A stretch of 64,000 nt of DNA from Candidatus Thalassarchaeum betae (lineage in GTDB: Archaea > Thermoplasmatota > Poseidoniia > Poseidoniales > Thalassarchaeaceae). The stretch is taken from contig PSPG01000004.1 in the NCBI GenBank assembly GCA_003193925.1, positions 110,863 to 174,862 of the forward strand, read 5' to 3'. The notes under the pieces are model-generated. The model worked only from the letters and a program-made list of their open reading frames with translations. It did no database searches and was not told where the DNA came from. The number at the start of each line of letters is the position of its first letter. Within the stretch, counting starts at the first letter, position 1. Shown one piece after another: positions 1 through 64,000 of the stretch. Position numbers and translations under genes: made by a program.

Positions 1-291
1 AGCATCCTCGGTGACCTGCTGAACAGAGGGCTGCATCCGCGTCCCGGATTCAAGTACGGGACGAGATGGAGGTGCTACGACCGCCCGATGGGCGAGGACC
101 ACGCACCTTGGCTGGTCGTCCATCCCGCTGAAGGCCCTGTCGATTGGGAGGGTGCTTGCTTGGCCTCAAGACTCGCATCTGGGGTCAACAAGACCTGGTT
201 GCATCCCCTGTTGGTGGAATCCGAATGGAGGTACCTATCGATTACGAGGCCACCAGCTGACTCTCGCTGGAACAACCCTCACAGAAGGTGA
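1..291 (+). CDS. endA: tRNA-splicing endonuclease, C-terminal part (5' truncated by window edge)
   Basis: The frame is open from base 1 and ends at TGA 289-291, so only the last 96 residues are visible. They match the catalytic C-terminal domain of archaeal tRNA-intron endonuclease: a 'GFKYGTRWRCYD' strand carrying the candidate catalytic Tyr, then His in 'EDHAPWLVVHP', then Lys in 'SGVNKTWLHPLL'. This Tyr/His/Lys order is the family's RNase A-like triad. The enzyme cuts the bulge-helix-bulge motif in intron-containing pre-tRNA. The N-terminal part lies outside the window, so the subunit architecture cannot be told. The stop codon abuts the stop of the opposing gene with no spacer. Confidence 0.8.
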   Translation, partial: SILGDLLNRGLHPRPGFKYGTRWRCYDRPMGEDHAPWLVVHPAEGPVDWEGACLASRLASGVNKTWLHPLLVESEWRYLSITRPPADSRWNNPHRR

Positions 292-2256
292 CTATTCGGA
301 CGGAGGCGGTTTGAGAACGTCTGTTCGTCCGCCGCCCGCTATCGAAATTGCGACAAGCACGGAAATGACCAGCAGGCCATTTGATGGCTGTGCTAGCCAA
401 GCCAGCCAGCCATCCCCCGAGAACGGCGATTCAGCCTCGAGGAGCAACGGGATGCGCTGCTCTATGCCGCTGCTGTCTAACAAGACGAGTTCCCCGCGAG
501 CGAGCATCCCCGGCTCGAGCAACCCTGCTGGATCTATGTCGAGAGTTATCGAGTCGCCTGCGGACAAGGTTCCTTGCGTGGCGGCCGTGGCGATTCTCTC
601 GGCAGCTCCTTCCACAGCTATCGAGTAGGTGCGCTCACCATCCCCCTCGTATTCAGGGGTGACTTGGACGGTGGAGGGAGAGTCCCAAGCGACGATGATC
701 TCGAGCTGTGAGGTGGAAAGGCGATGGCCGACTCGGAACCAATCGAGGTCTATGTCCGTCAGAGCCTCGCCCTCGCATCCTATGGTGCCTCGCAGGTTGC
801 CATGATCGCTGGGGCCGTCCGGGCTATACAGAATCACTATCTCGTACTCGCCTGAGGGAATCTCAATGTAATCGGGCTGAATCTGCCCTCCGCTCTGCGT
901 CCACGATAGCGACACCTCCAATGTACATGGCTGAGAGGCTGTCACCTGAGCGTAGGATGACTCACCCGGAATGAGTTGGATGGGGTTGTGGGGAGTCAGG
1001 ACATCGACGCTTGACTGCCCCGAGGGCTGGATGGCCACAGTGGCACTGTCATCACCCAATGACTCGACTGTAGCAGTCCACTGAACCATTCTACCGCGGT
1101 TGTCCCGGATAATCATCCCACTATCTCCGAAAACTCCCCCCTCTGAGAACACGTCCCCTGGACTGCCGGTGTCCCTGCCTCTCTCGAGGGCTGCATCACC
1201 GTCGGCCTCGATGATCTTCACCCAAGCAGTGTCGGGGTCTGTGTTGACGAGGTTATCGAAGGAATTTCCGTTGTTCTCGTCCTGATGCTCGACTAGTATC
1301 CCGTGTCCCGGAAGGGCGGCATCGAACCCGGCATCCCCACGGAAGGTGACCCACAGGGTCTCTCCGGGAGCGAGTTCGATCGATAGGGGCCGACCACCGG
1401 CAGAAATCGGTGACATCTCAAAACTGCCCCCGACGAGGGGGTCGACTGCGGTGGAACGGTGAGCGCCTATCAGTTCGAGAGTGGCCGAACCGGGCAAAGC
1501 GGGAATGTTTCCGTTGCCGTTCCAGTTGCCGCTGGCCATTATGTCCCAGTCGCCCAGTCCGTTCCAATTGGAGGATGGCAGAACGCTGTGCACGTCGTAG
1601 AGGTCGAGCGCTCCCATCTGGTGGAGCATCTCGTGGACCACCGTACCGATGCCCGAGTCCAAAGATGCAATGGTGTAATGGTTCACCGACCAGTCATCGA
1701 AGGACAGAGGCTCATCCAGCCAAGACATGTGGCTCCAGAGTGTATTGGCACCTCCTCCGGTCTCCTGAGCCCTTCCTGAATGGAGGATCAGCAGCCTGTC
1801 TATCGCACCGTCCCCGTTGAAGTCCCACTTGGAGAGGTCTTGGCCCTCCAGCATCGCCTTGCAGGCCTCCTCGACGAGTGCGGTAGCTCCTATGTCACGC
1901 TCGTCGGAGCTGTCCGCACCCCAATGCCCCTCTGATTGGGGCGCGGTCCACACGTCACCGTACATGGTGACCATGAGGGTAGATGCTCCGCCGCTCATCT
2001 GCTCGATGTAGCTAGTCGCTGAGCCCTCGCCTAAGAGGATCGATTCAGCCTTGTTCTGGGAAAACGCCCTGTCAGGGAACTGGACCATGAGAACCAACCA
2101 CTGCTCATCGCTCTGCAACTCAACCAGATCGAACGATTCGTCCGTCGGTTCGGCTATCTCAGCCTCTATCCAATCGTCTATCACATCCGGATTGAGATTG
2201 GCCCAGACGCCCATCATCAGCACGGCTGCTACGATGGCTGCGCGTGCCGCGTTCAT
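292..2256 (-). CDS. Exported M6-type zinc metalloprotease
   Basis: A 654-residue protein counted from ATG 2256; an in-frame GTG at 2277 is an alternative start. The ATG start gives a clean signal peptide (MNAARAAIVAAVLMMGVWA). The zinc site is HEMLHQMGALDLYD near residue 208, the HExxHxxGxxD form of the immune-inhibitor-A/M6 type. C-terminal beta-sandwich-like segments follow, and a hydrophobic anchor lies just before the C-terminus (GLLVISVLVAISIAGGG). It is therefore probably exported and membrane-tethered, degrading extracellular protein. It follows tatC closely (tatC ends at 2282), so the pair may be co-transcribed. The fold assignment rests on the motif. The substrate is unknown. Confidence 0.8.
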   Translation of the reverse strand: MNAARAAIVAAVLMMGVWANLNPDVIDDWIEAEIAEPTDESFDLVELQSDEQWLVLMVQFPDRAFSQNKAESILLGEGSATSYIEQMSGGASTLMVTMYGDVWTAPQSEGHWGADSSDERDIGATALVEEACKAMLEGQDLSKWDFNGDGAIDRLLILHSGRAQETGGGANTLWSHMSWLDEPLSFDDWSVNHYTIASLDSGIGTVVHEMLHQMGALDLYDVHSVLPSSNWNGLGDWDIMASGNWNGNGNIPALPGSATLELIGAHRSTAVDPLVGGSFEMSPISAGGRPLSIELAPGETLWVTFRGDAGFDAALPGHGILVEHQDENNGNSFDNLVNTDPDTAWVKIIEADGDAALERGRDTGSPGDVFSEGGVFGDSGMIIRDNRGRMVQWTATVESLGDDSATVAIQPSGQSSVDVLTPHNPIQLIPGESSYAQVTASQPCTLEVSLSWTQSGGQIQPDYIEIPSGEYEIVILYSPDGPSDHGNLRGTIGCEGEALTDIDLDWFRVGHRLSTSQLEIIVAWDSPSTVQVTPEYEGDGERTYSIAVEGAAERIATAATQGTLSAGDSITLDIDPAGLLEPGMLARGELVLLDSSGIEQRIPLLLEAESPFSGDGWLAWLAQPSNGLLVISVLVAISIAGGGRTDVLKPPPSE

Positions 2257-2281
2257 GGACCCACGTCCATGAATCACTCTT

Positions 2282-3406
2282 TCAATCCAATGCCGACAAG
2301 ATTGGCTGATGCATCAAATCGCGGATGGAAGAGGCACGCCATGCCTCGTCAGAAGATTCTGGAGCGTCCAGCCAGCCCAATCCGCCATATTCGCAGCCCA
2401 TGGAATCAAGCGAGGACCTGAGAGATGGAGGGAGGGGAGTCGCGTCGCATCCTGCGATGATAACATCCGAGAGTCTCTGATGCAGGACCAAGTCGGCCAA
2501 CGCATCCTGCTCCGTCGGCTCTAGACAGAGGGCCGAGCACCTGGGCGCGGCCACGCCCTCGTGAACGGTGCCTGATGGAAATCGTGGGCAAGCACCCTCG
2601 CAACCGCAGTCGATGAAGGCGACCCTGTGCACAGAGCCATCCGAGGCGATCATGTCCTCGACATCGAACCTCCTGCGACCGAGCGGGGCTTCTGGCAAGG
2701 TGCGGGAGATTGCGTCAGCCACCGCCATGGATATGGCGGCGACTAGCAGCCTCAGGCCCTCGTACTCGACTGGGAGAGTGAGCAGCAAGAGTCCTCCGAA
2801 GATCAGCAGTATACGCACCCTGAGCCTCGCCTCACCGTGCTCCACGAGACCCAGCAAGCGAGCCATAGACAGAGAGAGGGTGGCGAGCATGACGGTTACG
2901 AGTAGCCAGGAGAACCCCAGAGCCAGTCTGAACAGAGCGCTGGCGTCGTATCTGGCTCCAACCCCCTCCAGAGCGTCAGCAGCCTCAGTTGCCTCGATGA
3001 ACAGGGGAAGCAGGTAACCCCATGTCGCTAGGATCACCGCCGGGACCATGACCATACTCAGGCAAAGCAGGACTGAGAGCCAAGTGCGCTCACGGGGAAG
3101 CAGCCCTGGACGAGCGAATCGCTGCAACTGGAAAGACAGTACCGGCATCACAGTTAGGAGGGCGAGTAAGATGGCCAAGGACCAGCGTATCTCCAACCAC
3201 TCGAAGGGAGAGTACACAGACAGGTCGAGCGAGGCGGCGCCCAATGGAAGCGAGTTCAGCCACGCTCGCATCAGCGAGTCGGTGCCATACGCCCATGCGA
3301 TTGCTGCGATGGCAATCAGTATGGCGGATTTGCGTATTGAGCGATGCAACTCAGACAGATGCTCGGACAAGGGCCTACGCCTGTCGGAGGATACTGCGAG
3401 TGTCAT
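2282..3406 (-). CDS. tatC: TatC-family twin-arginine translocase subunit with extra C-terminal domain
   Basis: The start is ATG 3406, because the upstream gene ends at 3408 and the reading frame's longer extension would overlap it. The N-terminus PLSEHLSELHRSIRKS matches the TatC start motif, and about six hydrophobic segments run to residue 235. TatC forms the receptor for folded Tat substrates in the cytoplasmic membrane. Typical TatC ends near residue 250. This one continues to 374 with a soluble domain carrying Cys 267, 269, 273, 290 and 294 (CGCEGAC, then CSALC) and further Cys at 320 and 338. That domain is not recognised; a metal site is possible. No TatA is visible nearby. Confidence 0.75.
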   Translation of the reverse strand: MTLAVSSDRRRPLSEHLSELHRSIRKSAILIAIAAIAWAYGTDSLMRAWLNSLPLGAASLDLSVYSPFEWLEIRWSLAILLALLTVMPVLSFQLQRFARPGLLPRERTWLSVLLCLSMVMVPAVILATWGYLLPLFIEATEAADALEGVGARYDASALFRLALGFSWLLVTVMLATLSLSMARLLGLVEHGEARLRVRILLIFGGLLLLTLPVEYEGLRLLVAAISMAVADAISRTLPEAPLGRRRFDVEDMIASDGSVHRVAFIDCGCEGACPRFPSGTVHEGVAAPRCSALCLEPTEQDALADLVLHQRLSDVIIAGCDATPLPPSLRSSLDSMGCEYGGLGWLDAPESSDEAWRASSIRDLMHQPILSALD

Positions 3407-3407
3407 A

Positions 3408-4463
3408 TCAGAGGATGTCCTTGACCTGTGGCTCAGCTCTGGCTGCCAACACCGTCCTGTAGACGCCGTAAGCCGCCCAGACGCTGATGAAGAAGGCACA
3501 ACCGATTGCGAACCCGGTAATGTCGGAGGTCCTAGTCCCCTCCTCGACGATAGTGGCCGGAGGGAATGCTATGGAAACATCGGAGGCCATCCAGCGGACC
3601 CCGATGGCGAATGCTGCAATGCAGAGCAAGCCTCTTCGGATGGCCTGGGGATAAGCAAGTTCGTTTGCCAGGAACTCAGGACCGTCGTCGTAGCGTCGGT
3701 CGAGGATCTCCTTCTGCACCACAGCTCCGACTATCAGAGCCACAAGACTGGTCCAGTATAGCAGGTTGCCCTGCTCGAATATCCTCAGTGACAGCGCCGC
3801 TTGGCGGTCTGCCTCCTTCTGGGCGTCGGACTCCTCGATCAAGAACAGGGTGTCGTAGTCACCTACGGAGATGGTCCTAGTTTCGAGTGTTGCCGCATCG
3901 TCACCGGAAACTATGGATCCGGGCGGGCTGACAGTGAATGAGAGTAGGTTCCAGTAGTCGTTCTCGTCAGGCACCCCGGAGCCGTCAACTGAGTTGCCTG
4001 CCAACCAAAAGTTAACTCCGCCGACATCTTCAGCGGGCGCGGTCCAGTTCAGGAACCAGATGCCATCGGAGTCGATGCCGGACTGCGATATGTCATCAAG
4101 GGCATCATCTACCTCGCGAATGTCCTGATCATTGGCCCAAGTAAAGACCCCCATGCCCTCCGAAGAGAGAAGGAAACCTGCCTTTGTGTTGCCACTGCCG
4201 CCCGAAAGCGTCAGCGAGTCTGCAACGGTGATGGTGTACTGATAAGTCTCGTCGAGCCCATACATCACAGGGATGCCGGTGATCATTACCACCGATCTGT
4301 CCGAAGGGGCGCCGTTGTTGTGACAGGTGCAACCATACTTGACAGTCGGATCTCCGTTGTTGTTCTCGACAGGCGGTCCACCGGACATTGCCATGACGGG
4401 CAGGGCTAGCAATCCCAGCAGCACCAGGCAGATGGCCGCTTTATCCACAATCGACCGCATCAT
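3408..4463 (-). CDS. Exported membrane protein with CxCH motif (choice-of-anchor/Reeler-like)
   Basis: A 351-residue protein counted from ATG 4463; an upstream in-frame start at 4517 would place 18 polar residues before the signal peptide. The signal is MMRSIVDKAAICLVLLGLLALPVMA. Soon after cleavage comes GCTCHNN, a C-x-C-H motif, then a beta-rich domain containing NWTAPAEDVGGVNFWLAGN, and three or so membrane spans in the C-terminal third. The protein encoded at 47857 has the same layout and a near-identical WTAP...VxFWLAGNSV segment, so they are paralogues. C-x-C-H is not the C-x2-C-H of c-type cytochromes, so heme binding should not be assumed. Function unknown; it sits just upstream of tatC in the same direction. 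Confidence 0.7.
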   Translation of the reverse strand: MMRSIVDKAAICLVLLGLLALPVMAMSGGPPVENNNGDPTVKYGCTCHNNGAPSDRSVVMITGIPVMYGLDETYQYTITVADSLTLSGGSGNTKAGFLLSSEGMGVFTWANDQDIREVDDALDDISQSGIDSDGIWFLNWTAPAEDVGGVNFWLAGNSVDGSGVPDENDYWNLLSFTVSPPGSIVSGDDAATLETRTISVGDYDTLFLIEESDAQKEADRQAALSLRIFEQGNLLYWTSLVALIVGAVVQKEILDRRYDDGPEFLANELAYPQAIRRGLLCIAAFAIGVRWMASDVSIAFPPATIVEEGTRTSDITGFAIGCAFFISVWAAYGVYRTVLAARAEPQVKDIL

Positions 4464-4542
4464 GTCACCCGTACCTCTGTCAGATGCCGGAGTCTCATAA
4501 CCGTTGCTCGGTCGCATCCCCTAGAAAGGGGATGCGGCATCC

Positions 4543-5970
4543 TCACAGCTCCTTGATGGCCGAGTTGAGTTCGTTCATCATCTTCTTGCCGTCGCCGAAC
4601 AGCATCATCGTCTTCTCCATGTAGAACAAGTCGTTGTCAACTCCAGCGTACCCCACGGACAGGCTTCGCTTGATAATCACTACCACCCTGGCCTTGTCTA
4701 CGTCCAATATGGGCATCCCCGCCAGAGGGCCCTCACCCGTGCGAGCCACGGGATTCGTGGTGTCGTTGGCACCAATGACCAAGGCGACGTCGCAGTCAGT
4801 GAACTCCGAGTTGATGTCATCCATCTCGATCAGTTGCTCGTACGGGACGTTCGCCTCAGCCAGCAGGACGTTCATGTGACCGGGCATTCTGCCAGCGACC
4901 GGGTGGATGGCATAGGACACCTCGCAGTCAGCAGCCTCCATCATGTCGGCGAACTCCTTGACTGCGTGCTGGCTCTGACTGACCGCCATCCCGTAGCCCG
5001 GGACAACGATGACCTTCTGAGCCCCGTCCAGCACCATCGCGACCTCCTCGGGGTCGCTGCCTACCTTGGTGCGAGTCGGCTGATCCTTGTCGCCGGTCCC
5101 ACCGAACGCCTTGAAAAGGACTTCTCGCAGGGTCCTGTTCATCGCCTTGCACATGATGAATGTGAGTATCAGACCGGCTGCGCCGACCATCGAACCGGCG
5201 ATGATGAGGACGTTATTCCCAATCACGAAGCCAGTGAACGCAGCGGCGATTCCGGACAGCGAATTCAGCATACTTACTACTACAGGCATGTCGGCCCCGC
5301 CAATCGGGATGACGAAGAGGATGCCGAGCAGGCTGGAAAATCCCACTATGCCCCAGATGTAGGCCTTGTTTGAGGGCTCTTGGATGGTCATCCAGATAAG
5401 ATAAAGGGAGCCAATCAGAAGCAGGAGCTTCACGGCGTTGAGCCAAGGGGGGCCCCAAGTGGGGAATCTTAGCCACTTCTTGGTGAGAGGCACGACGAAA
5501 CCGCCCTTGAGCTTCATCATCGCGACCAGTGAGCCGGTGAGGGTCATCCATCCGACCAATCCCGACAGGCCGATGGCTACCCAGACGGCGTAGAGTTCGA
5601 CGCCGGGTTCCGGGACATTTCCCTCCTCGAGTCTACGCAGGACCTCGGACAGGGCTACGAGTGCTGACGCACCTCCTCCGAAGCCGTTGAACAGCGCCAC
5701 TAGCTCGGGCATTCCAGTCATCTCGATGCGAGTCGCCATCAGGGCACCGATCAGGGCCCCTATGGCCAGCCCCCCGACAATCAGCTCCCAGCCGATTATC
5801 CCCTCTGAGTACATCCTAGCCACTGTGACCAGTACAGCGAGGAACATACCCATTGCACCGATTCTGTTTCCCCGGGGGGCTGTCCTCGGACTGGAAAGCT
5901 GCTTGATCCCGAGGATGAAGAGGACGGCTGCCACCAGGTACCCGATATCCCACACCGCTGCGCTTACCAA
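4543..5970 (-). CDS. pntB: NAD(P) transhydrogenase subunit beta
   Basis: A 475-residue subunit combining the C-terminal membrane part (about eight or nine spans) with the NADP(H)-binding domain III. Domain III signatures are present: GYGMAVSQSQHA, the VAGRMPGHMNVLLAEA loop and GANDTTNPVA. The enzyme couples hydride transfer from NADH to NADP+ to proton flow, supplying NADPH. The start is TTG at 5970, directly after the stop of the preceding 106-residue subunit gene. It is the last gene of a three-gene pntA/pntAB/pntB operon read leftward. The family is mostly bacterial and mitochondrial, so an acquired operon is likely; that is inference. Confidence 0.93.
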   Translation of the reverse strand: MVSAAVWDIGYLVAAVLFILGIKQLSSPRTAPRGNRIGAMGMFLAVLVTVARMYSEGIIGWELIVGGLAIGALIGALMATRIEMTGMPELVALFNGFGGGASALVALSEVLRRLEEGNVPEPGVELYAVWVAIGLSGLVGWMTLTGSLVAMMKLKGGFVVPLTKKWLRFPTWGPPWLNAVKLLLLIGSLYLIWMTIQEPSNKAYIWGIVGFSSLLGILFVIPIGGADMPVVVSMLNSLSGIAAAFTGFVIGNNVLIIAGSMVGAAGLILTFIMCKAMNRTLREVLFKAFGGTGDKDQPTRTKVGSDPEEVAMVLDGAQKVIVVPGYGMAVSQSQHAVKEFADMMEAADCEVSYAIHPVAGRMPGHMNVLLAEANVPYEQLIEMDDINSEFTDCDVALVIGANDTTNPVARTGEGPLAGMPILDVDKARVVVIIKRSLSVGYAGVDNDLFYMEKTMMLFGDGKKMMNELNSAIKEL

Positions 5971-6291
5971 TCACCCACCACCCTTGCGTCTCTTACCGGC
6001 GATCATCTCCAGCATCCTGTTGGTGACCATGAAGCCGCCAACGGCGTTGATGGTGGCCATGACCAGTGCTGCGAAGGCCAACCAGGCTGCAGTTCCCGGA
6101 TCGCCGTCGTTGAAGGCGGTGTTGGACAGAATCAGAGCGCCGACGATGGTGATGCCGGAGATCGCGTTGGCACCGGACATCAACGGAGTGTGCAGAGTCG
6201 ATGGGACCTTGCTGATGAGCTCGAAGCCGAGGAAGATGGCCAGGACGAAGACGGTGATGCTTCCGACCAGTGCAGCGACAGTGAGGCTCAG
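5971..6291 (-). CDS. pntAB: NAD(P) transhydrogenase subunit alpha part 2 (membrane), probable CTG start
   Basis: The ATG/TTG-initiated frame begins only at 6183 and would lose the first membrane span. Reading upstream in the same frame gives a continuous homologous sequence (LTVAALVGSITVFVLAIFLG, then VPSTLHTPLMSGANAISG), which is the conserved start of this 3-span subunit. The frame has no ATG, GTG or TTG between an in-frame TGA and this segment. A CTG at 6291-6289 overlaps the pntA stop as CTGA, the same geometry as the common ATGA overlap, and a G-rich stretch precedes it. A CTG start giving 106 residues is therefore proposed. The coordinates depend on that inference; a sequencing error would be the alternative. 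Confidence 0.75.
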   Translation of the reverse strand: MSLTVAALVGSITVFVLAIFLGFELISKVPSTLHTPLMSGANAISGITIVGALILSNTAFNDGDPGTAAWLAFAALVMATINAVGGFMVTNRMLEMIAGKRRKGGG

Positions 6292-7457
6292 TTGACCACC
6301 CCCGCCAGTCTGGACTGGTTCTCATGGATGACTCCGCCCATGCAGATTAGGACGCCACCCATCCCCGCCACGTAGAATTCGGAGCCCTCCGGGGCGCCGA
6401 CGATTACGTCGTCGTCCAAGTCGAGTCGCAGTTCACCCCCCTCGACGAGTGTGATGGCGAAGTTCGTCAGGTTGTTCGAGTACAGCATGCTCGCTGTGGA
6501 TGCGATCAACCCGGGCAGGTTCTCGATTCCGATGATTTTGATCCCGTGCTCAACCACGATCTTTCCAGGTCTGGTGAGCTCGCAGTTGCCGCCAACGTCA
6601 GCGTTCATGTCTACTATCACCGCGCCGTCCTTGAACGACTTGACTGCGCTAGTGGGTACAGTGATTGGGGCGGGGCGGCCAAAGATGCGAGCGGTGGTAA
6701 TGATGACATCAGCATTCTTGGCCACGTCGCAGACGGTATCGTTGACCCTCTGGATGAACTCGGGAGTCAGGGGCTTAGCGTATCCCGACTCGTCCTCGAA
6801 GTCGTCCATGCCCTCGACCTCGATGAAACGTCCTCCGACGGACTCGATCTCCTCGGCGGCCGACTTCCTGACATCGGATGCGTAGACGACGCCGCCGAGG
6901 CGCTTGGCAGTGGCGATGGCCTGCAGTCCTGCCACGCCGCTGCCCATGATGACGAACTTGGCGGGCTTGACGGTGCCCGCGCTCGTGGTCATCATAGGGA
7001 TGACCTTCGAGATATGGGCAGCTCCCATCAGCACTGCTTTGTAGCCGGCGAGGTTATCCTGACTGGAGTTAACGTCCATGGATTGGGCCCTAGAGAGCCT
7101 CCTGGGAATCATGTCCATGCTGAGCAGGGTGACTCCAGCAGCCATTGCTTCCCTCACGCGCTCTGGGTGCCTGAACGGGTCTGCGACGCAAGCCAGCATC
7201 TGGCCTGGGCTCATCGAAGATGCGTCTGGCATGTGGATGGCGACGAGCAGGTCGGCTGACATCACCTCGTCTCGTGATACGATCTTAGCGCCCTTGGACT
7301 CATATTTCGAGTCAGGGTAATTGGAGCGTACGCCAGCCCCCGACTGGACCAGTACCTCGAAGCCCTCCTTGCCCAGCTTCCTCAACGAATTCGGAACTAT
7401 CGCGACACGGTTCTCGCCATCCGGCTCCAGCAATACTCCGAGTCGCATTTCAGACAC
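6288..7457 (-). CDS. pntA: NAD(P) transhydrogenase subunit alpha part 1 (NAD(H)-binding domain I)
   Basis: A 389-residue soluble subunit of the alanine dehydrogenase/PntA family. The N-terminus has GENRVAIVPNSLRKLGKEGF. The Rossmann fold for NAD(H) shows VIMGSGVAGLQAIATAKRLGG followed by YASDVR. The conserved tail INRP-like segment and GGNCELTRPGK are also present. It forms domain I, which hands hydride to domain III of PntB. First gene of the leftward pntA-pntAB-pntB operon; it faces mdh across a 197-base divergent intergenic region. The next gene starts inside its stop codon. Confidence 0.93.
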   Translation of the reverse strand: MSEMRLGVLLEPDGENRVAIVPNSLRKLGKEGFEVLVQSGAGVRSNYPDSKYESKGAKIVSRDEVMSADLLVAIHMPDASSMSPGQMLACVADPFRHPERVREAMAAGVTLLSMDMIPRRLSRAQSMDVNSSQDNLAGYKAVLMGAAHISKVIPMMTTSAGTVKPAKFVIMGSGVAGLQAIATAKRLGGVVYASDVRKSAAEEIESVGGRFIEVEGMDDFEDESGYAKPLTPEFIQRVNDTVCDVAKNADVIITTARIFGRPAPITVPTSAVKSFKDGAVIVDMNADVGGNCELTRPGKIVVEHGIKIIGIENLPGLIASTASMLYSNNLTNFAITLVEGGELRLDLDDDVIVGAPEGSEFYVAGMGGVLICMGGVIHENQSRLAGVVN

Positions 7458-7654
7458 TTTCCAACTGGATGAGCCGTAGGCTCAACTTTCGACGGTTCTT
7501 TCGACTTGAGGGCGCTTATTGAAACCGTCGCCGAACCTTTCAGTCGAACAGCATCAGATTGCTGGCAGAACGCTGATTGCGATGCAGTACTTGCTAATTC
7601 ATGCATCACTAAGGCTAAGTCTGACACCGGCGGCGCTCAGACCGAGGTCGCTAC
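7458..7654. promoter_or_regulatory. Divergent pntA/mdh intergenic region with 8-bp inverted repeat
   Basis: This 197-base spacer separates two divergent metabolic units. It contains a perfect inverted repeat CGACGGTT (7490-7497) / AACCGTCG (7523-7530) with a 25-base spacer, near the pntA side. No convincing TATA box could be fixed. A regulator site is possible but unproven. Confidence 0.3.
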
Positions 7655-8593
7655 GTGTCGAGAGGCGCTAGGAAGGTCGCAGTGATCGGAGCGGGCAACG
7701 TGGGCGCTACCTGCGCATTCGTGCTCGCTCAGATGAATGTCGGTGAAATCGTGATGCTGGACATCTACGAGGGAGTTGCGAAGGGCAAGGCTCTCGACAT
7801 GAGCCAGGGCGGGCAGATCCTCAACTACGACGGTAAGATAACCGGTACCAAGGACTACATCGATATTGCCGGCGCCGATGTCGTGGTTGTCACCTCAGGC
7901 TTCCCGAGGCAGCCGGGCATGTCCAGAGAGGACCTGATCGGCAAGAACGCTGACATCATCTCCGAGGTCGGAGACGGAATCAAGGGGCACGCACCTGACT
8001 CGGTGATCGTGATGGTGACCAATCCACTAGACCTGATGACCTACCATATGCAGAGGGTCACGGGCTTCCCCCACCACCGAGTCGTCGGACAGGCAGGAAT
8101 CCTCGACTCGGCCAGAATGACCCACTTCGTCGCTCAGGAACTCGGTTGCAGCAACGAGGACGTGCAGGCGATGGTGCTCGGCGGGCACGGTGACACGATG
8201 GTGCCGCTGCCGCGATACACCACTGCAGGGGGCATCTCGATCACCCACCTGATGGAAGAGGAGACCATCGACGCCATCTGCGCGCGTACCGCCGCAGGCG
8301 GCGGCGAGATAGTCAAGCTCCTCGAGCACGGCAGTGCGTTCTACGCGCCCGGCAGTGCTGCCGCCATCATGGCAGAGTCTATCATCAACGACAGGAAGAG
8401 AATGCTGCCCTGCAGCGCCTACCTGACTGGCCAGTACGGCATGGAGGACATCTACATCGGCGTGCCGGTAATTCTGGGCAGCGGCGGAGTAGAGCGAGTT
8501 GTCGAGTTGAAGCTAGAAGATTCGGAATTGTCGAGCCTGCAGGGCTCGGGCGCCTTCTACAAGGAGCAACTGAGTCAGATACTCGGATACTGA
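7655..8593 (+). CDS. mdh: Malate dehydrogenase (NAD-dependent, LDH/MDH family)
   Basis: A 312-residue LDH-like malate dehydrogenase starting at GTG 7655. The NAD-binding loop is GAGNVGATCAFVLA; the acidic residue ending beta-2 (MLDIYEG) favours NAD over NADP. The substrate loop PRQPGMSREDL carries the arginines that bind the dicarboxylate, and TNPLDLMTYHM plus GGHGDTMVPL hold the conserved Asn and catalytic His. It interconverts malate and oxaloacetate in the TCA cycle. It lies divergent from the transhydrogenase operon, so NADH and NADPH functions adjoin. The downstream Nudix gene begins 21 bases later and may be co-transcribed. Confidence 0.93.
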   Translation: MSRGARKVAVIGAGNVGATCAFVLAQMNVGEIVMLDIYEGVAKGKALDMSQGGQILNYDGKITGTKDYIDIAGADVVVVTSGFPRQPGMSREDLIGKNADIISEVGDGIKGHAPDSVIVMVTNPLDLMTYHMQRVTGFPHHRVVGQAGILDSARMTHFVAQELGCSNEDVQAMVLGGHGDTMVPLPRYTTAGGISITHLMEEETIDAICARTAAGGGEIVKLLEHGSAFYAPGSAAAIMAESIINDRKRMLPCSAYLTGQYGMEDIYIGVPVILGSGGVERVVELKLEDSELSSLQGSGAFYKEQLSQILGY

Positions 8594-8614
8594 GTCCGCT
8601 GGATTCATTCGGAC

Positions 8615-9400
8615 GTGTCATCTGGGCAGGCCGTGGAACGACAGTGCGAGCACGTCCACCTGGAGCACGACGGCAAGCTGTTGCTCGTGGACATGGACGG
8701 CAGCGGTCCGGGCATCCCGAAGAAGGGACGCACCGAGTGGGACGGGGGCGAGTTCCTGCTGAGGCTGCCGACGCCCGACGAGGCTCGGTCGATGGGCCTG
8801 ACTTGGAAGGAGAGGAGGGTCAATCACTTCCGGCTCGGCACCGATGACCATCAAGTGACTGTGGCCACGCCCGATATCATGTGGCCGGAGCACTGGGCAT
8901 GGAAGGACGCGGTCATCAGCGACAGCGCGGTCGATCCGGTTGCTCGCGAGTCGGTCTACAGGACAATGCACAGGGTCGTCAGCAAGGTCGTCATCACTAA
9001 TCCGGACGGATGCATCCTGATGGCCAAGGTCACGAGGGGCTTCTTCACTGGCTGCTGGACGCTACCTGGCGGCTTCGTGGACTACGGCGAGCACCCACGC
9101 AAGGGTGCGGAGCGCGAAGCGCTGGAAGAACTGGGGATAAGCATCACGATCCCAGATCCCAAGGGGGAATCGGGAGAAGCGGTTTCGGGGGACGACGGCG
9201 CACTGATCCAAGAGGCGATATTCCTCCAGGACGGAATCAACTGGATCTCGTTCACCTATCGCTGCGAGGCCGATATCCCACCTGAAGACATAGTGCCGAA
9301 GGATGACGAAATCGAGGAAGCTCGCTGGTTCACGCCTGAGGAAGCGTTGGACAACGCGGTTTCTCTGTTCGACATCGAAGCGATACTGAGGATCAAATAA
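8615..9400 (+). CDS. Nudix hydrolase with N-terminal extension
   Basis: A 261-residue protein with a GTG start. The Nudix box GFVDYGEHPRKGAEREALEELGI fits Gx5Ex7REUxEExGU and is centred near residue 165; the fold runs from about residue 125 to the end. The first 120 residues, rich in acidic and aromatic residues (WDGGEFLLRLPTPDEARSMG), are not recognised and may be a substrate-selectivity domain. Nudix enzymes hydrolyse nucleoside diphosphates linked to another group; the presence of WTLPGGFVDYGE is common in NADH/ADP-ribose-type members, but the substrate cannot be assigned. Likely in one transcript with mdh. Confidence 0.85.
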   Translation: MSSGQAVERQCEHVHLEHDGKLLLVDMDGSGPGIPKKGRTEWDGGEFLLRLPTPDEARSMGLTWKERRVNHFRLGTDDHQVTVATPDIMWPEHWAWKDAVISDSAVDPVARESVYRTMHRVVSKVVITNPDGCILMAKVTRGFFTGCWTLPGGFVDYGEHPRKGAEREALEELGISITIPDPKGESGEAVSGDDGALIQEAIFLQDGINWISFTYRCEADIPPEDIVPKDDEIEEARWFTPEEALDNAVSLFDIEAILRIK

Positions 9401-9422
9401 TTGCAGGCGGTCAATCAAGTGG

Positions 9423-9497
9423 TGGGCCCGCCAGGATTTGAACCTGGGTCTATTGGTCCCAAACCAACAAGCATAAGCCAGACTAACCCACGGGCCC
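9423..9497 (-). tRNA. tRNA-Pro (anticodon UGG)
   Basis: Read on the minus strand, acceptor arms GGGCCCG and CGGGCCC pair fully. The anticodon stem GTTGG/CCAAT closes a 7-base loop TTTGGGA with anticodon TGG. The T arm is CCAGG-TTCAAAT-CCTGG. The discriminator base would be A at 9423. CCA is not encoded. There is no intron. Confidence 0.92.
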
Positions 9498-9534
9498 TGA
9501 TGTCGTTCCACATGAAGGGCTCGCATGAAGGTTA

Positions 9535-9975
9535 CTAGAGCCATGACCAACTGTCGGCACTAGCGCGGATGAGCACTCCACCCAACTCGGCCTGACCGAG
9601 TATCTGCTCTGCTGAGGGCTCGTCGATGCCCTCCTTCCCGAGTTCTCTGGACAACGACTTCAGCGTCAGCGTGCCATCACTCCCGGTCGATTGCCGCATG
9701 ATCCTCTTGATTACCTCCGGACCGCCTCTCGTCACCTCGGCCACGACACTTCGCCTGCTCTCCTCGGCGGCTGTGCGTGACTCAACCTCTTGGCTGATCT
9801 GACGAGGCAGGTTGGAGGCTGCCACAGCCTCGGCCAGCTGCTCGGTCGAGTGGAACTCCCTGAGGGTCTTGCCCGAACCTGAGGAGCCACAACGGGGGCA
9901 ATTGGCTATGGCGACCTTTCGAGCGCCGAAGGAGTTGCCGCACGAGCATTTGACTAGCACCCAAACCCGGTCCAC
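9535..9975 (-). CDS. Zinc-ribbon protein with helical C-terminus (unrecognised family)
   Basis: The open frame extends to 10134, but GTG at 9975 is preferred because it places VDRVWVLVKCSCG at the N-terminus and leaves about 95 bases to the divergent gene. The protein has 146 residues. A zinc ribbon C-x-C-x(14)-CPRC occupies roughly residues 10-31 (KCSCGNSFGARK... NCPRCGS), followed by a helical, winged-helix-like C-terminal half (TLTLKSLSRELGKEGIDEPSAEQIL). A role in nucleic-acid binding is plausible but only inferred. Its family could not be named with certainty. Confidence 0.6.
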   Translation of the reverse strand: MDRVWVLVKCSCGNSFGARKVAIANCPRCGSSGSGKTLREFHSTEQLAEAVAASNLPRQISQEVESRTAAEESRRSVVAEVTRGGPEVIKRIMRQSTGSDGTLTLKSLSRELGKEGIDEPSAEQILGQAELGGVLIRASADSWSWL

Positions 9976-10069
9976 GGAGGGTCTTGAAAATCCCGGTTCA
10001 AGAGGTTGTCTCGGTAGAAAGGCATCATTCCTAGGCCGATTTGATGTATCATCGGCCTCTGCGAGGTCC

Positions 10070-10348
10070 ATGCGCAAGCTGCGAATCGCAATCGGATGGG
10101 TGCTCGCAGTGGTGCTGATCGGGCTCTCTGCCAACAGCTTTGCATCAGAGGGTGATCTGACGACTGAGGCATGGGGTTTCCTGCTTCTGACGCCGCTCGC
10201 GCTGGCGATAGCGCTCAGTCCTACGGCTCCATGGGAGAACGATGCTACCGAGAGCGCTGAGCCCTGGGACGATGAGGATGAGAGTGAGAGCGGGGCGAAG
10301 GACGTGCCTGACCCTATCGAGGCTGGCTTCGACGTGCCGGTCCTGTAA
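10070..10348 (+). CDS. Small membrane protein, unknown function
   Basis: ATG 10070 starts a 92-residue protein with two hydrophobic segments (IAIGWVLAVVLIGLSANSFA and WGFLLLTPLALAIALS), followed by a strongly acidic tail (DDEDESESG). The longer open frame to 9812 overlaps the zinc-ribbon gene and is not needed. The family is not recognised. Its stop codon abuts the stop of fttA with no intervening base. Confidence 0.6.
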   Translation: MRKLRIAIGWVLAVVLIGLSANSFASEGDLTTEAWGFLLLTPLALAIALSPTAPWENDATESAEPWDDEDESESGAKDVPDPIEAGFDVPVL

Positions 10349-12265
10349 TCAGGACAACCGCAGGGTCTCTAGGTTCGCGGGTGCGTAGGTCTGGACCCTG
10401 AACTTCTCCCTCAGACCCTGTCGGAAGGCGTTGCAGGTTTGGGGATCTCCGTGGTGGCAGATTATCTTCCTCGGAGTCGGGTTCAGAGCGTCGACGTAGT
10501 CGAATAACTGGTTCCTGTCGGAGTGGCCGCTGAACCCGTCAATGGTGACCATGTTGCACCTGATGTCGATCATCAGCGTCTGACCCTTGTCCATGATCGG
10601 GACCTGTGCGTGACCCTGCTGCAAGCGCCTGCCTAGGGTTCCGGATGCCTGATAGCCGACGAAGCACAGGGTGTTGCCCGGTTCGGGCGCCCAGTGTTTG
10701 AAATACTCAACGATAGGGCCGCCCGTCATCATTCCGCTGGTCGCGAGGACGATGGACGGGTTGGGATCGAGGAGGAGGGAGTCGCGCTGCTCCCTCGAGT
10801 CAACCTGCTTGAACCACGAAGAATTGAACGGATTCTCGGCCCCCCCCTTGAGCATCTGCCTGCGAAGATCACGATTCAGGAAATTCGGGTGGCTCGTGTG
10901 AATCGCGGTGGCTTCGGATATCATCCCGTCCAGCCAGACGGTGACAGGCTTCACTTTGCCCGACTTGAACAACTGGTCGATTGCTATCATTACCTCCTGT
11001 GAGCGGCCCACTGCGAAGACAGGGCAGAATATCTTGCCACCCCGGCCGACTGCATCCTGAATCAGGTCATGCAGCTCGTGGGTCGCCTGCTGCCTAGTGG
11101 GCTGCACGTCCTGGGGTCCGCCGTATGTCGACTCTATCACGAGCGTCTCGACCTTGGGGAACCTCACAGTTGCAGCGTCGAACAGCCACGATTTCTCGTA
11201 CTTGATGTCACCGGAGAAGAGCAGCTTGTGCTCGCCCTTGCCCTCGCCTATCTGCATGTAAACGCTGGATGAACCGAGGATGTGCCCGGCGTTCTCCATG
11301 GTCATCTTGATGTCAGGGGCTATGTCTGTCTTGTCACCCCAGTTGACATCGATGACGTGCTTGATGCACTCCTGGATGTCGGCCTTGGAGTAGGGTGCCT
11401 CGTTGCCCTCTGCCTGTGCGACCTTGATGTAGTCTATCTGCAGGAGTGTCATCAGGTCCCTAGTCGGAGGGGTGCAGTACACCGGACCCGTGTAGCCATA
11501 CTTGAACAGGACCGGGAGCATCCCAATGTGGTCGATGTGGGCATGGGTGATCACAACCGCGTCGAGATTCTCGAGCGGTAGCAACTCTGGCGCGGCGAAG
11601 AAGGGCTCGACCTCGCTACGATTGGTAGTGGGCTTGGCGCCGCAGTCGACCAGCACCTTGGACTCGTTCGTGGTCACCAGGTGCATGGACCTGCCAACTT
11701 CACGATAGGAGCCTAGAGCAGTGACTCGTACCCAAGGCTCGCCGAGTCGCTGGGTGCGGTATATCCGAGTCCCGAACTTCCTGAGCAGGGACTTCCTCTC
11801 GTCAGCCAGCTCCTTGCGATAGCGTCGGATGTCATGCTGGGTTCGGCTCCCTATAGCTGGAGCCCTGACGACATCGACCAACCAGCCTATCTGGTCCCTC
11901 AGGGCACGCACGTTAGAGCCCTTGGGGCCGACGGCAGAAGATGGATCGTCACACTCGAGTACAACTTGACTGAGAGCTGGGTCGAGCCAAATTTTGCGGA
12001 CTTCTGCCTCGGCCGGAATCATCTGAGCGACAGCGTCGTGCACGGCCTTCTCGTCAGCTAGGATTTCACTGTGGGGCCTGATTACGACGCGTCGCTTGAT
12101 TGTCTTGGCTATTCTCACGGTAAGATTGTTCCCTGAGCCTCCGAAGGCTGCGGGCTGCTTCGTCACGATGGCGATCGAACCCGCCTCGACATCGACCTCG
12201 TAGTCGACGTCGTCTGGTATCATCTTGGAGATCTTCTTCTTCAGCTCACTGAGCGTCAGGCGCAT
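10349..12265 (-). CDS. fttA: aCPSF1 / FttA, KH and beta-CASP ribonuclease (archaeal transcription terminator)
   Basis: A 638-residue protein with the archaeal CPSF architecture: two KH-type RNA-binding domains in residues 1-140 (GPKGSNVRAL is the second KH loop), then a metallo-beta-lactamase domain from about residue 180 with HAHIDH at 241-246, and an inserted beta-CASP domain with the later motifs GHILGSSS, SGDIKYE, ATSGMMTGGP and the C-terminal FSGHSDR. In archaea this nuclease terminates transcription by cutting nascent RNA. Its presence matters here because many convergent gene pairs in the window leave no room for intrinsic terminators. Confidence 0.95.
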   Translation of the reverse strand: MRLTLSELKKKISKMIPDDVDYEVDVEAGSIAIVTKQPAAFGGSGNNLTVRIAKTIKRRVVIRPHSEILADEKAVHDAVAQMIPAEAEVRKIWLDPALSQVVLECDDPSSAVGPKGSNVRALRDQIGWLVDVVRAPAIGSRTQHDIRRYRKELADERKSLLRKFGTRIYRTQRLGEPWVRVTALGSYREVGRSMHLVTTNESKVLVDCGAKPTTNRSEVEPFFAAPELLPLENLDAVVITHAHIDHIGMLPVLFKYGYTGPVYCTPPTRDLMTLLQIDYIKVAQAEGNEAPYSKADIQECIKHVIDVNWGDKTDIAPDIKMTMENAGHILGSSSVYMQIGEGKGEHKLLFSGDIKYEKSWLFDAATVRFPKVETLVIESTYGGPQDVQPTRQQATHELHDLIQDAVGRGGKIFCPVFAVGRSQEVMIAIDQLFKSGKVKPVTVWLDGMISEATAIHTSHPNFLNRDLRRQMLKGGAENPFNSSWFKQVDSREQRDSLLLDPNPSIVLATSGMMTGGPIVEYFKHWAPEPGNTLCFVGYQASGTLGRRLQQGHAQVPIMDKGQTLMIDIRCNMVTIDGFSGHSDRNQLFDYVDALNPTPRKIICHHGDPQTCNAFRQGLREKFRVQTYAPANLETLRLS

Positions 12266-12343
12266 TCATTCACTTCCCTAGTAAACTCACGGCAGTACTT
12301 GTCTCCCCGAGAATGGGGGGCTGGCACTTGGCCGGGAGTGGAA

Positions 12344-12979
12344 TCAGATTCCGGATAAGAGGGCAGAGACCTCGTCTTCGGAGAGCAGGCAGAACCCGTC
12401 GCCGCTTGTGATGACGGCTAGGTCCATGCCATTGCCGCTCGCAGAGTCGCGCTGAGCGGATGCGAGCAGGGCCTTCGCTGCGACCTTGAGGGCCTCATCC
12501 CGGGACATTCCCTCGGAGAACTGGTCCTCAAGGACGCCGTACATGAAGGGGCTTCCCGAGCCAGTGGCGCAGTATATGTCTGGAATCGAGCCGCCGGCGG
12601 AGTCAATGCTGTACACGCTAGGCCCGGAGTCGTCGACTCCGACAATCAGGATCTGGACGTAGTGGGCGCGACCGGCAAGGATGTTAGCAGTCAGTGTAGC
12701 AGCCCCCTTGACAGTCATCGAAGTGCCGTGCTTGAGCTCGTAAAGGCGCAACTCGGCGACGAGTGTCCGCGAGAGTGACTGAGCGTGACCGACGAGGCCG
12801 GCGGTAGTCAGAGCGATCGAGTTGGAGATGCGAAACAGTTTCTGAACGCGCTTGTTGACGATGAAGTGGCCCATGGTGGCCCTGTGGTCGGCGCCAACTA
12901 CGACTCCGCCATCGAAAGTGAGGCCTAAGGTGCTGGTGCCCGTCCTCACTACATCTGCGGTCTCGTTCATCGAAGTCAC
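12344..12979 (-). CDS. psmB: 20S proteasome beta subunit
   Basis: A 211-residue Ntn-hydrolase. The short propeptide MTSMNETADVVRTG ends in Gly before the catalytic TSTLGL threonine (residue 15). The conserved Asp/Lys network is visible in ADHRATMGHFIVNKRVQKLF, and GSGSPFMYGVLE and DLAVITSGDG are typical. It forms the inner beta rings of the archaeal proteasome after self-cleavage. A start three codons later (ATG 12970) is equally possible. The divergent sepF gene lies upstream. Confidence 0.94.
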   Translation of the reverse strand: MTSMNETADVVRTGTSTLGLTFDGGVVVGADHRATMGHFIVNKRVQKLFRISNSIALTTAGLVGHAQSLSRTLVAELRLYELKHGTSMTVKGAATLTANILAGRAHYVQILIVGVDDSGPSVYSIDSAGGSIPDIYCATGSGSPFMYGVLEDQFSEGMSRDEALKVAAKALLASAQRDSASGNGMDLAVITSGDGFCLLSEDEVSALLSGI

Positions 12980-13135
12980 CTGCTGCGGCGAAGTCCCCAG
13001 CGAACCCGACTCGATTCGGGCCCCTTATCAATGCGACGGGGAAGGAGGCTGGATTATCATTCAAAGCGCCGCAAACCACTTTTCCTCGCCAGTGCGGACC
13101 GCAGAAGTCAAGGCACGTGGTTCAGGCGATTGGGC

Positions 13136-13549
13136 GTGGCCAAGGATGAGGACAGAGGCCCACGCTGGATAGAGATGCCCAGCGTGCCTGAGGATACCGG
13201 CACGGCCGTGGAGCCGGGACAGGACTACCACGACCTGGGCGTTCGGTACCCCGATGCACCCGTCTCGCGAGGCGTGGGCGACGCGATAGTCCACCGTGCC
13301 GTGCTTGACGATATCACCGGGGTTCCCATGGTGATGGACTGGGTCTCCGACGGGGATCTCGTGATCGTCGAGATGAGCAGGCTCCTAAGCAGGGAGCTCG
13401 AGCTACAGACCGCGGTCGAGAGGATAAGGTGCTTCGTCGAGGACGACTTGTCAGGCGAGGTTGTCAGGCTGGGGGACTCGAGGCTGCTTCTGCTACCTGT
13501 GAACTTCAAGAGCACACGCAAGTCCGAGGACCGTCCCCTGTACCTCTGA
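13136..13549 (+). CDS. sepF: SepF-like cell division protein (archaeal type)
   Basis: The preferred start is GTG 13136 (137 residues); a longer frame begins at ATG 13031 with a basic stretch of low plausibility. The C-terminal domain (GDLVIVEMSRLLSRELELQTAVERIRCFVEDDLSGEVVRLGDSRLLLLPVNFK) fits the DUF552/SepF fold: beta strand, long helix, then a strand with Gly-Asp-Ser. Archaeal SepF is the membrane anchor for FtsZ. The usual N-terminal amphipathic anchor helix is not evident with this start. A divergent FtsZ is encoded at 46457. The ZPR1 gene follows 9 bases later. Confidence 0.7.
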   Translation: MAKDEDRGPRWIEMPSVPEDTGTAVEPGQDYHDLGVRYPDAPVSRGVGDAIVHRAVLDDITGVPMVMDWVSDGDLVIVEMSRLLSRELELQTAVERIRCFVEDDLSGEVVRLGDSRLLLLPVNFKSTRKSEDRPLYL

Positions 13550-13558
13550 GGTGGCTCG

Positions 13559-14158
13559 ATGGAAAGCACGATCGAGCAGCCCTGCCCGGTTTGCTCCTCA
13601 GACGCTGGTCTGACGATGATCGCGCGCACATCTGAGATTCCGTATTTCGGGGAGCATACCCAACTCACCATACTGTGCGACGCGTGTGGGTGGAAGCACA
13701 CCGACTTCATCCCGGCAGAGGGCACGAAGCCGGGAGCCTGCACGATGCTCATCGACTCGCCCGGGCACATGACTGCTAGAGTCGTGCGCTCCCCCTCGTG
13801 CACTGTCAGGCTGGTGGAACTTGACCTCGAGGTCAAACCGGGTGTCAGCTCCACCGGGTATATCTCTAACGTCGAGGGCGTGTTCAACAGGTTCGAAGAT
13901 GCCATCAGCATGCTCCAGAGGCAGGCCATGAGCGAGCACGAAGGCAGTCAGGCGGCCGCTGAATGCGCCGCTCTACTAAATGAGATGGCTCGCATCAAAG
14001 CCGGGCAATCGAGTGTCGAGCTCGTCCTGCTAGACCCCATGGGGCACAGCCAGATACTGCATGAGGATGCGGTCTCCCGCGAGTTGAGAGAGGAGGAGAT
14101 GGAAGTCCTGTCAACCGGGCCTTCGGTTCCAGTATTCGACGCTGGAGACCTAGCCTAG
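13559..14158 (+). CDS. ZPR1-type zinc finger protein
   Basis: A 199-residue protein with one zinc finger CPVC-x(28)-CDAC near the N-terminus (residues 9-42) and the ZPR1-typical continuation GWKHTDFIP, LEVKPGVSSTGYISNVEGVFNRFEDA. Archaeal members have a single ZPR1 unit whereas eukaryotic ones have two; eukaryotic ZPR1 binds eEF1A. The archaeal role is not established. It is co-directional with sepF and its stop codon shares CTAG with the stop of trpS on the other strand. Confidence 0.85.
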   Translation: MESTIEQPCPVCSSDAGLTMIARTSEIPYFGEHTQLTILCDACGWKHTDFIPAEGTKPGACTMLIDSPGHMTARVVRSPSCTVRLVELDLEVKPGVSSTGYISNVEGVFNRFEDAISMLQRQAMSEHEGSQAAAECAALLNEMARIKAGQSSVELVLLDPMGHSQILHEDAVSRELREEEMEVLSTGPSVPVFDAGDLA

Positions 14159-15534
14159 ACTGCGTCGGGAGCTAGGAACTCGTCCAGCCTGTCCGCCCAC
14201 ATCTCCCTGCGCTCAGCCAGCTCGGTCAGCCACTCGGCGGCACTGTCGATGCAGACCTGCTTGATCTCACCCGCGAGCATCCTGCCACTCTCGTACTCGC
14301 TCCTGATCTCGGCTAGAGTGCCGTCATCGGACTCGAAGAAGAACTGCAGATACTGGAAAGCGACGTCCTTGGAGCAGTCCCCACCGAGCCTGCGGTGCTC
14401 CTCTGTGGTGGGCTGACCGCCGCTTAACGACCTCTGTACCTTCCTCTCCATGTCCTCGATGCTCTCGTCCATGAAGATGGTAGTCTCGGGTTGCGAGGAC
14501 GACATTTTGTCGCCGGTCATCCCGACTGCGAAACGGTGGTAGGTCGAGCATGGCGGCATCAGGCCCATTCCGCCCATCTCGCGCTCCAGCGTGAGCATGC
14601 GCATGCGCACGCGGGCGCGATCATCAAGCGCGGCACCAGGGATGTCCAACGTGCCGTACTTGGGGTTGGAGATGATGTCAGCGTATCCGAGAGGGGCGAG
14701 GGCCTGTGCCATGCGCTCGAAGACCGAATCCCGGACTGCTGAGTCGACTTGGCCTCCGGAGACTCCGAGAGCCGTCTGATTGTCCTCCTGGACGGACAAT
14801 GAGACGGTCAGACCACCTTCCGTTCGCTGCTTGACGTTGAACCAGTGTGTCTTGCCGGCTATCCCTCTAGTGAGCCTGAGGTGCGGGTCCTGGTCGATGC
14901 CGACCGGGACCACTATCGGGCGGAGCCCGCCGTAGTCGTCGAGCTGGGGATGAATGATATCACCGACTTGTACCAGCGGTGCCTGCACGTGCGCGAGGTT
15001 GGTCCCACCGCTGAATCCGTAGATGGCCTCGAACTCTGAGAGGTTGGTCCTCCTACCGAGTGTGAATGCGAGCCTCTGCACCGCTGGCCGGGAGCTCTGG
15101 AAGTAGACGTTGGTGACATCGGGGTCGAGGCCGAGAGCAGCGTAGTTGTGGACATACTCGTTGATGGCCGTATCCCGTCCGTCCTTCAGCGAGGTGCCCC
15201 TGGTAGCGAGCGCCTCCAAGTCGGCCACTGTGACAGTGATGTCGGCCCCTTGCTCCTGAAACCACCTGACTTGGTCGATCACCATCGAGTGGCCGAGGTG
15301 CATCCTGCCGCTGGGCATCAGACCAGTCAGTACCCCGAAGGGTTCGCTCCTCTGCATGCAGCCGAGCACGACATCGAGGTCGCGGTGGGCGAAAACGATG
15401 CCTCGGCGATGCAGCATCCCGGGATTGGGCAGCACCGAGGGGTCAACTGTGCCGAGTCCGAACTGCTCGATTAACCTCGCATAGTCATGCGTCTGGTCGG
15501 ACGACCAGGGGTCGATGCGTTCGCCACCCGCCAC
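14155..15534 (-). CDS. trpS: Tryptophanyl-tRNA synthetase
   Basis: A 459-residue class I synthetase of the archaeal/eukaryotic type. The HIGH-type motif is GRMHLGHSMV and the KMSKS-type motif is GDKMSSSQPETT. The specificity pocket region includes PVGIDQDPHLRLTRGIA, which is conserved in TrpRS. It charges tRNA-Trp. The length is slightly above the usual 370-430 residues owing to N-terminal residues before the catalytic fold. It is the only leftward gene between two rightward ones, with a shared-stop overlap at its 3' end. Confidence 0.93.
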   Translation of the reverse strand: MAGGERIDPWSSDQTHDYARLIEQFGLGTVDPSVLPNPGMLHRRGIVFAHRDLDVVLGCMQRSEPFGVLTGLMPSGRMHLGHSMVIDQVRWFQEQGADITVTVADLEALATRGTSLKDGRDTAINEYVHNYAALGLDPDVTNVYFQSSRPAVQRLAFTLGRRTNLSEFEAIYGFSGGTNLAHVQAPLVQVGDIIHPQLDDYGGLRPIVVPVGIDQDPHLRLTRGIAGKTHWFNVKQRTEGGLTVSLSVQEDNQTALGVSGGQVDSAVRDSVFERMAQALAPLGYADIISNPKYGTLDIPGAALDDRARVRMRMLTLEREMGGMGLMPPCSTYHRFAVGMTGDKMSSSQPETTIFMDESIEDMERKVQRSLSGGQPTTEEHRRLGGDCSKDVAFQYLQFFFESDDGTLAEIRSEYESGRMLAGEIKQVCIDSAAEWLTELAERREMWADRLDEFLAPDAV

Positions 15535-15632
15535 GGTTCGTGGCCTGCAATACCCTCAATCAAGGCATCGCCCCTCGAAGGTGCCAGGTGGCGAACCGTT
15601 AGACCGAAGACCTCAGCCGTCTTCGCAGCCCC

Positions 15633-16694
15633 GTGGCATCGATTCACTGCCTCGGGGCCGGCCTCGTCGGATCCTATGTCGCATGCAGGCTCGCCGACAG
15701 GGGGCACGAAGTCCACGTTCACGACATGAACCCCCAATCGAGCGTCGTCGTCCACAAGGACATCACTATCCACCACGGCGATGCGCTCGATCACTGCGGG
15801 GAATTGTACGAGTTCGGGCAGGTCGACATCGTCGTCAACATGCTGCCCGGTGAGATAGGGAAAATCGCAATGAACACCCTCAACGAGCAGCGCTACCGGA
15901 CGGTTGACCTCAGTTTCAGCGACGACACCCCCGACCGCCATGACGAGAAGGCCAGGGACTGGGGTGCGAGTATCCTGTGGGACGTCGGGATAGCACCCGG
16001 CCTGTCGAACATGCTACTGGCCGAGGCCTATCGCAAACTCGGCCCCTTAGCCAAGGGCGAGGTCAGGGTCGGGGGCAATCCGACCGGGCCGACGCAGGGC
16101 TGGAACTACATGGCCCCGTTCTCGCCCAAGGATGTCATAGCAGAGTACACGAGGCCGGCGAGAGTCATCAGGGACTCCGAGGAAGTTGTCCTTCCGCCGC
16201 TGTCTGAGCGTCACATGATCGAAGTCCCCGAGCACGGCCAGATGGAGGCCTTCCTGACCGATGGGCTGCGCAGCGTGCTAAGCTCGATCCCCGCGGTCGA
16301 GATGTCGGAGTACACCATCCGCTGGCCTGGGCACATACAGAAGTTCATCGACCAGAGGGACGCGGGGACCCTCGATGAGAATGAACTGCTCCACCACTGG
16401 TGGTACGACCACAAGACACCTGAGTTTACCTGGATGGAAGTCCGAGCCGAGGGTCACGATGGTTCTGAGATGGTTTGGAGGGTTGCTGACTACGGCGGTG
16501 ATGATGGCTCGTCGATGGCACGCAGCACCGGCATGGTGACCGTGTGCTGCGTCGAGGAGTGGCTGGCCGACCCCGACATGCTTCCACTCGGAGTGCACGC
16601 GCCCGAGACCCTAGCTCCCGAGGTGGTCGGGCGCATCATCGATACCATGCGCTCGGAGGGAGTGAGAATAGAGGGGCCCGAGATAGGTTCCTGA
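15633..16694 (+). CDS. Saccharopine dehydrogenase-like oxidoreductase
   Basis: A 353-residue protein starting at GTG 15633. The N-terminal Rossmann motif is IHCLGAGLVGSYVACRLADRGHEV, followed by DIVVNMLPGEIGKIAMNTLN and WDVGIAPGLSNMLLAEAYRK, both typical of saccharopine dehydrogenase/LYS9-like proteins. The C-terminal domain (VGGNPTGPTQGWNYMAPFSPKDVIAEYTRPA) matches the catalytic half of that family. It probably oxidises or reduces an amino-acid adduct with NAD(P), but the substrate is not known; neighbours give no lysine-pathway context. It ends exactly where the opposing gene ends. Confidence 0.78.
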   Translation: MASIHCLGAGLVGSYVACRLADRGHEVHVHDMNPQSSVVVHKDITIHHGDALDHCGELYEFGQVDIVVNMLPGEIGKIAMNTLNEQRYRTVDLSFSDDTPDRHDEKARDWGASILWDVGIAPGLSNMLLAEAYRKLGPLAKGEVRVGGNPTGPTQGWNYMAPFSPKDVIAEYTRPARVIRDSEEVVLPPLSERHMIEVPEHGQMEAFLTDGLRSVLSSIPAVEMSEYTIRWPGHIQKFIDQRDAGTLDENELLHHWWYDHKTPEFTWMEVRAEGHDGSEMVWRVADYGGDDGSSMARSTGMVTVCCVEEWLADPDMLPLGVHAPETLAPEVVGRIIDTMRSEGVRIEGPEIGS

Positions 16695-17813
16695 CTACCT
16701 CTCCTCGGCATCCCTCATCGTCCGGTCGCGATTGACCAGCCACCTGATAGTCACTGGGGTTGCCACCAAGACGCAGATTGCGATTACCGGCAGCGCCCAA
16801 TTCATCTCGATCTCCGCCGGTCGCTCGATGAGCCATGTGAACACGAGATCGGAATCGTGGAAGTCGGAGGACCAGTGGAACAGGTTGGTAGTGTGGTGAC
16901 CGACGACGGTGATGGCGTGATGCAGTCCGTTGAAGGTCGTCAGAGGCTGAATATCCAAGCGAGTGGGCTCGGATTCGAAGCTCACCTTCGCGGTATTGCC
17001 GGCGGACAAGGTCAGCAATATCCCACCCTCCACCGAACGCCAGCCTTCGCGTAGCACCTTGTCGGAGGCATTAAGCTCAGGAAACGGAGTGTCGTCGAAG
17101 CGCGTCACAGAGGTGATCGGAGAGTCGCTCTGGATGTCGATGCTGCCGGGGACGAGCCAATCCCCGGAGACTGGTAAGGCGAGTTCGACGGAAAGCATCC
17201 CGCCCTCATGAGTGGTCGTGAATCTGGAGTTGGCCTCCGCGTGCTTGACCCACTCGCCCCAGGTGGTGAACCACACATCCTGCTGCTCTAGCCAAGATAT
17301 GACGTCCTTGTCTTCTCTGAGCTTGAGGTCTTCGACCCTGGCTTTCCAGTAGATGCTGACTAGGCTGTCCTCCTCGGCCGACTCCAAGAGGTATTGGTCC
17401 GCTATGCCCAGCTCGAGGCTGCCCCCGTTGCGGACCACGGAAGTCAGCCCCTCCGGCTGCTCTGTGAGCATGTCACCGACTATCTCGAAGCGGGCGCTGA
17501 TCAAAGCGGCGATTGTCGAGGCATCGAGTTGCTCTCCGGGCACCCCGAATGAGATTGGATGCGTCCCCCAGCGCGAGGCATTGGTGAATTCAGTCAGGTA
17601 GCTGGAACAGTCCTGAACGACCCAGTCCTCCTCGCGAATGTCGAGTCCTTCGTAGCCATGGCAGCCGAATTCGTCGCCGTGAGCCAGTCTCTCGGGGCCG
17701 ATGATGTTCCGCAGCCAGTTGTCATCTCCCCACTCCCCAACCACCGCTGGAGCAGTGGTGGGGATGGCCAGCAATGCGACCATGAGCAAGCCTGCGATGC
17801 ACCTTTTCCGCAC
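16695..17813 (-). CDS. Exported membrane-anchored protein, unknown function
   Basis: Three in-frame starts exist (17972, 17867 and GTG 17813). GTG 17813 gives an immediate signal peptide (VRKRCIAGLLMVALLAIPTTAPA) and leaves 82 bases to the divergent acyltransferase gene, so it is preferred (372 residues). The rest is a large extracytoplasmic domain with three cysteines, then a single C-terminal membrane span (ALPVIAICVLVATPVTI) and a short basic cytoplasmic tail. No family is recognised. Confidence 0.55.
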   Translation of the reverse strand: MRKRCIAGLLMVALLAIPTTAPAVVGEWGDDNWLRNIIGPERLAHGDEFGCHGYEGLDIREEDWVVQDCSSYLTEFTNASRWGTHPISFGVPGEQLDASTIAALISARFEIVGDMLTEQPEGLTSVVRNGGSLELGIADQYLLESAEEDSLVSIYWKARVEDLKLREDKDVISWLEQQDVWFTTWGEWVKHAEANSRFTTTHEGGMLSVELALPVSGDWLVPGSIDIQSDSPITSVTRFDDTPFPELNASDKVLREGWRSVEGGILLTLSAGNTAKVSFESEPTRLDIQPLTTFNGLHHAITVVGHHTTNLFHWSSDFHDSDLVFTWLIERPAEIEMNWALPVIAICVLVATPVTIRWLVNRDRTMRDAEER

Positions 17814-17895
17814 AATTACCGGTAATCGGAACTCACCATCAAGTCTTGCGTCAGCGCGGGAAACCATCAAGCGCGTGACCTCCGGCCCGGTAGCG

Positions 17896-18672
17896 ATGGC
17901 ATCGCTGTCCGAGGCTTCGCTCCAGTCCCTCTCTGGCGCTGTGGGCTTAGAGGGAACGGGCAGGCCATTCAAGACGCCGCTGCTTTACTACCTAGTCATA
18001 GGTGCCCTAGTCACCCCCATACGCAGCTTCACCGACGTCCGCTTCCATGGGCTTGGCAGAATCCCCAGCTCCGGTCCGGCCATCATCGTGTGCAACCACA
18101 TCTCAATATTCGACGGGATATTCAAGACACAGGCCGTCCGCAGGCCCGTCCACTATCTCTCGAAGAAGGAAAACTTCGTCAACCCATTTTTACGCTTCGT
18201 GATGACCAGCACCGGCCAGATCAAGACCTCCAGGCAGACGGGGGCCTCCGATGCTATGGCACGCGCAGTCGATGTCCTGGACGCCGGAATACCCATCGGA
18301 ATCTTTCCCGAGGGTACGCGGAGCCGCAAGACGGAGCCGCCCTACCTCCAGCGGGGCAAGACTGGTGCAGCCCGACTGGCAGCTCGCTTCCCTCACGTTC
18401 CGATAGTCCCAATGGTCATGATTGGCACAAGGGAGATGATGATACCGGAAAAGAAGCTAATCAAGCCATGGAAGAGGGTGGAAGTCAACATAGACGAGCC
18501 GATCACCTTCGCCCAGTGGGTCGCAGACCCGGAAGGCGGTGGCCTCTCCGACGATGATGTCGCCACGTTGATGCTGCTCGGCGAGGATGAGCGGAGAGAC
18601 AGGATGGGCGCGTTGTACCGCCGGTTCACCGACCAGTTGATGGAGACCCTGCGTCGGATGGGCGCGCCTTAG
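17896..18672 (+). CDS. plsC: 1-acyl-sn-glycerol-3-phosphate acyltransferase-like (PlsC family)
   Basis: A 258-residue protein counted from ATG 17896. It has the acyltransferase motif NHISIFD (H-x4-D), FPEGTRSRKTEPPYLQRGKTGAARLA as motif III, and VPIVPMVMIG as motif IV. In bacteria PlsC adds the second fatty acyl chain to lysophosphatidate at the membrane. Archaeal membranes are ether-linked, so its substrate here is uncertain. PlsC-like genes have been reported in Marine Group II genomes. It is divergent from the membrane protein at 16695 and precedes thyA by 53 bases. Confidence 0.85.
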   Translation: MASLSEASLQSLSGAVGLEGTGRPFKTPLLYYLVIGALVTPIRSFTDVRFHGLGRIPSSGPAIIVCNHISIFDGIFKTQAVRRPVHYLSKKENFVNPFLRFVMTSTGQIKTSRQTGASDAMARAVDVLDAGIPIGIFPEGTRSRKTEPPYLQRGKTGAARLAARFPHVPIVPMVMIGTREMMIPEKKLIKPWKRVEVNIDEPITFAQWVADPEGGGLSDDDVATLMLLGEDERRDRMGALYRRFTDQLMETLRRMGAP

Positions 18673-18725
18673 TGGAAACGTTGCCGCATTCTTGATGGAC
18701 TACCGACGCACAGGTCGGATAGCCT

Positions 18726-19520
18726 ATGCAGCAGTATCTCGATTTCCTGCGTCGCATCCTCAGTGAGGGAGAGGAGAAGGGCGACCGGACCGGTACTGGG
18801 ACAATCTCCGTTTTCGGCCACCAGATGCGCTTCGACCTCTCTGACGGCTTCCCTGCCGTGACCACGAAGAGGCTGCACTGGCCGAGTATCATACACGAGC
18901 TCCTGTGGTTCCTCTCGGGAGACACCAACGTGGGCTACCTACAGGACAACAAGGTCAGGATCTGGAACGAGTGGGCCGACGAGGAGGGTGATTTGGGACC
19001 CGTCTACGGTAAGCAGTGGCGCAAATGGGAGACCGACGATGGGGGGGTGGTCGACCAGATCGAGAACGCTATCGATCTGATCTGCAACGAGCCCGACAGC
19101 CGGCGCATCATCGTCTCCGCCTGGAACGTGGGCGAGCTCGACGAGATGGCGCTGATGCCGTGCCACGCCTTCTTCCAGTTCTACGTCAACGACGGCAGGC
19201 TGTCGTGCCAGCTCTACCAGAGGAGTGCCGACGCCTTCCTAGGCGTGCCGTTCAACATCTCCTCTTACAGCCTGCTGACCTGCCTGATGGCGCAGGTATG
19301 CGGCCTCGAGCCGGGCGAGTTCGTCTGGACCGGGGGCGACTGCCACCTCTACCTCAATCACCTCGAGCAGGCGAGGCTGCAGATCACACGAGTGCCTCTC
19401 GAACTGCCCAGACTCAGGCTCGACCCCATCGTGACCTCGATAGACGACTTCCGCTCCGAGCACATCGAGATCGAGGGCTACGACCACCATCCCCACATTT
19501 CTGCTCCGATTTCTGTCTGA
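18726..19520 (+). CDS. thyA: Thymidylate synthase (ThyA type)
   Basis: A 264-residue protein, the same length as the bacterial enzyme. The N-terminus has [20 protein letters not shown]; the catalytic cysteine is in [22 protein letters not shown] and [20 protein letters not shown] bind phosphate and d[16 protein letters not shown] is conserved. It methylates dUMP to dTMP using methylene-tetrahydrofolate, producing dihydrofolate. It is followed after 9 bases by folA, which regenerates tetrahydrofolate. The bacterial gene order and sequence suggest acquisition from bacteria (inference). Confidence 0.96.
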
Positions 19521-19529
19521 GGTGAGCAG

Positions 19530-20039
19530 GTGAGGATGGCGATGGTCGTTGCGATGGACGAGGAGGGTTTCATCGGCAGGGGCAATCGGCTTCCCTGGCG
19601 CCTAACCAGCGACATGGCCCGGTTCAAGCGGCTCACAGAAGGTGACGGCTTCAACTCGGTCATCATGGGAAGGAAGACCTGGGACTCCCTGTCCGAGGGG
19701 TACAGGCCACTGCCCGAGCGCGTCAACATCGTCATGTCGCGCGACACACAATGGCAGGCTGAGGGAGCTGAGACAGCCCTCTACGTCGGCCGCGCGATTG
19801 AGCTCGCCTTCGCCGAGGGCAGCGATGAGTGCTGGATCATCGGTGGGGCGCAGGTCTACGAGATGTTCCTCGACAGGGTGGATGAGATCCACGTGACCAC
19901 CGTGCACACCAGCGGCAGTGGCGAGGTGCGTTTCCCGGATTGGGATCGCAGCGGGTGGTCTGCGGAGGTCGTCGAGCGGCAGGAAGCAGACGGTGACAAC
20001 GAACACTCAACGACGTACTCGGTCTGGACCAAGTCCTGA
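19530..20039 (+). CDS. folA: Dihydrofolate reductase
   Basis: A 169-residue protein of typical bacterial DHFR length. It shows AMVVAMDEEGFIGRGNRLPWRLTSDMARFKRLT (the Trp and Asp of the folate site), SVIMGRKTWDSL for NADPH binding, and WIIGGAQVYEMFL. The start is GTG at 19530; ATG 19536 is an alternative. It reduces the dihydrofolate made by ThyA, directly upstream in the same operon. Past its stop the base composition changes to the lower-GC island. Confidence 0.94.
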   Translation: MRMAMVVAMDEEGFIGRGNRLPWRLTSDMARFKRLTEGDGFNSVIMGRKTWDSLSEGYRPLPERVNIVMSRDTQWQAEGAETALYVGRAIELAFAEGSDECWIIGGAQVYEMFLDRVDEIHVTTVHTSGSGEVRFPDWDRSGWSAEVVERQEADGDNEHSTTYSVWTKS

Positions 20040-20101
20040 ATCAGTCCCTACCAATGCAACTGACAGGAGTTGGAAGGGGGGGGCCTTTGAAACAGAATAT
20101 C

Positions 20102-20548
20102 TCATTGATGCTGCTTTTGATACAAATCAATCCACTCTTGAACAGACATCTTGGAGCACAACTCCCCCACCAATTCATAGGGAATATTGGACGTGTTTTT
20201 GAATCGAATGCAACTCTTACCCATGTCAAGTTTAGTCTTGCAGTGATTAGGATATTCCTGCGTGAACCATTCTAATAGAGCAGGACTAGCATAGATGCCC
20301 ATGTGGTAAAGCCCAATGTGTCGCCGCTGAGATGCAATACTCAGGAATGGTAGCGGCAATTCTGGGTCAACGTGATAACCTTCTGGGAATAGAGAATGAG
20401 GGACAACCCAACTTGGCATATTGTAGTTGATCATCTCTTCAAAGCCATCTGGCAAGTTCGAACGAATTGTGTCTCTCAGTTTCTCCATGGCTTCCTTCCT
20501 ATCTGCAGGTAGGGTGCTGAAATACTCTTCAAAGGCAGTCACAATCAT
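20102..20548 (-). CDS. DUF1801 (YdhG/YdeI-like) protein
   Basis: A 148-residue protein with the DUF1801 pattern: an N-terminal helix pair (YFSTLPADRKEAMEKLRDTIRSNLPDGFEEMI), then YNMPSWVVPHSLFP, LPFLSIASQRRHIGLYHMG and GKSCIRFKNTSNIPYELV. Members are small cytoplasmic proteins, some described as iron-chaperone-like; function here is unknown. Codon use is visibly more AT-rich than in flanking genes, consistent with recent acquisition. It converges on folA with a 62-base gap. Confidence 0.78.
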   Translation of the reverse strand: MIVTAFEEYFSTLPADRKEAMEKLRDTIRSNLPDGFEEMINYNMPSWVVPHSLFPEGYHVDPELPLPFLSIASQRRHIGLYHMGIYASPALLEWFTQEYPNHCKTKLDMGKSCIRFKNTSNIPYELVGELCSKMSVQEWIDLYQKQHQ

Positions 20549-20721
20549 TTCTAGAAGTCATAGGATATAATCCGTGAACTATCGACATTGGTCAGTTCAC
20601 AAGGGTTCATCCGAAAACCCATGCGAATGGAATTGCTGTCCGAATGGGCTTTGCGTGGGCCAGTCTAGACACTAGCGTATGACGCGTCCCTCCCCGCCGC
20701 GTACTGAATTATCTCGTGTGA

Positions 20722-21168
20722 TTAGGAATATTGACGGTTAATTCTGATGAACTCGGCCAGCACAGTATCCCATCCCTCGTCGTACCTATCTCGGACCTCC
20801 GCTGCTCCATCTCCTAGTCTCTCCCAATTATCGTGAGATAGGCTGACTTCGGTACCACCTTCCCTCTGGGTGAAGTGGACGCTTATGACAGTCGGTCCGG
20901 ATGCCTCTGGATTGACCTTCCATTCCATCCCAAAGCGATTCGGCGGCTCCCATATAGACACAACTCCCCAATCCGCCTCGGTCCCATCGTAATGAATCTC
21001 GTAGATCCTCCCCCCCAAGTGCCCCTCTACCGTTGCAGCCTTCGTGATGCTGTTCCCGATGGAGTGTGTGGCAAGAGGCCACCATTCGGATAGTCTAGCG
21101 GTGAATATCTCGAAGGCTTGGCCGATTTGCGTATCCACGGAAATCGATTTGCGGACTGGTTCGATCAT
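20722..21168 (-). CDS. SRPBCC/AHSA1-domain protein
   Basis: A 148-residue protein of the START-like AHSA1 type. It begins VRKSISVDTQIGQAFEIFTARLSEWWPLATHSI and shows GGRIYEIHYDG, WGVVSIWEPPNRFGMEWKV and a C-terminal long helix around WERLGDGAAEVRDRYDEGWDTVLAEFI. The family binds small hydrophobic ligands or acts as a stress-related co-chaperone. The ligand cannot be told. It lies in the accessory island and is separated from its downstream co-directional neighbour by 173 bases without a gene. Confidence 0.8.
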   Translation of the reverse strand: MIEPVRKSISVDTQIGQAFEIFTARLSEWWPLATHSIGNSITKAATVEGHLGGRIYEIHYDGTEADWGVVSIWEPPNRFGMEWKVNPEASGPTVISVHFTQREGGTEVSLSHDNWERLGDGAAEVRDRYDEGWDTVLAEFIRINRQYS

Positions 21169-21343
21169 GAGCGCACATCGGACGGAGTATCATCAACATT
21201 GCTCCGCTATTCCAATTCCTAGTTGATCTAACCCCTGAGCTTCCGGACTCACAAGCAACTGACCTAGGACTGGAGGAGACCGGGGACGCCCTCGGTCTAA
21301 TATAGCCGATTAACCAGTGAGATACAAACAGAGGAAATGCATC

Positions 21344-21712
21344 ATGACGAGCCAGACCGTCGTCTATACGGTTTCCGCGACGATTTTCGCAATATTGTTC
21401 GGTGAACTGATATTACCAGCATCAATTGGTAATTCTCCGCCAATACTGAGCAATCCTGTGACGTTCGTGGCAATGTCGTTCTATTATGTGGCGATCTCAT
21501 TCATATTTTCAATAATACTCGGAAAATACGGTACGAAAATGGCACTCGCCGCGTTTTTCGTGTACGGGGGCATCGTCGAGTTGATTCTTTTCGGCAATGC
21601 AGGAGATGTAGTAGGATTCTTGTTTTTCGGAGGCCTGTACATTTTCCTGTTCGGAGTTCCGATCTGGATCACGGATAAATTGACGGTGAGAGGGCAACAT
21701 TCCGAAACTTGA
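21344..21712 (+). CDS. Four-span membrane protein, unknown function
   Basis: The 122-residue product starts at ATG 21344, which has GAGG about nine bases upstream and a TATA-like CTAATATA at 21298-21305 about 40 bases upstream; the in-frame ATG 21317 is too close to that box. Four hydrophobic segments cover almost the whole chain (VVYTVSATIFAILFGELI, VTFVAMSFYYVAISFIFSII, MALAAFFVYGGIVELILF, VVGFLFFGGLYIFLFGVPI). Low GC relative to the window. No family recognised. Confidence 0.6.
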   Translation: MTSQTVVYTVSATIFAILFGELILPASIGNSPPILSNPVTFVAMSFYYVAISFIFSIILGKYGTKMALAAFFVYGGIVELILFGNAGDVVGFLFFGGLYIFLFGVPIWITDKLTVRGQHSET

Positions 21713-21751
21713 GTGCATGGGTACCCTTGAGATTGCGGAATGGTTTCCTGA

Positions 21752-21792
21752 ATGTAATACTTTTATCTGTTCGTTCACTCAGAGTATTACAT
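21752..21792 (+). promoter_or_regulatory. Inverted repeat flanking a TATA-like promoter
   Basis: ATGTAATAC (21752-21760) and GTATTACAT (21784-21792) form a perfect 9-bp inverted repeat with a 23-base spacer. The spacer holds TTTTATC (21761-21767), a plausible archaeal TATA box. The right arm reaches into the start codon at 21791, which is about 27 bases from the box, so a leaderless transcript is predicted. A repressor bound here would block transcription. Confidence 0.45.
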
Positions 21793-21952
21793 GCGCTGGC
21801 CCCCCCACCATAGTGAATACGAAGAGGGAGACGGTTTCGGTGACGAGGAGGGTGCTTATTGTAGTGAACTAGGTTGCATGAATAAGGCTGCATACCACTA
21901 TAGAACAAATGGGGGCCAGCGTTTCCTCTGTAAGGAACATTACCGCGGATGA
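21791..21952 (+). CDS. Small zinc-finger-like protein (53 residues)
   Basis: ATG 21791 to TGA 21952 encodes 53 residues. After an acidic, His-rich N-terminus (MRWPPHHSEYEEGDGFGDEE) comes AYCSELGCMNKAAYHY and then RFLCKEHYRG. This gives C-x4-C, about 17 residues, C-x2-H, a compact zinc-knuckle-like arrangement. The 76-residue protein at 61217 has the same pattern (C-x4-C ... YC-x2-H), so a small family is likely. A promoter with a 9-bp inverted repeat lies directly upstream. Function unknown. Confidence 0.6.
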   Translation: MRWPPHHSEYEEGDGFGDEEGAYCSELGCMNKAAYHYRTNGGQRFLCKEHYRG

Positions 21953-21996
21953 GTGGGCCCTCTATTACAACCTCATCAACAAGGGTACCCATCGAT

Positions 21997-22386
21997 TCAC
22001 TGGTCGGTATACTCAGTGACTCGAATTCCGAGATTCCCCCTACGCGCCTTCCTCTGCATTATCCGGTCCATCTTGCGGTGGAACTCAGACTCGAGGTCTA
22101 CCTTCATCGCGAGTGAGTGGCCCATAAGCAGAATCAGCAGGTCGGCCAGCTCCTCGGCAGCCTCCTCGAGTGGTTTGCCCTTGGTAATAGCCGCTGCGAA
22201 CTCCCCCAGTTCCTCGACGGTGAGCGCAATGCGATAGCCCATGTCGTGACCGTTGTTCTCGGGGTCGGCGAAGGCGTGCTTGTGGTGGAACGCCGCCACT
22301 CGGGACATCATCGTCATCCAAGAGCCGTCAGGGCTATCCTGCGCCTCGATCTCAATCCAGTCGTCCACGGTAACGAGTCGTTCCAT
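21997..22386 (-). CDS. MazG-like nucleotide pyrophosphohydrolase
   Basis: A 129-residue all-alpha NTP pyrophosphatase. The metal-binding helices show the family pattern TVEELGEFAAAI and EEAAEELADLLILLMGHSLAM (E-x2-E ... E-x2-D). The HHKHAFADPENNGHDMGYRIAL segment precedes helix 1. It hydrolyses (d)NTPs to monophosphates; exact substrate unknown. Single-domain and shorter than full MazG. It converges on the small zinc protein with a 44-base gap. Confidence 0.8.
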   Translation of the reverse strand: MERLVTVDDWIEIEAQDSPDGSWMTMMSRVAAFHHKHAFADPENNGHDMGYRIALTVEELGEFAAAITKGKPLEEAAEELADLLILLMGHSLAMKVDLESEFHRKMDRIMQRKARRGNLGIRVTEYTDQ

Positions 22387-22411
22387 GAATCATGCTACGC
22401 GAGGAGCCCCA

Positions 22412-22744
22412 TCAACGTAGTTCCCTGCCCGGTGGCGGCTGCTTGGGATCCCTGGCCTCATATGGCAGCACCATGACCAGTCCGCCTACTCCGGCTACCA
22501 CGAACAAGCCCAGTGACCCTAGAAAGTTCGTCGTCTTGCGCGCTTTTTCCCCCTCCAACTCCCCGCACAACACTGGATCGGGAGACTCAACGGTATTCAG
22601 GACCAGTAGCCTGTACCCCATGTCACACTCACGCTCGTGCTCCCTGACCGCGTCGTCGTGCTCCTGCATCAGATCCATCGTCATAGGGAACAGAAACAAG
22701 GCGCACCCAATCAGGACGAAGCCGATCTTTGGATCCCTGTCCAA
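22412..22744 (-). CDS. Two-span membrane protein, unknown function
   Basis: A 110-residue protein with a TTG start directly after the stop of the upstream phosphorylase gene. Two membrane spans (IGFVLIGCALFLFPMTMDLM and FLGSLGLFVVAGVGGLVMVL) flank a charged loop with two cysteines (HERECDMG and DPVLCGELEGE). The C-terminal tail is proline-rich. No family recognised. Its tight spacing suggests co-transcription with the S3Ae and phosphorylase genes upstream. Confidence 0.5.
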   Translation of the reverse strand: MDRDPKIGFVLIGCALFLFPMTMDLMQEHDDAVREHERECDMGYRLLVLNTVESPDPVLCGELEGEKARKTTNFLGSLGLFVVAGVGGLVMVLPYEARDPKQPPPGRELR

Positions 22745-23518
22745 CTAATCACCTAACTCGGCTAGAAGCGCTATCATGCAATTGCCGAGGCGCTCACTCA
22801 TGGTGGCCGCTACAGCATCGACCGCTTCATGGTCGATGGCAGAATCAGGAGAGCCCGGGTTTCTTCCAGCGGCCCAGTTGGAGCAACACGAAAGTGCGAC
22901 ATGAGGAATTCCCCGTTCGGACATCAATCGTGATTCGGGGCCGAGAGTCATGCCGACCGCGTCCGCACCGAGCCGCTCGAGGGCGTCGATCTCCGAAGGT
23001 GACTCGAACTGTGGACCGATGCACTGCGCCACGACTATCCCGCTCGGCACTATTCCTTGACTTACCTCAATGGTCCTCACACAAGCTTCGGAGGCGGCTG
23101 AGTCAAAGGGTGATGTCCTGTCGGCATGTGACGCATTATCGTCATGGAACGTCCAAGGCCTCTCAGCGAGGTCAAGTACGTCGCCCGCGACTGCAATGGT
23201 CCCAGGCGGCATGTCCTCGCGCATGGTGCCAACCGAGTTGATGCTCACCACCAGGTCTGGCTGACAGCTCGCGGCTGCGTGAACGTTGGCGCGATGCTCG
23301 ATCATGTGAGGCGGAGTCCTGCTGCCGTCGTCGGAGTGGTGGCGGTCGATCAGCAGAAGCTCCCCCTCTGGGAGCCCAACCAGAGTGGCAGGCACCTGGC
23401 CCCAGTTTGAGTCGATACGGAGTGCATCCGAAGTTGCCCCTTGCATCAAAGCGAGTTCGGATGTAAACGCACTCATTCCAGTACCACAGAGCACCGCGAT
23501 GCGGGCCACAGTACTCAC
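22745..23518 (-). CDS. MTA phosphorylase / purine nucleoside phosphorylase-like protein
   Basis: A 257-residue protein of the trimeric PNP/MTAP family. It shows the DRHHSDDGSRTPPHMIEHRANVHA phosphate-binding region (MTAP: RHG..H..PPH..NYRAN), INSVGTMREDMPPGTIAVAGDVLDL, and GPQFESPSEIDALERLGADAVGMTLGPE, where the Met of the MT-ribose site is recognisable. It would cleave methylthioadenosine or a purine nucleoside with phosphate. The first motif has drifted (RHHSDDG), so specificity is uncertain. GTG start with a 4-base GTGA overlap with the S3Ae stop. Confidence 0.78.
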   Translation of the reverse strand: MSTVARIAVLCGTGMSAFTSELALMQGATSDALRIDSNWGQVPATLVGLPEGELLLIDRHHSDDGSRTPPHMIEHRANVHAAASCQPDLVVSINSVGTMREDMPPGTIAVAGDVLDLAERPWTFHDDNASHADRTSPFDSAASEACVRTIEVSQGIVPSGIVVAQCIGPQFESPSEIDALERLGADAVGMTLGPESRLMSERGIPHVALSCCSNWAAGRNPGSPDSAIDHEAVDAVAATMSERLGNCMIALLAELGD

Positions 23519-24417
23519 TCCTTCAAGCGCTCGATGAGTTCGGCCTTGTTGCCGGATACGGGCTTGCCGGCCTCCCTCAGGAGGTCCTTCAGTTGGACCA
23601 CGGTCATCGATGGGTAGTCGGGAGCATCCTCGGCCGCCTCGGGCTCCTCGGCAGCCTCCCGCTCGGCTTCGCTCTCTGGCTCATCTTCCTCCTCGCTCGG
23701 CTCTTCCGCTTCCTCGTCGAACTCCGAGTCCTCGGACTCGAAAACAGTTGAGGCCTCGCTCTCGGCCCTCTCCTGCTCGCGAATCTCATCGAGCGTCGGG
23801 CCATCCTGGGTTACGACGCCGGCCTGAATCAGTTGGGTGCGTCGGATCATTACGCCCCTCACCGGCTGAATCTTGGAGACCGTTTCCTTGATCTTGCTCT
23901 CCATAGTGCCGTCCAGAGATGCCTTCTGCAGGTCTATCCAAGTGCTGGTAGCACCAATCTTGAGTATCACGTCACGCGCCAGTGCGCGCATCTCCTGCTT
24001 CTGGCTGGCCTTGATGCGGTTCCTCGATATCATTAGTGGCTTGATTCGCACATAGAAGCCATCGTCGGTGACGACATCGACCGTATCGTCGATCTTGCCC
24101 CTGTCGCGTCGGACCTGTCGGCGGATGTGGTCCTTCAGCATCTCGTGTCCAATGAACTCGGTCAGAGCGTCGTCGCCGACTACAGCAGTGATTCGGAACT
24201 GTACCTTCACGTGCATCTTCGAGAAATCGCCGTCGAGCTCGTACTGCAGGATCTCGTAGTGCCTGCCGATCAGCACCGACTCCTCCTCGGCCATCGTCTC
24301 GCCGATTACTTTGAAGAACCAGGGGTTGCGGGGTGCCCGGATTGTGTACCAGCGCTTGGACTTCCATTTGTCCCGCTGCTTACGTGCCGCCGCCCGTGCT
24401 GCTGCTCCCTTCGCCAT
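23515..24417 (-). CDS. rps3ae: Ribosomal protein S3Ae (eS1) with acidic linker and SAP domain
   Basis: Residues 1-210 are eS1/S3Ae: KWYTIRAP-type start (SKRWYTIRAPRNPWFFKVIGET), GRHYEILQYELDGDF, IGHEMLKDHIRRQVRRDRGKID, DVVTDDGFYVRIKPLMIS and DVILKIGATSTWIDLQKA. It belongs to the 30S subunit near the mRNA exit. After a very acidic segment of about 60 residues (EEAEEPSEEEDEPESEAEREAAEE) the protein ends in a SAP-type helix-turn-helix (MTVVQLKDLLREAGKPVSGNKAELIERLKE). Usual archaeal S3Ae is about 200-230 residues without this tail. SAP motifs bind nucleic acid. Confidence 0.92.
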   Translation of the reverse strand: MAKGAAARAAARKQRDKWKSKRWYTIRAPRNPWFFKVIGETMAEEESVLIGRHYEILQYELDGDFSKMHVKVQFRITAVVGDDALTEFIGHEMLKDHIRRQVRRDRGKIDDTVDVVTDDGFYVRIKPLMISRNRIKASQKQEMRALARDVILKIGATSTWIDLQKASLDGTMESKIKETVSKIQPVRGVMIRRTQLIQAGVVTQDGPTLDEIREQERAESEASTVFESEDSEFDEEAEEPSEEEDEPESEAEREAAEEPEAAEDAPDYPSMTVVQLKDLLREAGKPVSGNKAELIERLKE

Positions 24418-24470
24418 GGCAACGACCTCGTCTATCGGGGGCTACCCCGTTCGCGACCGTGCGACCTACC

Positions 24471-24540
24471 CCGAGTATTTGAATCAAAGCCCACGTGGGG
24501 AGACTTTGACGATGTCGCAATCGTCGGATTCAAAGATGAG
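24471..24540. promoter_or_regulatory. Divergent promoter pair between S3Ae and COG1325 genes
   Basis: An inverted repeat TTTGAATC (24478-24485) / GATTCAAA (24527-24534) places the same GATTCAAA element facing each gene, at positions compatible with archaeal TATA/BRE elements for both transcripts (genes start at 24417 leftward and 24558 rightward). The identification is by position and symmetry only. Confidence 0.35.
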
Positions 24541-24557
24541 TCTTCCATGCCGGTGGC

Positions 24558-24998
24558 ATGGGACTGCACAGCGCGACCTGGAGGATCCATGCCAGCGCTG
24601 TGGACGATCTTGGGCTGCTCGAGGGCAGCCTCAGGTGGCTGGCCGGGGACGGTTGCGAGCTGACCACGGAGAGGGGGAAGTCGTGGCATGGCTCACCGCA
24701 GACCATCATACAGGCCCGAGTCAGTCGGAAGAAGGCTGCTAGGGAGTCACTGGCGAGGCTGGGCGGGGCTGCGTTGGCGAGTCTTGTCGAAGATGGGCTC
24801 GCCAAGCGCATTGACGAAGACAAGGTGATGCACGTCAGAGTCGAATTGGCGAAGTTGGTTCAGGGGGAAGTCAGGCTCTCGCCCGATGGACACAGCGGGG
24901 CTACAGCCAAGGGCCAGTTCAAGATCGAGGCCTATCCGGGGAGCGATCCGGCGGATGTCATGAACGATACGATACGTTCCCTCCTAAGTGTCGAGTAG
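24558..24998 (+). CDS. COG1325-type RNA-binding protein
   Basis: A 146-residue protein resembling the archaeal RNA-binding family described as a predicted exosome-associated subunit. Features: an initial strand ATWRIHASAVDD, ELTTERGKSWHGSPQTIIQARVSRKKAARE (the conserved His-Gly-x-Pro turn), a helix with LARLGGAALASLVEDGLAKRIDEDKVMHVRVELAKLVQGE, then GQFKIEAYPGS. It is divergent from the S3Ae gene, fitting a translation or RNA-processing role. Function remains predicted. Confidence 0.7.
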   Translation: MGLHSATWRIHASAVDDLGLLEGSLRWLAGDGCELTTERGKSWHGSPQTIIQARVSRKKAARESLARLGGAALASLVEDGLAKRIDEDKVMHVRVELAKLVQGEVRLSPDGHSGATAKGQFKIEAYPGSDPADVMNDTIRSLLSVE

Positions 24999-25065
24999 GG
25001 TCGTAGCGCTTCGTTTCTGAGCAAGTTTATTACTCGGATTCACATCGCCAATGACGAGGAGCGGC

Positions 25066-25344
25066 ATGACTCATGTAGTCACCAGCGCATGCGTGCGATG
25101 CAAGTACCAAGATTGCGTCGCAGTCTGCCCTGTAGAGTGCTTCAGGGAGGCCGATGAGTATCTCGTCATCGACCCCGATGAGTGCATCGACTGTGCGGCC
25201 TGCATACCCGAATGTCCGGTTGGCGCGATCTACGCCGATACCGATCTGCCCGACGAGGAGATGGAGTGGCTGGAGCGCAACGAAATCGAGGCTCCCGACC
25301 TGCCCCTCGCGGAGGGCGACTCGCCGGTCCTCGCCGATTCGTGA
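25066..25344 (+). CDS. fdxA: Seven-iron ferredoxin (FdxA type)
   Basis: ATG 25066 is preferred over ATG 25051 because GAGGAG lies just upstream of it. A TATA-like AGTTTATTA is at about 25024-25032. The 92-residue protein has the FdxA pattern [25 protein letters not shown] followed by [26 protein letters not shown]. Cysteine spacing in the first cluster (C-x7-C-type, with Cys before CKYQDC) fits a [3Fe-4S] plus [4Fe-4S] pair. It carries low-potential electrons in the cytoplasm. Acidic tail; partner enzyme unknown. Confidence 0.93.
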
Positions 25345-25408
25345 GCGGCCTGGGACGCGTCTCTCGGGCTGGACATAGGTTCATGAGGACATGCCGGGAG
25401 GATGGGAC

Positions 25409-26398
25409 ATGTCTCGGCTCGACCTCGAGAAGATGCGTCACGGGACGGAGCTGCTCAAACGCGGCCTCGCTAAGATGCAGGAAGGCGGCGTCATCATGGA
25501 TGTCGTGACGCCCGAGCAGGCGCACATAGCCGAGGACGCCGCAGCGACTGCGGTGATGGCCCTCGAAAGGGTACCTGCGGACATTCGATCAGATGGAGGA
25601 GTGGCCAGGATGAGCCATCCCGACCTGATACGCGGCATCATCGACACGACCAGCATCCCAGTGATGGCCAAGGCGCGGATAGGGCACGACGAGGAGGCCC
25701 GGGTGCTGCAGGCGCTTGGAGTCGACATGATCGACGAAAGTGAGGTCCTAACACCTGCTGACCCATTCTACCATATCGCAAAGAACGACTTTACCATCCC
25801 CTTCGTATGCGGATGCATCAGCCTCGGTGAGGCGTGCCGGCGCATCATGGAGGGCGCGGCGATGATTCGGACCAAGGGCGAAGCGGGGACAGGTAACGTG
25901 GTCAGCGCTGTGCAGCACGCGCGCGTGGTGGCTGAGGAGATCAGGCTTCTGCAGAGCGCGAATGATGCCGAGTTCGAGGTCATCGCCCGTACCATCTCGG
26001 ATGGGTGGCGCCGCATCGAATCGGCTTCCGAGCACAACTTGGTGGTTCAGAACACCCCGTTCGGAAGCATGGACGCCTGCCATGACTCGATAGTGGAAAT
26101 CATGGGCGAGGTGCGGGAGATGAGCAGGCTTCCAGTCGTTACTTTCTCCGCTGGAGGAATCGCGACACCGGCCGATGCGGCTCTGCTGATGAGACACGGA
26201 ATGGACGGGGTCTTCGTCGGCTCTGGGATCTTCAAGTCGGAGCATCCGGCGACAACCGCCTCCGCCATAGTGATGGCGACTCACCACTTCAACGACCCGG
26301 AGCGGGTGATGGAGGCCAGCTCCATGATGGCTGGAAAGGCGATGGATGGGCTCGAACTCGACAAGCTGGACGTCCGCATGGAAGAGCGCGGCTGGTAG
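25409..26398 (+). CDS. pdxS: Pyridoxal 5'-phosphate synthase subunit PdxS
   Basis: ATG 25409 has GGAGG eight or so bases upstream; ATG 25391 is an alternative adding six residues. The (beta/alpha)8 synthase shows [35 protein letters not shown], the active-site Lys in [28 protein letters not shown], and the phosphate loop [12 protein letters not shown]. It builds PLP from ribose 5-phosphate, glyceraldehyde 3-phosphate and ammonia. The glutaminase partner PdxT is not in the window. It ends one base before the stop of the opposing coiled-coil gene. Confidence 0.96.
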
Positions 26399-26399
26399 C

Positions 26400-27385
26400 C
26401 TAGCTCTTGTTGCCCCTAGTCGTCCCGAGTCGTCGTGACTTCTTCTTCGCCTTGCTCAAGCGTCGAGAGGAGGACCTGTCCTCCTTCCTAGCCCCGCCGA
26501 GAGTAATCGAGCCCTGCTCAAGGAGCTGGTCGGCCAGCGAGTTTGCGAGCTCCTCGTCCTCGTCAGGAGTCTTCAAGGCGTCTCTGACCGACTGGTTGTG
26601 CTCCCTGATGATGCGTTCCTGCTCCTCGTGCTGGGCCTTGATCTCGTTGCGGATCTCATTGACCTGGTCGAGCAGGACCTTCATGTCCGAGTGAACCTTG
26701 TCCGCAGCCTCTCGGGAGGCCACGAAGGCGTTGTGGAGCCTGTCGCCCTCGGCTCGGAGGAAGTCCCTCTCCTCCAGCATGGGCTTGACCTCCTCCCATA
26801 TCTCATCCGCCTCCACATTGGCTTCCAACATGGCCTTGTGCTGGGCGTCGGCCTCGGCCTTCAGGAGCTGGATTGAGCCTTCCATATCGCCGAGGTCGAT
26901 TTCGATGACCTGAAACTCCTCTGCTATCGGCATGAGCTCCTCGCGCTTGGCTATGAGCGCCTTGAGACGCTTGAGCATGGCGTTCTCCTTGCTGAGCGAC
27001 AGGGAACCGTCGGTCATTATACGGTTCTCGATGCGGTCGATCTCCCCTATCGTCTCAGACAGTTGGATGACGATGGGTTTCGTACCACCTTCGCCCCTCT
27101 TTCCGCGCCGCTGGGTAATCAGTTCGCGCATCTGAGACTGGATCTCGTCTCGCTTCGCCTGATGAATCTTGGCCCTGTTCCTGACCTCCTTCTGATCCTC
27201 CATGCGCTCCTTGATTCGCTCCCTCAACTCACGCGCCTGCTCTTGGACTGAATTACGGGAATCGGCTGCGCGTCGGCCGTTCTCGTTGTGCCTGTTCCTC
27301 TGCTCCCGCATCCTCCTGAGTCGAGTCTCCATCGCATGGAGTCGGGTCCTGAGTTCATCCTCAGGCTTGTCTGTTTCTCCTAGCA
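26400..27385 (-). CDS. COG1340-like coiled-coil protein (copy 1 of 4)
   Basis: The start is the GTG at the right edge (27386 is its first base; the stop lies at 26400). About 328 residues, almost entirely heptad-like charged helix (RLHAMETRLRRMREQRNRHNENGRRAADSRN ... KAHQAKRDEIQSQMRELITQRRG-type text), with a Gly-rich break near residue 100 and a second long helix. The C-terminus has LADQLLEQGSITLGG and a basic tail ending SRRLGTTRGNKS. The copy at 32169 ends with a matching KKRMRLGVTRGG motif. Last gene of the leftward operon containing the DtxR regulator. The family is uncharacterised; a structural or scaffold role is only a guess. Confidence 0.75.
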
Positions 27386-27428
27386 CGGCACGACCACACT
27401 GGCCTCCCCTTTCAATAGACCTGAGTCG

Positions 27429-29009
27429 TTACAGACCCAGCAGTGTGAGCGTGAAGGGTACGAGGGGGGATAGTACCACTATCGCCGCCCCAACCATGAA
27501 CAGGGCCCCCAATGTCATCCTGATTCGGGTGAACAGGTCAGACCTGACTTGGACTGTGAGGACCCTCCCGGAAATCAGGTTTCCAGCCTTGTCCTCAAGC
27601 CTAACGGTGACCGTCGCCTCGCCCATGGTCGAGGGCAGGAGGCTCTGCCAGACTATCCTCGTAGCAGACAGCGCGTTAGGCAGGGACGCGCTGAGTGGGA
27701 TTGGCATGAGTGATTCCGATTCCGGAGAGTATGGGTCCACCTTCAGGCGGTAGACGCATTCCTGGGGCCTGAAGTCGGGCGTCTGTACCCTCAGGACCAG
27801 ATTCTTCGACTCATGGCCCTCGTTGAGCACGAAGGCGAACAGGTTGGCCTGACCTACTACCAGATTCTCCATGCCCACATCGAACCACACACCGTCGTCA
27901 GTGCGCCCGGACTGCCTGCGCATGCGCATCCTGTCGTGGAGCCTGAAGAAGGGAGCGCACTTGGTGCGCGCGCGAGAGAGTAGCCTGTCCCAAGTCTCCT
28001 CCCCCAACTCGGGATGGCGGAACAGTCCCTCGACTGTCGCCGAGTCGACCATCGGCTCCAGCGCCGTTCTGAACTCGTCCTCGTCAATCAGAGAAGAGCG
28101 TCTTAGATACAGCATGTGCAGCAGCATCTCCTGGAGCTCGCGCCTGCTGCTACCCCGGTGTATCTTGGACTCGACAGAGCGAAGGTACTCGGATATCCTG
28201 ACAGCGAGCAGGGGGTCTATGTGAGCGCGAATCACATCAGTGAAGGGACGGCTCAGCAGAGCTGGGTGGATTGGGGGGGAGAAGGCCTCCAGCATGCCCC
28301 AGGGCTCAGCGGTGTTGAAGCGCGAGCGCTCGGAGACCATGTGGACTCCGTGGCCGGACAGCAGTGCACCGGTGGAGAACGCGAAGAGGAAGGGCGCGTC
28401 TGCGACCTCCTCGGAGAACCACAGGCTGCTTGCAAGCAGGACGGCCGCGAGAACCATCAGGGTAATCGTGATCACGAGTTGTCGCGTGGCACCGTCCATG
28501 GTAGCCCTCATCTCGGTGTAACCGTGAGCGCTGTTGAAAGTCAGGCCCGCAGTGGTCAGCGCCTCTGCCTCGAGCCGAAAAATCGTCCTAGTGACCACCA
28601 TCAGCCTCAGCAGGATGAGCAGCAAGGTGATGTCAGCGACAAGCATGAGCAGCGACATGACGTAGATTCCCGTCGACATCGGCAGGCCGCCAGCGGCACC
28701 CTCGACATGATCGGCCCACCACTGCGGGTTCGAGTTGCTGAAAGACTGTGCCAGTCCGTAAAGCACGATTACCAGCAACGGCAAGTACAACACCAGTCTA
28801 GCACCGTCGCTTATCAGGAGCCTGTCAACCCTGATCAGCGTGAGCTCCTGGCCCCTGAGCCTCTCAATCCTCTCGCCTGTCTCCCCCGACTGAGTCGCTT
28901 GGGAGATTGGAGAAGGTGGCATATCGGGAGCGGGTGGGACTGATTCATCCAAAGCATCGGCGAGGCTATCCAAATCGTTAGCATCGCCGTCGTCATCCAC
29001 CATGGTCAC
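27429..29009 (-). CDS. Large membrane protein, unknown function
   Basis: A 526-residue protein with an acidic N-terminal 60 residues, two spans near residues 72-92 and 116-140, two more near 178-220, a 280-residue soluble region, and a last span at the C-terminus (LGALFMVGAAIVVLSPLVPFTLTLLGL). The soluble part has a helical stretch (LQEMLLHMLYLRRSSLIDEDEFRTALEPM, resembling a short C-terminal oligomerisation or SHOCT-like hairpin) and a beta-rich part near residues 380-480. GTG 29009 overlaps the regulator stop by 4 bases (GTGA); ATG 29003 is an alternative. No family recognised. Confidence 0.6.
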   Translation of the reverse strand: MTMVDDDGDANDLDSLADALDESVPPAPDMPPSPISQATQSGETGERIERLRGQELTLIRVDRLLISDGARLVLYLPLLVIVLYGLAQSFSNSNPQWWADHVEGAAGGLPMSTGIYVMSLLMLVADITLLLILLRLMVVTRTIFRLEAEALTTAGLTFNSAHGYTEMRATMDGATRQLVITITLMVLAAVLLASSLWFSEEVADAPFLFAFSTGALLSGHGVHMVSERSRFNTAEPWGMLEAFSPPIHPALLSRPFTDVIRAHIDPLLAVRISEYLRSVESKIHRGSSRRELQEMLLHMLYLRRSSLIDEDEFRTALEPMVDSATVEGLFRHPELGEETWDRLLSRARTKCAPFFRLHDRMRMRRQSGRTDDGVWFDVGMENLVVGQANLFAFVLNEGHESKNLVLRVQTPDFRPQECVYRLKVDPYSPESESLMPIPLSASLPNALSATRIVWQSLLPSTMGEATVTVRLEDKAGNLISGRVLTVQVRSDLFTRIRMTLGALFMVGAAIVVLSPLVPFTLTLLGL

Positions 29010-29659
29010 ACCTCCTCGGTCCTGGCCAGTATGCGCAGTGACAGTGGTTTGGACATCTGCAATCGATAGCCGCCACAGAATAACCCGTCCTCAGTAGATT
29101 GCACCTTGGTGCCGATGCCGAGACCGGCTACCTCCAGTGTGCGCGCGTCGGTGGCGTCCATGACAATCAACTCGACAGTTGCCGAGGAGCCCGACGGCAA
29201 TGCCGAGATAGGCAGGAGGAATCCGCTCCTGATAGGCTCCACCCTCCTCTCTATCAGCGGGATCCTCTCACCACTGGGGGTACTCTCGGGATAGCCGAGC
29301 ATCCTATCGAGTGCTGCCTCGAGCTCATCGTCTATGCCGTGCTCCAACCTGCATGCGGCCTCAGAGACGTCACCGGTGAACCCTATGACCTCGGTGAGTA
29401 GTATCTCTATCAGCCCCTCTCGGCGTTTTATCCTAGCAGCTCGCTGGAATCCCTCCGGCGTCAGGCGGCATCCCTTGTATGGGATGTGGGTGACTAGGTC
29501 GCGGCCCGCCAGACGCTGGATCATCTCTGAGGTGGATGCGGGGCTCACATCCATCATCTCAGCGAGCTGGGTCGTCTTGACAATGGCGTCAGGCTTGTCG
29601 ACATGTGCCTCGAAGAGGCGCTTGAGGTACATCTCCTCGAACTCGCTCAACTCAGCCAT
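29006..29659 (-). CDS. DtxR-family metal-dependent transcriptional regulator
   Basis: A 217-residue regulator in the usual DtxR/IdeR layout: winged helix (residues 1-75, with KTTQLAEMMDVSPASTSEMIQRLAGRDLVTHIPYKGCRLT), metal-binding dimerisation domain, and a C-terminal SH3/FeoA-like domain (SATVELIVMDATDARTLEVAGLGIGTKVQS). The motif ACRLEHGIDDELEAALDRML has Cys103, Glu106 and His107 in the positions of DtxR Cys102/Glu105/His106, suggesting iron sensing rather than the MntR manganese type. It lies between two membrane-protein genes in a four-gene operon. The 19-bp palindrome at 31294 is a candidate operator. Confidence 0.88.
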   Translation of the reverse strand: MAELSEFEEMYLKRLFEAHVDKPDAIVKTTQLAEMMDVSPASTSEMIQRLAGRDLVTHIPYKGCRLTPEGFQRAARIKRREGLIEILLTEVIGFTGDVSEAACRLEHGIDDELEAALDRMLGYPESTPSGERIPLIERRVEPIRSGFLLPISALPSGSSATVELIVMDATDARTLEVAGLGIGTKVQSTEDGLFCGGYRLQMSKPLSLRILARTEEV

Positions 29660-29670
29660 AATTCACCACG

Positions 29671-31221
29671 TCACCCCACCTCGGCCATGAATTCGGTCCT
29701 GCATGCCGGGCATCTGGAGCGGACGGGTCTGCGCTCCAGCGGAACCCGCAGCTTCTGGTCGCACTCCGGGCAAGATAGAATCTCCTCATTGGATGTTGCT
29801 ACTGGCCACCAAGGAGCAGGCTCGGGCTCCGCTGTGCCCCCCTCAGAAGGCCCTTGACCCTGCGGACGGGGCTCAGTAGGGGACTGGACTGCCGGTTCCT
29901 CCTGAGCGGGCCGGGCGGAGAATTGCGACATGCAGGCAGGGCAGCGGACCGTCCCGGTGTGCTCGGAGGGAATGTTCAGGCGCTGCTCGCAGTTCGGGCA
30001 CTGTATCTCTCGCTTCGCGGGCGCCTTCTCGAACCTGCGAGTGATTCTTGAGTCCCTGAGCACCTTTCCTCTACCTTCCTCGGTGCCAGGTGTCCTCTCC
30101 GATACGGTCCGCCAAGCGATGATGCCGACCAGCACTACCGCGAAGCCCGACAGGGCTCCGTAGAAAGCCGCCATGAGATCGAATGGTAGTTCAGTCCCCC
30201 CACCGGAATCGGTGGACTCGACCGACAGGAACTCTGAGACTACGGTGCCTTCCATGAACCAAGTGACCTCGAGCTCCACGATCTGCGAATCCGGCCACGG
30301 GCTGATATCCATAGTGCCCGACGACGTCCCCCCCGAGGAGACGGAAGACACGATCCTCTCAGCCAGCAGCATGCCGTCAGAGGTTCGGACAACCCTGAGT
30401 TCCCCCGATAGTGTAACGGCATCCCCGGAGTTGTTCAGCCAGTATGGCAGGCTCACTGAGTCACCGGGACTTGGTTTGTTAGGTGAGTGCGGGCCGAGTT
30501 CGACGGAGGGGGATATCGAAGGTGCATCCAAGTCGACCTGCCAAGTCAGGTTGACGGCCGAGTTGCTGGTCGTCCATCCTCGTGGCTCAAGGGTCACAGA
30601 GAGGTAATCTGCTTCCGGTTCCCCCAAGGCAAGTGACAATGTCCTGAGGCCAGGCTCGAGAGTGACTGAGAACCCCTGCACCTCATGCTTGACTCCTTGG
30701 TAACCCAAGGCGATGGAGATGTTGACGTCTCTGGACTCCCCTTCGGACAGCACCACTGAAATCTGCGAATCCAGGCCATCGGCCAAGGTCCAATCGACCT
30801 CGTCGAAACTCAGGTCCAGAGACTGAGCCTCGTAGACATGGATCTCCAGAGAGCCTTGAAGCAGCGAAGAGACTCCTCCATCGTCGCTCCCGACCTCCCA
30901 ACTCATGTTCAGAACTCCGGCCGAGCTGGGAGTCATTGAGGCTGAGACCTCACGGCTCGAGCCGGGGTTGATAGCCACGTCGTCGCCGATAGAGAGATTG
31001 GTTCCCTCAGAATCGGTAAGTACCAATCTTACCGAACCGGTCTCCGAACCTTGGTTGTGAACCAGGATAGACGCTGTGATTTCGTCGCCGACATGCACTG
31101 GCTCCCCGACTACCGCCACATCAGCCGCGCCTGCGGAAGTGAACATCTTCTCATTGTCCTCGGCGAAGGCTGCCGGGGACAGAAGGGCCGATGCAAGCAT
31201 GATAACCGCGATTTTTCGCAT
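29671..31221 (-). CDS. Exported beta-domain membrane protein with two cytoplasmic zinc ribbons
   Basis: The start is ATG 31221 (MRKIAVIMLASALLSPAAFA signal peptide); longer in-frame starts at 31248 and 31284 exist. The outer part (residues 25-345) has repeated CARDB-like beta-sandwich segments (VVGEPVHVGDEITASILVHNQGSETG...). One span follows (MAAFYGALSGFAVVLVGIIAW), then a linker and two zinc ribbons: CPNC-x(16)-CPAC and CPEC-x(17)-CPAC. It is thus predicted to link an extracellular domain to a metal-binding cytoplasmic tail. First gene of the operon with the DtxR regulator. Function unknown. Confidence 0.7.
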   Translation of the reverse strand: MRKIAVIMLASALLSPAAFAEDNEKMFTSAGAADVAVVGEPVHVGDEITASILVHNQGSETGSVRLVLTDSEGTNLSIGDDVAINPGSSREVSASMTPSSAGVLNMSWEVGSDDGGVSSLLQGSLEIHVYEAQSLDLSFDEVDWTLADGLDSQISVVLSEGESRDVNISIALGYQGVKHEVQGFSVTLEPGLRTLSLALGEPEADYLSVTLEPRGWTTSNSAVNLTWQVDLDAPSISPSVELGPHSPNKPSPGDSVSLPYWLNNSGDAVTLSGELRVVRTSDGMLLAERIVSSVSSGGTSSGTMDISPWPDSQIVELEVTWFMEGTVVSEFLSVESTDSGGGTELPFDLMAAFYGALSGFAVVLVGIIAWRTVSERTPGTEEGRGKVLRDSRITRRFEKAPAKREIQCPNCEQRLNIPSEHTGTVRCPACMSQFSARPAQEEPAVQSPTEPRPQGQGPSEGGTAEPEPAPWWPVATSNEEILSCPECDQKLRVPLERRPVRSRCPACRTEFMAEVG

Positions 31222-31293
31222 TACTGCCACAGCAGCGCCTAGGCCCATTGGCAATGCCTCGGAATAGGTGCCCGTATGAATCAAACGCCTGGC

Positions 31294-31312
31294 AAGGTCA
31301 CATAGTGACCTT
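31294..31312. promoter_or_regulatory. 19-bp palindrome in the divergent promoter of the coiled-coil locus
   Basis: AAGGTCACATAGTGACCTT has two perfect 8-base arms around a 3-base centre. It lies between the divergent starts at 31221 and 31342 and directly abuts a TATA-like CCTTTAATG (31309-31317) for the rightward operon. The AGGT...ACCT outer halves recall DtxR-type operators, although the centre is two bases longer than the classical box. A DtxR-family gene is in the leftward operon. Confidence 0.55.
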
Positions 31313-31341
31313 TAATGCGGGCTCTCTCGTGCCCCGGAGCC

Positions 31342-32172
31342 ATGGATACCGAGGCACTGCTGGCAGTGACGCCAGAGGAGTTGGCGCAAGCACTGCTGGT
31401 GAGGAGGCAGGTTCTGAAGGAGCAGTTGCCTAACGTCATCCGCAACCTCGAGGCTGAGGAGGACTCAATGCAGCCGCGAGTACAGAGGGCAGTCAATTCC
31501 CACCGTACGGCCAATGACAAGGTAGCCCAGCTCAAGGAGCGGCGCAACGCGGCTCAGAAGAGGGCCGGAGCGACCCTGCGCGATGTCAAGCAGGCCCGTG
31601 ACAGCCTAGCCGATAGCGATGGGATGGTCAACCTCGATCCCAACTGGAAGAAGGAGAAGCTGTTCGAGGAACTGGAGGAGATCGAGGATGTGATTCAGAC
31701 CTCGGCCCTCGACCATCGTGCGGAGAGGAAGATGCTCGACCGTCGCAAGAGGTTGCTCGAAGCCAATGAGAGATGGCTGAAGTCCAGGCGCGATTCCAAT
31801 CCCGAGATGGCGAACTACATTGACACCCGAGGAGAGATGAGTTCCCTCTACAGAGAGGCGGACAAGGCCCACCGAGAGATGCTGGTGATAGTTGAGAAGG
31901 CTCAGCCGCTGCATGAGAAGAAGCTGGTCATGGGGGCTGAACTGCGTGAGCTCCGCAGGCAGTTGGATCGAGCCAAGGAGCTCTTTGCCAAGTCTGACTC
32001 GGCGATTGCTCACTGGGAGAGGAGGATCTCTGACGGATTCGATGGACTCGGTGGGGGGTTTCCCGATCTGTTGGCTGCGAACCGCAGGGTCTCCGAAGGC
32101 GGTCGCTCCTCGTTCGCTCGGAAGTCCAAGGCTAGATCCAAAGGCGCTTCAAATAGGAGTGAGGAGGAATGA
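31342..32172 (+). CDS. COG1340-like coiled-coil protein (copy 2 of 4)
   Basis: ATG 31342 gives 276 residues. Apart from the first 20 residues the chain is long charged helix (RRQVLKEQLPNVIRNLEAEEDSMQPRVQRAVNSHRTANDKVAQLKERRNAAQKRAG-like text), with a break near residues 95-105 (DGMVNLDPNWKKEKLFEELEEIEDVIQTS) and a second helical half. The C-terminus is basic and serine-rich. First gene of a rightward operon under the palindromic promoter; its TGA overlaps the next ATG by 4 bases. No signal peptide or membrane span, so cytoplasmic. Confidence 0.72.
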   Translation: MDTEALLAVTPEELAQALLVRRQVLKEQLPNVIRNLEAEEDSMQPRVQRAVNSHRTANDKVAQLKERRNAAQKRAGATLRDVKQARDSLADSDGMVNLDPNWKKEKLFEELEEIEDVIQTSALDHRAERKMLDRRKRLLEANERWLKSRRDSNPEMANYIDTRGEMSSLYREADKAHREMLVIVEKAQPLHEKKLVMGAELRELRRQLDRAKELFAKSDSAIAHWERRISDGFDGLGGGFPDLLAANRRVSEGGRSSFARKSKARSKGASNRSEEE

Positions 32173-33143
32173 GCGAAGGCAAGGACTCGGGCCTATTCGA
32201 GGATCTGGAGGCGATGGATCACAAGGACATCGAAGAACTCAGGGGAGATCTGGAGAGAGACCTGAGGTCCGTCGATCAGCAGCACAGGGAACTGAGGGAC
32301 GAGAGGCGAAACCAAGTCGACATCGTCCGCTCGATGAGATCTGCTGTAGGGGAGATCGAGTCCGCCGACGGAGAGAGGAAGGGTCTTCTCAAGAAATTCC
32401 ACGCTACCAGGAAGTCCGCCGACGAAGCTCGCAAGCAAAGGGACTCCGTCAACAACTGCATCCCCCCTCCCGCTGATGTCCTGTCCGAGTGGCTGGCAGA
32501 GACCCATCGTCGACTGATTACCATCGACAACGACCTTACCTGCGTGCCGACCCTTGCCCGAGAACTCGATACCTTCAGTCGCTTCTTCGAGCTTCAGGCC
32601 GCCATCGTCAGGAAGAGGGAGTCCGAGGTCGCGCACGGGAAATACGTGAAGCATGTCCAGGACATGAGGGCGATAACCTCGAGGCTAGACGCCACTCGCA
32701 AGACCAAGAAGGACAGTGCGGAGAACGCGTCGGCGAAGTCGGACATAGAGCCCGGAAAAATCTCTCGCTCGGAAGTTCGTAAGACTAGTCGGGGAATCGA
32801 CAAGATAGACAAGAAACTCGATGTCCTCAGTTCCGAGCGCAAGTCCCTGCGCAAGAGCCTGGGACGAATCAAAGCCTATCAGAAAGTCACTATGCGAGGC
32901 GGTCGGCATATTCGCCTGTCCGATGTCAAGGACCGGGCCCAGAGCGGAGGCTCGCTCGATGCGAGTGAGCTTGAGGTCCTGCTGAATTCGGGAGCACTGT
33001 CCGAATTGGCCGGTTCGGAGCCCGCCAAGGAGTCCAAGCCGAAGACCCGACAAGGTGGCAAGAAGAAGCGCATGAGGCTGGGTGTGACCAGAGGCGGCTC
33101 GAGGAAGGGGACTATGGCTGCTCGCAGGGAGAATGACGGCTGA
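32169..33143 (+). CDS. COG1340-like coiled-coil protein (copy 3 of 4)
   Basis: A 324-residue protein that starts inside the stop of the preceding gene (ATGA). Charged helical segments cover most of it. A serine/proline-containing break (NNCIPPPADVLSEWLAETHRRL) divides the halves. Near the C-terminus SLDASELEVLLNSGALSELAG resembles LADQLLEQGSITL of copy 1, and the basic tail GKKKRMRLGVTRGGSRKG closely matches copy 1's SRRLGTTRG. These shared features support paralogy. Role unknown. Confidence 0.72.
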   Translation: MSEGKDSGLFEDLEAMDHKDIEELRGDLERDLRSVDQQHRELRDERRNQVDIVRSMRSAVGEIESADGERKGLLKKFHATRKSADEARKQRDSVNNCIPPPADVLSEWLAETHRRLITIDNDLTCVPTLARELDTFSRFFELQAAIVRKRESEVAHGKYVKHVQDMRAITSRLDATRKTKKDSAENASAKSDIEPGKISRSEVRKTSRGIDKIDKKLDVLSSERKSLRKSLGRIKAYQKVTMRGGRHIRLSDVKDRAQSGGSLDASELEVLLNSGALSELAGSEPAKESKPKTRQGGKKKRMRLGVTRGGSRKGTMAARRENDG

Positions 33144-33211
33144 GCAGATTCTTTGGCTTCCGCCACTCCTAAATGGGGGTCCAAGTTCCGAAAATGCGCA
33201 GAGGCTTTTAG

Positions 33212-34102
33212 ATGGCAGTGGAATTCAGCGAAGTTCGTGGTGTCCTCCAGCCCCTGTGCGAATCAATTGATGGGAAGTCATCCGTCCAACGCGACAATCG
33301 TGATGAGTGGAATGGTAAAGTCAGGGAGTACCTCGACGAGAGAAACGAGATCAACCGGCAAGTCAAGGGGCTCATCAACGAAGTCCAAACCCAAAAGGCC
33401 ATTCGCGACGAGCTCAACCTCAGGGTCAGGGGGCTCAAAGAGGTCAGGGCCGAGCGTTCCGACCACCTGAAGGACATCAGAACGAAACTTCGAGCGAAAC
33501 TGACTGCGCAGGAGGAGGAGCAGGGGGCCCAGGAGCGCAGGGGGGACAAGCGTCCCTCCGCAGGTAAGATCAGGGCTGATATGGAAAGGCTCGAGAAGAG
33601 GTACAATACAGGGCAGTTCCTCGGCAAGAAGGAACGAGATTACCACAAGAAGGCGAAGCAGCTCTCTGAGGCTCTGAAGGAGGCTTCCAAGAGAAAGGGC
33701 GCCGGAACGATGCGCGAGCTCAAGGACTCGGTCAGGGATGCTGAGCGCCTCCAGGAGGAGGCACACAAGTCGGTCGAGAGGGCAGTGAAGAGTGCACAAG
33801 AGGCCCACGACCTGATGGTAGAGTTGTCCGAGGAGGTAGACCGCCTAAGGGAGAAAGCTAACTCCGCTCACTCGAGTCTGACTCGCTCCAAGCGCGAGGC
33901 AGATACCATGCACAGCCGGTACATCGTCTCACTGCGATGCATACACTCTATTCGGGACATGATGAAGGCGATGGATTCGCGAGAGAAGAGGGAAGAGGAG
34001 TCACCCGACACCGAGAGGCTGGAGGTCGCCGACTTGATGTCCAAGCTGATGGCCGGAGACACGCTGTCAACCGATGAGTTGATGGCCCTCAGGCGATACT
34101 GA
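33212..34102 (+). CDS. COG1340-like coiled-coil protein (copy 4 of 4)
   Basis: A 296-residue protein with uninterrupted charged helix from residue 15 to about 245 (EYLDERNEINRQVKGLINEVQTQKAIRDELNLRVRGL is the conserved core seen in COG1340 proteins). It ends ADLMSKLMAGDTLSTDELMALRRY, a short helical hairpin comparable to the C-termini of copies 1 and 3. A GGxxG-poor region near residue 100 carries a basic patch. It follows copy 3 by 68 bases and ends three bases from the next opposing gene. Cytoplasmic; function unknown. Confidence 0.75.
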   Translation: MAVEFSEVRGVLQPLCESIDGKSSVQRDNRDEWNGKVREYLDERNEINRQVKGLINEVQTQKAIRDELNLRVRGLKEVRAERSDHLKDIRTKLRAKLTAQEEEQGAQERRGDKRPSAGKIRADMERLEKRYNTGQFLGKKERDYHKKAKQLSEALKEASKRKGAGTMRELKDSVRDAERLQEEAHKSVERAVKSAQEAHDLMVELSEEVDRLREKANSAHSSLTRSKREADTMHSRYIVSLRCIHSIRDMMKAMDSREKREEESPDTERLEVADLMSKLMAGDTLSTDELMALRRY

Positions 34103-34105
34103 CCG

Positions 34106-35053
34106 TCACTCGTACTCGTACCGCCTTCCATTGCGGCCGTGCAGAATCTGGGTTGGTGCACCCTCTACGTCTATGATCCAGCCCGGTATTGTCACAGGGG
34201 ACTCACTGAGCTCTGCCGTTTCCGGGTCGAACCTCCACCACTCCAGCATCACGCTGCTCACCGGACCTTCATCGGAATCCGGCTCGCCCTGCTTACGCGA
34301 ATCCAGAAGTCTGAGGAGTTCTGGGGGGAAGTCCCACATATCCGTCCAACTCCCCTCCGAGGGGCCCACCGCCCTGAGTCTGGGAGGATAGCTGAGTTCC
34401 TCGTCCGAATCGTAGATCGCAAGGCTGGAAGACCAAGGGTCCTCCAGCACCTGCCACGCTCCCCACTCCCTCTCGTCATCGGGGCCTACGAGCGAGCCTG
34501 AGACGAGCCATAGTTTCGCAGACAGCAGGACAGGAGTGGTATTGACTCCCTCCCATCCGCGTTGTACCAGCCAGGAGTCAAGATCCACGAGTGGCCTCAG
34601 AGTCCTGCGCTGACCGAGAGATTCTCTGGCAGGGGGGGTATGGGCACCGTGTTCAGCGTCCAACCCAGACTGCGAGTATGGAGAGTGCGCAACGAGGTCG
34701 CCGGAGAGCACGGCCTCACCGATCCATCGCCCCATTCGCTCAGGCCCCCATATGACTACATCCACTGCAGAGTCGATGGAATCCAGTATCCCGTCCGGGA
34801 AGGGGCGCTCGCTGAGTATCCAATGCCTGCCTCCTGGAGCGTCGACGCTCCACCTCTCGATCTCCGTCGGCGAGATAGGAAGGAGATCTGCGGGGACATG
34901 CCACACATGAACCGAGGAGCCCCGCCCCTCGCCTAGTTCCGGCACCCTCTCAGCAACACCCATACACCTGAACCCATGGACCTTCGGCACGTTGTCCGCT
35001 GAGTGAAGTTGTACGGCCCGCAATGCGAGTAGGTCACGTACTGCCTCATCCAC
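34106..35053 (-). CDS. Protein of unknown function downstream of the RNA polymerase genes
   Basis: A 315-residue soluble protein, rich in Trp, Pro and acidic residues, with no signal peptide or membrane span. Segments such as RWSVDAPGGRHWILSERPFPDG, SAVDVVIWGPERMGRWIGEAVLSGDL and AVGPSEGSWTDMWDFPPELL resemble no family I can name. It is co-directional with rpl30e and rpoA2 and begins 82 bases after rpl30e, so it may belong to the same transcript. Confidence 0.6.
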   Translation of the reverse strand: MDEAVRDLLALRAVQLHSADNVPKVHGFRCMGVAERVPELGEGRGSSVHVWHVPADLLPISPTEIERWSVDAPGGRHWILSERPFPDGILDSIDSAVDVVIWGPERMGRWIGEAVLSGDLVAHSPYSQSGLDAEHGAHTPPARESLGQRRTLRPLVDLDSWLVQRGWEGVNTTPVLLSAKLWLVSGSLVGPDDEREWGAWQVLEDPWSSSLAIYDSDEELSYPPRLRAVGPSEGSWTDMWDFPPELLRLLDSRKQGEPDSDEGPVSSVMLEWWRFDPETAELSESPVTIPGWIIDVEGAPTQILHGRNGRRYEYE

Positions 35054-35135
35054 AGCGCGAGCGACAGAGGAGAGGCCTTGAAACGAACGCCTCGGAAGCG
35101 ATTCGGAAGCGGATTAGCCCGGAGGCCGCGGCACG

Positions 35136-35432
35136 TCAGACGTTGGTGGTCAGAGAGAGCAGGTCGCTCTGACCGGGTTCCAAAATGCACAGTGCGCTCA
35201 CCGGAAACGGCTTTGCGCATGCCGCCCCCAGTTGGCGATTGACCAGCTCGACCCTGTGGACGGTGACGTCAGGGTGACGCTCGGTCAGGTCAGAGATGTA
35301 GCCTTCGGGGCAGTTCGCGGCGACCAGCACCAATCTGGCATCGCCCTTGGCGCATGCGCTCATGGTCTGCCTCTGGCCAAACAGGACGCTGCCCGTGTTC
35401 ATCCCCTGCTTGAGTTGCCGTGCTATATCCAT
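35136..35432 (-). CDS. rpl30e: Ribosomal protein L30e
   Basis: A 98-residue protein with the L7Ae/L30e fold: a start helix DIARQLKQGMNTGSVLFGQRQTMSACAKGDARLVLVAANCPEG, then the hydrophobic strand VELVNRQLGAACAKPFPVSALCIL. The GSVLFGQRQT segment matches the archaeal 'G....GxxxTLKALR' signature. It binds 23S rRNA kink-turns. The position 13 bases after rpoA2 is the conserved archaeal order rpoB-rpoA1-rpoA2-rpl30e. Confidence 0.9.
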   Translation of the reverse strand: MDIARQLKQGMNTGSVLFGQRQTMSACAKGDARLVLVAANCPEGYISDLTERHPDVTVHRVELVNRQLGAACAKPFPVSALCILEPGQSDLLSLTTNV

Positions 35433-35445
35433 AGTCAGCCCTCGG

Positions 35446-37017
35446 TCAAACGTTCTCGGGAATGTAGAACAGGTCGACGCTTCCAGTGCCCAGTGCCACG
35501 GGTTGTCCGACGATGATGTTCTCGGTCACCCCCCTGAGCTCGTCTCGCTCTCCGATGACCCCAGCCTGGAGCAGATGGGTGACCGTGACCTCGAAGGCGG
35601 AGCGTGCGAGGATGCTGTGCTTGGTGCCGCTGACGCCGTGCCTGCCTATCGCTCGGACCGCGCCTTCGCTGGTCATTACGTCCGACACGGTCAGAAGATG
35701 GCGGATGTCGACCTCGAGTCCGGCTCCCTCAAGCGTGTCCGACATCTCGTTGATTATCGCTTGCCTGGCAGCCTCGATACCGAGATACCCATTGATCTCG
35801 GTAATGTTGTTGGTGTAGGTCCTCGACCTGTCGACCCCGGCGAACTCGCTGACCTTGGCCAGGTTGGAGCCGATGGTAGAGATGTAGTACTCCCCGGTCT
35901 CCCTGCTGGGGCCCTGTACATTGGCACGGACGACGTCGGGCAGTCCCTTCAGACGCAGTTTCTTGATCTTATCTTCGAGCTGTAGGAGCGCGGTGTAGGT
36001 CGGCGGATCGTTGGCCAGACTGGCGAGGTCCTCCTCCTTGGTGACTCCCGGGATAATCTTCAGGACCTTTGGGCGGTCCTCGTTGTCAGCCTGGATGTGG
36101 AGTCGGAGAGCCCGGGACAACTTGTCCCTGACTTCGGCCCCAGTCATGCCCTTGCGCCTGAGATTGGAAACGATGAGATGCAAGCTGATGTGGCGTTGCG
36201 TGATCTCGACGTCGATCTTGGCGATATCGAGCGTGGTGGTCATCTCGACTCCAGCGGCGATTTTCAGGACCGCCTTCTCATTGGTGTTCAGCGGCTTGCC
36301 CTTCGAATCGAGCTCTTCGAGATATATCAGCATGGTCGGGGTCTTGGGGACCTTGCGTGCGTCCACTATCTCGATGACTCTTGGCAGCCCCTGGGTCACG
36401 TTCACAGTGGCGACTCCTGCATAGTGGAAGGTTCGCATTGTCATCTGAGTACCCGGCTCCCCTATGGACTGGGCTGTGGTGATGCCGACGGCCTCGTGCG
36501 GGTCGGCCCTGGCGCTGGATAGGGCTGACCAAGTGGACTCAATCACCTTCCTCGCCTTCGGCTTGGTTAGTTTCTTGATACCTCTGGCGCGGACGCCATC
36601 GACCAAGTCACCGATCATGCGCGGAGTCAGATTGATGTTCATCCCGATCGAGAGCTCGCGGAGCTGCTGATAGATCTCGTCGTCGGTGTCCACGTCCCGG
36701 AGAATCTGCTTCATCTTGGCATCTGGGTCGTAGTCCTGCAATGGCAGGGACTTCTTCTTGCGGCGCCTGGAGACAGCCCTGCGTCGCACGATGGTCTTCT
36801 CGGCCTGAGCTGCGGCCCTAGACGGCTTGGTGGAGGTCTCCATCACTCTGTGGATCTCTTGAGCCGACCCCGAATCGATTCCGCAGATCTGCGCGATCTG
36901 CCCCGAGGTGAGGATCTTCACATCATCCCACTTGCGATCATCGGCGAGCTTGTGAGAGTACTCCTCGGCTATGCCGAGATCCATGAGTTTCTTCTTAGTG
37001 GCGCTCTTGACTACCAT
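35446..37017 (-). CDS. rpoA2: RNA polymerase subunit A'' with N-terminal helical extension
   Basis: A 523-residue protein. Residues from about 95 form the canonical A'': [29 protein letters not shown] (trigger loop/bridge region), [78 protein letters not shown]. The first 60 residues ([27 protein letters not shown]) are an extra helix-hairpin-helix-like domain that also occurs on RpoH (44425). A basic linker ([13 protein letters not shown]) follows. Usual archaeal A'' is about 380-400 residues. The start overlaps the rpoA1 stop by one base. Confidence 0.95.
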
Positions 37018-40000
37018 CAGTCCTCACCTCCAAGAGCGTCATCGAGGACCTGTACGACATCAAAGGGGGAGCCCTTGCGGCTGCGGGCGGGGTCTATGCC
37101 GTCCTCGCCGTACTCGAACTGGATGATGCGGCCCGCCGTGTTGCGCACCGAGTTCATCCCGTCGTCGGAGACCTTGAGGTCATCCATCGCGTTGATCAGG
37201 CGGCGCTGCATGTAGCCGGACTTACTGGTTCTGACTGCGGTGTCCACGAGGGACTCGCGGCCGGACACGGAGAGCATGAAGAACTCGGTCGGCTCGAGGC
37301 CGCGCTTGAACGAGGAGGAGACGAATCCCTTCTCCTTGGCGCCCTTGACCCCCCGTGGAAAGTGGGCTAGCACGCGATCCTGGTAGCCACGCTCGAGGCG
37401 CTTGCCGCGGACCTTGGGCTGGCCGATGGAGCCGGCCATCATCGCGAGGTTGTCCATCGAGCCGCGAGCGCCGGAGACGGCCATCAGAACGGCCGGGTTG
37501 TCATCAGGCAGGTGGGCCTTGGCCACCTCTCCGGACTCGGCCTTGCCCTGGTCGAGGATTTGGAGGATATTCTCCTCGAGCGTCTCGAGGGGGGTCCTTC
37601 CGGGTCGGGCCTCGTAATGGCGGCCATCCTTGCCGAAGTTCGCCAGCTCGGCGTCGACCTCGTCGCTGGCCCTGCGGTTGATCTCGGCGATCTCGACCTT
37701 GGCCTCGGGGGGCAGGTCCTCGTCGTCGATGCCTGTGGTGAATCCCATGGCGGTGCATATGGCGATCGTCATCTTGGTCATCCTGTTCAGGAACTCTGCT
37801 CCGACATCGGAGCCGTGAGTCTGGACCACGGCGTCGAGCAAGCGTCCGTCCTCGGCGCCGATGCCGCGCTTGTCTATGGTGCCGCTGACCTGCCCTCCGG
37901 AGACAATGACCTCATCACCCGAGCGGCTGGTGTATTGCAGTTTGAATCCCCCTGGGACGATCAGGCTCAGTATGTCGGTTCCGCGGTATCCCACAGCCCC
38001 GTCCACCTGGACCTCCTCGGGGAGGTCGCCGTCCCAGCCGATGGCACCGAGGATCTCCAAGACGAGGTTCTTGGGCAGGATCCTGTCACCGTGTGTGAGC
38101 AGGTAGGCTCCTGAGATGTGGTCGTGGATGCCCCCGATCACACTGCCTCCGTAGCGGGGAGTGATGATGTGCTCCTGCACGCGCATGAGTATCTTGGCCT
38201 CTGCGCGTGCCTCCTCGCTCTGGATGATGTGCAGGTTCATCTCGTCGCCGTCGAAGTCGGCATTGTACGGAGTGCAGTCGGCCAGGTTGAATCTGAAGGT
38301 CTTGCCCTGCATTACTCGGATCTCGTGGACCAGCATGGACATCCTGTGAAGTGACGGCTGTCGGTTGAATATGGCGACGTCGCCGTCGATCAAGTGCCTC
38401 TCCACGATGACGCCTGGCTGCGGGTTGCCGTCCCTGTCGAGGGTGCTCAGCCTGTCCTCGATCTCGGTGGAGTAAGCATTGCCGTACTCATCCTCGATCT
38501 CGGGGCTGCCGCAGTGTGGGCAGATGACCTCCAGATGCTCTGGGAAGTACTCACCCGGGTTGGAATGCTCCCACTTCCATCTGTTGTGGATGATCCCCTT
38601 GTGGTCTTTCTCGGGAAGCGGCTGGCCGCGCTCGTCCTCTCCCTTGAGATTTGAAATCGTCGCCTCCAGGTCGACTCCCCACTCCTCCTCGAGCTCACCG
38701 ATGGAGTTCCTGCGCATCTGGCGCTTGAGCGCCAAGCCGGGCAGGAAGTTCGGGGCGGGCAGGACCTCGTTGAGGTCAGGCCTGTAGCCGGTGTAGGGCT
38801 CGTCCTCGCTGTCAGCGACGCCAGGGAGGCACTCTGGGTTCAGGCAGCGGAAGCCCGCCCAGATGTACTTGGTGCGGTCTGTGATCCGGACTCTGAAGTG
38901 GTCCCCGCGCACGATGTAATTGACACCCGGATGCACATCGGGTCCACGCAGGACCATCTGTCGCAGCTGCTCGCGATTGCGGCTGGTCACCCTGATTGGC
39001 ACGGTGAGCTCCTTCGCCGTCTTTTCGGGCACGCCGACCTCGTTGATGCCGAGGTTGGGATCGGGGCTGATCACCGTGCGTGCGCAGAAGTTGACGCGCT
39101 TTCCGGAGAGGTTGCTTCGGAATCTGCCCTCCTTGCCCTTCAGGCGCTGGGCGAGGGTCTTGAGGGGTCGGCCGGAGCGGTGTCGGGCCGGCGGGATCCC
39201 ACTGGTCTGATTGTCGAAGTAGGTGGTGCAGTGGTACTGCAGCAACTCCCACAGATCCTCCACGATGAGTTGGGGAGCGCCGGCGTCGCGGTTCTCGCGC
39301 AGCCGCTGGTTGATTCTGAGGACGTCCACCAGCTTGTGGGTGAGGTCATCCTCGGAGCGGTCACCGCTGTCGAGGGTGATCGAGGGGCGGACCGTGATTG
39401 GGGGTACTGGAAGAACCTTCATGATTACCCACTCGGGACGGCTGGAGTCCTTGTCCATCCCGAGGAATATCAGGTGCTCGTCGGGAATCCTCTCTAGCCA
39501 CTCGCGGATATCCCTGGCGTTGAGTTTGTGCTCCCCCTTGTCGGCCTTCTTCTCCTTGAATGTAGAAGGCTTGTCGAGGATGATCTTGCCCTGCTCGGAA
39601 CCACAGTGCATGCAGATGACCCTCCTCTTATGGGCGCACTCCTTCTCTATGTCCTTGATGATCTTCTTGAACTCGCGGGAGCCGACTCCGTGCTTGATCA
39701 TGATGTCATGAATGCGGTCCCTGTAGAAGTCCTGCTCGGACTTCTCTGGATCTAGGGGGTGGGTCTCAGCGGAACTGTGCAGAAGCACCTTGCTACATTT
39801 GTTGCAGGTCGACTTCAGCGCTGTTTTGAGGAGATTCGTGAAGCCGATGTGGATGATCGGCAACTCCAGCGCGATGTGTCCGAAGTGGCTTGGGCACTCC
39901 TCGTGTTTGTTGCCGCAGGTCTCACAGCGGATCCCGGGGTCGATAACGCCCATCTTTGGGTCCATCAGCCCCTGCTTGTACGCGTGCCCGTCGTCCTTGT

Positions 40001-40118
40001 AGGTGTCAGCGGTCTTGATTTCGACAGCGGACATCTTACGAATCTCGTTGGGATCCATCAAACCGAACTTGATCGACTCGATCCTCTTCGGGATCTTGGC
40101 TGCGTCGCGCGCACTCAT
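37017..40118 (-). CDS. rpoA1: RNA polymerase subunit A' with zinc-binding insertion
   Basis: ATG 40118 overlaps the rpoB stop by four bases (ATGA) and gives [30 protein letters not shown]; the longer frame to 40232 lies inside rpoB. The 1033-residue subunit has the N-terminal zinc site [17 protein letters not shown], the second site CNKC...[22 protein letters not shown] and the catalytic [12 protein letters not shown] (residues 619-630). Between residues 415 and 568, where archaeal A' is normally short, there is an insertion of roughly 110 residues with CLNPEC (425-430) and CPHC (533-536). The C-terminus ([25 protein letters not shown]) is standard. Confidence 0.96.
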
Positions 40119-43100
40119 CTTCGGTCCCCCAGCTCCAGCCTCATAGCCACGCCGAGACTCTTCATCTCGTCGAGCAGCAACTTGAATGCGTAGGAAGTCT
40201 GCACGGTGTGGACGTCTGAGCGATCGCCGCAATACGGGCAGACCGTGGTCCTCCTCTTCCAGTCGTAGTAGGCGATGTGCCCGCAGCCTTTTGTGTTGCA
40301 GACCATCAGGTTCCAGCCGTCAGATTCGTCCAGCAGCCTGTCCTTGATGACCATTGACGCACCGTGGGATATCAGGCAGTCACGCTCCATCTCGCCGAAC
40401 CTCAGTCCACCCTGGCGGGCACGGCCCTCAGTCGGTTGGCGTGTCAGGATCTGGACGCGTCCGCGGCTGCGGGCGTGCAGCTTGCTGCTGACCAAGTGGT
40501 GCAGCCTCTGGTAATAGATGACGCCGACGAACACCTCGGCGGAGTAGGCCTCACCGGTCTCTCCGTTGATCATGGGCTCGCGACCGGTGTGGTTGAAGCC
40601 GTTTCGCAGGAGTCCCGACCGCAGAGAGTCCTCCTTCTCTCCTGTGAAGGCGGTTCCGTCGACCTTGCGACCCTCCAGCGAGCCGACCTTGCCGCCGACC
40701 ATCTCGAGTACGTGCGCGACTGTCATCCTCGAGGGAATCGCGTGGGGATTGATCAGGAGGTCGGGTATGATACCATCGGCAGTGAAAGGCATGTCCTCCT
40801 CATCGACGAGTCGCCCAATCACGCCCTTCTGCCCGTGACGGCTGGCGAACTTGTCCCCCAGCTCTGGGATCTTGTTGGTCCTGAGGGTGATTCTCACGAG
40901 TCGTCCCGAGTCGAGGGACTCGGTGACGAACACATTGTCGACCCAGCCTTCCTCGCCGTGTCGAACCAGCATCGACGACTCCCTCCTCTCCTGGGCTTGT
41001 AGGAAGGCACCGTGAGCCTCCTCCAGGAAGCGTGGCGGACTGGTCTTCCCGACCAGAACTACTCTGTCGGACTTGTCAAGGGTGGATAGGTATTCCTCGG
41101 GCACGGGCAGACCGTCCCTCTCGAGGTGGGAATAGCTCTCCCAGGACCTCAGTCCCTTGACCTCGTCGAGACCGGTTCCGGGCACTTCTATGCGCTCCTC
41201 CTGCCCGCCCGGGAAGCGTTTGTTCTCGGCGTTGTACGTGCGCACGAACGTCGAGCGTGCCAGAGCGCGCTCGACGGATGCGCGATTCATGATCACAGCG
41301 TCTTGCATATTGTAGCCGTGCTGGCTCATGATGGCTACGACGAAGTTCTGGCCGCCTGGCCGTTTGTTGAAGTTGGTCGACTCCATCGCACGGGTACCCA
41401 CGATGGCCTGCTGCGGGTAGTGCATGATGTGAGCGCGTGTGTCGGGACGGAGTCGGAAGTTGGCACTGGGCAGGCCCAAGCTCTGCTTGACCATCGCCGT
41501 CCCGCCGGTGACGCGGGGCGTCGAGTTGTGCTCTGGGTATGGGACCAGGGAAGCGCACACTCCCAGAATGAGCTGGGGGTCTATCTCGACGTGAGTGTAG
41601 ACGAGGACGGTGTTATTCTTGTTCTGCTTCCTCCTGAGAGCGTCGATACCCTCCTGATAGTAATTGAGGGGTTGACTGAACTCCTCGTAGACGGAATCGC
41701 CGTTAGGCAACTGGACCTCGACGCCCAGTTTAGCCTCGGATATCTCTTCCTCACCGAGGTTCAACCACTCCACCTTGGTGGGGTTGATCGGCCTGCCGTG
41801 CTTAGGTGAGATCAACGGTAGGTCGTATGGGCGAGGGGCAATCAACAGGTCCTCCTCCTCCTCTGCGTCAACCCACTCTACGACGCCTGTGGAAACCAAG
41901 TCGGAAAAAGTCAAATCGCCTGATCTCAGTCCATACAGATGCGTCTTGGAGAGATTCAGGCTGCCGTGCTCGATAACCAGTAAAGGACGCAGCATCCTGC
42001 CTCTGTCAGTGTTGATGTAGACATCGCGGTTGGCCGAATCATGGCGGATGCTGACCTCCGGTCGGATTCTTCCCGAACGCCTGCGTCGCTTGAACTGGGC
42101 AACCAGCTTGTTGGGCCTCTTGTGCAGGCCGAAGATGTCGCCGTTGACGTGGATTCTAGAGCCGACGGCCCACTGGATGGGGGATGAGTCCACGCCCGCC
42201 TCAATCAGGAGCTCTTTGACATCATCCTCTGGTACCTCCTCGGAGACGTCGATCATCTGGGCCGCGTTCTTCACCAGACCACAGTTCTGACCCTCCGGAG
42301 TCTCGTTGGGACACAGTCTGCCCCAATGGGTCGGGTGTAGATCACGTGCCTCGAAGTGCGGCTGGCTGCGAACCAGCGGGCTTGTGACCCTGCGCATGTG
42401 GGAAAGTGCTGCGATGTAGGTGGTTCGGTCAAGCAACTGGCTCACTCCGGAGCGGCCGCCTACCCAGTTTCCAGTAGCGAGAGCGTGCATAATCTTGGAA
42501 GTTAGGACGTCAGGACGCAGACAGGAGTTGATCTTCAACTCGCGCTTGCGGTTGTGGTGTCGCTCCAACTGGTACTTGAGGTCCCGAGCGAGTTGCTGCA
42601 TACTGACTCGGAACAGGTCCTCCATGAGGTCGCCGGCCAACCGGACTCGCTTGTTGGCGTAGTGGTCCTTGTCGTTCGGGTCTCGGTTGGTGATGGCCAT
42701 CTCGAGTACCTGTCGAACGATTCGGCCGAGGAAGATTGATTTCTTATGACGGTGATCCGGCGAAGAGCCCAAGTGGGGCAGGAGTTCCTTGTCCAGCAGG
42801 TTCTGGATGCGGGACTCGCGGTACTCCTTCTGCTGGCCGGCGGCGAACTTCTTCTCCAGCCATGATACGGCCTCTTCCTCCGTCTCGACTCCGTACTCCT
42901 CGTTGTCCTTGACATCGTTGAGGTTGGCCACAGTGTACTTCATCGCCTGTACCGGCCCTGCGATCGAGGCGAATATCTCCTTGTCGTTCTCCATCCCGAG
43001 AGCGCGCATGAGGAGGACGACCGGGATGGCTGTCGTACCAGCGCTGGGAATCTTGACCATCAGCATGCCGTCGCGTCGCTTCTCGACGTTGAGTGGCTTA

Positions 43101-43828
43101 CGAACGCCGTCCCTCTGTGAGAATATCTTGGCGACCTCGGTCTCATGGGCGTACTTCTTGTTCTTCTCGACGGTGACTCGGTTGGGAGCCAGATCCTCCA
43201 TCGAGATGAGCACGCGCTCGGTGCCGTTGATAATGAAGTAGCCACCGGGGTCCAGCGGGTCTTCACCAGCCTTGCGCAGCAATTGGGTGAGGTACTCCGC
43301 GTCCTCGGCGGAGGTCTCGGGCGAGAGTTTCCTGTTCTCGTCGATGTGGTCAGCGTGCACATTGCATCTGGCAGAGCGGACCATGATGGGTAGGTTCCCG
43401 ATGTGCACGCCCTCCTCGTTGATGTATCCGAGGTCGCCGTCGGGTGTATCCGGTGGTATGTCGTCGCGGTAGATGCGGAAGTCGAGGTACACAGGGGAGA
43501 AGTAAGTCAACTTGCGAATGCGGCACTCTAGCGGGGTGGCCGGGTGCTCGGCTCCGTTGGCCTCACGAATGGTAGGTTGGCCCAGCCTGATGTTCTTCAG
43601 GCGGACTAAGATCTCCTTGTCGAGGACGTCGAGTTTGATGCATCCGCCTTCCCCCTCTCCTCCAGGGAGATCCTCGACGGGCTCGTCGGTGCCTATGCGG
43701 ATGGCGCGTACTATCTTCTCCATCCTGCTGAGGCGACCGTCACCAGCAGGGATGCAGTCATTGTAGGACATCAACTGGTGGTTGACGAGGCTCCGCTGCT
43801 TGAAGTAGCTCGAAACTATCTCCTTCAT
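40115..43828 (-). CDS. rpoB: RNA polymerase subunit B (undivided)
   Basis: A 1237-residue subunit carrying both B'' and B' parts in one chain, as in Thermoplasmata. Conserved stretches include [19 protein letters not shown] at the N-terminus, [70 protein letters not shown]-type hybrid-binding residues ([26 protein letters not shown]), and the C-terminal [29 protein letters not shown]. The C-terminal zinc ribbon CNTKGCGH ... CPYCG is present. It lies nine bases after rpoH. Confidence 0.97.
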   Translation of the reverse strand: [1237 protein letters not shown]

Positions 43829-43837
43829 CTTCTCACC

Positions 43838-44425
43838 TCAAGCGGTCTCGACTATCAGCCTGTAAGCGGTACTCGAACCGGCCGAGCGGCTGTGACGGAC
43901 GATACGTACGATTCTGTTTGCAAGCCAGCCTGCTGGAAGTTCGTCATCCTCGATCTCCACCGCCTCCTTGATAGCCTGGACTGCTGGGTCGGTGATCAGA
44001 ATCTTCGGCAGAAGCTCCTTGGCAAGACGCGTACCTCCGTCGGATTGCTCCTCCAGCAGACGCCAGGGGGCCAAGGCCTGCTCCTCCTCCTCGACCGGGA
44101 GCAACTCATGATGCGGGACGAGAATGTGATTCAGGACGTTGAAGCGGTCATCCCCGGTCGGGATGTCCATGTCCAAGAGGGCTTTGCGGGAGATGGTGAT
44201 CCTACCAGAGCGGCTCCTCTTGCGCGAAGCCATCTGCTCCCTGATGACGGCCATCACGTTCTCGAGATCGGCATCGCCAGTCTCGAGTTCAAGCTTCTTG
44301 GCGACCTGGTCGACCGTCATCCGCTTGATGGCGTCCATGTTGGCATCGTCGGCCAATCTGTGGGCGTGCTTCTCGGAGATTCCGAGTTCCATCAGACGCT
44401 TTTTTGTGGAACTCTTCACTGCCAT
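43838..44425 (-). CDS. rpoH: RNA polymerase subunit H with N-terminal extension
   Basis: ATG 44425 gives 195 residues. The C-terminal part is RpoH/Rpb5: RFNVLNHILVPHHELLPVEEEEQAL, then PKILITDPAVQAIKEAVEIEDDELPAGWLANRIVRIVRHSRSAGSSTAYRLIV. Archaeal RpoH is normally about 75-85 residues. Here about 90 residues precede it, starting VKSSTKKRLMELGISEKHAHRLADD, nearly identical to the start of RpoA'' encoded 7 kb downstream. First gene of the rpoH-rpoB-rpoA1-rpoA2-rpl30e operon. A C-terminal insertion (APWRLLEEQSDGGTRLAKEL) separates the two halves of the canonical fold. Confidence 0.9.
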   Translation of the reverse strand: MAVKSSTKKRLMELGISEKHAHRLADDANMDAIKRMTVDQVAKKLELETGDADLENVMAVIREQMASRKRSRSGRITISRKALLDMDIPTGDDRFNVLNHILVPHHELLPVEEEEQALAPWRLLEEQSDGGTRLAKELLPKILITDPAVQAIKEAVEIEDDELPAGWLANRIVRIVRHSRSAGSSTAYRLIVETA

Positions 44426-44473
44426 ATTGCGCCCCCTACCCAACCAAAACCGTGGGCCTGAGGCGCTGTCAGG

Positions 44474-44547
44474 CGGGCCTGATGGGATTCGAACCCACGG
44501 CCACCGGGTTAAAAGCCCGGCGCTCTACCTGACTAAGCTACAGGCCC
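44474..44547 (-). tRNA. tRNA-Lys (anticodon UUU)
   Basis: On the minus strand the acceptor arms GGGCCTG / CAGGCCC pair. The anticodon stem CCGGG/CCCGG closes CTTTTAA with anticodon TTT. The T arm is GTGGG-TTCGAAT-CCCAT. The D arm is TAGCTTAGTCAGGTAGAGC. No intron and no encoded CCA. It lies just upstream of rpoH in the same direction. Confidence 0.95.
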
Positions 44548-44720
44548 ATAGCACGTGCTGGGCTGTTGGCGGACCGGGGGTGTGTTGAAAAACGTTTCGG
44601 TTAAGTCAACGCCGCGGCTACGCTGGGCCTCTATCCCCCCAGGGGGCCGGGGAGACAAGCCACTCACCCCGGGTGTTCACGAATAAAGGTTTTCAGAATC
44701 CCGATGGAGTGTGATGACAG
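44548..44720. promoter_or_regulatory. Divergent spacer with TATA-like element
   Basis: This 173-base spacer feeds the tRNA-Lys/rpo side leftward and the fusion gene rightward. GAATAAAGG at 44681-44689 is a plausible TATA box for the gene starting at 44721. A G/C-rich hairpin-prone stretch (CCCCCCAGGGGGCCGGGG, near 44635-44652) lies between. No RNA gene could be recognised in it. Confidence 0.35.
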
Positions 44721-46103
44721 ATGACGCGAGGAAGGGGTGAGCGTTTGGAAAGGGTCGGCTCCGATTCGGACGTCACCAGGTTCGGGGTCGAGGGTGTTGG
44801 CTCATGGGAGTTGGACGTTCCCAACACTGTCTACCCTCCTCGTGAGGACACCCATCTTCTCGCTGGAGCTCTGCTCGAGCTCTCACGACACGATGGCCTG
44901 GCCACGGAGATCGGCTGTGGGTCTGGTGCCATCTCCATCCTACTAGCCGCACTGGGGTGGAAGGTCGAGTCCTGTGACATCAACCCTTTTGCAGTAGCCG
45001 CGACCAGGGGTAATGCCAGCAAGGCTGGATTGGCCGATGTCGTGAACGTCAGAGAAGGCGGACTGGGGGAGGATGACTGGTCAATTCCAGAAGCCTCTGA
45101 CCTGATAGTCTGGAACCTGCCTTACTTGAGCCCGCCCGGGGAGGGTGAAGCAGTGCTCGAAGCCATCGAGGAGGCATCAATGAGCGACCTCACTGATGGC
45201 GGTTGGTCAGATCGGCTGCTGGAGGAACTGGAGTCTTCCGATGGGTTGAGAGATGACTGCCTGGTGTTGATGCTCCACAGAACCGATCCGCGCAGCCCGA
45301 GCGGCCCTGAAAGATGGAAGTCCAGGGGTTGGTCCTCGAGATGCCTCGCGAGTTTGAGGCTCGCGGACGAGAGGCTCGAAGTTATCTGCTACTGGAGGCC
45401 TGGTTCTGGGAATCCACCTACCGTGCTCGAAGAGTGCGAGTCGACCATGGACGAGGCCGAGGGGATCTCCTCGGAGCCAGGTTGGCAGAGGGTGTTTTCG
45501 TCCTCTCAGAAATCGGGCAGGGGGAGGAGGGGCAGGTCATGGCAATCCGAGAGTGGCGATATGGCGTGCACTTGGCTAATCCCATCCAGCATGGTCGAAG
45601 AATGCTCACCAGGGCTCATCCAGACTGCAATCGGGGCCGTTGTGTCCGATGCCATCCGATGCAATGTGAAGTGGCCCAATGACATCGTGACCGAGGATGG
45701 TACGAAACTCGGGGGCGTTCTGCTGGAAGGAGGCTCCGGGGGCCCCCGAGTCAAGGTCGGAATCGGCCTGAACAGGAAGGGCGGCTCAGTGGACGGCATG
45801 GCCATCGCCGGTTGGGAGGACACCGTCGGGGCTTCGCGGGCCTTGGAGGTCTTCGGGATGGTGGATACCGCTCTGGCCTCGCTCTTCGAGGAGCACGTCC
45901 TCATCCCTCGCGTCAGCCGCGAGGAGTTACTGCGAATCTCGTGGCGTGGGCTGTCGGAGTCGCTGTCCACTGGGACTCCGGTCACAAGGTCGGGCTCGTC
46001 AGTCCGGCCCATCGGCCTCACTGAGGACGGAAACCTGATGCTCCATTCCGAAATCGGGTTGGAGACGGTAGACGGAGTGGGGTCGCTGAGATGGGGGGCC
46101 TAG
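44721..46103 (+). CDS. Fusion: HemK/Mtq2-like methyltransferase + biotin-protein ligase
   Basis: One continuous 460-residue frame with two enzymes. Residues 30-225 are a HemK/Mtq2-type methyltransferase: VYPPREDTHLLAGAL, AdoMet motif EIGCGSGA (63-70) and NLPY (132-135), the motif that places a glutamine side chain. Residues 235-460 are biotin ligase: ESTMDEA (240-246), the biotinyl-AMP loop GRGRRGRSW (266-274), KWPNDI (317-322) and KLGGVLLE (329-336). The second half would biotinylate the carrier encoded at 60768. I know of no standard fusion of these domains. The frame has no stop or frameshift at the junction. Confidence 0.88.
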   Translation: MTRGRGERLERVGSDSDVTRFGVEGVGSWELDVPNTVYPPREDTHLLAGALLELSRHDGLATEIGCGSGAISILLAALGWKVESCDINPFAVAATRGNASKAGLADVVNVREGGLGEDDWSIPEASDLIVWNLPYLSPPGEGEAVLEAIEEASMSDLTDGGWSDRLLEELESSDGLRDDCLVLMLHRTDPRSPSGPERWKSRGWSSRCLASLRLADERLEVICYWRPGSGNPPTVLEECESTMDEAEGISSEPGWQRVFSSSQKSGRGRRGRSWQSESGDMACTWLIPSSMVEECSPGLIQTAIGAVVSDAIRCNVKWPNDIVTEDGTKLGGVLLEGGSGGPRVKVGIGLNRKGGSVDGMAIAGWEDTVGASRALEVFGMVDTALASLFEEHVLIPRVSREELLRISWRGLSESLSTGTPVTRSGSSVRPIGLTEDGNLMLHSEIGLETVDGVGSLRWGA

Positions 46104-46418
46104 TCACCTTGGGCGCGAGGGACGTGAGATCCCGAGGCGCTCGCGGACGAGTCTGATTTTCCCCGAAGTTGTGACAGTCTCGCAGAACTCTTGCGAATTG
46201 AGCCTGCTGATGGCCTCCTCGCAATCTGCCAAACCGATTCTGACGATTGCCCTGATTGGGTCGGCGGTCCCGGGAACGTGGTCATACAGCTTCCAGTCGA
46301 GGTTTCCCAGTAACTCGCCCAGGATAGTCTCGCAATCACTGCGTGACGCAGTCCCTGAGACGAGCGAAATCCCCACCCAACGGCGCTTGCCTCTAGCCGC
46401 CTTGTTCAGTCTCGGCAC
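46104..46418 (-). CDS. rnp2: Probable RNase P protein component Pop5/Rnp2
   Basis: A 104-residue basic protein. RWVGISLVSGTASRSDCETILGELLGNLDWKLYD resembles the Pop5/Rpp14 opening strand and helix, and RAIVRIGLADCEEAISRLNSQEFCETVTTSGKIRLVRERLG resembles its second half, in which a V-x-T-x-G-T/K-I-type turn is common. Pop5 partners Rpp30 on the RNase P RNA. Similarity is moderate, so another small RNA-binding protein cannot be excluded. It ends exactly where the fusion gene ends. Confidence 0.6.
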   Translation of the reverse strand: MPRLNKAARGKRRWVGISLVSGTASRSDCETILGELLGNLDWKLYDHVPGTADPIRAIVRIGLADCEEAISRLNSQEFCETVTTSGKIRLVRERLGISRPSRPR

Positions 46419-46456
46419 GCCCTCAGGAGGGGGTTTCCCTTAATCGAGTTGGCTTG

Positions 46457-47362
46457 TCACAATCCACTGACCACGGCTACCAGCCTGATTCTGCCCACCA
46501 TCTCGTCACTCGCCCTTGCACCTAGAATCACCTGGCAGTCGGGGTCGAGAGTCGAGACGAAGGCTTCGGTCACGTCATTCAGATGCGCCAGCGTCATGTC
46601 AGGCCCGCCTTCGACTTGAATCATGCAGCCCTTGGCGCCATCCACACTGAGATCCGACAGGGGCGATCTCCTCGCCTTGCTGACCACCTGCTCGGGCTTC
46701 TCCGTAGTCCCAGTCCCGACAATCAGTGTGGCGTTGCCGGGCCTGTTGATGACCGCCCTCAAATCCATCAGGTCGAGGTTAATCTTGCCTACCCTAGCAA
46801 GGGTCGTCACCAAGCCCTCGACGAGTTCCTCTATCCAACCGGAGCCGGCCCTCCAGTCAGTCTCCCTGTAGCGGGCCTGCCAAGCCAGCCTCTCCATGCT
46901 CACCCTGATGCACACGTGGGAGTTATACTCGAGAGCCGGCAGGGCGGCTTCTGCGATCGAGGACCTCAGGGGCTGCTCTGCGAAGGGCAGCCCGGCGATG
47001 CTGAGGACCAGACAGTCAGCCTCCTTTGCCAGAGTGGCGAGCTCGGATGATGCGCCCGAGCCCATTCCGCCGCCCAGCCCGGTCATGATGATGACGAGTT
47101 CGGCCTGCTCTAGAAGCGGGCTGATCGAGTTGAAACCGTCCCTCAGGCGATGAGCAGCCAGTGCGGGCAGAGCGGCGGTGCCCCTGCCGTCACCGCCCGC
47201 GTCGAGATGGAGGCAATGGGCTGCGGGGACTCCGGCGAACGAATCCTCATCGGCGTCGATGAGAAGCAGGTCTGCGAGCTCTCGGCACTTTGAATGGGCC
47301 CTCTCTGCCCAAGTGCAACCGACGCCGCCGACACCTACTATCAGTATGGACCCCTCGTCCAT
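46457..47362 (-). CDS. Divergent FtsZ-family protein
   Basis: A 301-residue tubulin/FtsZ-fold protein. ILIVGVGGVGCTWAERA is the first nucleotide loop, ADLLLIDADEDSF the second, GGDGRGTAAL the third, and VIIMTGLGGGMGSGASSELATLAKE the tubulin signature (GGGTGTG-like, here GGGMGSG). The C-terminal domain GAKGCMIQVEGGPDMTLAHLNDVTEAF ... DCQVILGARASDEMVGRIRLVAVVSGL matches FtsZ. Compared with FtsZ, the first loop lacks the AVNRM/N-rich segment and there is no extended C-terminal tail for SepF. It may be a non-canonical paralogue rather than the main division FtsZ. It follows a TPR gene. Confidence 0.72.
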   Translation of the reverse strand: MDEGSILIVGVGGVGCTWAERAHSKCRELADLLLIDADEDSFAGVPAAHCLHLDAGGDGRGTAALPALAAHRLRDGFNSISPLLEQAELVIIMTGLGGGMGSGASSELATLAKEADCLVLSIAGLPFAEQPLRSSIAEAALPALEYNSHVCIRVSMERLAWQARYRETDWRAGSGWIEELVEGLVTTLARVGKINLDLMDLRAVINRPGNATLIVGTGTTEKPEQVVSKARRSPLSDLSVDGAKGCMIQVEGGPDMTLAHLNDVTEAFVSTLDPDCQVILGARASDEMVGRIRLVAVVSGL

Positions 47363-47400
47363 GGGGCACCTCTCGCAGCGGTGGCCGTTTAGAATGTGCT

Positions 47401-47706
47401 TCAGTCATAAGTGAGATATCGCTGATATCGGCGCCTCTCGTCACGAGCCCAGGCGTTGTCGGGCTCGATCTCCAACACCCGGTCGTAGTACTCGACCGCC
47501 TTCTCGAAATCGGAGAGGTAGCGACCGTACATGTGTCCCAGATTGTTCAGCACCGGAACGCAATCAGCGTCCTCCTCCAGCATTGACATCAGTATCGATT
47601 CTGCCCTGTTTATGTCTATCATCTCCATGCACTGCTCGGCCTGTTCGAGCTGTCCCAGTTGCTCGTCCGAGAGCCGGTATACATTGCGCCATTCAGGACC
47701 TGCCAC
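47401..47706 (-). CDS. Small tetratricopeptide-repeat protein
   Basis: A 101-residue helical protein with a clear TPR unit, LNNLGHMYGRYLSDFEKAVEYYDRVLEIEPDN, preceded by a weaker unit (MEMIDINRAESILMSMLEEDADCVPV). TPRs mediate protein contacts. It is immediately upstream of the divergent FtsZ gene in the same direction and may act with it. No further function can be inferred. Confidence 0.7.
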   Translation of the reverse strand: MAGPEWRNVYRLSDEQLGQLEQAEQCMEMIDINRAESILMSMLEEDADCVPVLNNLGHMYGRYLSDFEKAVEYYDRVLEIEPDNAWARDERRRYQRYLTYD

Positions 47707-47748
47707 GATTATGCCTGAGCCCGGTCCCGTTTGAGGTTTCGCAAAATA

Positions 47749-47815
47749 CTAATGATTACTCATTAGGGGGGTCGTTCCGAGACCCCACGAAGGGGCCAAA
47801 CTGGAACGTTAATAT
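47749..47815 (+). promoter_or_regulatory. Promoter region of the respiratory operon with tandem palindromes
   Basis: CTAATGATTACTCATTAG (47749-47766) has 7-base arms around a 4-base centre. A second inverted repeat GGGGTC...GACCCC follows at about 47768-47786. A TATA-like GTTAATAT is at 47808-47815, about 42 bases before the GTG at 47857. The palindromes lie upstream of the TATA box, where an activator or divergent-promoter regulator could bind. Confidence 0.45.
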
Positions 47816-47856
47816 CCCTATTCAAAGTGGGTAGACGCGTCCCTTGAGGTCTTAGT

Positions 47857-48672
47857 GTGAGCAGGTCAAGTGCATACTCGAACAGACTGCTCGTGTTGGG
47901 CGTAATCGTCCTGCTAGCAGCAGGTGGCACGCAGGGTAGGCCCGGCGGCGTAGGAGGTGATGCCAATGGCGATGGAGAAGTTCCTCTGGCAGGGTGCACC
48001 TGCCACAGTGGACAGCCCGACAATTCGGTCACGCTACTCATCGATGGGCTTCCCTACCACTACGAGGCGGGGGTTGTATACACACTGAGGGTCCAACTCA
48101 TCGGAGGCCCCGATATCGATACGGCCTCTCATACCGGTGGGTTCTCGATGCGCGTCAGCGCCGGCACGCTGGGCGCCGGGGATGGCTTTGAGAACATGGT
48201 CCAGAATTGGGAGGACGACTCGGCGACTCTGACTCACACCGATGCTGGCTCGAAGACCGAAGACAGGTCGTGGCTCATCGTCTGGACCGCCCCATCCACG
48301 GACGAGGAGGTGGTGACCTTCTGGCTTGCTGGGAACTCCGTCAACGGTGACTTGGCGAACTCAGGCCTCGACAGGTGGAACAGGCTCGCCGCATCGGTTG
48401 ACGGGGGTGAGGACGACGGTCGGACCAGGACGGTGTTCTCGGGAGACGGGGGCATCGAGCCTCCAGCCCCCGTCAGCCATGGAGTAGACATCCACCTCAT
48501 GGGAGCAGGGCTCTGGGCCCATTGGCTGGGACTGCTTGGTTTCGCTGCAGTAATAATCGTCCTGCTGTTCTGCGGTCTCTTCCTGCGCTACGGCTTCTCT
48601 CGGCACTACGCCGGACGCAGCAACCTGCTGCGCCTCCGCATCAAGCATCTCCGCAGAGGTGATCAACTGTGA
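47857..48672 (+). CDS. Exported membrane protein with CxCH motif, first gene of the respiratory operon
   Basis: GTG 47857 gives 271 residues. A signal peptide (LLVLGVIVLLAAGGTQG) is followed by GCTCHSGQPDNS, a C-x-C-H motif, a beta-rich domain with WTAPSTDEEVVTFWLAGNSVNGD, and a C-terminal span (WLGLLGFAAVIIVLLFCGLFLRYGF). The domain is paralogous to that of the protein at 3408-4463. It opens the operon encoding the Rieske protein and cytochrome b subunits, so an extracytoplasmic redox or assembly role is plausible. C-x-C-H is not the classical heme c motif. Confidence 0.72.
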   Translation: MSRSSAYSNRLLVLGVIVLLAAGGTQGRPGGVGGDANGDGEVPLAGCTCHSGQPDNSVTLLIDGLPYHYEAGVVYTLRVQLIGGPDIDTASHTGGFSMRVSAGTLGAGDGFENMVQNWEDDSATLTHTDAGSKTEDRSWLIVWTAPSTDEEVVTFWLAGNSVNGDLANSGLDRWNRLAASVDGGEDDGRTRTVFSGDGGIEPPAPVSHGVDIHLMGAGLWAHWLGLLGFAAVIIVLLFCGLFLRYGFSRHYAGRSNLLRLRIKHLRRGDQL

Positions 48673-49118
48673 AGGACGACATCGTGATGAGGCTGCTCAA
48701 GCAGGTAAAGTCTGGTGAGGTCAGCCTGGACGACGCTCGCACTGCCCTCGAGGACGTCAGCCTCTCAGAGGACGCATACAACGTGGCCTTGGACCACGGG
48801 GTCTTCAACTACCCCCAGTCGGGTACGATCGTCCGCGCTACTATTTCCCCCTCCGGCGAGTCGATGCTGGTGGTGCTACTCGCCTTGTGGGGGGTCCTGT
48901 GGACCCTCTTCTGGGCTGGCGCACTGTCTTATGGGCTGTTCAAGGGATGGGACCAGCAACTCCTGTCATTCAACATGGGGATGACCCTGCTGACTATCAT
49001 CATCATGGGAATAGTCTACCTCAAGTTCGTCTTGCCCGATGTCGTGATCGTCAAGCACAGGGGCAACAAATACATCACTCTGAACGACCCTGAGGGATGG
49101 AAGGATTACGAGGTGTGA
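48669..49118 (+). CDS. Small membrane protein of the respiratory operon
   Basis: A GTG start at 48669 overlaps the upstream stop by four bases (GTGA). The 149-residue protein has an N-terminal cytoplasmic helix-rich part (MRLLKQVKSGEVSLDDARTALEDVSLSEDAYNVALDHG), two membrane spans (LVVLLALWGVLWTLFWAGALS and GMTLLTIIIMGIVYLKFVL) and a short C-terminal cytoplasmic strand part. No family recognised. Placement between the CxCH protein and the Rieske gene suggests an accessory subunit or assembly factor. Confidence 0.6.
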   Translation: MKDDIVMRLLKQVKSGEVSLDDARTALEDVSLSEDAYNVALDHGVFNYPQSGTIVRATISPSGESMLVVLLALWGVLWTLFWAGALSYGLFKGWDQQLLSFNMGMTLLTIIIMGIVYLKFVLPDVVIVKHRGNKYITLNDPEGWKDYEV

Positions 49119-49120
49119 AC

Positions 49121-49975
49121 ATGGCGAGGAGATTCAGACTGCGTGCTGTTCCGGGTGCTGGCGAGGAAGTTGGCGAATCGCCCAAGTTAATCGATCGCAG
49201 GGAATTCATGCGGCACTCGTTCAACACCGCTGCTGGAGTAATCACCATGGCCAGCCTGGGAGCTGTGGGATTCGCCTCCCTGCTGATGGGCCAATCCGAA
49301 GCCGACGGGGGAGACTCAGCCCTCCGTTTTTACGTGCCAAGCGGTGCTGAGGACTCGGCATGGTACGGCGACCGGCACCTTGAGCCGATGTCATACCAGT
49401 CCTTCGTCGATGCCGCTGCCTCCTCTACGACAGGGATGTCGGGGGCATCGGGAGTATGGTCCGGGCTGCCCGTGAATGTCCTGTACGTGCCACATACTGA
49501 GAACGCACAGGCCGCCTTGGTCGAGAACAAGCCGCGCTTCCAATTCATGGACGGGTACAACGAGAGCGGGGCCTACGTCGGCTCGGGCTACGAGGTGGAC
49601 GAGGACCCGGCTTACGAGCTACTTTCGATTCACGATAACATGATCGTCACATTCGGCCGATGTCCCCACCTGTGCTGCATCCCGGGATGGCAGTTGGTGC
49701 TCAACGACTTCACCAGTGACCAGTGGAATCCCGGAGGGGTCGATGCCGGTGGCAACAAGCTGTTTTGCATCTGCCACTCGAGCCGGTACGACCCTACCGT
49801 GATTGAGAAGAATCGGAACCGGAACAGATTGAACGGGACTGAGTTCGACTACATAGGAATCAAGCGCACCGGAGGTCCCGCCCCAGTCGGGATGCCTCTG
49901 ATTCCCTTCGTTGTGAATGGGGATATCATCGAGGCTCTGGATGACTTCAAGGACTGGTACACGTATTGCGATTAG
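49121..49975 (+). CDS. Rieske iron-sulfur protein
   Basis: ATG 49121 is preferred over 49097. The 284-residue protein has an N-terminal anchor (FMRHSFNTAAGVITMASLGAVGFASLLMG) preceded by DRREFMR, as in Tat-dependent Rieske proteins. The Rieske ligands are in GRCPHLCCIPGWQL (C-x-H-x2-C) and FCICHSSRYDP (C-x-C-H), with the second cysteines forming the usual disulfide. The cluster domain is extracytoplasmic and takes electrons from quinol at the cytochrome b site. Co-directional with cytochrome b ten bases later. Confidence 0.92.
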   Translation: MARRFRLRAVPGAGEEVGESPKLIDRREFMRHSFNTAAGVITMASLGAVGFASLLMGQSEADGGDSALRFYVPSGAEDSAWYGDRHLEPMSYQSFVDAAASSTTGMSGASGVWSGLPVNVLYVPHTENAQAALVENKPRFQFMDGYNESGAYVGSGYEVDEDPAYELLSIHDNMIVTFGRCPHLCCIPGWQLVLNDFTSDQWNPGGVDAGGNKLFCICHSSRYDPTVIEKNRNRNRLNGTEFDYIGIKRTGGPAPVGMPLIPFVVNGDIIEALDDFKDWYTYCD

Positions 49976-49984
49976 GGTGGGAAA

Positions 49985-50851
49985 ATGATTCAGTTCTGGT
50001 TCTTGTGGCTCTTCATCGCGATAGTGGTCGTCCTGGTCGCATTCACGCTTCGCAAGGAGAGGGACGACATGCCTAGGACCGACATCCTGCGCGCTGTCGA
50101 GAGCAGTGCTGGCAGCATGGGCCTCGCAGAGAAGGCCTTTCTCTGGGCCTTCTCATGGCTCGACACGCGGTTCAGGATCCAGGACTACTGGGGCATGAGC
50201 AGGGACGCCTACCACCACATGCACCGACAGATGCCACTGACTCACGCGGAGAAGTACAAGCTCCGGATCATCTGGTACTGGTACCCGCTGTACTGTCTCG
50301 GCGGGATCTCCTTCCTCGCATTCGTCATCCTGATCATCTCGGGCACGATTCTTGGCCTCTACTACGTTCCGGGAGGCGAAGGCACCCCGTCCCCTGCCTA
50401 CCTCAGCATGGAGTTCATCATGGTTGAGTTACCGTTCGGCTACATCATCAGGTCGATTCACCATTGGGGGACCCACTTCATGGTGGCATCGGTGTTCCTG
50501 CACATGTGTAGGGTGTACTTCACGGGGGCCTACCGCAACCCCCGGGAGTTGAACTGGCTAATCGGCGTCTCTTTGATGTTCTTCACAATCTTCTTCGGAT
50601 ATTCGGGCTACCTGCTGCCCTGGGACAGCCTCGCCTTCGGTGCGGCTACCATCGGCATCAACATGGCCAACTCCACCCCGTTGATCGGAAGCTGGGTTGC
50701 CAATGCCTTGTTCGCCGGCACGACCCTTTCGGCACAAACCGTCATTCGAATGTACTTCCTTCACGTGTTCATCCTACCCGTGATCGTGACCGCGCTTATT
50801 CTCGCTCATCTGTTCATAGTCTGGGTTCAGGGGATAGCGGAGCCGCATTGA
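49985..50851 (+). CDS. Cytochrome b6-like subunit (cytochrome b N-terminal domain)
   Basis: A 288-residue protein with one N-terminal anchor and the four-span heme core. Two heme pairs are visible: SIHHWGTHFMVASVFLHM gives H-x13-H, and RMYFLHVFILPVIVTALILAH gives H-x14-H, the spacing of b6-type cytochromes. FGYSGYLLPWDSLAFGAATIG is the Qo-side PWD segment. It forms a quinol-oxidising core with the Rieske protein and the C-terminal domain in the next gene. The N-terminal 45-residue extension with its own span is unusual. Confidence 0.93.
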   Translation: MIQFWFLWLFIAIVVVLVAFTLRKERDDMPRTDILRAVESSAGSMGLAEKAFLWAFSWLDTRFRIQDYWGMSRDAYHHMHRQMPLTHAEKYKLRIIWYWYPLYCLGGISFLAFVILIISGTILGLYYVPGGEGTPSPAYLSMEFIMVELPFGYIIRSIHHWGTHFMVASVFLHMCRVYFTGAYRNPRELNWLIGVSLMFFTIFFGYSGYLLPWDSLAFGAATIGINMANSTPLIGSWVANALFAGTTLSAQTVIRMYFLHVFILPVIVTALILAHLFIVWVQGIAEPH

Positions 50852-50863
50852 GGGGGTTATCGG

Positions 50864-53647
50864 ATGAGCATGATCGACAGGTTCGGGAGGATCGCTGACA
50901 CCTACATCAGCGAGAGAGACCAACTGCTCGAAGCCGAAGAAGAGAGGCGCAGGGTGTTCGTCGGACACCCCTTCTGGCCTACCGAGGTGCTGCGTGACAG
51001 CATCATACTGGCTTCTATGATGGCTGTCATCGCGTTCTACTCATGGATAATCCCCCCTCCACTCCACAGCGCGGCCGATCCGTTCGCCCAAGCCGGCTTC
51101 GTGTTCCCCGACTGGTACGTGCTGTTCTCCTACGGATACCTGAGGTGGGGCGAGTATCTGCCTCAGTACGTGATTCCAGCCGGGCCCATAGGGGCGTTCT
51201 TCGGCACACCCGTGATAGCATGGAACGCCGGTTGGTGGGGCGCCTTCCTGACCGGCGTCCCAGTGGGCTTGCTCGCTCTGCCACCGTTCCTCGGAGGGAG
51301 GGAGAAGCGTGGTGTCGAAGACCCTTGGTTCGCAACCGCCGGTGCCGTCTATATCGCTCACGTCTGGTTCATCTCGGTGTTCTCGATCAACATCTTCCTC
51401 GACCTGTACTCGAAGGACCTAAGCAACCACTGCTGGGCCAATTCCCATAGCGCCCTGTTATGCGGGAGGCAAGCCCCATGGACGGCCGATGTGTTCAACG
51501 CAGTACCTTGGGTGCTGACCGGCATCTTCGTCTTCGCCATCGTCTACTTCGGAGTGAGATGGTTCACACTCAATTCGATAGGCGCTAGGCTCAATCCGAA
51601 GATGGGCAGGCAGATTGCGATAGGCTCCCTGGTCGCAACGGTCCTGATCTCCGTCGTGACATGGCCGATCTACGATGACGGCTTCTGGGACTACGGCGGC
51701 CTCGGCGCGATGGATGAAGTGGAGGAACTGGACACCATGAGGGGGCAGCCATCGGATACCCTCGTGCACCCCGGCAAGGGCAATGCATGGGCAGAATGGG
51801 AGGACGATTGCCTGCCCTACTCCGAGACCCTGGGCCTCGCAGTGTGGGATGACTTGAGCGAGGACGACGATGCCGACGACTGGTGTGTCATAGCTGCTGC
51901 GCATTGGGTCAATTGGAAGATCTACCAGCCTACGCGAACCACCCTGATCGACTTCGCGGGTGACAACGGGCATGCTGACTCCGAAATCGGCAGGAATGCG
52001 GGGGGCATGGACATCACGTATGTTGGCAACACGGATGGATCTTCGGTGGTAATCACCGAGAGCAGGACATTCGAGGTCGAGGACCTTGGCGTCGCCAGCG
52101 TGCCTGCGGATGTCGGCTGCAACTTCAGGACGAGTGTGCGCGGTGCGGGGACTCAATCGCAGAGCGTCTCCCTGACCGACGAGTCCGGCAGGGTCCTGTG
52201 GCAGAACGAGGGTGGCTCATGCCAGTCCACCACGCTATACCTCCCCTCGGGCTCGAGTTACACCGTGAGCTTCTCATCGACTTCCGAAGGCGTGAACGAG
52301 TCCGTGTCGATGATTGCCGGCTTCTCCGCCGTTGCATACCAGCCCCTGCTTATCGATGATGACGGTACTGCGGTGGTTCGCTCAGAATCATCCCTGAGTC
52401 TGGAAGAGCTCGCCACCCTCTCGCTCGAGAATCCCACTTACCACAAGAACCCAAAGGCGTTGGATGCCAAGCTCATCTACAGCCTGTTCATCCCGTGCTT
52501 GGGGGTAGGCGCGATCGTCTTCCTAGTCATGCGGAGCATGGCTCGCGGGTACGAGTGGGAGATGAACAAGTGCTACGGCTGCGACCTGTGCGACGACGCC
52601 TGTCCGGTTCGCCTGTTCAACGCGGGAGACAAGTTGAACATCATCTACAACACCTGGAACAACGAGGATGACGGGGTCCCGCTGTACTCCTGTCTGACCT
52701 GCACCGCCTGCACCAACGCCTGCCCGCAGTTGGTCGACTACGACGTGTACGTGGACATCCGCCGCAGCCTGATCGTCGGCGGACCGCCCGCCGCGGAGAT
52801 ACCCCACACTCTGCTCCAGGCTGTGCTCGCGGCTGAGGCGGAGGAAGACGCTGATGAGGCGTTCGTCTCAGTAGAGGACTACCCCCTTGACTCCAATGTC
52901 GGGTACTACCCGGGCTGTGTCGACTACATCGACCAGGAGATGATCTTCAGCCACGTCAACGAGGGCACGATGGACCTCGGCGAGACCACGACCGCGGCCT
53001 TCACCCTGTTCGAGGAGATGGGGCAGGAGGTAACCTACCTCGGTCGCGACTTCCTGAAGTGCTGTGGCCATGACCAGAAGTGGCAGGGACTGTCCGAAGT
53101 ATTCGAGAAGCTCAAGGCATACAACACGAAGAAACTCAAAGACAGCGGCATCGACACGCTCCTGACCTCTTGCGCCGAGTGCTTCCGTACTTTCGCGATG
53201 GACTACGAGCTGGACGGCATGAAGGTCATGCACACCACCGAGTACCTGATCGAGAAGGGTTTCGACATGGACCTAGCTGTCGATGACGAAGTCACCGTGA
53301 CTTACCACGACCCCTGCAGGCTCGGCCGACAGATGAACCTCTACGACAAGCCCCGCGACCTAGTGCGGGCTGTCGACGGAGTCAACCTGGTCGAGATGGA
53401 GCACTATGGCGAGGACGCAATGTGCTGCGGGGTCTCCAGCATGATGGCCTGCAACGAGAACAGCAGGGCTCTGCGCCTGCAGCGCTTCGACGAGGTCAAT
53501 GCGACGGGCGCGGACATCATGTTGACGACCTGCCCGAAGTGCGTGGCGCACTTCGAGTGCCTGAAGTTCGAGGGCGACCCCCGGCACGATTTCGAGATCC
53601 TAGACGTGGTGAGCTTCCTCGCCCGCCAGGTGAACTCCAGGAAGTAG
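50864..53647 (+). CDS. Fusion: cytochrome b C-terminal domain/subunit IV + HdrD/GlpC-like iron-sulfur module
   Basis: A 927-residue continuous frame. Residues 40-270 have five spans including FVFPDWYVLFSYGYLR (PDWY at 82-85, the Qo PEWY motif of cytochrome b/subunit IV). Residues 275-530 form an extracytoplasmic beta-rich domain. A span at 537-558 leads into the cytoplasm. There C570/573/576/580 and C610/613/616/620 form two [4Fe-4S] sites, followed by two CCG domains (C685, CC733-734, C770/773; C818, CC854-855, C890/893) as in heterodisulfide reductase HdrD and GlpC. The gene order links quinol oxidation to a cytoplasmic Hdr-like centre. The partner donor is unknown. Confidence 0.9.
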   Translation: MSMIDRFGRIADTYISERDQLLEAEEERRRVFVGHPFWPTEVLRDSIILASMMAVIAFYSWIIPPPLHSAADPFAQAGFVFPDWYVLFSYGYLRWGEYLPQYVIPAGPIGAFFGTPVIAWNAGWWGAFLTGVPVGLLALPPFLGGREKRGVEDPWFATAGAVYIAHVWFISVFSINIFLDLYSKDLSNHCWANSHSALLCGRQAPWTADVFNAVPWVLTGIFVFAIVYFGVRWFTLNSIGARLNPKMGRQIAIGSLVATVLISVVTWPIYDDGFWDYGGLGAMDEVEELDTMRGQPSDTLVHPGKGNAWAEWEDDCLPYSETLGLAVWDDLSEDDDADDWCVIAAAHWVNWKIYQPTRTTLIDFAGDNGHADSEIGRNAGGMDITYVGNTDGSSVVITESRTFEVEDLGVASVPADVGCNFRTSVRGAGTQSQSVSLTDESGRVLWQNEGGSCQSTTLYLPSGSSYTVSFSSTSEGVNESVSMIAGFSAVAYQPLLIDDDGTAVVRSESSLSLEELATLSLENPTYHKNPKALDAKLIYSLFIPCLGVGAIVFLVMRSMARGYEWEMNKCYGCDLCDDACPVRLFNAGDKLNIIYNTWNNEDDGVPLYSCLTCTACTNACPQLVDYDVYVDIRRSLIVGGPPAAEIPHTLLQAVLAAEAEEDADEAFVSVEDYPLDSNVGYYPGCVDYIDQEMIFSHVNEGTMDLGETTTAAFTLFEEMGQEVTYLGRDFLKCCGHDQKWQGLSEVFEKLKAYNTKKLKDSGIDTLLTSCAECFRTFAMDYELDGMKVMHTTEYLIEKGFDMDLAVDDEVTVTYHDPCRLGRQMNLYDKPRDLVRAVDGVNLVEMEHYGEDAMCCGVSSMMACNENSRALRLQRFDEVNATGADIMLTTCPKCVAHFECLKFEGDPRHDFEILDVVSFLARQVNSRK

Positions 53648-53734
53648 CTACCCGAACGCGTAGTCGCGGAGTCTCCTGCATCAAAGTGGCGGCAGGAAGC
53701 ATACATTGAGAATAGGTACGCCTTGGTAGGGGTT

Positions 53735-54067
53735 GTGACGGAGATACCCGACCTGCTTGCGCGGCGTGCGGCTGAGCAGAGCCGTATCAGGATGATGCTC
53801 AATTCGATGCGCGCTGAAGAGGAAGCGATGATCAAGGGGGGAGAAGAGGCTGTGGCATGGGTCAAGAAGGAGTTGTGCATAGGCTGTGACCAATGCACCA
53901 TTGTGTGCGATGACGACGCCATCGAGCTCTATGACACACCGATGGCGAGTCCCATCATGGATGTGGATGTCAACAGGAAAGCGAAGATACTCCGTGACGA
54001 GTGCACCGGTTGCAAGCTATGCGTCCTAGGGTGCCCCACCGATGCGATAATCATGATTGACAGGTAG
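53735..54067 (+). CDS. Two-cluster ferredoxin-like protein
   Basis: GTG 53735 is preferred over TTG 53723. The 110-residue protein has a helical N-terminus (ARRAAEQSRIRMMLNSMRAEEEAMIKGG) followed by CIGCDQCTIVCDDDAI and CTGCKLCVLGCPTDAI. The first motif ends C-D-D rather than C-P, a small departure. It follows the cytochrome b-HdrD fusion and could deliver electrons to or accept them from its cytoplasmic clusters. The N-terminal helix may dock it to the complex; that is inference. Confidence 0.78.
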   Translation: MTEIPDLLARRAAEQSRIRMMLNSMRAEEEAMIKGGEEAVAWVKKELCIGCDQCTIVCDDDAIELYDTPMASPIMDVDVNRKAKILRDECTGCKLCVLGCPTDAIIMIDR

Positions 54068-54075
54068 GCGGGACC

Positions 54076-54390
54076 ATGGGCGAGGAGGACCCCATCAGAT
54101 TCGGTGCCGAGTTCGGCCCGAAGAGGACCGCGAGATCCAGCGGAGTGTCGCTTTCGACATTCAAGACCCTGGTATGGGTGTCGAACATAGGGGGCCTCGT
54201 GCTCTTCGTCATCGGACTCGAGCTGATGGTCGTCCAGCAGTCGTTCTACCTCGGCCTCGCCTGCATCGTCGCAGGCGTGATCATCGCCCTGTTCCCTTCG
54301 AACTACGAGATAGTCGGCATGGAAGAGATCGAGGAGGCTACGGAAAGCCCGCCTCAGGAACTCCCCCTGGACCATGAAGAGAAGCGGTGA
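54076..54390 (+). CDS. Small two-span membrane protein at the end of the respiratory operon
   Basis: A 104-residue protein with two spans (LVWVSNIGGLVLFVIGLELMVV and SFYLGLACIVAGVIIALF), a charged N-terminus and an acidic C-terminal tail. It follows the ferredoxin-like gene by nine bases. No family recognised; it could be a supernumerary subunit of the Rieske/cytochrome b complex. Confidence 0.58.
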   Translation: MGEEDPIRFGAEFGPKRTARSSGVSLSTFKTLVWVSNIGGLVLFVIGLELMVVQQSFYLGLACIVAGVIIALFPSNYEIVGMEEIEEATESPPQELPLDHEEKR

Positions 54391-54893
54391 TTATGCAGCA
54401 GGACGGCGTGAGAGCAATCGAAACCCCCCTCGGAAGGATGGTGGCAGTAGCAAGCGAGACTGGGCTGACCAGTCTTGGCTGGAGTGATGAGAATGAGAAC
54501 GGCTCGACGGTTGGAGAGGGTCACATCGAAGTCGCCAGAGAGTGGGTAAGGGCGTTCTTCGAGCGCCGTGCTGCCCCACTCCCGGAACTGGATCGCTCAG
54601 GGCTCACCCACTTCCAGGACTCGGTGCTCGGAACCCTGTCCGAAGTCGCTCCGTTCGGTGAGGTGGTCTCCTACGGCGGCTTGGCCTCTGCCACTGGCTC
54701 GAGAGGTGCCAGCAGAGCGGTCGGCTCGGTGATGGCAAGCAACCCATGGGCTCTCCTGGTGCCCTGCCACAGGGTTGTGCGCAGCGATGGCAGAGTGGGT
54801 AACTACAGCGGCTGCGAGGGCAGGTCCAGCAAGATGTGGCTGCTTGGTCATGAGGGCCACCATTTCGACTCCGAACAGCGCCTAGTCAGATAG
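54387..54893 (+). CDS. ogt: Methylated-DNA-protein-cysteine methyltransferase
   Basis: A 168-residue DNA repair protein. The GTG at 54387 overlaps the preceding stop (GTGA). The DNA-binding helix FGEVVSYGGLASATGSRGASRAVGSVMASNP is followed by the active-site PCHRVVRSDGRVGNYSG. The Cys in PCHR accepts alkyl groups from O6-alkylguanine in a suicide reaction. The N-terminal domain is degenerate, as is common. It closes the respiratory operon by position only; no functional link is implied. Confidence 0.93.
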   Translation: MIMQQDGVRAIETPLGRMVAVASETGLTSLGWSDENENGSTVGEGHIEVAREWVRAFFERRAAPLPELDRSGLTHFQDSVLGTLSEVAPFGEVVSYGGLASATGSRGASRAVGSVMASNPWALLVPCHRVVRSDGRVGNYSGCEGRSSKMWLLGHEGHHFDSEQRLVR

Positions 54894-56696
54894 TCAAACA
54901 GGCCAGTCCCCGACGTCCTCGAGAAGGTCCATCAGGGGCTTGCTCGCCCTCGACTGCGGGTCGTCGGTGAAATGGATGGAGTGGAACAGCCTCATTCCTA
55001 TCGCCATGTCGGGCTGGTCTCTGAGCTGGTCGGAGAGCCTGCCGTAGCCCTTCGCCCACTCAAGCGCATGAGGAGTCAGCTCATCCATCAGCGCGCCCAG
55101 CAGCGATGGTGTTGTCGCGGTCCCTGCAGGCAGTTTGGGGCGTCGGACTATCTGTTCGGGCAGCTCGGTGAGCGCAGCGGCCTCGCGCAAGGCCATTTTC
55201 TCCGAATCCGCAGAGAGTTTCCAGCCCATGGGCAGCCTGTTGGCCTCAGCCCTGTGCTGCGAACTGAGGAAAGGCACCCTCACCTCGAGCCCGTATGCCA
55301 TGCTGTGTCTGTCTGCAAGCCTGAGTTGGAAGTTCGAGAGCTGTCCCCGGTCAATCTCGAACTGCAAGGCGGATGTCAGGTCCGTGAAATGTGAGTCTGG
55401 AGCTATCGTGGTGTCCTCCCAAGGCTGACCCGGTCCGTGCTCCAGACTTGAGTGATCCAGCCCCTGGGCCAATGAGAGCCTTTTCGAGATCAATCTGGCG
55501 TGACCAGTCAAATCACGGTAGCGAGTGTAGCCGCCGTGGAGCTCGTCGGCTCCCTGTCCGCAGAGCCCCACTGTAACGTGCCCGGACATCTCCTTGAATA
55601 GGGACTGCCAGAAGAGCACTGTGATATCGAGGTCCTCTCCGGACCACGTGAAGCGGGGTAGGCCCCTCCAGAAGGCGTCCTCGCCCATTATCTTGGTATG
55701 GTGCTTGAGCTCGTGATGCTGAGCGACTAGCTCTGCGGCCTTGAAATCGGGATTGTCCTCGCTGTCGGCCACCGTCCAGCATTCCGGAACCGGCTTCCCG
55801 GTGCTCTCGGCCGCCTGGTGAGCCAGAGCCGCAACCATGCTGGAATCGAGCCCTCCGGAGAGGACGATCCCCACTGGAACGTCCGACATCAGACGGTCCT
55901 CGAGCCCAGAGCGGAAGCTGTCCAGTAGTACCGAAGCCTGAGTCGATGGGTCCCACTCTCCCTGCGGTGCCACGATGTCCCTCGAGTATCGTGCAACGCC
56001 AGTGAGCAGCGCACGGCCCTGTGCATCCAGAGACCATGTCTCGATGGTGCCCTGGGCCACTTGCACGACGCCCTTGAACAGCGTCGTCCTGTCGAGTGGG
56101 TACTCATATGCCAGTCTAACCGCGAGGGCGTCCACATCAGGCTCGGCCCGGAAGTCAGGATGGGCGCGGAACGCCTTGACCTCTGAGGCGAAGAGGAGGG
56201 TACCATCGGGCAGTAAGGTGCGCACTAGGGGCTTGACTCCCATCGAATCCCTGCTGAGCACCAACTCACGGCATGAGGGGTCCCACAGAGCGAAGGCCCA
56301 GATTCCATCCAGTCTCGAAACCCACTCGACGTGGGCCTTGGCGGGATTGCCGGGCGAACCGCGAGTAGATTGTGAAGCGGGGCGGTGCATGGCGAGTATG
56401 GCCTCGCTATCACCAGAGGTCCTCCAAGGGTAACCAGTGCTCTGCGCGCGGAGTCGTACATGATTGTAGATCTCACCGTTCTGTATGAGGACCGCTCCGT
56501 GGTCGGAGCCAATCGGCTGCGACGAGCCTGCGATGTCGACGATAGACAGCCTAGCGTTCCCGAACGCCACGCCGCCGCTCTCGAGTTGCTCTGAGAAGAC
56601 ACCCGAGCCGTCGGGACCGCGATGGCTCAGACACGATGCCATCGATGATGCCATCGTCTGGTCGGCATGTCCGAGCATACCTGCTATTCCGCACAC
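54894..56696 (-). CDS. asnB: Glutamine-hydrolysing asparagine synthase
   Basis: GTG 56696 is the chosen start because it makes cysteine residue 2 (VCGIAG), which must be the N-terminal nucleophile after Met removal; the ATG at 56714 would bury it. The 600-residue enzyme has the class II amidotransferase domain (SHRGPDGSGV, LIQNGEIYNH) and the synthetase PP-loop SGGLDSSMVAAL, with GLCGQGADELHGGY. It makes asparagine, or a related amidation product. It converges on ogt with no spacer. Confidence 0.92.
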   Translation of the reverse strand: MCGIAGMLGHADQTMASSMASCLSHRGPDGSGVFSEQLESGGVAFGNARLSIVDIAGSSQPIGSDHGAVLIQNGEIYNHVRLRAQSTGYPWRTSGDSEAILAMHRPASQSTRGSPGNPAKAHVEWVSRLDGIWAFALWDPSCRELVLSRDSMGVKPLVRTLLPDGTLLFASEVKAFRAHPDFRAEPDVDALAVRLAYEYPLDRTTLFKGVVQVAQGTIETWSLDAQGRALLTGVARYSRDIVAPQGEWDPSTQASVLLDSFRSGLEDRLMSDVPVGIVLSGGLDSSMVAALAHQAAESTGKPVPECWTVADSEDNPDFKAAELVAQHHELKHHTKIMGEDAFWRGLPRFTWSGEDLDITVLFWQSLFKEMSGHVTVGLCGQGADELHGGYTRYRDLTGHARLISKRLSLAQGLDHSSLEHGPGQPWEDTTIAPDSHFTDLTSALQFEIDRGQLSNFQLRLADRHSMAYGLEVRVPFLSSQHRAEANRLPMGWKLSADSEKMALREAAALTELPEQIVRRPKLPAGTATTPSLLGALMDELTPHALEWAKGYGRLSDQLRDQPDMAIGMRLFHSIHFTDDPQSRASKPLMDLLEDVGDWPV

Positions 56697-56742
56697 GGAG
56701 GAGCGTGAAACCACCTGCCCATTATCCTGATGGAGAGGGCGG

Positions 56743-56862
56743 TCAGAAGTAAACCACGAATATCACGAAGGACACCAGTGAGGCGATGCCCCAGATCAGG
56801 ATGTAGACGTTCTGCGACAGAGGGGAATCCACTATGTCGCTGGAAATGTCCTCATCAGCCAT
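56743..56862 (-). CDS. 39-residue single-span membrane protein
   Basis: ATG 56862 to TGA 56743 encodes an acidic N-terminus (MADEDISSDIVDSPLSQ) followed by one hydrophobic segment to the end (NVYILIWGIASLVSFVIFVV). It lies in the 219-base space between asnB and the polyprenol-kinase-like gene and is oriented with both. It is too short for sequence statistics, so support rests on its composition and position. Function unknown. Confidence 0.45.
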   Translation of the reverse strand: MADEDISSDIVDSPLSQNVYILIWGIASLVSFVIFVVYF

Positions 56863-56915
56863 GTTATCGGCCCGCCCAGATGAAGCCGGATTGTAAAGAT
56901 GACGGGGGGCCTTCC

Positions 56916-57569
56916 TCAGAGGAACGGACTCAGCAGCAGAAGCCCGGCCAGAGGGAACATGATCATCGTAGCGTTGTCATCGATGTACCTCACCGGAGGT
57001 AGCTCGCCTAGGACGGTCAGTGGTGCTAGGAGGATGCAGACCCACAGCGGAGTCCCCAGCCAAAAGCTGCAACCCACCCAGACGATGTAGGAAGTCGCCA
57101 TCCCCACGACAATGGCCATTTTCAGGTCGTGCTTGATACGCTTGATCTCACCCATTATCGGGTCGACGAAGGTCAGTCCGAAAATCAGCGGGAAGCCGTA
57201 CATGCCGGCCTTGATCCCGGTGCCCGAAGCGAAGGGCTCCATCCCGGTCACCAGGAGTGCGAGGCAGACGGCGAAGGCGCCCCATGCGAAGGCGGATATC
57301 TGCTTGGACTCGTACTCCCTCTGTCCCACGATCACGATGCCGAACCTCAGCCTGACGACCTCTATCGCCAAGACTGCGAAGAAGACGTAGCTGACGAGCT
57401 CGGGCAAGGTGAGAGAGAAGAAACCGGCGATGTCCTCCCCCCGGGTGTAGTAGAGTACTGGAACCAGCGACATCGATACATGGGTGAGGCGCCTGAAAGC
57501 ATGCCCTCCGAAGCCACCCACCGAGTGCTCGACGTGATCGATGTCGAACTTGATCTCTGGGTCATCCAT
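56916..57569 (-). CDS. Dolichol/polyprenol kinase-like membrane protein
   Basis: A 217-residue protein with about six spans. It starts with a soluble helix, then GHAFRRLTHVSMSLVPVLYY (the conserved R-x2-H near the first span), and ends ELPPVRYIDDNATMIMFPLAGLLLL, the acidic (D)DN motif near the C-terminus that is typical of SEC59/DGK1/VTE5-type CTP-dependent kinases. Such enzymes phosphorylate polyprenols or lipids. Substrate unknown. Fifteen bases upstream is meaB in the same direction. Confidence 0.68.
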   Translation of the reverse strand: MDDPEIKFDIDHVEHSVGGFGGHAFRRLTHVSMSLVPVLYYTRGEDIAGFFSLTLPELVSYVFFAVLAIEVVRLRFGIVIVGQREYESKQISAFAWGAFAVCLALLVTGMEPFASGTGIKAGMYGFPLIFGLTFVDPIMGEIKRIKHDLKMAIVVGMATSYIVWVGCSFWLGTPLWVCILLAPLTVLGELPPVRYIDDNATMIMFPLAGLLLLSPFL

Positions 57570-57583
57570 GCGCTCAACTGCTC

Positions 57584-58462
57584 CTAATCCTCGCCTAATC
57601 CAAAGATTTCGACGGCCTTGTCGAGCGTTATACTTCCGGTTTCGAGGGCGTCGATGACCTCGTTTAGACGGGAGTGCCCCAGCAAGCGGGAATCCCAGGC
57701 TGAGAGGAGGCGCTCACGAACCCTCAGGTGATCTCTGGTGCCTGAGGCCGAACATGACTCGATGGCGTCGAGCAACTCTTCGATTCCGCTCCCGTCGTGG
57801 GCCGAGACCAAGTGGACAGCGACGCCGGAATCGCCGCCTACCTCCAGCGCCGTGCGGACCGAGTCCGCAGCCTGTCGGGAATTGGGCAGGTCTGACTTGT
57901 TGATAGCCACAATGTCTGCTAACTCCATGATACCAGCCTTCTCAGCTTGGACGATGTCCCCCCTGTCGGGGCCATCGACGAGCAGGATACGGTCAGCGAA
58001 CGCCACAACTCGAATCTCCGCCTGACCCGCCCCGACCGTCTCGATGACGATCCTGCTCCAGCGGCATGCCGCTAGGGCGTCAATCATGGGCGAGAGGCAC
58101 GAGACCAACCCCCCAGGATGGTTCCTGGTCGCTAGGGAGCGTACGAAGACAGAATCGTTGGAATCGGCGGTACTCATCCTCATCCTATCGGCTAGCAGCG
58201 CGCCGCCGCTGCGCGGGGAAGACGGATCGACGGCTAGGACCGCAACGCTCTCACCCCTATCGGTCCAATGAGATATCAGCCTGCCTATCAGGGTCGACTT
58301 ACCGACCCCTGGAGGACCTGTGACACCGAGAGTCCAGGGGGACTGCTCTGGAATGTCGAACACCTCTCCGTTCTCGATCGCAGTCAGCATCCTAGCAAGG
58401 TCCCTGCGATTTCCAGATAGAGCGGAGTCCAGGAGTTCAGCAGAGTTCACCCCCATCGCCAT
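57584..58462 (-). CDS. meaB: MeaB-type GTPase (methylmalonyl-CoA mutase chaperone)
   Basis: A 292-residue G3E-family GTPase. The P-loop is LGVTGPPGVGKSTLIGRLI; switch I/II regions read VDPSSPRSGGALLADRMRM and IVIETVGAGQAEIRVVAFAD; the base motif is INKSDLPN. MeaB gates B12 loading and protects methylmalonyl-CoA mutase. It overlaps the mutase B12-binding subunit gene by 16 bases, and both are read leftward. It precedes the polyprenol-kinase-like gene. Confidence 0.94.
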   Translation of the reverse strand: MAMGVNSAELLDSALSGNRRDLARMLTAIENGEVFDIPEQSPWTLGVTGPPGVGKSTLIGRLISHWTDRGESVAVLAVDPSSPRSGGALLADRMRMSTADSNDSVFVRSLATRNHPGGLVSCLSPMIDALAACRWSRIVIETVGAGQAEIRVVAFADRILLVDGPDRGDIVQAEKAGIMELADIVAINKSDLPNSRQAADSVRTALEVGGDSGVAVHLVSAHDGSGIEELLDAIESCSASGTRDHLRVRERLLSAWDSRLLGHSRLNEVIDALETGSITLDKAVEIFGLGED

Positions 58463-58893
58463 CCCGAGTTCTCGCCCACGCCCACGGGCTCGCCGCCCTC
58501 GATTCGTTGCGTGGCGGCCTCGAGGAAGTCCAGAATCTCCGAGGTTCGGGTCCCTGGGCCGAAGATCGCCCTGACTCCGTCGTCATGCAACGATTTGTGA
58601 TCCTCCTGGGGGATGATCCCACCTGCGAAGACGATGACTTCGACAAGGCCCCCCTGCCTGAGCCCCTCACAGATGGCCGGCAGGAGCACGTCATGGGCCC
58701 CTGAGAGCGTGGAGAGTCCGAGTGCTACGGCATCTTCGTCCATCACGATCCTGACGATTTCGTCGGGTGTCTTGCGCAGCCCGGTGTAGACGACTTCGTG
58801 CCCGCCGTCCCTGAGTGCCCTAGCGATGACCTTGGCGCCTCTGTCGTGCCCGTCCAAGCCGGGCTTGGCGATTACGATGCGCATTCCCATCAA
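58447..58893 (-). CDS. Methylmalonyl-CoA mutase, B12-binding small subunit
   Basis: A 148-residue Rossmann-like domain with the base-off B12 signature RIVIAKPGLDGHDRGAKVIARAL, then LGLSTLSGAHDVLLPAIC and VIVFAGGIIPQEDHKSLHDDGVRAIFGPGT. The catalytic large subunit is not in the window, so the mutase is split in two genes at separate loci, as is common in archaea. It isomerises methylmalonyl-CoA to succinyl-CoA. Divergent from the carboxylase genes by about 108 bases. Confidence 0.93.
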   Translation of the reverse strand: MMGMRIVIAKPGLDGHDRGAKVIARALRDGGHEVVYTGLRKTPDEIVRIVMDEDAVALGLSTLSGAHDVLLPAICEGLRQGGLVEVIVFAGGIIPQEDHKSLHDDGVRAIFGPGTRTSEILDFLEAATQRIEGGEPVGVGENSGWRWG

Positions 58894-59000
58894 TCCAGTC
58901 GAGTTAGCGGGGACCCTTCAAGCAACCGATGTGGCGTGAAAAGAATCCGCATTCGCATGGGAATGCTCATTGGCGTGGTTTTGCAATCGCGTGTTGTACT

Positions 59001-60554
59001 ATGGCAGGCAGGGACAACCGTATCGAGGACCTTCGGCGGAGGAAGGCCCAAGCGGAGACTGGTGGGGGCCAAGCTCGGGTCTCTGCGCAGCATGCCAAGG
59101 GGAAGATGACAGCGAGAGAGAGGATAGATCGACTCCTCGACGATGGCTCGTTCATGGAGGTCGACGCTCTGGTCGAGCACAGATGCCGGGATTTCGACAT
59201 GGACAGAAATGTGATTCCGGGGGACGGCGTGGTCTGCGGTCACGGCACGATTGACGGGAGGACGGTGTACTGCTTCGCCCAGGACTTCACGGTCTACGGC
59301 GGCTCTCTGGGCGAGATGCACGGACTCAAGATCTGCAAGATACTCGACATGGCGCTGAAGACCGGTGCCCCTGTCATTGGCCTGAATGACAGCGGCGGGG
59401 CCCGCATACAGGAGGGCGTGGCAAGTCTGGGCTCGTATGCTGAGATCTTCTTCAGGAACGTGCGAGCCAGCGGCGTCATCCCACAGATCTCCATGATCAT
59501 GGGGCCTTGTGCCGGCGGAGCGGTCTACTCTCCTGCTATAACCGACTTCGTGGTGATGGTCGACCAGACTGCTCACATGTTCATCACCGGACCAGAGGTC
59601 ATCAAGACGGTGACCAATGAGGAGGTGACCTTCGAGGATCTCGGAGGCGCCTCGACGCACGCTACTCGTTCGGGTGTAACTCACTTCACCGCGAGCGATG
59701 ACGCCGAGGCTATCGGAATAGTGAGGGAACTAGTCGGGCTGTTACCTTCCAACAATCTGGAGAAGGCTCCGGTCAGACCGACCCTCGACCCTCATGACAG
59801 GCTCTGCGATGAGTTGGACACACTGGTCCCCGAGAACCCCAGCCACCCGTACGACATCATCACCGTAATCGAGGAGGTGCTCGACGATGGTGCCTTCCTC
59901 GAAGTCCAAGCCGACTTCGCGAAGAACATAGTAGTCGGCTTCGGTCGGCTCGGGGGGCACACTGTCGGAGTCGTGGCCAACCAGCCGAAGGTGCTTGCCG
60001 GCTGCCTCGACATCGATGCCTCGGTCAAGGCCGCTCGATTCGTGCGCTTCTGCGACGCCTTCAACGTGCCACTCCTGACCTTCGTCGACGTACCGGGATT
60101 CCTCCCCGGCGCCAGCCAGGAGTGGGGCGGCATCATCAGGCACGGCGCCAAACTGCTCTACGCCTACGCCGAGGCCACCGTCCCCAAGCTCACCGTAATC
60201 ACCCGCAAGGCCTACGGCGGGGCCTACGACGTCATGTCTTCCAAACACATCAGAGGCGACTACAACGTCGCCTGGCCAACGGCCCAACTTGCAGTCATGG
60301 GTGCTGACGGGGCTGTGCAGATCATCCACCGCAGGAGAATCCAGACCGCTGGCAATCCCGAGCAGGAGCGGGAGAGGCTGGTTGACGACTACGAAGAGAC
60401 CTTCGCCAACCCGTACAGGGCCGCGGCCCTGGGATACCTCGATGACGTGATTCAGCCGCACGAGAGCCGTGCCGTCCTGTGCCGTGCTCTAGGCGCTCTG
60501 CTGGACAAAGAGGAAATCCGCCCTGCCCGCAAGCACGGCAACATTCCGCTGTGA
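59001..60554 (+). CDS. pccB: Propionyl-CoA/acyl-CoA carboxylase carboxyltransferase subunit
   Basis: ATG 59001 gives 517 residues; an in-frame ATG at 58929 is not needed. Family signatures: [15 protein letters not shown] at the N-terminus, [60 protein letters not shown], and [52 protein letters not shown]. It carries carboxyl from biotin to an acyl-CoA. The biotin carboxylase subunit is not in the window. The small subunit and carrier genes follow directly. Confidence 0.95.
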
Positions 60555-60562
60555 GGTCGAGA

Positions 60563-60763
60563 ATGGGAAAGAAGGCTGACAGGGATGCGAAGCTGCTGGT
60601 TGCGGCTGTTACTGCGGTACTGCTTGAGAGTTCCAAGGGTGAGGCCCTCAGGCCTTCAGCACCCCGGGATGGAGGTGATGCCTGGTCGCGAGACCATCGG
60701 CGTGTGTTGATAGGCAGGCGCAATCTCTTCCGCGCGCGCACGCGTAGGAGCACGCCGAGGTGA
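60563..60763 (+). CDS. Small carboxylase subunit (OadG/epsilon-like)
   Basis: ATG 60563 starts nine bases after pccB and gives 66 residues; the longer open frame to 60479 lies inside pccB. An N-terminal helix (DAKLLVAAVTAVLLES) and a C-terminal WSRDHRRVLIGRRNLFRARTRR basic stretch resemble the small non-catalytic subunits that assemble acyl-CoA carboxylases. Evidence is its position between the carboxyltransferase and carrier genes plus the composition. Homology is not certain. Confidence 0.6.
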   Translation: MGKKADRDAKLLVAAVTAVLLESSKGEALRPSAPRDGGDAWSRDHRRVLIGRRNLFRARTRRSTPR

Positions 60764-60767
60764 GCCA

Positions 60768-61166
60768 GTGGGTGAAAAGCGCAGAGTCACTGTCGATGGC
60801 GAGGAGTTCGAGGTCGACCTCGAGAGGGACGGAGACGTCTGGAACGTCGAGATCGAGGGGCGGAGATTCTCCATACAGGTCGAAGGGGGCCCGTCTTTCG
60901 GGGCTTCCAGACGCTCCGCTGGCGGCGGGCGCGGAAAGAAGCGCTCCGGGACCATATCCTCAACGATACCCGGCAAGGTCATCTCGCTCCACGTCACGGT
61001 GGGAGACGAGGTCAAAGAGGGCGATGTCATGATAATCCTCGAGGCCATGAAGATGCAGAACGAGATCCAAGCGCCGCTTTCGGGAACGGTGACGGAGGTC
61101 AACTGCGAATCGGGAGAGAGCGTCGAAGCCAATGTCCCGCTGGTGGTTATTGAGCCACCCGAGTAG
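60768..61166 (+). CDS. Biotin carboxyl carrier protein
   Basis: A 132-residue protein starting GTG 60768. The C-terminal biotinyl domain has GKVISLHVTVGDEVKEGDVMIILEAMKMQNEIQAPLSG; the Lys in EAMKM is the biotin site. The N-terminal half is beta-rich and probably docks to the carboxyltransferase. The ligase that would modify it is the fusion protein at 44721. Third gene of the carboxylase operon; four bases after the small subunit. Confidence 0.93.
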   Translation: MGEKRRVTVDGEEFEVDLERDGDVWNVEIEGRRFSIQVEGGPSFGASRRSAGGGRGKKRSGTISSTIPGKVISLHVTVGDEVKEGDVMIILEAMKMQNEIQAPLSGTVTEVNCESGESVEANVPLVVIEPPE

Positions 61167-61216
61167 AACCAAGGCTGATTCAGAGAGTTCAATAGTATTG
61201 ATTCGGAGGAATCTGC

Positions 61217-61447
61217 ATGCCGACGTGTGGCTATCCGGAATGCAAAGAGGACGGTGTGCAGATCAGCCGCCTATCACCCGAAGGATTCCTAGTCGCCACA
61301 GGCAGCAAGGCCTACTCGTTCAGAGAGGCCTACCACAGGTTCCACTACTGCGAGGGGCATCACGACGAACTGATGACCTCGGTGTGGAACAGGGTCAGAA
61401 AGTCCGAGGACAAGGACGACGATCACGTCGCTCCCACCGCCATCTGA
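61217..61447 (+). CDS. Small zinc-finger-like protein
   Basis: A 76-residue protein with MPTCGYPECKEDG (C-x4-C) and, after 40 residues, HRFHYCEGHHDEL (C-x2-H). The middle contains SRLSPEGFLVATGSKAYSFREAYHR. The pattern parallels the 53-residue protein at 21791. Fold and role are unknown; a structural zinc is likely. It lies between the carboxylase operon and threonine synthase, read rightward. Confidence 0.6.
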   Translation: MPTCGYPECKEDGVQISRLSPEGFLVATGSKAYSFREAYHRFHYCEGHHDELMTSVWNRVRKSEDKDDDHVAPTAI

Positions 61448-61486
61448 CTGCGGTATGTTCATCAAATCAAGCTGCGCAGTCAGTGC

Positions 61487-62713
61487 ATGGCTTCGTACGT
61501 CAGCCATCTCGAATGCGCGTACACCGGGCAGCGCTACGAGGCCGATGGATTGCACACCGTGTCCGATGCTGGCAAGCCCCTCCTGGTGAGGTACGACCTC
61601 GGCAGGCTGGGAGACGAAGTGCAGAGAGAGGACATCGAGTCCTCGGACGAGCCGGGATTCTGGAGGTACTCGCCCCTACTGCCCGTAGACGACCCCGCAG
61701 ACCGAATCTCATTGGGAGAGGTCATCACGCCCCTCGTCAGCCTCGAGCGCTCGGCCCACACGCTGGGAGCCCGACCGGGCAAGGTGCTGGTGAAGGACGA
61801 GTCGCGGCTACCGACTGGCTCGTTCAAGGCGCGGGGGCTGGCTCTGGCCGTTTCCATGGCCAAGCAGCTCGGCATCAGCCATCTAGCCGTTCCGACCAAT
61901 GGGAATGCAGGCTCCGCTCTCGCCGCCTACGCCAGCAGGGCGGGCATCAGGACCACCATCCTGTGCCCGTACAACACACCTGAGATCAACTCGCAGGAGA
62001 CCAAGGCCCAAGGCGGTGACACCCACCTCGTTAACGGCCTCATCGGGGAGTGCGGTCGAATCATCTCCGAGGGCTCGGACGAGGTTGGGTGGTTCTCCGT
62101 CTCAACCCTCAAGGAGCCTTACAGGATAGAGGGCAAGAAGACGATGGGAATCGAACTCGCCGAGCAGATGGGCTGGCAACTACCTGATGTCATATTCTAC
62201 CCGACTGGCGGTGGAACCGGCATCATCGGGATGTGGAAGGCCTTCGCGGAACTGACTGAGTTGGGCTGGATAGACTGCAAACTTCCCCGAATGGTCGCAG
62301 TGCAGTCTACCGGCTGCGCACCGATTGTCAGGGCCTGGGAGGAGGGCGAGGAGTTCGCCGAGTTCTGGGAGGACGCCGAGACCGACGCATCGGGAATCAG
62401 AGTCCCTGCCGCCCTAGGCGACTTCCTCATACTGAGGGCCGTCCGAGAGTCCGGTGGATTCGCGATCGCTGTCAGCGACGAGGAGATACATCGCATGGTG
62501 GAGGCAATTGGGCATGAGGACGGGTTGCTGATGTGCCCCGAGGGCGCTGCCACGGCTGCTGCCTGCAAGGTCGCTCTCGAGAAGGGCATGATCGGCGAGG
62601 ACGACACGGTCGTCCTGTTCAACACCGCGACCGGGCTGAAGTACCCAATGCCAGCAGTCACTTCCCTCATCGACAAGGACGCCGATATCGACTACGGCCT
62701 CTTCGGCTACTAG
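61487..62713 (+). CDS. thrC: Threonine synthase
   Basis: A 408-residue PLP enzyme. A short N-terminal domain with Cys (LECAYTGQRYEADGLHTVSDAGKPLLVRYDLG) is followed by the fold-II core: RLPTGSFKARGLALAVSMAK (Lys of PLP), VPTNGNAGSALAAYASRAG, IFYPTGGGTGIIGMWKAF and CPEGAATAAACKVALEKG. It converts phosphohomoserine to threonine. The stop shares CTAG with the stop of eif6 on the other strand. Confidence 0.93.
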   Translation: MASYVSHLECAYTGQRYEADGLHTVSDAGKPLLVRYDLGRLGDEVQREDIESSDEPGFWRYSPLLPVDDPADRISLGEVITPLVSLERSAHTLGARPGKVLVKDESRLPTGSFKARGLALAVSMAKQLGISHLAVPTNGNAGSALAAYASRAGIRTTILCPYNTPEINSQETKAQGGDTHLVNGLIGECGRIISEGSDEVGWFSVSTLKEPYRIEGKKTMGIELAEQMGWQLPDVIFYPTGGGTGIIGMWKAFAELTELGWIDCKLPRMVAVQSTGCAPIVRAWEEGEEFAEFWEDAETDASGIRVPAALGDFLILRAVRESGGFAIAVSDEEIHRMVEAIGHEDGLLMCPEGAATAAACKVALEKGMIGEDDTVVLFNTATGLKYPMPAVTSLIDKDADIDYGLFGY

Positions 62714-63372
62714 ATCAGGCCGAGGGCGTCCTCGATTCGGTTCAGCTCCGGGCCTGTGGAGCCCGAGCCTACGAGCGCATGCGTGTCGCTGGCTGCGCAG
62801 CCTGCGCCGACGTGAGGCGAGCCGAAGGTCACGGTCCCGACCATCACCGGGACCTTCATCGCAGCCTCGATGGCCTCGGCCTCTGCCTTCGAGATGTCAG
62901 GGTGTGCGAGGACTCCTTTGCCGTTGGCGACCAGCATGCTGCCCACGGTGTCATGGCCTGCTACTTTGCAGCGAATCGCATCGACGCCCAGGACCTCGCC
63001 GATCATATCCACGCCCGCCTGAGGCACGACTGGGCTGACCACCGCCCCGTGCCGGTTGCACTCGATTAGGTTGCCAGCGGCGTTGACGCCGCTCTCCATC
63101 ACGACGACGTCGCAGAAGCTGGTCAGTTCGTCCAGGTCCTCCTCGGTGGCGATGTCCGCGACGGCGATGCCCCTGCTGTTTCCCCTCAGGAGGCTGCCGA
63201 GCAGAGACGAGCCGCCCACGAAGAACGGATGCATCTCCATGTCAAAGGCTGACTCCAGCTCCTCTACAGCCGCCTCATCGAGCGAACGTGGGTGGAACAG
63301 GATGTCGTCGATCACGGACAGGTAGACTCCGACATGGGTGTGGCCGAGTATGTCTCCAGTAGTAATCGACAT
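62710..63372 (-). CDS. eif6: Translation initiation factor 6 (aIF6)
   Basis: ATG 63372, with GGTGG just upstream, gives 220 residues, the usual aIF6 length; the longer frame to 63570 runs into 5S rRNA. The five-fold pentein repeat is seen in NSRGIAVADIATEEDLDELTSF, GNLIECNRHGAVVSPVVPQAG, NGKGVLAHPDISKAEAEAI and TVTFGSPHVGAGCAASDTHALVG. aIF6 keeps ribosomal subunits apart by binding the 50S. It lies just downstream of 5S rRNA in the same direction. Confidence 0.95.
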   Translation of the reverse strand: MSITTGDILGHTHVGVYLSVIDDILFHPRSLDEAAVEELESAFDMEMHPFFVGGSSLLGSLLRGNSRGIAVADIATEEDLDELTSFCDVVVMESGVNAAGNLIECNRHGAVVSPVVPQAGVDMIGEVLGVDAIRCKVAGHDTVGSMLVANGKGVLAHPDISKAEAEAIEAAMKVPVMVGTVTFGSPHVGAGCAASDTHALVGSGSTGPELNRIEDALGLI

Positions 63373-63443
63373 GGTTCCACCTGGATATCTTGGACTATGG
63401 CTCTGCCTGTAATCTCGTTTTTGGTGCGGGGGGTGAAGGAGAG

Positions 63444-63563
63444 TGGCACAGCGACGAACGTTCCCGTGGGCTCTCGCGCCACAGTACAGGAGTCGACGCA
63501 GGAGGGCTTGACTTCCGGGTTCGGTATGGGACCGGGTAGAACCCCTCCGCTGTGGCCGTGCAC
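63444..63563 (-). rRNA. 5S ribosomal RNA
   Basis: The minus strand shows the archaeal 5S core GGCCACAGCGGAGGGGTTC, CCGGTCCCATACCGAACCC, GGAAGTCAAGCC and the CTGTGGCGCGAGAG arm. Terminal helix strands GCACGGC and GCTGTGC pair. The ends are set by that helix to within a few bases. About 80 bases separate it from the 23S 3' end. Confidence 0.92.
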
Positions 63564-63639
63564 AACTCATCCTTCGAATGTGAATTGATATGCGCTATTG
63601 GACAGAGGCCCACAAGGGCCTTGGTGTTGTAGATCTAAT

Positions 63640-64000
<361 letters not shown>

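Follow-up and report, generated by a model that had tools for sequence, protein, structure and literature searches.

Within the 64,000-nucleotide window of Candidatus Thalassarchaeum betae DNA analysed here, an operon on the forward strand encodes a Rieske protein, a cytochrome b6-like subunit, a large fusion protein and a ferredoxin, in that order, flanked by smaller genes:

47857..48672, + strand: choice-of-anchor V protein, extracytoplasmic, opening the operon (NF041895, E = 4.8e-24)
48669..49118, + strand: DUF7318-like two-span protein, conserved in order (PF24002, E = 2e-5, slightly short of the cut-off)
49097..49975, + strand: Rieske iron-sulfur protein (TIGR01416, E = 4e-10 over residues 149-234, below the model cut-off)
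49985..50851, + strand: cytochrome b6-like subunit, 288 aa (PF00033, Cytochrome_B, 7.8e-41)
50294..50296, + strand: codon of C104, the presumed site of covalent heme c_i attachment
50864..53647, + strand: fusion protein, 927 aa, a single intact ORF
53723..54067, + strand: two-cluster ferredoxin, RnfB-like (Fer4_21, 1.1e-12)
54076..54390, + strand: small two-span protein

The choice-of-anchor V gene occupies the same position in 61 Poseidoniales loci. The Rieske protein has a twin-arginine-like N-terminus (DRREFMRHSF) and a conserved 2Fe-2S ligand motif, CPHLCC...CICHSS. The initial annotation had placed a ferredoxin-like gene and small membrane proteins after the fusion; the ferredoxin is there, but it is followed by only a single two-span protein, homologues of which are the last genes of the operon in the sister order and in other families.

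The two heme-ligating pairs previously read from the first part of cytochrome b are present in the cytochrome b6-like subunit as H159-x13-H173 and H260-x14-H275. This subunit matched cytochrome b6 in the PDB at 7.7e-40, with its YCLGGI sequence aligned to the b6 motif. The complex shares with cytochrome b6f the split cytochrome b, the two bis-His pairs, the heme c_i cysteine motif, the Qo motif and the Rieske protein. Unlike in b6f, subunit IV is extended by an extracytoplasmic domain as well as by a cytoplasmic Fe-S module, and the CxxCH motif of a cytochrome f/c1 was absent from the operon proteins scanned, the first of which has a C-x-C-H motif that is invariant by motif counts.

A cysteine stands at the C104 position in all 126 Poseidoniales loci that cover the site and in nearly all other lineages whose complexes bear the Fe-S module, but it is absent from the clade with a plain subunit IV. 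In one genus of the sister order the position is occupied by serine while the module is retained, and a covalently bound heme c_i is therefore not an absolute requirement. The pattern corresponds to one or two events in the tree and may reflect inheritance rather than coupling.

Domains and conservation of the fusion protein

The fusion protein is divided as follows:

50864..51412, + strand: subunit IV core, residues 1-183, with the PDWY Qo motif
51413..52453, + strand: Poseidoniales-specific insertion, residues ~184-530, with two spans and an extracytoplasmic beta-sandwich
52463..52537, + strand: last membrane span, taking the chain to the cytoplasm (hydropathy; loop charges agree with this orientation)
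52559..52729, + strand: HdrC-like dicluster [4Fe-4S] domain, residues 566-622 (Fer4_8/Fer4_9, E ~5e-7)
52916..53182, + strand: CCG motif 1, C685-C773, including the invariant Glu772 (73/73 fusions)
53315..53542, + strand: CCG motif 2, C818-C893 (73/73 fusions)

Each element that had been listed for this protein was located: PDWY (residues 82-85), the extra extracytoplasmic beta domain, the final span, the two 4Cys clusters and the two complete CCG domains. Similarity to subunit IV is weak but consistent, at residues 30-94 (TIGR01156, E = 0.01; PDB b6f subunit 4 chains, E = 0.0016), and a PDB sequence search with all 927 residues put EtfD on top, with weak matches to subunit IV. The insertion is missing in the relatives L044 and L045, which are collinear elsewhere; its beta domain (residues ~365-493) is confident in the predicted structure and appears jelly-roll-like, with Z ~9 against GOLD domains. 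Loop charges place the Fe-S module on the cytoplasmic side of the membrane. The dicluster domain matched HdrC chains in a profile search (E = 1e-6) and contains two C-x2-C-x2-C-x3-C clusters, at residues 570-580 and 610-620, followed by the complete CCG motifs C685/C733-C734/C770-x2-C773 and C818/C854-C855/C890-x2-C893 (PF02754, 7.5e-24). The full-length predicted model had low confidence in both the Fe-S region and subunit IV; modelling residues 528-927 separately improved the CCG part only, and the dicluster still had low confidence.

Matches to the fusion were found in 192 of the 193 genomes of the order Poseidoniales and in all 21 of its 21 genera; those that are full-length contain no internal stop codon. 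The Poseidoniales loci from named genomes contained 72 complete fusions and 0 split ones, and an intact full-length frame is also present in a single-contig genome. Subunit IV is thus joined to the Hdr-like module in one intact 927-residue frame, as initially annotated, and both the fusion and its operon are kept through the order in other Marine Group II genomes. The source genome is metagenome-assembled, in 23 contigs, but the intact frames across the order reduce the chance of an assembly or annotation artefact to a negligible level. Among the best 80 matches listed, all titles name or fit Thermoplasmatota.

The Fe-S module and its relatives

The cytoplasmic half of the fusion resembles EtfD, LutA and HdrB, with fold Z-scores of 23.5, 23.1 and 20.7, respectively; the EtfD match, in the CCG-domain fold, has an rmsd of 3.1 over 255 residues. 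By profile, EtfD comes closest among the solved relatives (E = 6e-37), and by fold it is among the closest. With HdrBC/HdrD, the fusion shares the fold, the dicluster and two CCG domains with the full set of cysteines, five per motif, in 73 of 73 fusions. It differs in being fused to a Rieske-type complex and in having glutamate in place of glycine next to the final motif-1 cysteine. This residue, Glu772, is part of a CAEC sequence found in 131 of 131 sequences, where HdrB has CNGC and EtfD has CPHC, and it occupies the position of the cluster-ligating His583 of EtfD. Judged from the motif, the open catalytic cluster of HdrBC/HdrD would be missing.

The EtfD of mycobacteria (PDB 9ojn), described as a wire that carries electrons into the quinone pool, likewise has its membrane part, its dicluster and both CCG domains on a single polypeptide (PMC13083937). 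The fusion, however, has subunit IV of a Rieske complex as its membrane part in place of the five-helix heme b domain, and the EtfD signature of Thr/Ser at the second motif-1 cysteine together with the CPHC histidine (CTG/CPHC) gives way to CCG and CAEC in every Poseidoniales fusion counted. The invariant glutamate at the EtfD histidine position suggests that the clusters are fully ligated and non-catalytic, and therefore speaks for an electron wire rather than a disulfide reductase. The label "heterodisulfide-reductase-like" holds for the fold and the cysteines, but a disulfide-reducing active site is argued against by Glu772.

Outside the order, the arrangement varies. The initial annotation had counted separate proteins in close relatives as evidence against it; this is partly the case, since the CCG part is the next gene in the sister order, where subunit IV nevertheless remains joined to the dicluster. 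The full fusion recurs in two further lineages, in one of which an HdrA-MvhD-like gene comes after it. The aligned divergent lineages retain the cluster ligands, apart from a change of CCG to CSG in part of the sister order. In the tree, the module-bearing complexes formed a clade with weak support (47/33). The series from plain subunit IV, through subunit IV plus HdrC with a separate HdrB, to the full fusion illustrates how an energy-conserving complex can gain an electron-input module.

The ferredoxin and earlier descriptions

A dedicated ferredoxin was found in all eight genomes tested (8/8), including those where the gene has moved; in one family it lies 1-14 kb from the fusion. Its slot is taken by larger ferredoxins in the sister order and one other family, and by an HdrA-MvhD-like fusion in another family. 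The RnfB model scored 44.5 bits on the 53723-54067 ferredoxin, below its cut-off of 68.7. Proteins of the 2-oxoacid:ferredoxin oxidoreductase (POR) family were present in 30 of 30 genomes, NuoD in 28 of 30 and NuoF in 2 of 30. Complex I lacking NuoF is itself able to oxidise ferredoxin, so an alternative route for ferredoxin electrons exists. Searches for full-length HdrA in the 30 Poseidoniales genomes gave part-length matches only, none over the cut-off, and HdrA was rejected as the partner in this order. The genome also encodes a separate EtfD-like protein with the signature CSG...CPHC (L002:1456-3591).

Marine Group II comprises abundant, uncultured marine archaea, and their lone "RnfB" is probably the same gene as the ferredoxin that adjoins complex III. 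Earlier work described a Rieske protein and cytochrome b without a canonical bc1, a lone RnfB and an "MGII specific (complex III)", a label that had carried no explanation (PMC6336850). There, RnfB was treated alongside the missing Rnf subunits, whereas the RnfB-like ferredoxin described here sits next to complex III. For Ca. Angelarchaeales, one passage of a paper from 2022 mentioned genes resembling hdrD and rnfB next to complex III and independently proposed that ferredoxin enters there (PMC9038741). The kinds of genes beside Rieske/cytochrome b and the proposed role are the same; the fusion, heme c_i and the ligand sets are not mentioned in that account. Searches of open-licence PubMed Central papers yielded no account of the fusion or of how universally it occurs in Marine Group II. 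Within that literature, the earlier statement that no complex with this arrangement had been described stands for the fusion, but the idea of ferredoxin entry had already been put forward (PMC9038741).

Possible routes of electron transfer

The explanation that we prefer, with a probability of roughly one half, is that the locus encodes a b6f-type Rieske/cytochrome b complex with a cytoplasmic wire borne on subunit IV, in other words a ferredoxin-linked complex III. The wire would be built like HdrC plus HdrB, or like the soluble half of EtfD, and attached to subunit IV via one extra span. Reduced ferredoxin from the 2-oxoacid:ferredoxin oxidoreductases would deliver electrons to the dedicated two-cluster ferredoxin encoded alongside the fusion, which is the likely partner. 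From there, electrons would pass through two CCG clusters to the two [4Fe-4S] clusters, which, once assembled, would face the cytoplasmic-side heme c_i/b_H and thereby feed quinone reduction at Qi. At Qo, quinol would be oxidised, with one electron passing to the Rieske protein and on to the oxidase. The direction is likely inward, and complex III would probably serve, alongside complex I, as a point where ferredoxin electrons join the respiratory chain. The link originally proposed, between quinol oxidation on the Rieske side and a cytoplasmic Fe-S donor or acceptor, is consistent with all of the findings, and we continue to infer it.

If true, an Fe-S arm covalently attached at the Qi side would provide a second entry for ferredoxin into Marine Group II respiration. 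In the photosynthesis field, it is debated whether ferredoxin electrons enter at heme c_i; this role would become testable in a respiratory system in which donor and complex are physically tied. A more specific version of the ferredoxin-linked reading, possible but doubtful, is confurcation at Qi, in which a quinone would be reduced jointly by one electron that comes from ferredoxin via the Fe-S arm and a second that comes from the b-heme chain. The complex would then be a direct ferredoxin:Rieske oxidoreductase, pumping protons in one complex, and would parallel, in respiration, the ferredoxin-driven cyclic flow into b6f; a related lineage would have a variant linked to an HdrA-MvhD flavoprotein.

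We considered the opposite direction, in which a low-potential electron would exit heme b_H/c_i through the Fe-S module after quinol oxidation and, driven by membrane potential, reduce a cytoplasmic disulfide, a thioredoxin-like protein or ferredoxin. The full Hdr cysteine set in both Poseidoniales CCG motifs, the HdrB-like fold and the HdrA-MvhD-like gene adjoining the fusion in one related family are in line with such a route. It is nevertheless unlikely, given the invariant glutamate, the serine that replaces the extra Hdr cysteine in some of the sister order, the lack of full-length HdrA in the 30 Poseidoniales genomes, and established redox potentials, by which reduction of ferredoxin by quinol is strongly uphill.

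It is similarly improbable that a flavoprotein dehydrogenase or ETF docks on the module, in the manner of EtfD, LutA and GlpC-type proteins, and feeds complex III with electrons from beta-oxidation or another substrate. The closeness to EtfD by profile and fold points this way, but the neighbouring gene encodes a ferredoxin, not a flavoprotein, the EtfD signature is missing, and the existence of the separate EtfD-like protein lowers the ETF:quinone oxidoreductase reading. Slightly less probable again is a module that exchanges no electrons with the b hemes and is merely tethered to the complex, with its own quinone site or a structural or sensor function. The genus that lost the heme c_i cysteine and kept the module would fit this, as would model confidence too low for placing the clusters; retention of every cluster ligand in the 73 fusions and in the aligned divergent lineages, save the CSG change, argues against it.

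The operon and the intact fusion

The operon consists of the following genes, in order:

47857-48672, choice-of-anchor V protein
48669-49118, DUF7318-like protein
49097-49975, Rieske protein
49985-50851, cytochrome b6-like protein
50864-53647, fusion protein of 927 residues
53723-54067, two-cluster ferredoxin
54076-54390, small two-span protein

Adjacent genes overlap or are separated by 8-12 bases, the sole exception being a 75-base gap ahead of the ferredoxin gene. The heme-pair histidines of the b6-like protein are H159/H173 and H260/H275. In the PDB it aligned best with cytochrome b6 of chloroplasts and cyanobacteria, and the match extends to the YCLGGI cysteine, which carries heme c_i in b6f. 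In the fusion, a subunit IV core containing PDWY is continued by a last span, then a dicluster domain and a pair of CCG domains.

The query matched in 192 of 193 Poseidoniales genomes, covering 21 of 21 genera, although some of the 192 had a paralogue match only and a few matches were cut by contig ends. The frame is intact elsewhere: the full-length fusion matches listed were 60 to 89% identical, with no internal stops, and one genome of the order with an intact copy is a single contig. Among the matches listed, the titles of the named-genome loci gave Candidatus Poseidoniales, Poseidoniaceae, Thalassarchaeaceae and Marine Group II; some isolate names, such as AG-404-A19, suggest single-cell genomes. 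It is on the basis of these relatives that the window's genome is placed in Poseidoniales. The complete fusion was found in 72 of these listed loci and the five-gene order in 61.

Residues ≈184-530 of the fusion form an insertion of two spans and a β-sandwich, restricted to Poseidoniales among the lineages aligned. The model was confident (pLDDT mostly 80-92 from residue 211 to 550) and resembled GOLD and similar jelly-roll domains with Z about 9, a likeness that may reflect no more than a shared arrangement. An extracytoplasmic location is consistent with the loop charges and with the conserved cysteines C190/C200 and C419/C453.

In the choice-of-anchor V protein, C-x-C-H, as CLCH or CTCH, is invariant in 61/61 Poseidoniales loci among the matches listed; it may be an unusual site for heme c or a metal and could stand in for cytochrome f. 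One related family has CxxCH, and another has CGNTEGCH at the cytochrome b N-terminus. Two other families have Big_5 Ig-like domains that extend cytochrome b6 N-terminally (loci L045:788-3613, L046:1420-4644 and L044:6086-7975).

States of the subunit IV gene across the phylum

Three arrangements of the subunit IV gene were met. In the majority of the families sampled that have a b6-type complex, subunit IV is plain, at about 230-270 residues, and its gene encodes no Fe-S domain. In the sister order, which is probably Marine Group III, a subunit IV-dicluster fusion (about 340-380 residues) is followed by a CCG gene and then by a larger ferredoxin. The separate proteins that the initial annotation had considered for relatives thus exist there for the CCG part, with the dicluster still fused; none of the named Poseidoniales loci among the matches listed had separate genes for the fusion parts. 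The full fusion, lacking the β insertion, occurs in two more families, that of the Thermoplasmata isolate nzgw66 and that of locus L174. The subunit IV-dicluster link is therefore covalent in every module-bearing lineage sampled, and the CCG link in only some of them. When b6 and subunit IV were combined in a tree, the module-bearing complexes grouped weakly (47/33) and the plain clade was better supported (96.8/89), making a single origin of the module plausible, but no more.

In the L174 family, the gene directly after the fusion (L174:757-2292) combines three domains, one like the HdrA N-terminal domain, a ferredoxin and MvhD (FlpD) (2e-17 to the HdrA2 model, 1.4e-17 to FlpD). Searches of the open-access literature found no account of this HdrA-MvhD variant, of the sister-order intermediate, of the heme c_i pattern or of the fusion itself.

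The contig with this Hdr-linked complex III also encodes a LUD-domain, dicluster and CCG fusion of the lactate-utilisation type (L174:5071-7212). A b6f-like complex of more distant kinship lies beside several eight-CxxCH cytochromes in one Thermoplasmatota genome (L205:985-12930); it has the heme c_i cysteine but lacks the Fe-S module.

The Fe-S module compared with EtfD and Hdr

Profile comparison of the module placed EtfD first (6e-37), followed by HdrB and HdrC. The predicted structure of residues 528-927 matched EtfD with Z 23.5 (rmsd 3.1 over 255 residues), LutA with 23.1 and HdrB with 20.7, unrelated structures scoring far lower. In EtfD, the extra cysteine of Hdr motif 1 is Thr, and His583 completes one cluster, rendering it non-catalytic (PMC13083937). 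The module has Glu in place of His583 without exception (CAEC in 131/131 complex III module entries, some organisms being counted twice through overlapping loci), where HdrB has CNGC. It has the Hdr-type motif 1 cysteine (CCG) in 122 entries; the nine with CSG are all consistent with sister-order sequences. From the invariant Glu we infer that Glu772 may ligate a cluster and that the module probably serves as a wire, not as a disulfide reductase. The EtfD-like signature (CSG, CPHC) is carried by a paralogue encoded separately in the window's own genome, a membrane protein of 711 residues (L002:1456-3591, G000:C18) that is a likely ETF:quinone oxidoreductase of Marine Group II.

Heme c_i and the proposed ferredoxin route

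All 126 Poseidoniales loci covering the site have the heme c_i cysteine. So do the two full-fusion families outside Poseidoniales and two of the three genera of the sister order, the third having Ser. The cysteine is absent from the plain-subunit clade and present in one family lacking the module (f31). This distribution suits heme c_i as a contact point, short of proof.

Marine Group II was previously reported to have Rieske and cytochrome b but no canonical bc1, a complex III labelled "MGII specific", and RnfB with the remainder of Rnf absent (Tully 2019, PMC6336850). In Ca. Angelarchaeales, complex III lies next to hdrD-like and rnfB-like genes and was suggested to be another entry for reduced ferredoxin (Diamond 2022, PMC9038741). 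Here, the ferredoxin gene is an operon neighbour in one family and was found, sometimes elsewhere, in 8/8 genomes tested. The numbers of Poseidoniales genomes, out of 30, with POR-family proteins (30/30), NuoD (28/30) and NuoF (2/30) indicate that reduced ferredoxin is probably made and that complex I probably mostly lacks the NADH module; full-length HdrA was found in none of the 30. Together, these observations point to ferredoxin. In the direction and contacts that we infer, electrons would pass from ferredoxin through the CCG clusters and [4Fe-4S] clusters to heme c_i/b_H and quinone at Qi. The only NuoF-type proteins in the 30 genomes (L211 on G017:C20, L212 on G018:C12) may represent contamination or a real gain.
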